This document shows positions 1 to 11,966 of a stretch of DNA of 11,966 nt, piece after piece (positions within the stretch are counted from its first letter, which is position 1; each line of letters begins with the position of its first letter). Origin of the DNA: a bacterium (lineage in GTDB: Bacteria > CAIJMQ01 > JAADFP01); NCBI GenBank assembly GCA_027021085.1, contig JALUVB010000095.1, positions 1 to 11,966 on the forward strand, written 5' to 3'. A program made the translations under genes and the position numbers. The notes under the pieces were generated by a model, which saw nothing but the letters and a program-made list of their open reading frames with translations, was not told where the DNA came from and did no database searches.

Positions 1-635
1 TCCAGTTAGATATTCTTTTGGGAAAAGGGCCTTCGGCCAAGTCGCTTAAAGTTTCCTTGCCCTCTTACACTTTGATAGGCGCTTCCACGCGTATTGGTCT
101 TTTAACTTCTCCCCTGAGAGCACGCTTTGGGATAAACTTCCGGATAAATTATTATTCCATTAAAGAAATGGAATCCATAATCATACGCTCAGCATCACTC
201 TTAGATATTCCCATTGAGAAAGAAGGGGCAAAAGAAATTGCTAAACGGTCCCGTGGCACCCCCCGGGTGGGGAACAGGCTTCTCAAAAGAGTAAGAGACT
301 TTGCACAGGTACGAGCAGAAGGCAGGATAACCGGGAAAGTAGCCAGAGACGCACTGGACCTTCTGGGAGTGGACGAACATGGGCTGGATGAACTGGACAA
401 GATGATACTGGGCCTGTTGGTTAAAGAATTCGGGGGAGGCCCTGTAGGCTTGAAGACACTGGCAGTGGCAATCGGTGAAGAAGAGGACACCATAGAAGAG
501 GTCTACGAGCCCTACCTGGTACAACAGGGGTATATAAAGAGAACATCTCGAGGCAGAGTTGCCACCTCAAAAGCCTTTGAATATATAGGGATAGAGATGG
601 AGGAACAGCCCACCCTGTGGGACAAAAGGAGGTGA
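1..635 (+). CDS. ruvB: Holliday junction branch-migration ATPase RuvB, C-terminal part (5' end outside window)
   Basis: RuvB is the AAA+ motor that, with RuvA, drives branch migration of Holliday junctions in recombination and repair. The reading frame is open from base 3, and about 210 residues are visible; the Walker A and B region lies upstream of the window. The first visible residues fit the RuvB stretch that precedes the sensor and arginine-finger segment. GASTRIG (arginine codon at 90-92) matches the family arginine finger, followed by LLTSPLRARFG. The sensor 2 segment RGTPRVGNRLLKRVRDFAQV is near bases 250-310. The last ~75 residues look like the RuvB winged-helix DNA-binding domain (GLKTLAVAIGEEEDTIEEVYEPYL, split here as family-typical text: GLKTLAVAIGEE then YEPYL, then GYI and RGR). 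The TTG at 18 is an internal leucine, not a start. The gene ends in TGA at 633-635, and its last bases carry the AAAGGAGG (625-632) of the next gene. ruvA or ruvC may lie upstream, outside the window. Confidence 0.95.
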   Translation, partial: QLDILLGKGPSAKSLKVSLPSYTLIGASTRIGLLTSPLRARFGINFRINYYSIKEMESIIIRSASLLDIPIEKEGAKEIAKRSRGTPRVGNRLLKRVRDFAQVRAEGRITGKVARDALDLLGVDEHGLDELDKMILGLLVKEFGGGPVGLKTLAVAIGEEEDTIEEVYEPYLVQQGYIKRTSRGRVATSKAFEYIGIEMEEQPTLWDKRR

Positions 636-638
636 AGA

Positions 639-836
639 ATGAATAAGGTAAAGGTTTTTATGGGAGCGGCCACCAACGAGGGACTAAAGTTCCTGGAAGA
701 CAAGATAAATAACTGGATAGAGACAGAAAACATTAAAATCATACAGCTTTCCACCACCTACGGAAGCAAGAAAGCAGAGGGAATGGGAATAGAATCAACA
801 GAAGAACTTTTTATCATTGTAACCTATGAGAAATAA
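639..836 (+). CDS. Small conserved-looking protein of unknown function (65 aa)
   Basis: I do not recognise this gene with certainty. It encodes 65 residues, starts at ATG 639 only 3 nt after the ruvB stop, and has a near-perfect ribosome binding site (AAAGGAGG, 625-632) inside the end of ruvB, so it is very likely translated and cotranscribed with ruvB. The protein has no signal peptide and no membrane segment. The order VKVFMGA, a helix-like stretch EGLKFLEDKINNWIE, a strand IKIIQLSTTYG and a final strand LFIIVTYEK suggests a compact beta-alpha-beta-beta fold. That layout, and the start 'VKVF...LE.KIN.W', resemble small cytoplasmic proteins of the Cse60 kind seen in spore formers. This is a resemblance of pattern only and does not give a function. 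The strong ribosome binding site and the tight fit behind ruvB are the best evidence that it is real. Confidence 0.8.
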   Translation: MNKVKVFMGAATNEGLKFLEDKINNWIETENIKIIQLSTTYGSKKAEGMGIESTEELFIIVTYEK

Positions 837-872
837 GCAGTAAAATGGTTTTTTAATTGCACGTTATGGCAG

Positions 873-893
873 CCACGGGCTGGAAGCCCGCGG
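873..893. repeat. Short GC-rich hairpin in the spacer before metG
   Basis: CGGGCT (876-881) pairs with AGCCCG (885-890) around the loop GGA. After an A/C mismatch, CC (873-874) pairs with GG (892-893). No T-run follows directly (AAGAGAAG), so a rho-independent terminator is unlikely. Hairpins with this GGCTGGAAGCC-type core occur as dispersed repeats in many bacterial genomes. Whether this one is dispersed here cannot be seen from a single copy. Confidence 0.5.
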
Positions 894-938
894 AAGAGAA
901 GAAGTTAGGAGTTTTTTAGTAAAACCGGAGCATAGAAC

Positions 939-2438
939 ATGGAAAAAAGATTCTACATAACCACGGCTATCGCTTATATCAATTCCCCTCCCCATATCGG
1001 GTTTGCCTACGAGGTGATAGGGGCAGACATAATGGCAAGGTTCCAGAAAATGCAAGGGAAAGAGGTGTTCTTTCTTACTGGCTCTGATGAACACTCGTTT
1101 AACGTGTATAAAAAAGCCCAGGAGGCAGGCCTTACTCCACACGAGTACTGCGACAAAATGGTAGAGAGATATAAAAGAATCTGGCAGTTGCTGGGAATAG
1201 ATTACGACAGGTTCATTCGCACCAGTTCAGAAAAACATAAAAAAGTGGTATACCAGTTAATGGATAAACTCCTGCAGACAGATTTTGTTTACAGGGGTAA
1301 ATATTCCGGCTGGTACTGCATCTCCTGCGAAGGTTTTTACAGGGAAAAAGAGCTAAAAGACGGACTGTGTCCTATACATGGCAGAGAGCCAGAATGGGTA
1401 GAAGAAGAAAACTACTTTTTTGCGCTCTCCCGCTTCGAAGATTTCTTAAAAAGCCACATAAAAGACCACCCGGAATTTATTCAGCCTGAGGAAAGGAGAA
1501 ATGAAGTCCTGGGCATACTTAACAGCGGACTTCAGGATATAAGTATTTCCCGCAGGGGAAAAGGCTGGGGAATTCCCTTCCCGGGTACAAAAGAAGAAAT
1601 AGTTTACGTATGGGTAGATGCTCTCATTAACTATATCTCAGGGTTAGGAGATAATTTTCCTGATTTCTGGCCTGCCGATTTCCACGTAATAGGAAAAGAT
1701 ATTATAAGGTTCCACTGTATTATCTGGCCCGCCCTGCTCAAAACCTTGCAGCTTCCTCTGCCCAGGAGAATTTTTTCGCACGGATTTATAAACTTGAAAG
1801 GTGAGAAAATTTCCTCCACGCGCGGAAATATACTTCAACCGGAAGAATTGCTGAAAGAATACCCTGCTGATGCTCTGCGCTTTTATCTGTTCAGGGAAAT
1901 ACCCTTCGGGCAAGACGGGGATTTCTCCCTGGAAGGCCTCAAGGAAAGGTATAACCAGGAATTGGCAAACGACTGGGGCAACTTCGTACGCCGGATAGAA
2001 GTAATGACCGACAAGTATTTCGCTTCCACCATTCCCTCCCCTTCTAAACTTTCTCCCCTGGAACAGGAATTAACAAGTTTTTCAAAAGAAATATGGAGAA
2101 ATGCTAGTTCCTACATGGAAGAATTTCACTTTTCCTTAGCATTGCAGGAGACATGGAAATTGATTAAACGAGCCAATCAATACATAGAAGAATCATCCCC
2201 CTGGAACCTGCACAAAACTAATGATAAAGAAAGGCTTTCTACCGTAATTTATACCGCTCTTGAGTTAATCAGAAAAATTGCCCTTCTTCTCTTTCCATTT
2301 ATCCCCTTCTCCTGCGCACGCGTGCTGGAAGACCTGGGGGTTAAAAAACAACTAAACTGGCAGGAGGCCGGGGAATGGAATAAACTTCCTCCCGGGAAGA
2401 AGATTACTCTCTCCCCTCCCCTGTTTGCAAAGAAATGA
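939..2438 (+). CDS. metG: Methionyl-tRNA synthetase (class I), divergent signature motifs
   Basis: MetRS charges tRNA-Met with methionine in the cytoplasm, for initiation and elongation. The protein has 499 residues. The Rossmann-fold N-terminus holds the HIGH-type motif as PPHIGF (H19-F22), then FFLTGSDEH. A zinc-knuckle insertion follows: C127, C130, C144 and H147 (CxxC...CPIH). After it comes EEENYFFALSRFEDFL, typical of MetRS. The KMSKS loop reads KISSTRGN (K290-N297). The all-alpha anticodon-binding domain covers about 335-499 (NDWGNFVRR, NQYIEESSPWNLHK). The length fits the short form without the C-terminal tRNA-binding OB domain found in ~650-residue MetRS. ATG 939 has GGAG at 927-930 and places the catalytic fold at the N-terminus. 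The stop overlaps the next start (ATGA). Odd points are the F in place of the last H of HIGH and S-T in place of K-S in KMSKS. The family call is secure. Confidence 0.96.
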   Translation: MEKRFYITTAIAYINSPPHIGFAYEVIGADIMARFQKMQGKEVFFLTGSDEHSFNVYKKAQEAGLTPHEYCDKMVERYKRIWQLLGIDYDRFIRTSSEKHKKVVYQLMDKLLQTDFVYRGKYSGWYCISCEGFYREKELKDGLCPIHGREPEWVEEENYFFALSRFEDFLKSHIKDHPEFIQPEERRNEVLGILNSGLQDISISRRGKGWGIPFPGTKEEIVYVWVDALINYISGLGDNFPDFWPADFHVIGKDIIRFHCIIWPALLKTLQLPLPRRIFSHGFINLKGEKISSTRGNILQPEELLKEYPADALRFYLFREIPFGQDGDFSLEGLKERYNQELANDWGNFVRRIEVMTDKYFASTIPSPSKLSPLEQELTSFSKEIWRNASSYMEEFHFSLALQETWKLIKRANQYIEESSPWNLHKTNDKERLSTVIYTALELIRKIALLLFPFIPFSCARVLEDLGVKKQLNWQEAGEWNKLPPGKKITLSPPLFAKK

Positions 2439-2824
2439 AAGGAAAACGAATTTTAGTGGCAGAAGATGATACTGAGCTTTTGAAAGTCATAATCCTGCTT
2501 CTTAAAAGCAGAGGTTACCACATCTACGCAGTTAAAAACGGGGAAAAAGCCTGGCAAATACTCTCCTCCAGGCCGGTTGACCTGGCTATCCTGGATATTA
2601 AGATGCCCGGCATGGATGGTTTAACCCTGGTAAAAAAGCTGAAAAGTACACCTTCTTTGAAAAGTATACCTGTGATTGTTATCACCGGGGTAAGCCGCAG
2701 CAGCGGAAAAACCGATGATTACTGGACCATCAGGATAGGTGCGGACGACTTTATCAGCAAACCATTCGATCCCCAAAACCTTCTCAACAGAATAGAGGAC
2801 CAATTAAAAATTTATGAAGAATAA
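2435..2824 (+). CDS. Single-domain (CheY-like) response regulator
   Basis: This is a 129-residue receiver domain with no output domain. Such proteins take a phosphoryl group from a histidine kinase and act by protein-protein contact or as phosphorelay intermediates. All active-site positions are present: acidic cluster E10-D11-D12, phosphoacceptor D54 in LAILDIKMPG, T84 in VIVITG, and K109 in FISKPFDP. No kinase gene lies in the window, so its partner and output are unknown. The start ATG 2435 overlaps the metG stop as ATGA and has no clear ribosome binding site, so translation is probably coupled to metG. Its 3' end overlaps pyrF by 11 nt. A two-component regulator wedged between a tRNA synthetase and a pyrimidine enzyme is unusual, and its job cannot be read from its neighbours. 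Confidence 0.93.
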   Translation: MKGKRILVAEDDTELLKVIILLLKSRGYHIYAVKNGEKAWQILSSRPVDLAILDIKMPGMDGLTLVKKLKSTPSLKSIPVIVITGVSRSSGKTDDYWTIRIGADDFISKPFDPQNLLNRIEDQLKIYEE

Positions 2825-3488
2825 GATAATACTGGCCCTGGATGTGAAAAATTTGGGCGAAGCCGAAAAAATAATTGAACGATTTTCCGGTTCCATTAAC
2901 ATCTACAAAGTAGGCCCTTTTCTCTTCTATCGCTCTGGCTGGAAAATTATTGACAAGCTAAAAAAGCAAGGGAAGAGGGTATTTCTGGACCTGAAAATTC
3001 ACGATATACCCAACGTAGTAAAAGAAGGAGTTAAAATTGCAGCAGAAAAGGGGATAGATTTCTTCACCCTGCATATTTCCGCAGGAAAGACCGCACTGCG
3101 TGAGGCAGTAAAGGAAAAGGGAAGAATGAAACTTCTGGGAGTAACAGTGCTTACCAGTCTCTCTCAGGAAGATTTGCAGGGGCTCGGATGGAAATACGGG
3201 GAAAAAGAGCTGATATTACGCCTTTCCGGGATTGCCAGAGAATCCGGCATTGATGGGGTGATTGCGGGAGGAAGAGAAGTTCAAATGATAAAACAGGCAA
3301 CGGGGGGAAATTTCCTGGTCATCACACCGGGAATTCGCTGGAGCACTTCCCCTTTGGATGACCAGAAGCGCGTATCTACACCTCAGGAAGCCTTCTCTCA
3401 GGGTGCTGACTACATAGTTATGGGACGTTCTCTTATCCTGGATGCAAAAGCAACGGAAAAATTACAAAAATTAGAGAATTTATTTTAA
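2814..3488 (+). CDS. pyrF: Orotidine 5'-phosphate decarboxylase
   Basis: This enzyme converts orotidine 5'-phosphate to UMP, the last step of de novo pyrimidine synthesis. At 224 residues it matches the short bacterial group (about 230 aa). The TIM-barrel begins with IILALDV (D10) and YKVG (K32). The catalytic charge network is in FLDLKIHDIPN (D59, K61, D64). The phosphate-binding end is VITPGIR, then GADYIVMGRSLI near the C-terminus. ATG 2814 lies inside the 3' end of the response regulator gene (11-nt overlap) and has no evident ribosome binding site, so coupled translation is likely. The start is well placed because the first beta strand follows at once. No other pyr gene is in the window, so pyrF is separated from any pyrimidine operon. 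Confidence 0.96.
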   Translation: MKNKIILALDVKNLGEAEKIIERFSGSINIYKVGPFLFYRSGWKIIDKLKKQGKRVFLDLKIHDIPNVVKEGVKIAAEKGIDFFTLHISAGKTALREAVKEKGRMKLLGVTVLTSLSQEDLQGLGWKYGEKELILRLSGIARESGIDGVIAGGREVQMIKQATGGNFLVITPGIRWSTSPLDDQKRVSTPQEAFSQGADYIVMGRSLILDAKATEKLQKLENLF

Positions 3489-3493
3489 ATTTA

Positions 3494-3502
3494 TGGTATA
3501 CT
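3494..3502 (+). promoter_or_regulatory. Candidate extended -10 promoter for the rpsO operon
   Basis: TGGTATACT matches the extended -10 pattern TGnTATAAT with one mismatch, 6 nt after the pyrF stop. No convincing -35 lies 16-18 nt upstream (gagaat / agaatt), so the TG extension would have to compensate. Transcription would start near 3508-3510, giving a leader of about 145 nt before rpsO. The same TGG-TATA pattern precedes the PEPCK gene. Confidence 0.45.
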
Positions 3503-3521
3503 CTGTTCTGTAGTAGCTTAA

Positions 3522-3638
3522 ATGGCTGATTTAGATAAAAAACCAAGTAAAGTGATAAAAAGAAAGATGGTAAGTGGCGAGGCAGAAAGCAGGGTAGTAA
3601 CTTTGCCGCCCCGTCGCCTATTTGCGGATATTTTTTAG
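3522..3638 (+). CDS. Possible 38-codon upstream ORF in the rpsO leader
   Basis: ATG 3522 opens a frame of 38 codons ending in TAG at 3636-3638, directly at the rpsO ribosome binding site. The predicted peptide is basic in its first half (K/R-rich around KVIKRK) and ends in PPRRLFADIF. No ribosome binding site precedes it, and the start would lie only about 13 nt from the proposed transcription start. An open run of 38 codons is not rare by chance. It could be a leader peptide, a small protein or nothing; the end at the rpsO ribosome binding site is what makes it worth listing. Confidence 0.25.
   Translation: MADLDKKPSKVIKRKMVSGEAESRVVTLPPRRLFADIF
3576..3636 (+). promoter_or_regulatory. Structured leader upstream of rpsO with alternative pairings and a T-run
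   Basis: GGCGA (3576-3580) can pair with TCGCC (3614-3618). Nested inside, GGC..AAAG (3581-3589, AG bulge) can pair with CTTTGCC (3601-3607). A competing stem, CCGC (3606-3609) with GCGG (3624-3627), sits just before ATATTTTTT (ending 3636) and would form a weak terminator-like element. It cannot coexist with the nested stem. S15 is known to repress its own mRNA through structured leaders in several bacteria, so autoregulation is a reasonable inference. The pairings were found by eye and are short. Confidence 0.35.
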
Positions 3639-3653
3639 GAAGGAGAGAGAAGA

Positions 3654-3923
3654 ATGCCCTTAACAAAGGAAAAGAAAAAAGAGCTGGTAGACAATTTCAA
3701 GTTGCATGAGAAAGACACGGGTTCTCCTGAGGTTCAAATAGCTCTCCTCACGCAGAGGATTAACAATCTCTCAGAACACTTAAAAAAGTTTAAAAAAGAT
3801 CGCTCTTCCCGCCGCGGTCTCCTCAAACTGGTGGGAGAAAGACGTTCCCTCCTTGATTATCTGAAAAGGAAAGACGCCTCCAGATATTCTAAATTAATAG
3901 AAGCGCTAAATCTCAGGAAGTAG
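3654..3923 (+). CDS. rpsO: 30S ribosomal protein S15
   Basis: S15 is a primary 16S rRNA-binding protein that helps organise the central domain of the 30S subunit and contributes to a bridge to 50S. The 89 residues equal the usual family length, and the four-helix pattern is clear. Conserved segments include [24 protein letters not shown], here cited in parts as [13 protein letters not shown] and RINNLSEHL, then [19 protein letters not shown] and Y-x-K-LI near the C-terminus. AAGGAG (3640-3645) lies 8 nt before the ATG. The TAG stop shares its G with the GTG start of infC. rpsO is more often next to pnp or truB; here it heads the infC-rpmI-rplT cluster, probably as the first gene of that transcript. 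Confidence 0.97.
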
Positions 3924-4459
3924 TGAGTAGAAATCCCCGTTTCCATACCCAGCAATATAGAGTTAACGAGCGCATAAGAGTGCGTGAGGTTAGAGTGGTA
4001 GATCCGCAGGGGAGACAAATAGGGATAATGGGCAGGGACCAGGCTTTGAGGCTGGCAAGCGACTTAGGGTTAGACCTGGTGGAAGTCGCCTCACAGACAT
4101 ACCCGCCTGTTTGCCGCATAATGGATTACGGGAAATTTAAATACGAGCAGAAGAAAAGAGAGAAAGATGCAAAGAAAAAACAGAAATCCCAGGAGGTAAA
4201 AGAAGTTAAATTCCGTCCTTCCATAGATGAACACGACCTGGATAGAAAAGTGCAGTACATAAAGGATTTCCTGCAGGAAGGGCACAAAGTACGAGTTATT
4301 CTTTTCTTTCGGGGAAGAGAAATGGTGCATTTGGATAGAGGAAGAAAGCTTCTGGAGAAAATCAGGGTGGAAGTAGAAAAAGAAGCAGAGACAACCAAGT
4401 CTCCTACATTAATGGGGAGAATACTAATGATGGTGCTTTCTCCCAAGGGAAGGAGTTAA
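3923..4459 (+). CDS. infC: Translation initiation factor IF-3 (GTG start)
   Basis: IF-3 binds the 30S subunit, keeps it apart from 50S and checks start-codon selection. The 178-residue protein begins with the family N-domain (RVNERIRVREVRVVDPQG, then GLDLVEVASQTYPPVCRIMDYGK cited in parts: DLVEVA and PVCRIMDYGKFKYEQ). A Lys-rich linker follows at about 75-92. The C-domain covers about 93-178 (VKEVKFRP, HDLDRKVQYIKDFL, GHKVRVILFFRGREM). The GTG at 3923 is the only start that gives the full N-domain. It overlaps the rpsO stop by one base, and AGGAAG (about 3915-3920) in rpsO serves as ribosome binding site. Rare starts are typical of infC, which in enterobacteria limits its own translation through an AUU start; GTG is a much milder departure, so the same control is only a possibility. 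Confidence 0.96.
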   Translation: MSRNPRFHTQQYRVNERIRVREVRVVDPQGRQIGIMGRDQALRLASDLGLDLVEVASQTYPPVCRIMDYGKFKYEQKKREKDAKKKQKSQEVKEVKFRPSIDEHDLDRKVQYIKDFLQEGHKVRVILFFRGREMVHLDRGRKLLEKIRVEVEKEAETTKSPTLMGRILMMVLSPKGRS

Positions 4460-4461
4460 AA

Positions 4462-4659
4462 ATGGGCAATCTTAAAGTTAAAAAATCGGCTGCAAAGAGA
4501 TTCTGGGTAAGTGGTAGCGGAAAGATAATGCGAAGGAAAGCAGCTCATAGCCATCTATTGCGGAAGAAAACCAGCACGCAGAAGAGAAGGTTGAAAATGT
4601 CCACTCCATTAACCTCAGATAATGCCTCTCGAGTGAAAAAAATACTGAGAATTGGATAA
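4462..4659 (+). CDS. rpmI: 50S ribosomal protein L35
   Basis: L35 is a small, very basic protein of the large subunit. The 65 residues match the family length. The signature KKSAAKRFWVSGSGKIMRRKA corresponds to the family's K-x-AAKRF-x-V-x-GSGKI-x-RRKA, cited here by its key residues. SHLLRKKTS and RLKMSTPLTSDNASRVKKIL follow the usual L35 order. AAGGAG (4450-4455) in the last codons of infC lies 6 nt before the ATG, so infC and rpmI are packed with a 2-nt gap. Position between infC and rplT is the standard bacterial arrangement. Confidence 0.96.
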   Translation: MGNLKVKKSAAKRFWVSGSGKIMRRKAAHSHLLRKKTSTQKRRLKMSTPLTSDNASRVKKILRIG

Positions 4660-4668
4660 GGAGGAAAC

Positions 4669-5022
4669 ATGCGAGTCAAAAGAGGTTTAATTAAGAGTAA
4701 AAAGCGAAGAAAGCTAAGAAAGCTGACCAAGGGGTTCTGGGGCGGGAGGAAACTGCATCGCACTGCTAAAGAAACAGTAATGCGAGCTCTTGCTTATGCC
4801 TATCGCGACAGGAAGGTAAGAAAGAGGGAATTTCGCAAACTATGGATAGAGAGAATAAATGCCGCAGCAAGGGCTTATGATCTCACCTACTCTCAATTTA
4901 TCAATGGTTTGAAAAAGCATAATATAAAACTGGACAGAAAGGTGCTTGCCGACATGGCAGTCAACTATCCAGTAGATTTCAGGAATTTAGTGGAAACAGT
5001 AAAAAAAGAAGCAAGCAATTAG
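4669..5022 (+). CDS. rplT: 50S ribosomal protein L20
   Basis: L20 binds 23S rRNA early in 50S assembly and in several bacteria represses its own operon by binding mRNA. The 117 residues match the family length. The N-terminal basic extension and the helical core are clear: [65 protein letters not shown] and ADMAV near the C-terminus. AAGGAGG (4658-4664) overlaps the rpmI stop and lies 4 nt before the ATG. It is the last gene of the tightly packed ribosomal run; a 192-nt spacer separates it from pheS. An L20-binding site cannot be recognised by eye here. Confidence 0.97.
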
Positions 5023-5080
5023 GCAATAATAAACGTGCGCAAGACAGTGCGGGCAGCGCGTAACAAAAAGATGGCAGTAA

Positions 5081-5187
5081 GGGAAAATAGATGATGTCAA
5101 GTTTAACCCTGAGCCTTGCCCCATGCATGCTGAAGTCCTTCAGAGGTCCAACCGCCTCTGTGTTTTCCCCTGCACATCCATTTTCCC
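5081..5187 (+). promoter_or_regulatory. Structured pheS leader: long-range stem with inner alternative hairpins
   Basis: Bases 5081-5093 pair with 5175-5187 (12 of 13 positions; one A/C mismatch at 5089/5179), closing an 81-nt loop. TAA 5078-5080 with TTA 5190-5192 can extend it. Inside, two hairpins overlap and exclude each other: CTGAA/TTCAG (5130-5134 / 5139-5143, loop GTCC) and CAGAGG/CCTCTG (5141-5146 / 5155-5160). CCTTG (5114-5118) or TTAACC (5103-5108) could pair with the AAGG ribosome binding site of pheS at 5202-5205. The outer stem covers the start codon of the 40-codon ORF at 5091. PheS genes are often controlled by a leader (peptide attenuation or T-box). This region lacks a usable T-box, so another mechanism, or none, applies. 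Confidence 0.4.
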
Positions 5188-5213
5188 ACTTAATCCAGAG
5201 CAAGGTTAACTAA
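5091..5213 (+). CDS. Possible 40-codon upstream ORF directly before pheS
   Basis: Two tandem ATGs (5091, 5094) open a frame that ends in TAA 5211-5213, one base before the pheS ATG. The peptide would have 40 residues with three Phe (codons at 5139, 5163, 5178), three Pro-containing turns and no recognisable domain. A weak AAGGG (5079-5083) precedes the first ATG. The stop position would allow reinitiation or coupled translation of pheS. Phe codons are spread out, unlike the clustered Phe codons of the classic enterobacterial pheL peptide. The antisense frame of the same stretch is also open, so chance cannot be excluded. Confidence 0.3.
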   Translation: MMSSLTLSLAPCMLKSFRGPTASVFSPAHPFSHLIQSKVN

Positions 5214-5214
5214 A

Positions 5215-6216
5215 ATGTGGGAGAAACTTTCACAACTTAAAGAAAAATACCTGGCGCTTTTAGAAAAAGTAGAAACCCAGGAAGAGTTAGAGTCTCTGAA
5301 AATAGAAATTTTAGGAAGAAAGGGCGTTCTCACCTCGCTACTGAAGGGTATAAAAGACCTACCACTCGAGTTAAAACCAGAGGTGGGAAAACAGGCTAAT
5401 CAATTCAAGGCATTTATAACTTCTCTTCTCTCCCAAAAACAGGAAGAGCTTAAAAGCAAAAAGGAGAAATCATTCGACTATACTCTCCCCGCTTTTCCCA
5501 TATACAAAGGAAAACTTCATCCTCTCACCCGGGTTACAAAGGAGATACTGGACATTTTTCAACACCTGGGATTCCAGGTTTTTACCGGGCCGGAGATTGA
5601 AACAGACCACTACAATTTCCAGGCCCTTAATTTTCCCCCTGACCACCCAGCCAGAGATGTCCAGGATTCTTTCCACCTGGAAGGTGAATATCTTCTCCGC
5701 ACTCAGACCTCGCCGGTACAAATCAGGGTAATGGAGAAATATCCCCCTCCCATACGCATGATTTCGCCCGGAAGATGCTTCAGAAGAGATACTCCCGATG
5801 CCACGCACCTCCCCATGTTTCACCAGATTGAAGGACTGGCAGTGGATAAAAACATACGTTTCACCGATTTAAAGGGAGTATTGGGTGAATTTGTGCATGC
5901 TTTCTTTGGAAAAGCAGTAAAAATGCGCTTTACTCCCTCCTACTTTCCCTTCACCGAACCCAGTGCGGAAGCTTCCATCTCCTGCATAATATGCGCCGGG
6001 AAAGGATGCAGAACCTGTTCCTATACGGGATGGCTGGAAATATTAGGGGCAGGGATGGTGCATCCCAACGTGCTAAAAGCTGTCCACTACGATACTGAAA
6101 AGTACACTGGCTTTGCTTTCGGTATGGGAGTAGAAAGAATTACTATGTTGAAATTCGGCATAAATGATATCCGGCTACTTTATGAGAACGATATAAGATT
6201 TTTACAGCAAATTTGA
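5215..6216 (+). CDS. pheS: Phenylalanyl-tRNA synthetase alpha subunit
   Basis: PheS is the catalytic subunit of the (alpha-beta)2 class II synthetase that charges tRNA-Phe. The 333 residues match the family (about 330-350). Residues 1-85 form the N-terminal coiled coil. Motif 1 lies around HPLTRVTKEILDIFQHLGF (102-120) with GPEIE at 125-129. DHPARDVQDSFH is at 143-154, motif 2 is GRCFRRDTPDATHLPMFHQIEG (cited: GRCFRRD at 186-192, HQIEG at 203-207), and motif 3 is GFAFGMGVERITML (299-312). C257, C260, C265 and C268 form a CxxC..CxxC cluster before GWLEILGAGMVHP, a feature present in part of the family. The ATG at 5215 has a weak AAGG at 5202-5205. The beta subunit gene pheT, normally next, is absent: a phosphatase gene follows instead. 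Confidence 0.96.
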   Translation: MWEKLSQLKEKYLALLEKVETQEELESLKIEILGRKGVLTSLLKGIKDLPLELKPEVGKQANQFKAFITSLLSQKQEELKSKKEKSFDYTLPAFPIYKGKLHPLTRVTKEILDIFQHLGFQVFTGPEIETDHYNFQALNFPPDHPARDVQDSFHLEGEYLLRTQTSPVQIRVMEKYPPPIRMISPGRCFRRDTPDATHLPMFHQIEGLAVDKNIRFTDLKGVLGEFVHAFFGKAVKMRFTPSYFPFTEPSAEASISCIICAGKGCRTCSYTGWLEILGAGMVHPNVLKAVHYDTEKYTGFAFGMGVERITMLKFGINDIRLLYENDIRFLQQI

Positions 6217-6276
6217 AAAGTAAGAGAGAATGAATAGCACTCCATTAAGAATCCAGTACGTAAAGGCAGGTAGAAA

Positions 6277-7056
6277 GTGAAGTTATGGGTCCTGGATCTG
6301 GACGGAGTAGTATACAAGGGAAATGCACCTATAGTGGGTGTCTCTATCTTCATCTCAAGAGTCAGGGAAAGAGGTGACGAGGTAGTCTTTTTAACCAACA
6401 ATTCTGCCTATACCCGCACATACTATCGAGAAAAGCTCTGGAGAATGGATATTCCCGCCCAGGAGAAAGACATCTATACTTCAGCCGGGCTTCTTGCAGG
6501 CTACCTTAGCGAATTCCCCCGGATTCGCAGGGTGCTCACTATCGGGGAAGAAGGGCTGCATTTCTCTTTGCGAAAAAAAGGCTTTATGGTTACTACACAA
6601 AGTTCCTCAGTGGATGCAGTGGCAGCAGGGCTGGATAGACGGTTTAATTACCGGAAACTTTTTCTGGCACAAAAAGCCATTCTTTCCGGTGCCAAATTCA
6701 TAGGTACTAACCGGGATGCAACACTTCCCACTGAAAATGGACTGCTGCCTGGTTCGGGGGCAATATTAAAGGCAATAGAGGAATGCACAGGGAAAGAGGC
6801 AGAGGTAGTAGGCAAACCAAATCCTCTGGGCCTGGAACTTATTATGAAGGAAAGAAACGTGAGCAAGGAAGATGTAACAGTTATAGGAGACAGAATTGAG
6901 ACAGATATTTTACTGGGGAAAAAAGCAGGAGTTAAGACTATTTTAGTCCTTACCGGGGTAACCGGGAAAGAAGACCTGAAAAACATTTCCCCGGAGAATT
7001 TTCCTGACCAGGTAGCAGAAAAATTAACGAATCTTTTATGTGTGGAATGTGGTTAA
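6277..7056 (+). CDS. HAD-superfamily phosphatase, subfamily IIA (NagD / 4-nitrophenylphosphatase-like)
   Basis: The 259-residue protein has all HAD motifs. Motif I is LDLDGVVYKG (nucleophile D7, acid/base D9). Motif II is FLTNNSA (T40). The motif III lysine is in GKPNP (K180), and motif IV is GDRIETDI (D205, D210). The cap between motifs II and III (about residues 45-178) with GTNRDATLPTENGLLPGSGA is typical of C2-type caps of subfamily IIA, which includes NagD, phosphoglycolate and pyridoxal phosphate phosphatases. Family enzymes dephosphorylate small sugar or nucleotide phosphates; the substrate here cannot be told. The start is GTG 6277 because the next residues form the first strand with motif I at residue 7. 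AGG (6267-6269) is a weak ribosome binding site. The gene stands between pheS and the copper pump, 24 nt before the latter, so it may share a transcript with either. Confidence 0.9.
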   Translation: MKLWVLDLDGVVYKGNAPIVGVSIFISRVRERGDEVVFLTNNSAYTRTYYREKLWRMDIPAQEKDIYTSAGLLAGYLSEFPRIRRVLTIGEEGLHFSLRKKGFMVTTQSSSVDAVAAGLDRRFNYRKLFLAQKAILSGAKFIGTNRDATLPTENGLLPGSGAILKAIEECTGKEAEVVGKPNPLGLELIMKERNVSKEDVTVIGDRIETDILLGKKAGVKTILVLTGVTGKEDLKNISPENFPDQVAEKLTNLLCVECG

Positions 7057-7080
7057 ACCTTATAAAAGGAGGGGTGATTT

Positions 7081-9210
7081 ATGAAGGAACATGACCACCA
7101 TACGGGTGAAAAAATGCCCGAGATGGAGCACGATATGGACATGCACGCAGGACACCAGATGCATGAGGGGATGGAACATGGGAAAGAGATGAAACACGAG
7201 AAAGGGATGGAACATCACACTATGCCCAATGGAGTTCACATGGCCCACGGAGACCACCATGCTCACATGGTAGCAGACTACAGGAAACGGTTCTGGATAT
7301 GCCTGGCTATCACCATACCCATTCTCCTTCTCTCTCCCATGATTCAGGGATTACTGGGAATAAGGGAAACCCTCAAGTTTACGGGTGACTTATACCTCTT
7401 GTTCCTGCTTTCCTCCCTGGTTTTCTTCTATGGAGGCTATCCGTTCCTTAAGGGTATTTTTGTAGAAATAAAAACAAAAAAAATAGGCATGATGACCCTT
7501 ATCGCAGTAGCCATCACCACTGCCTATGTATACAGCAGTGCAGTGGTATTTGGGCTGAAGGGTTCCATATTTTTCTGGGAGCTGGCAACTCTGGTGGACA
7601 TCATGCTTTTGGGGCACTGGATAGAGATGAAATCAATTATGGGAGCCTCAAAGGCCCTGGAAGCATTGGCAAAGCTTATGCCTTCAGATGCCCACAAACT
7701 TATGCCTGATGGAAGTGTACAAGATGTACCCTTAAATGAACTAACCGTGGGAGACAAGGTTCTGGTAAAACCCGGGGAGAAAATCCCTGCTGACGGGATA
7801 GTAGTAGAAGGAGAGACCTCTGTTAATGAAGCCATGCTCACCGGTGAATCTAACCCGGTACCCAAGAAGAAAGGTGACCAGGTTACCGGAGGAGCCGTTA
7901 ACGGGGAAGGTTCGATTACCATGGAGGTTAAGAAAACAGGGGAAGATTCTTTTATCTCACAGGTAATAAAACTGGTCAAAGAAGCCCAGGAAAGCAAATC
8001 AAGAACCCAGGACTTAGCAAACCGGGCTGCCTTCTGGCTTACTGTCATAGCCCTGGTAGGAGGGGTTGTAACACTTTTTGTCTGGTTGGCTGTGATGAGC
8101 AAAGATCTCGCCTTTGCCCTGGAGAGAACAGTAACCGTAATGGTTATTACCTGTCCCCATGCCCTTGGACTCGCCGTGCCCCTGGTAGTGGCTGTTTCCA
8201 CAGCCCTTTCCGCCAGAAACGGCCTGCTCATCAGAAACCGTATAGCCTTTGAAAAGGCAAGAAATATCCAGGCAATAATTTTTGATAAGACGGGAACTTT
8301 AACCGAGGGTAAATTCGGTGTCACTGACACCATCATTTTTTCAGACGATATAGGTGAAAAAGACCTTTTAAAATATGCTGCATCAGTAGAAGCCCATTCC
8401 GAGCACCCCATTGCCAAAGGAATTGTTTCCTCCTCCCAGGAAACCTTCCCGGTTAAAGAATTCAAAGCCATTCCGGGCAAGGGAGCAGAAGGAGAAGTAA
8501 ACGGGAAAGAGGTGAAAGTGGTAAGCCCGGGATACCTGAAAGAAAAGAAAATTTCACTTACCGAAGAACGCATCGAAAAAATTGCTTCCCAGGGCAAGAC
8601 CATAGTATTTGTCATAATAGACGGTAAATTGAAAGGCGCCATTGCCCTGGCAGATATTATAAGGCCAGAATCCAAGAAGGCAATTTCATTACTTAAAAAA
8701 ATGGGCATCCAGTGCATGATGCTTACCGGAGACAATAAGCAGGTGGCCAAGTGGGTATCGGATGAAATAGGCCTTGATGAGTATTTTGCGGAGGTTTTGC
8801 CGCAGGAAAAATCAGAAAAGGTAAAAGAGGTACAAGCAAGAGGCTTGACCGTAGCCATGACGGGTGATGGGGTAAACGATGCTCCTGCCCTTGTCCAGGC
8901 AGATGTAGGTATTGCTATCGGAGCAGGCACCGATGTGGCAGTGGAAAGTGCAGATATTATCCTGGTAAGAAGCAATCCCCTGGATGCCGTAGCCATTATA
9001 GGGCTTGCACGGGCTACATATAAAAAGATGATACAAAACCTTGCCTGGGCAACAGGCTATAACGCCTTTGCCATTCCTCTGGCGGCAGGTGTACTCTATA
9101 AAGCAGGCATACTCCTTACCCCTGCCATGGGAGCAGCATTGATGGCCTTAAGTACAGTGGTTGTAGCCATCAATGCCAGGTTCCTCAAGGTAGTTAAACA
9201 GGAAGTATAA
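7081..9210 (+). CDS. copB: CopB-type P1B-ATPase (CPH motif), copper export pump
   Basis: This is a 709-residue heavy-metal P-type ATPase, probably exporting copper across the inner membrane. In place of an HMA domain, residues 1-63 form a His/Met-rich metal-binding tail with 16 His and 12 Met. Membrane helices are near 71-89, 103-124, 136-156, 161-180, 317-338, 350-372, 656-677 and 681-702. Transport motif CPH (358-360) replaces the CPC of CopA and marks the P1B-3 group. TM7-8 carry YNAFAIPLAAG and STVVVAINA, typical of CopB. Catalytic motifs are TGES (254-257), DKTGT (phosphorylated D402), SEHP (H442) and TGDGVNDAP (594-602). A strong AAAGGAGG (7065-7072) lies 8 nt before ATG. No CsoR, CopY, CueR-like regulator or copper chaperone is adjacent. 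Silver, or Cu(II) rather than Cu(I), are possible substrates. Confidence 0.93.
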   Translation: MKEHDHHTGEKMPEMEHDMDMHAGHQMHEGMEHGKEMKHEKGMEHHTMPNGVHMAHGDHHAHMVADYRKRFWICLAITIPILLLSPMIQGLLGIRETLKFTGDLYLLFLLSSLVFFYGGYPFLKGIFVEIKTKKIGMMTLIAVAITTAYVYSSAVVFGLKGSIFFWELATLVDIMLLGHWIEMKSIMGASKALEALAKLMPSDAHKLMPDGSVQDVPLNELTVGDKVLVKPGEKIPADGIVVEGETSVNEAMLTGESNPVPKKKGDQVTGGAVNGEGSITMEVKKTGEDSFISQVIKLVKEAQESKSRTQDLANRAAFWLTVIALVGGVVTLFVWLAVMSKDLAFALERTVTVMVITCPHALGLAVPLVVAVSTALSARNGLLIRNRIAFEKARNIQAIIFDKTGTLTEGKFGVTDTIIFSDDIGEKDLLKYAASVEAHSEHPIAKGIVSSSQETFPVKEFKAIPGKGAEGEVNGKEVKVVSPGYLKEKKISLTEERIEKIASQGKTIVFVIIDGKLKGAIALADIIRPESKKAISLLKKMGIQCMMLTGDNKQVAKWVSDEIGLDEYFAEVLPQEKSEKVKEVQARGLTVAMTGDGVNDAPALVQADVGIAIGAGTDVAVESADIILVRSNPLDAVAIIGLARATYKKMIQNLAWATGYNAFAIPLAAGVLYKAGILLTPAMGAALMALSTVVVAINARFLKVVKQEV

Positions 9211-9216
9211 CATGGA

Positions 9217-9244
9217 GACCGTAGACCTTAGACTATAGACATTA
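9217..9244 (-). repeat. Heptamer repeat tract, reverse orientation (4 units)
   Basis: Six bases after the copB stop, four 7-mers (GACCGTA, GACCTTA, GACTATA, GACATTA) follow without a gap. Their reverse complement is the TAGTCTA / AAGTCTA family seen in + orientation further on, so this tract is an inverted member of the same repeat class. Confidence 0.6.
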
Positions 9245-9276
9245 ACACCATGTGCAACTTTTAAAGTTAACTGTCC

Positions 9277-9299
9277 CTCCCCCGATTTTATCGGGGGAG
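9277..9299 (+). terminator. Strong hairpin downstream of copB, terminator-like but without T-run
   Basis: CTCCCCCGAT (9277-9286) pairs perfectly with ATCGGGGGAG (9290-9299) around the loop TTT, giving a 10-bp GC-rich stem 66 nt after the copB stop. The following bases (AACGGGCAGG) contain no T-run, so a classic rho-independent terminator is not shown. It may act as a 3' mRNA stabiliser or be a dispersed hairpin repeat; CCCGAC-GCAT-GTCGGG at 9726-9741 has a similar CCCCGA / TCGGGG core. Confidence 0.4.
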
Positions 9300-9340
9300 A
9301 ACGGGCAGGTCAGGACAACTCACTCTTTACTGTCTTCTCC

Positions 9341-9444
9341 TGGATGCCTGCTTTTGCAGGCATGATAGGTGAGGAGGATGTTTTGTATTGTGGTTTCACC
9401 CTGCGTTTATCCGGCTCCGTCATTCCTGCGCAAGCAGGTATCCA
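9341..9444. repeat. REPIN-like element: two REP palindromes in inverted orientation
   Basis: The 104-bp segment begins TGGATGCCTGC and ends GCAGGTATCCA, inverted copies of each other apart from one base. Each end is itself a hairpin: ATGCCTGC/GCAGGCAT (9344-9351 / 9356-9363, loop TTTT) and CCTGC/GCAGG (9425-9429 / 9434-9438, loop GCAA). The right half in its native direction reads GTCATTCCTGCGCAAGCAGG, the well-known bacterial dispersed repeat often mistranslated as VIPAQAGI. Paired REPs of this kind (REPINs/BIMEs) are mobilised in other genomes by RAYT (TnpA-REP) transposases; none is in this window. An open frame at 9344-9679 is a repeat translation, not a gene. Confidence 0.7.
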
Positions 9445-9453
9445 TTTCCCCCG

Positions 9454-9565
9454 CTACTATCTACTCACTACCCACTACTTTCTCACCATTCACCGTTCAC
9501 TGCTTACTATTGTCTTGTTCTTTCTCTTCCCAGTCTACAGTCTAAAGTCTATGGTCTATAGTCTT
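9454..9565 (+). repeat. Heptamer repeat tract 1 (16 phased 7-mers)
   Basis: From 9454 to 9565 the sequence divides into sixteen 7-mers without an indel. It runs from CTACTNN units (9454-9481) through CTCACCA, TTCACCG, TTCACTG and CTTACTA (9482-9509), three degenerate T/C-rich units (9510-9530), then CAGTCTA, CAGTCTA, AAGTCTA, TGGTCTA and TAGTCTT (9531-9565). It resembles the short tandemly repeated repetitive (STRR) heptamers described in cyanobacteria, although the unit sequences differ. Confidence 0.7.
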
Positions 9566-9575
9566 TCCTGTCCCC

Positions 9576-9722
9576 TTCACTACTCACTACTAACTACTCG
9601 CTACCCGCTACTTTCTCACCATTCACTGTTCACTGCTTACTATTATCTTGTCTGTTTCTCTTCCCAGTCTACAGTCTAAAGTCCAAGAGTTGTGAGTTAT
9701 GAGTTTCCAGTTACCAGTTCCC
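9576..9722 (+). repeat. Heptamer repeat tract 2 (21 phased 7-mers)
   Basis: The tract 9576-9722 keeps a 7-nt phase over 147 nt while its units change. First come TTCACTA, CTCACTA, CTAACTA, CTCGCTA and CCCGCTA. An ACTGTTC-type group follows (9618-9645), then a degenerate T/C-rich part, then GTCTACA and GTCTAAA, and last five AGTTNNN units (9688-9722). The part 9608-9684 is a near copy of 9475-9551 in tract 1. Nothing in it codes for protein. Confidence 0.7.
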
Positions 9723-9725
9723 TGT

Positions 9726-9741
9726 CCCGACGCATGTCGGG
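9726..9741. repeat. Small GC-rich hairpin in repeat spacer
   Basis: CCCGAC (9726-9731) pairs with GTCGGG (9736-9741) around GCAT. It is flanked by CACCTGTTCCCCCGCCTG. No T-run follows. It lies at the end of heptamer tract 2 and looks like another dispersed hairpin. Confidence 0.5.
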
Positions 9742-9784
9742 GCACCTGTTCCCCCGCCTGTGTTCTGTATCCTCTCTCCTCATC

Positions 9785-9812
9785 TAAAGTCTCAAGTCTA
9801 TAGTCTAAAGTC
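9785..9812 (+). repeat. Heptamer repeat tract 3 (4 units)
   Basis: Four adjoining 7-mers, TAAAGTC, TCAAGTC, TATAGTC and TAAAGTC, belong to the AGTCTA family in + orientation. The tract ends 5 nt before the solo REP palindrome at 9818. Confidence 0.6.
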
Positions 9813-9817
9813 TTGCG

Positions 9818-9846
9818 TGGATGCCTGCTTTCGCAGGCATGACAGG
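9818..9846 (+). repeat. Solo REP palindrome
   Basis: TGGATGCCTGC-TTTC-GCAGGCATGACAGG is the same element as the left half of the pair at 9341, differing mainly in the loop (TTTC against TTTT). The stem ATGCCTGC/GCAGGCAT (9821-9828 / 9833-9840) is perfect. The open frame 9821-10042 beginning in it (MPAFAGMTG) is a repeat translation and is not a gene. Confidence 0.65.
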
Positions 9847-9917
9847 TAGGGCTGGTTGTTTGTTATTCCTGCAAAATCTATCCCCTTTACCGAGAAACCA
9901 GGATACCAGGGAAAAAA

Positions 9918-9987
9918 TTCACTGTTCACTGCTTACTGTTCACTATTTTCCCAGTCTACAGTCTAAAGTCTATGGTCTAAGGTCTAA
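9918..9987 (+). repeat. Heptamer repeat tract 4 (10 phased 7-mers)
   Basis: Ten consecutive 7-mers: TTCACTG twice, CTTACTG, TTCACTA, TTTTCCC, then AGTCTAC, AGTCTAA, AGTCTAT and GGTCTAA twice. The order TTCACTG group, T/C spacer, AGTCTA group is the same as in tracts 1 and 2. From 9988 to about 10060 I see only short unstructured sequence before the PEPCK promoter. Confidence 0.7.
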
Positions 9988-10066
9988 AATGTGCTACTCA
10001 CTACTTTCAAAGTCACCAGCCCTGACTAATTATTCCCGGTAGAAAGGCTGCATTGAACAATTTATT

Positions 10067-10094
10067 TTGATTTATACCCATATATTGGTATAAT
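10067..10094 (+). promoter_or_regulatory. Sigma70-type promoter for the PEPCK gene
   Basis: TTGATT (10067-10072) and a perfect TATAAT (10089-10094) are separated by 16 nt, and TG at 10086-10087 gives an extended -10. Transcription would start near 10100-10102, leaving a leader of about 36 nt that holds the ribosome binding site AAAGGAAGG (10121-10129). It lies at the right border of the repeat spacer. Confidence 0.7.
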
Positions 10095-10136
10095 AGAGGC
10101 CTCAGTTAAAATAAAAACAGAAAGGAAGGTAAGTGT

Positions 10137-11966
10137 ATGAGAGAAGTAGAAATCCTTAAGGAAAGGTTAAAGCCCGGCCATTTTGAGCGATTGAGTTCTC
10201 TGGGAAACAAAGACATACTCGAGTTTGTAGCTAAATATACCGCGTTATGTAACCCTGCCTCGGTATTTGTAAGAACAGATTCCGCAGAAGATACCGAATA
10301 CATAAGAAGCAAAGCTATTGAGTTAAAAGAAGAACATAAACTCAAAGTGCAGGGACATACGGCCCATTTTGACGGGTATTATGACCAGGCAAGAGACAAG
10401 AAAAACACCAAGTTTCTGGTTACTCCTGATATGACTCTCGGTCCACGTCTTAATTCGATAGAAAGAAACGAAGGGTTGGAAGAAATACATCTTCTTTTGA
10501 AAGACATAATGAAAGGCAGGGAGATGTTCGTTCTGTTTTTATGCCTGGGACCGGTAAACTCCGAGTTTTCCATATATGCAATGCAACTAACGGATTCTGC
10601 CTACGTAGCCCATTCTGAAGATATTCTTTACCGGCCTGCCTTCAGTGTCTTTGAAAAGAAGGGAGAGGATATAGAGTTTTTCCAATACGTCCACTCTGCG
10701 GGAGAAGTAGAGGAAGAGAGCAGGACAAGTAAAAACGTGGACAAAAGAAGGATATACGTGGATTTCCAGGAAAATACTGTTTACAGTGTAAACACTCAGT
10801 ATGCAGGAAATACAGTAGGATTCAAAAAGCTTGCTCTCCGGCTGGCAATCAGAAAAGCTCTCAAAGAAAAATGGTTGGCGGAGCATATGTTCGTCATGGG
10901 GGTAAATGGGCCTAATCAGAGAAAATCCTACTTCTTAGGGGCATTTCCCAGCATGTGCGGAAAAACCTCCACCTGCATGGTAAAAGGAGAAAATATTGTT
11001 GGGGATGACCTTGCTTACCTGAGGAAAAGGGAAGGAAGCATTTTTGCGGTAAACGTGGAGAGAGGAATATTCGGTATCATTAAAGACGTTAACGCAAAAG
11101 ACGATCCCCTGATATGGGAAGCGCTAACCACTCCCGGCGAAGTAATATTCTCCAATATACTGGTAAAGGACGGCATACCTTACTGGCAGGGAGACGGAAG
11201 AGAGATGCCCTCTGAAGGAATGAATTTCTCGGGGCACTGGTATAAGGGCAAAAAAGATGCGGAGGGAAAGGAGATCCCTCCTTCTCATCCCAATGCCCGC
11301 TATACTATAAGGCTTAGTTCCCTCAAGAACTGTGACCCTGCCCTGGAAGAACCGCAGGGTGTAAAAGTAAACGGCATAATCTACGGAGGAAGAGATTCCG
11401 ACACCTGGCCGCCTGTTTTTGAAAGTTTTGACTGGAAACACGGAATTGTCACCATAGGAGCCTCCCTGGAATCAGAGACTACTGCTGCTACTTTGGGGGA
11501 GGAAGGAGTAAGGAAATTCAACATTATGGCTATTCTTGATTTCCTCTCGGTTCCCCTGGGCAAGTATCTCTCCAACTACCTGGAATTCGGCGATTCGCTC
11601 AGCTCACAGCCAACAATCTTCGGAGTAAATTACTTTCTCAAAGGTGCCAACGGGGAATTTCTAACTGATAAACAGGCTAAAAGAGTTTGGCTGAAGTGGA
11701 TGGAATTAAGGACATATAGGGATATAGGAGCAGTAAAAACTCCTATCGGGTTTTTACCCCTGTATGAAGATTTGAAGAATTTATTCCGGACAGTTCTCTC
11801 CCAGGAGTACACGGAGAATGAATACACAGAACAGTTCAGCCTGCGTGTACCCCAAAATTTATCAAAGATAGAAAGAATTACCAGTATTTATAAAAACACC
11901 GAAAATATCCCCGGTACTGTCCTGGAAATCCTGCTCCAGCAGAAGAGAAGGCTACAGGAAGCGCAG
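10137..11966 (+). CDS. pckG: Phosphoenolpyruvate carboxykinase (GTP), 3' end outside window
   Basis: The enzyme interconverts oxaloacetate and phosphoenolpyruvate using a purine nucleotide and a divalent metal, and serves gluconeogenesis or, in fermenters, CO2 fixation. The frame is open for 610 codons to the window edge. GTP-type enzymes have about 590-640 residues, so little is missing. Recognised segments: GNTVGFKKLALRLA before WLAEHMFVMGV; P-loop FPSMCGKTST (270-279) with the family's reactive cysteine C274 and G275-K276-T277; VGDD (288-291, kinase-2 acidic residues); NVERGIFG in place of NPENGFFG; HPNARYT (N386, R388); GGRDSD (417-422); FDWKHGIVTIGASLESETTAA. The GTP rather than ATP family is shown by the PSxCGKT loop. 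ATG 10137 lies 7 nt after AAAGGAAGG. It has its own promoter and is isolated from the other genes by the repeat spacer. Confidence 0.93.
   Translation, partial: MREVEILKERLKPGHFERLSSLGNKDILEFVAKYTALCNPASVFVRTDSAEDTEYIRSKAIELKEEHKLKVQGHTAHFDGYYDQARDKKNTKFLVTPDMTLGPRLNSIERNEGLEEIHLLLKDIMKGREMFVLFLCLGPVNSEFSIYAMQLTDSAYVAHSEDILYRPAFSVFEKKGEDIEFFQYVHSAGEVEEESRTSKNVDKRRIYVDFQENTVYSVNTQYAGNTVGFKKLALRLAIRKALKEKWLAEHMFVMGVNGPNQRKSYFLGAFPSMCGKTSTCMVKGENIVGDDLAYLRKREGSIFAVNVERGIFGIIKDVNAKDDPLIWEALTTPGEVIFSNILVKDGIPYWQGDGREMPSEGMNFSGHWYKGKKDAEGKEIPPSHPNARYTIRLSSLKNCDPALEEPQGVKVNGIIYGGRDSDTWPPVFESFDWKHGIVTIGASLESETTAATLGEEGVRKFNIMAILDFLSVPLGKYLSNYLEFGDSLSSQPTIFGVNYFLKGANGEFLTDKQAKRVWLKWMELRTYRDIGAVKTPIGFLPLYEDLKNLFRTVLSQEYTENEYTEQFSLRVPQNLSKIERITSIYKNTENIPGTVLEILLQQKRRLQEAQ

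Follow-up and report, generated by a model that had tools for sequence, protein, structure and literature searches.

The intergenic spacer between a copper-type P-type ATPase gene (7081-9210, + strand; ORF calls and family TIGR01511) and a GTP-PEPCK gene (10137 onward, + strand; ORF calls and family NF003253) carries tracts of seven-nucleotide units whose sequence changes along the way, and the question that it raises is whether these heptads share one phase and were added seven nucleotides at a time, or whether they arrived by other means. The window, by which we mean the whole stretch of 11,966 nucleotides analysed, holds this spacer at 9211-10136 (926 bp), which proved to be a mosaic of composite-repeat modules. 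Three stretches reported in a first-pass annotation were present at 9454-9565, 9576-9722 and 9918-9987, with lengths of 16, 21 and 10 times 7 nucleotides. Autocorrelation at lag 7 was compared with dinucleotide shuffles, and 9454-9987 gave 282 self-matches against 142.3 expected, far above the shuffles (z = 14.5); the z values were 7.8, 8.8 and 7.9 for the three tracts in the same order and 12.2 for the whole spacer, and in 9454-9987 lags of 14 and 21 gave an excess as well. Coding sequence of the window, sampled as four control regions, displayed no lag-7 signal, which is limited to the spacer. The excess over shuffled sequence, together with the flat coding controls, confirmed that the heptads are real; as set out below, they lie between genes throughout the genome and belong to a type of repeat familiar from cyanobacteria. 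An Rfam search of the window matched no known RNA. Elsewhere in the window, an 18-nt tandem repeat was observed at 7170-7215, in the part of the ATPase gene that encodes its histidine/methionine-rich N-terminus.

The annotation had further proposed that a single 7-nt phase runs through all unit families and even through the T/C-rich parts. Any stretch of 7n bases can be cut into 7-mers without an indel, so that such a cut is in itself no evidence of phase. When the phase was measured on the unit cores, it changed at the junctions: the AGT of the first AGTCTA followed the ACT of the last TTCACTG at a distance of 26 nt in the first tract, 27 nt in the second and 11 nt in the third (5, 6 and 4 mod 7), and AGTCCAAG|AGTTGTG in the second tract is an 8-nt step, the AGTC-to-AGTT junction slipping by one base. 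With the recognisable units of the spacer masked, lag-7 identity was 133/460 (0.29), like that at other lags, and the T/C-rich parts thus do not keep the phase. An excess of lag-7 signal outside the visible units had been chosen beforehand as the test of the phase claim; none was found, and the claim is refuted. In the genome sample the step inside one unit family was 7 in almost every case, and the TTCACTG-to-AGTCTA junctions had phase 4 (mod 7) in 46 instances, 3 in 36 and others in 15 (n=97), with AGTCTA-to-AGTT junctions at +1 in 25/36. A few dominant junction phases are as expected from shared descent of the junctions and do not point to a phase rule. Phase conservation across unit families was thus ruled out by the junction phases and the masking together. 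A clearer case of phase-keeping drift than the window, and one matching the description in the annotation, is a 170-nt tract of about 24 heptads in another genome of the same class (L184:1456-1625; G003 C8), in which the 7-nt phase is kept while the units pass from TGCTAAT by way of TTTAGTC and CTATAGT to TTGATAA.

The spacer was then read as a series of modules, all on the + strand unless stated. A D module of four AGTCTAN heptads lies in the opposite orientation at 9215-9240 (- strand), and is followed at 9341-9367 by a CGTC-type REP palindrome (P) with an 8-nt stem and a 4-nt loop, recognised by sequence, consensus and the published REP definition (PMC3733652), and at 9418-9444 on the - strand by another with its CGTC tag intact, recognised by sequence and the same definition. 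The first tract consists of an A module of four CTACTCR-type heptads (9454-9481), a B module of four TTCACTG-type heptads (9482-9509), a T/C-rich linker that lacks lag-7 signal and shifts the phase (9510-9530), and a D module of five AGTCTAN heptads, the modal number in this genome (9531-9565). Second A (9576-9614) and B (9615-9642) modules, a second T/C-rich linker (9643-9664) and a second D module of three units (9665-9685) follow, the CTACTTTCTCACCATTCAC junction upstream of this linker recurring at 10 places in the genome sample. An E module of five AGTTGTG/AGTTATG-type heptads (9688-9722) joins D with a phase slip of +1. Beyond it lie a short palindrome, CCCGACGCATGTCGGGG (9726-9742, without assigned strand), which was found beside other copies too, and a D module variant, TCTAAAGTCTCAAGTCTATAGTCTAAAGTCT (9783-9813), which is identical at four other loci (L010, L030, L032 and L033). 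A further P, recognised by sequence, consensus, fold and the REP definition, occupies 9818-9844 as the first half of a head-to-head pair, and its degenerate inverted partner (TGTTATTCCTGCAAAATCTATCC, from the consensus of about 40 copies) occupies 9861-9883. An F module of ACCAGGAT octad-like repeats (9890-9912), a third B module of four units (9918-9945), the short linker TTTTCCC (9946-9952), a third full D module of five units (9953-9987) and a remnant of an A module recognised by sequence (9994-10007) complete the series. At 9344-9679 (+ strand) REP and heptads are spanned by an open frame of 111 aa with no NCBIfam match; it is very likely spurious, staying open because the A, B and D modules are without stop codons on the + strand, and frames of this sort through heptad boxes may be mis-annotated as genes.

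Uniqueness of the tract had been named beforehand as the other outcome that would refute the observation; the tracts proved not to be unique to the spacer and are widespread in the genome. The spacer had 96 matches within its own genome, and AGTCTANRGTCTA occurred at 286 exact sites in the 1.93 Mb, against 0 for the reversed pattern used as control. The three-unit pattern AGTCTANRGTCTANRGTCTA occurred at 202 sites here and at 46 in a genome of the same genus (G001), with 0-2 sites in each of five other genomes of the same class or family. Period 7 was by far the commonest tandem period, with 163 segments at lag 7 versus 3-7 at lags 6, 8 and 9, and 161/163 tracts lay outside genes predicted with a simple gene finder. 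Units in the genome sample included AGTCTAC, AGTGAAC, AGTCTAA, AGTAAAT and others. By the same gene finder, tracts were present in 14/22 convergent, 33/168 tandem and 12/40 divergent spacers. The sample was enriched for contigs with matches, which biases both the densities and the excess in convergent spacers. The draft genome comprises 307 contigs, and many contig ends fall in these repeats.

Iterated profile searches with the P-partner-F core (9814-9917) returned 94 matches in 782 kb of the genome, flanked by the same heptad modules. With the copies placed in one orientation, a single chain was seen: D or A heptads, the CGTC-type REP, a spacer, the degenerate inverted partner, the octads of F, the TTCACTG heptads of B, a CCC linker, and D or A. 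The core consensus, TGGATGCCTGCTTTCGCAGGCATGACA...TGTCATTCCTGCGAAATCTATCC, is a head-to-head pair in which the partner stem is degenerate. The order is polar, running from P through partner, F, B and CCC linker to D (usually of five units) and/or A, with E often after D, and P preceded F in 14 cases versus 0 in reverse, F preceded B in 37 versus 1 and B preceded D in 62 versus 7. All modules shared a single orientation in 82 of the 92 spacers that held at least two module types, and 1068 module sites had the majority orientation versus 16 against it; the ten mixed spacers had one to three stray modules each, mostly D or the near-symmetric P. The modules thus recur across the genome in a set order, nearly always co-oriented within a spacer and almost never in genes. 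Replication-strand polarity was considered as the cause of co-orientation and is disfavoured, because adjacent spacers on one contig are often opposite in orientation. Co-orientation may come from block copying, or from loss of inverted copies that would form hairpins. As the modules occur also in partial combinations, the composite may be a grammar and not one unit. The recurrence, order and co-orientation of the modules make it probable that the tract consists of successive copies of a composite intergenic repeat, dispersed and polar, which has spread by the copying of blocks.

The sister species G001 offered an opportunity to assess turnover at the same locus. PEPCK is 93% identical between the two, and DNA identity is 81-89% in most aligned blocks. 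The orthologous spacer measures about 210 bp against 926 bp here (111 versus 823 bp between aligned anchors), and holds only a short minus-strand D array and an E remnant. That D array, near the ATPase gene, has 5 units in G001 (L210, about 2940-2975) and 4 in the window (9215-9240). Other orthologous spacers differed by hundreds of bases in either direction, while the few alignable pairs of orthologous boxes were equal or one unit apart, as in L038 versus L232, and in some the content was shifted by one unit with the total unchanged. The G001 spacers carry in addition an octad family, CTTACTCA, and the heptad families GTATCCT, TTTGTGA and GGCGTRA (for example L205:10116-10150, L217:16549-16583 and L222:286-326). 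The annotation had suggested one ancient array, expanded and drifted in place with its 7-nt phase kept. The strong lag-7 signal is what such an array would give; however, the phase is broken across families, the families are separate modules with a set order and module-specific junctions, most of the content is absent from the orthologous spacer, and the same modules lie in dozens of unrelated spacers. We consider this origin scarcely credible.

Among the long simple repeats of many bacterial genomes, heptamers are the most frequent, and polymerase slippage is their usual explanation. The arrays could accordingly be ordinary long simple sequence repeats (LSSRs), each made and extended in place by 7-nt slippage and blurred by point mutations. 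The predominance of period 7 over other periods and the intergenic location agree with LSSRs, as do the orthologous boxes that differ by exactly one unit (9215-9240 versus L210; L038 versus L232), and the passages of PMC4679880 and PMC4692102 that draw on Mrazek 2007 ascribe the bacterial excess of heptamers to slippage. Slippage in place predicts that neighbouring units are the most similar. In contrast, for D, B and A in both species, neighbouring units were less similar than units at the same position of other arrays. Identical neighbours in the source genome numbered 17/351 against 38.1 expected for D, 26/317 against 42.0 for B and 7/183 against 20.0 for A, and in the sister genome 6/166 against 14.2, 2/70 against 5.7 and 1/73 against 6.4, respectively, a depletion of 1.6-6 fold below the permutation expectation in three families and two species. 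Identical or most-alike neighbours, as expected of LSSRs, were thus lacking in both genomes. AGTCTAN arrays of other phyla, which served as the positive control for the neighbour test, displayed the reverse, with 189/338 identical neighbours versus 114.3 expected, although the near-perfect three-unit pattern used to find them favours neighbours that are alike. In addition, the number of D units is nearly fixed (exactly five in 78/128 arrays) and the unit variant depends on ordinal position, and slippage alone leaves the module order and co-orientation unexplained. Slippage in place is thus an unlikely account of these arrays, and the depletion agrees better with block copying in which perfect doublets are lost. 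As for the suggested mechanism adding 7 nt at a time, single-unit differences between orthologs do occur; since neighbours are depleted in identity, however, its contribution is at most secondary. Avoidance of identical neighbours may also have a cause other than slippage loss.

A functional role was also weighed, in which each box is an array of putative 7-nt-spaced sites for a nucleoid protein, a transposase or an RNA-binding regulator, with its size and variety under selection; on this reading it is added that each of A, B and D has stop codons in all frames of one strand. The modal D box of five and the conserved cores with free positions are in keeping with it, and so is the bias of orientation relative to genes. 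In tandem spacers modules ran opposite to the genes more often than in the same direction (D 20 versus 5, B 23 versus 8, A 22 versus 10), and of 48 D or A modules lying closest to the 3' end of a gene, 37 were antisense. However, a spacer with modules in one sister species need not have them in the other, and the frequent opposite orientation of neighbouring spacers on one contig speaks against it as well. We regard selected binding arrays as improbable, more so than slippage.

In the reading that we favour, the dispersed composite repeat, new copies would arise by copying of whole blocks, through recombination or transposition among co-oriented copies, and the 7-nt step inside each box would be inherited with the block. 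Single 7-nt units would be gained and lost slowly, and perfect duplicates side by side would disappear, through slippage or under selection, so that the arrays that remain are pseudo-tandem. As an enzyme that might move the element, a REP-associated tyrosine transposase is no more than a candidate. Two Y1_Tnp matches were found in the source genome (L202 and L201). The first includes a RAYT-like gene (L202:626-1303, - strand; G000 C45) that scored 62.9 bits with REP_Tyr_transpos, below the NCBIfam cut-off of 80, and has one CGTC-type palindrome at about 228, about 400 bp away; L201 has none. No transposase gene was recognised when ORFs of at least 95 aa in nine long module-rich spacers were inspected by eye. 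A bolder reading, which we put forward as tentative and on balance doubtful, is that of a new class of dispersed element, a polar cassette anchored by a REP pair, with a near-fixed number of heptads and no identical neighbours, tandem in look and unlike a microsatellite in behaviour. Were it true, the scarcity of identical neighbours would record either the purging of perfect doublets or selection in favour of a binding array with diverse units.

Similar arrays were also sought in other genomes. Among the matches listed, AGTCTAN arrays occurred in scattered genomes of many phyla, the record titles naming Bacteroidota, Deltaproteobacteria, Elusimicrobia, Omnitrophota, Nitrospinota, Cyanobacteria and Chloroflexi. 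Those of other phyla (L069-L148) adjoin other heptad families (ATTGAAG, TTTGTGA, AGTTAGC and AGTCGTC) and consist of near-perfect copies, unlike the window. Carriage by phages was rejected as an explanation, only 21 stretches having been found among 2.9 million viral contigs. Among 241 bacterial genomes, taken as one or two per family, AGT-anchored arrays had 7-nt spacing in 70 and 8-nt spacing in 25, and reversed TGA controls, by hand counts from the table, gave about 77 and about 27. As these controls match AGT, a spacing of 7 is generally preferred to one of 8, in accordance with the excess of heptamers in the literature (PMC4679880, PMC4692102), and an AGT core as a domain-wide rule is rejected. 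Five distant genomes (G024, G104, G111, G176 and G100) hold many AGT-anchored octads with the other five bases variable (283 sites in G024), and TGA-anchored controls are scarce in them; in some lineages 8-nt spacing seems to be preferred.

In this genus, heptad boxes numbering in the hundreds have the opposite neighbour statistic and ride on a polar composite with a REP pair. Period 7 is thereby separated from growth by slippage, and the comparison of neighbour identity with same-position identity is a test usable on any heptamer-rich genome.

Among known systems, the P module fits the CGTC-1 REPs in having a CGTC/TGTC tag, an 8-bp stem beginning with AT, a 4-nt loop and a CCA tail, by sequence and fold: the complement of 9818-9844 reads TGTC-ATGCCTGC-GAAA-GCAGGCAT-CCA, and 9418-9444 reads CGTC-ATTCCTGC-GCAA-GCAGGTAT-CCA. 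It forms a head-to-head dimer as CGTC-1 REPs do, though the partner stem is degenerate. The likeness to the CGTC-tagged REPs of Di Nocera et al. 2013 (PMC3733652) thus covers tag, stem, loop, tail, head-to-head pairing and a location mostly outside genes; the second half is degenerate here, however, and the pair is one link of a fixed chain that also contains octads and heptads, whereas according to that paper REPs mostly occur apart from other repeats. For CGTC REPs, the absence of a dedicated transposase has been reported (PMC3733652). REPINs and BIMEs, which RAYT transposases mobilise, are described in PMC3116915 and PMC2817692 as mosaics likewise built around inverted REP pairs, and heptad and octad modules are not part of that description; a REP-associated tyrosine transposase-like gene is present in the source genome, but no transposase flanked by the element was found in it. 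Intergenic heptamers are known as TAACTGA in Beggiatoaceae, Cyanobacteria and Bacteroidetes (MacGregor 2015, PMC4679880) and as GGGNATC in Xanthomonas and Nostoc (PMC4692102). With these, the Mrazek 2007 repeats and the cyanobacterial STRRs, our arrays share 7-nt units, intergenic and dispersed location, indels in 7-nt steps and, in some species, the mixing of several families in one spacer. In contrast, those heptamers are described as perfect or near-perfect tandem copies, whereas our boxes avoid identical neighbours and are nearly constant in size, and the modules follow a polar order and lean to gene 3' ends rather than start codons. The unit spectrum of the source genome did not show TAACTGA in direct repeats, nor did the tracts lie just upstream of start codons as in Beggiatoaceae, convergent spacers having the highest share in the repeat-enriched sample. 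The tandem heptanucleotide elements of Geobacter metallireducens, 49 dispersed copies of four GGACCGG heptads each (PMC2700814), are likewise dispersed with a small fixed number of heptads, but differ in sequence, lie inside genes too and are not described within a REP-anchored polar composite. Thus while the parts are of known kinds, CGTC REPs and intergenic heptamers, their combination and the avoidance of identical neighbours appear to be new.
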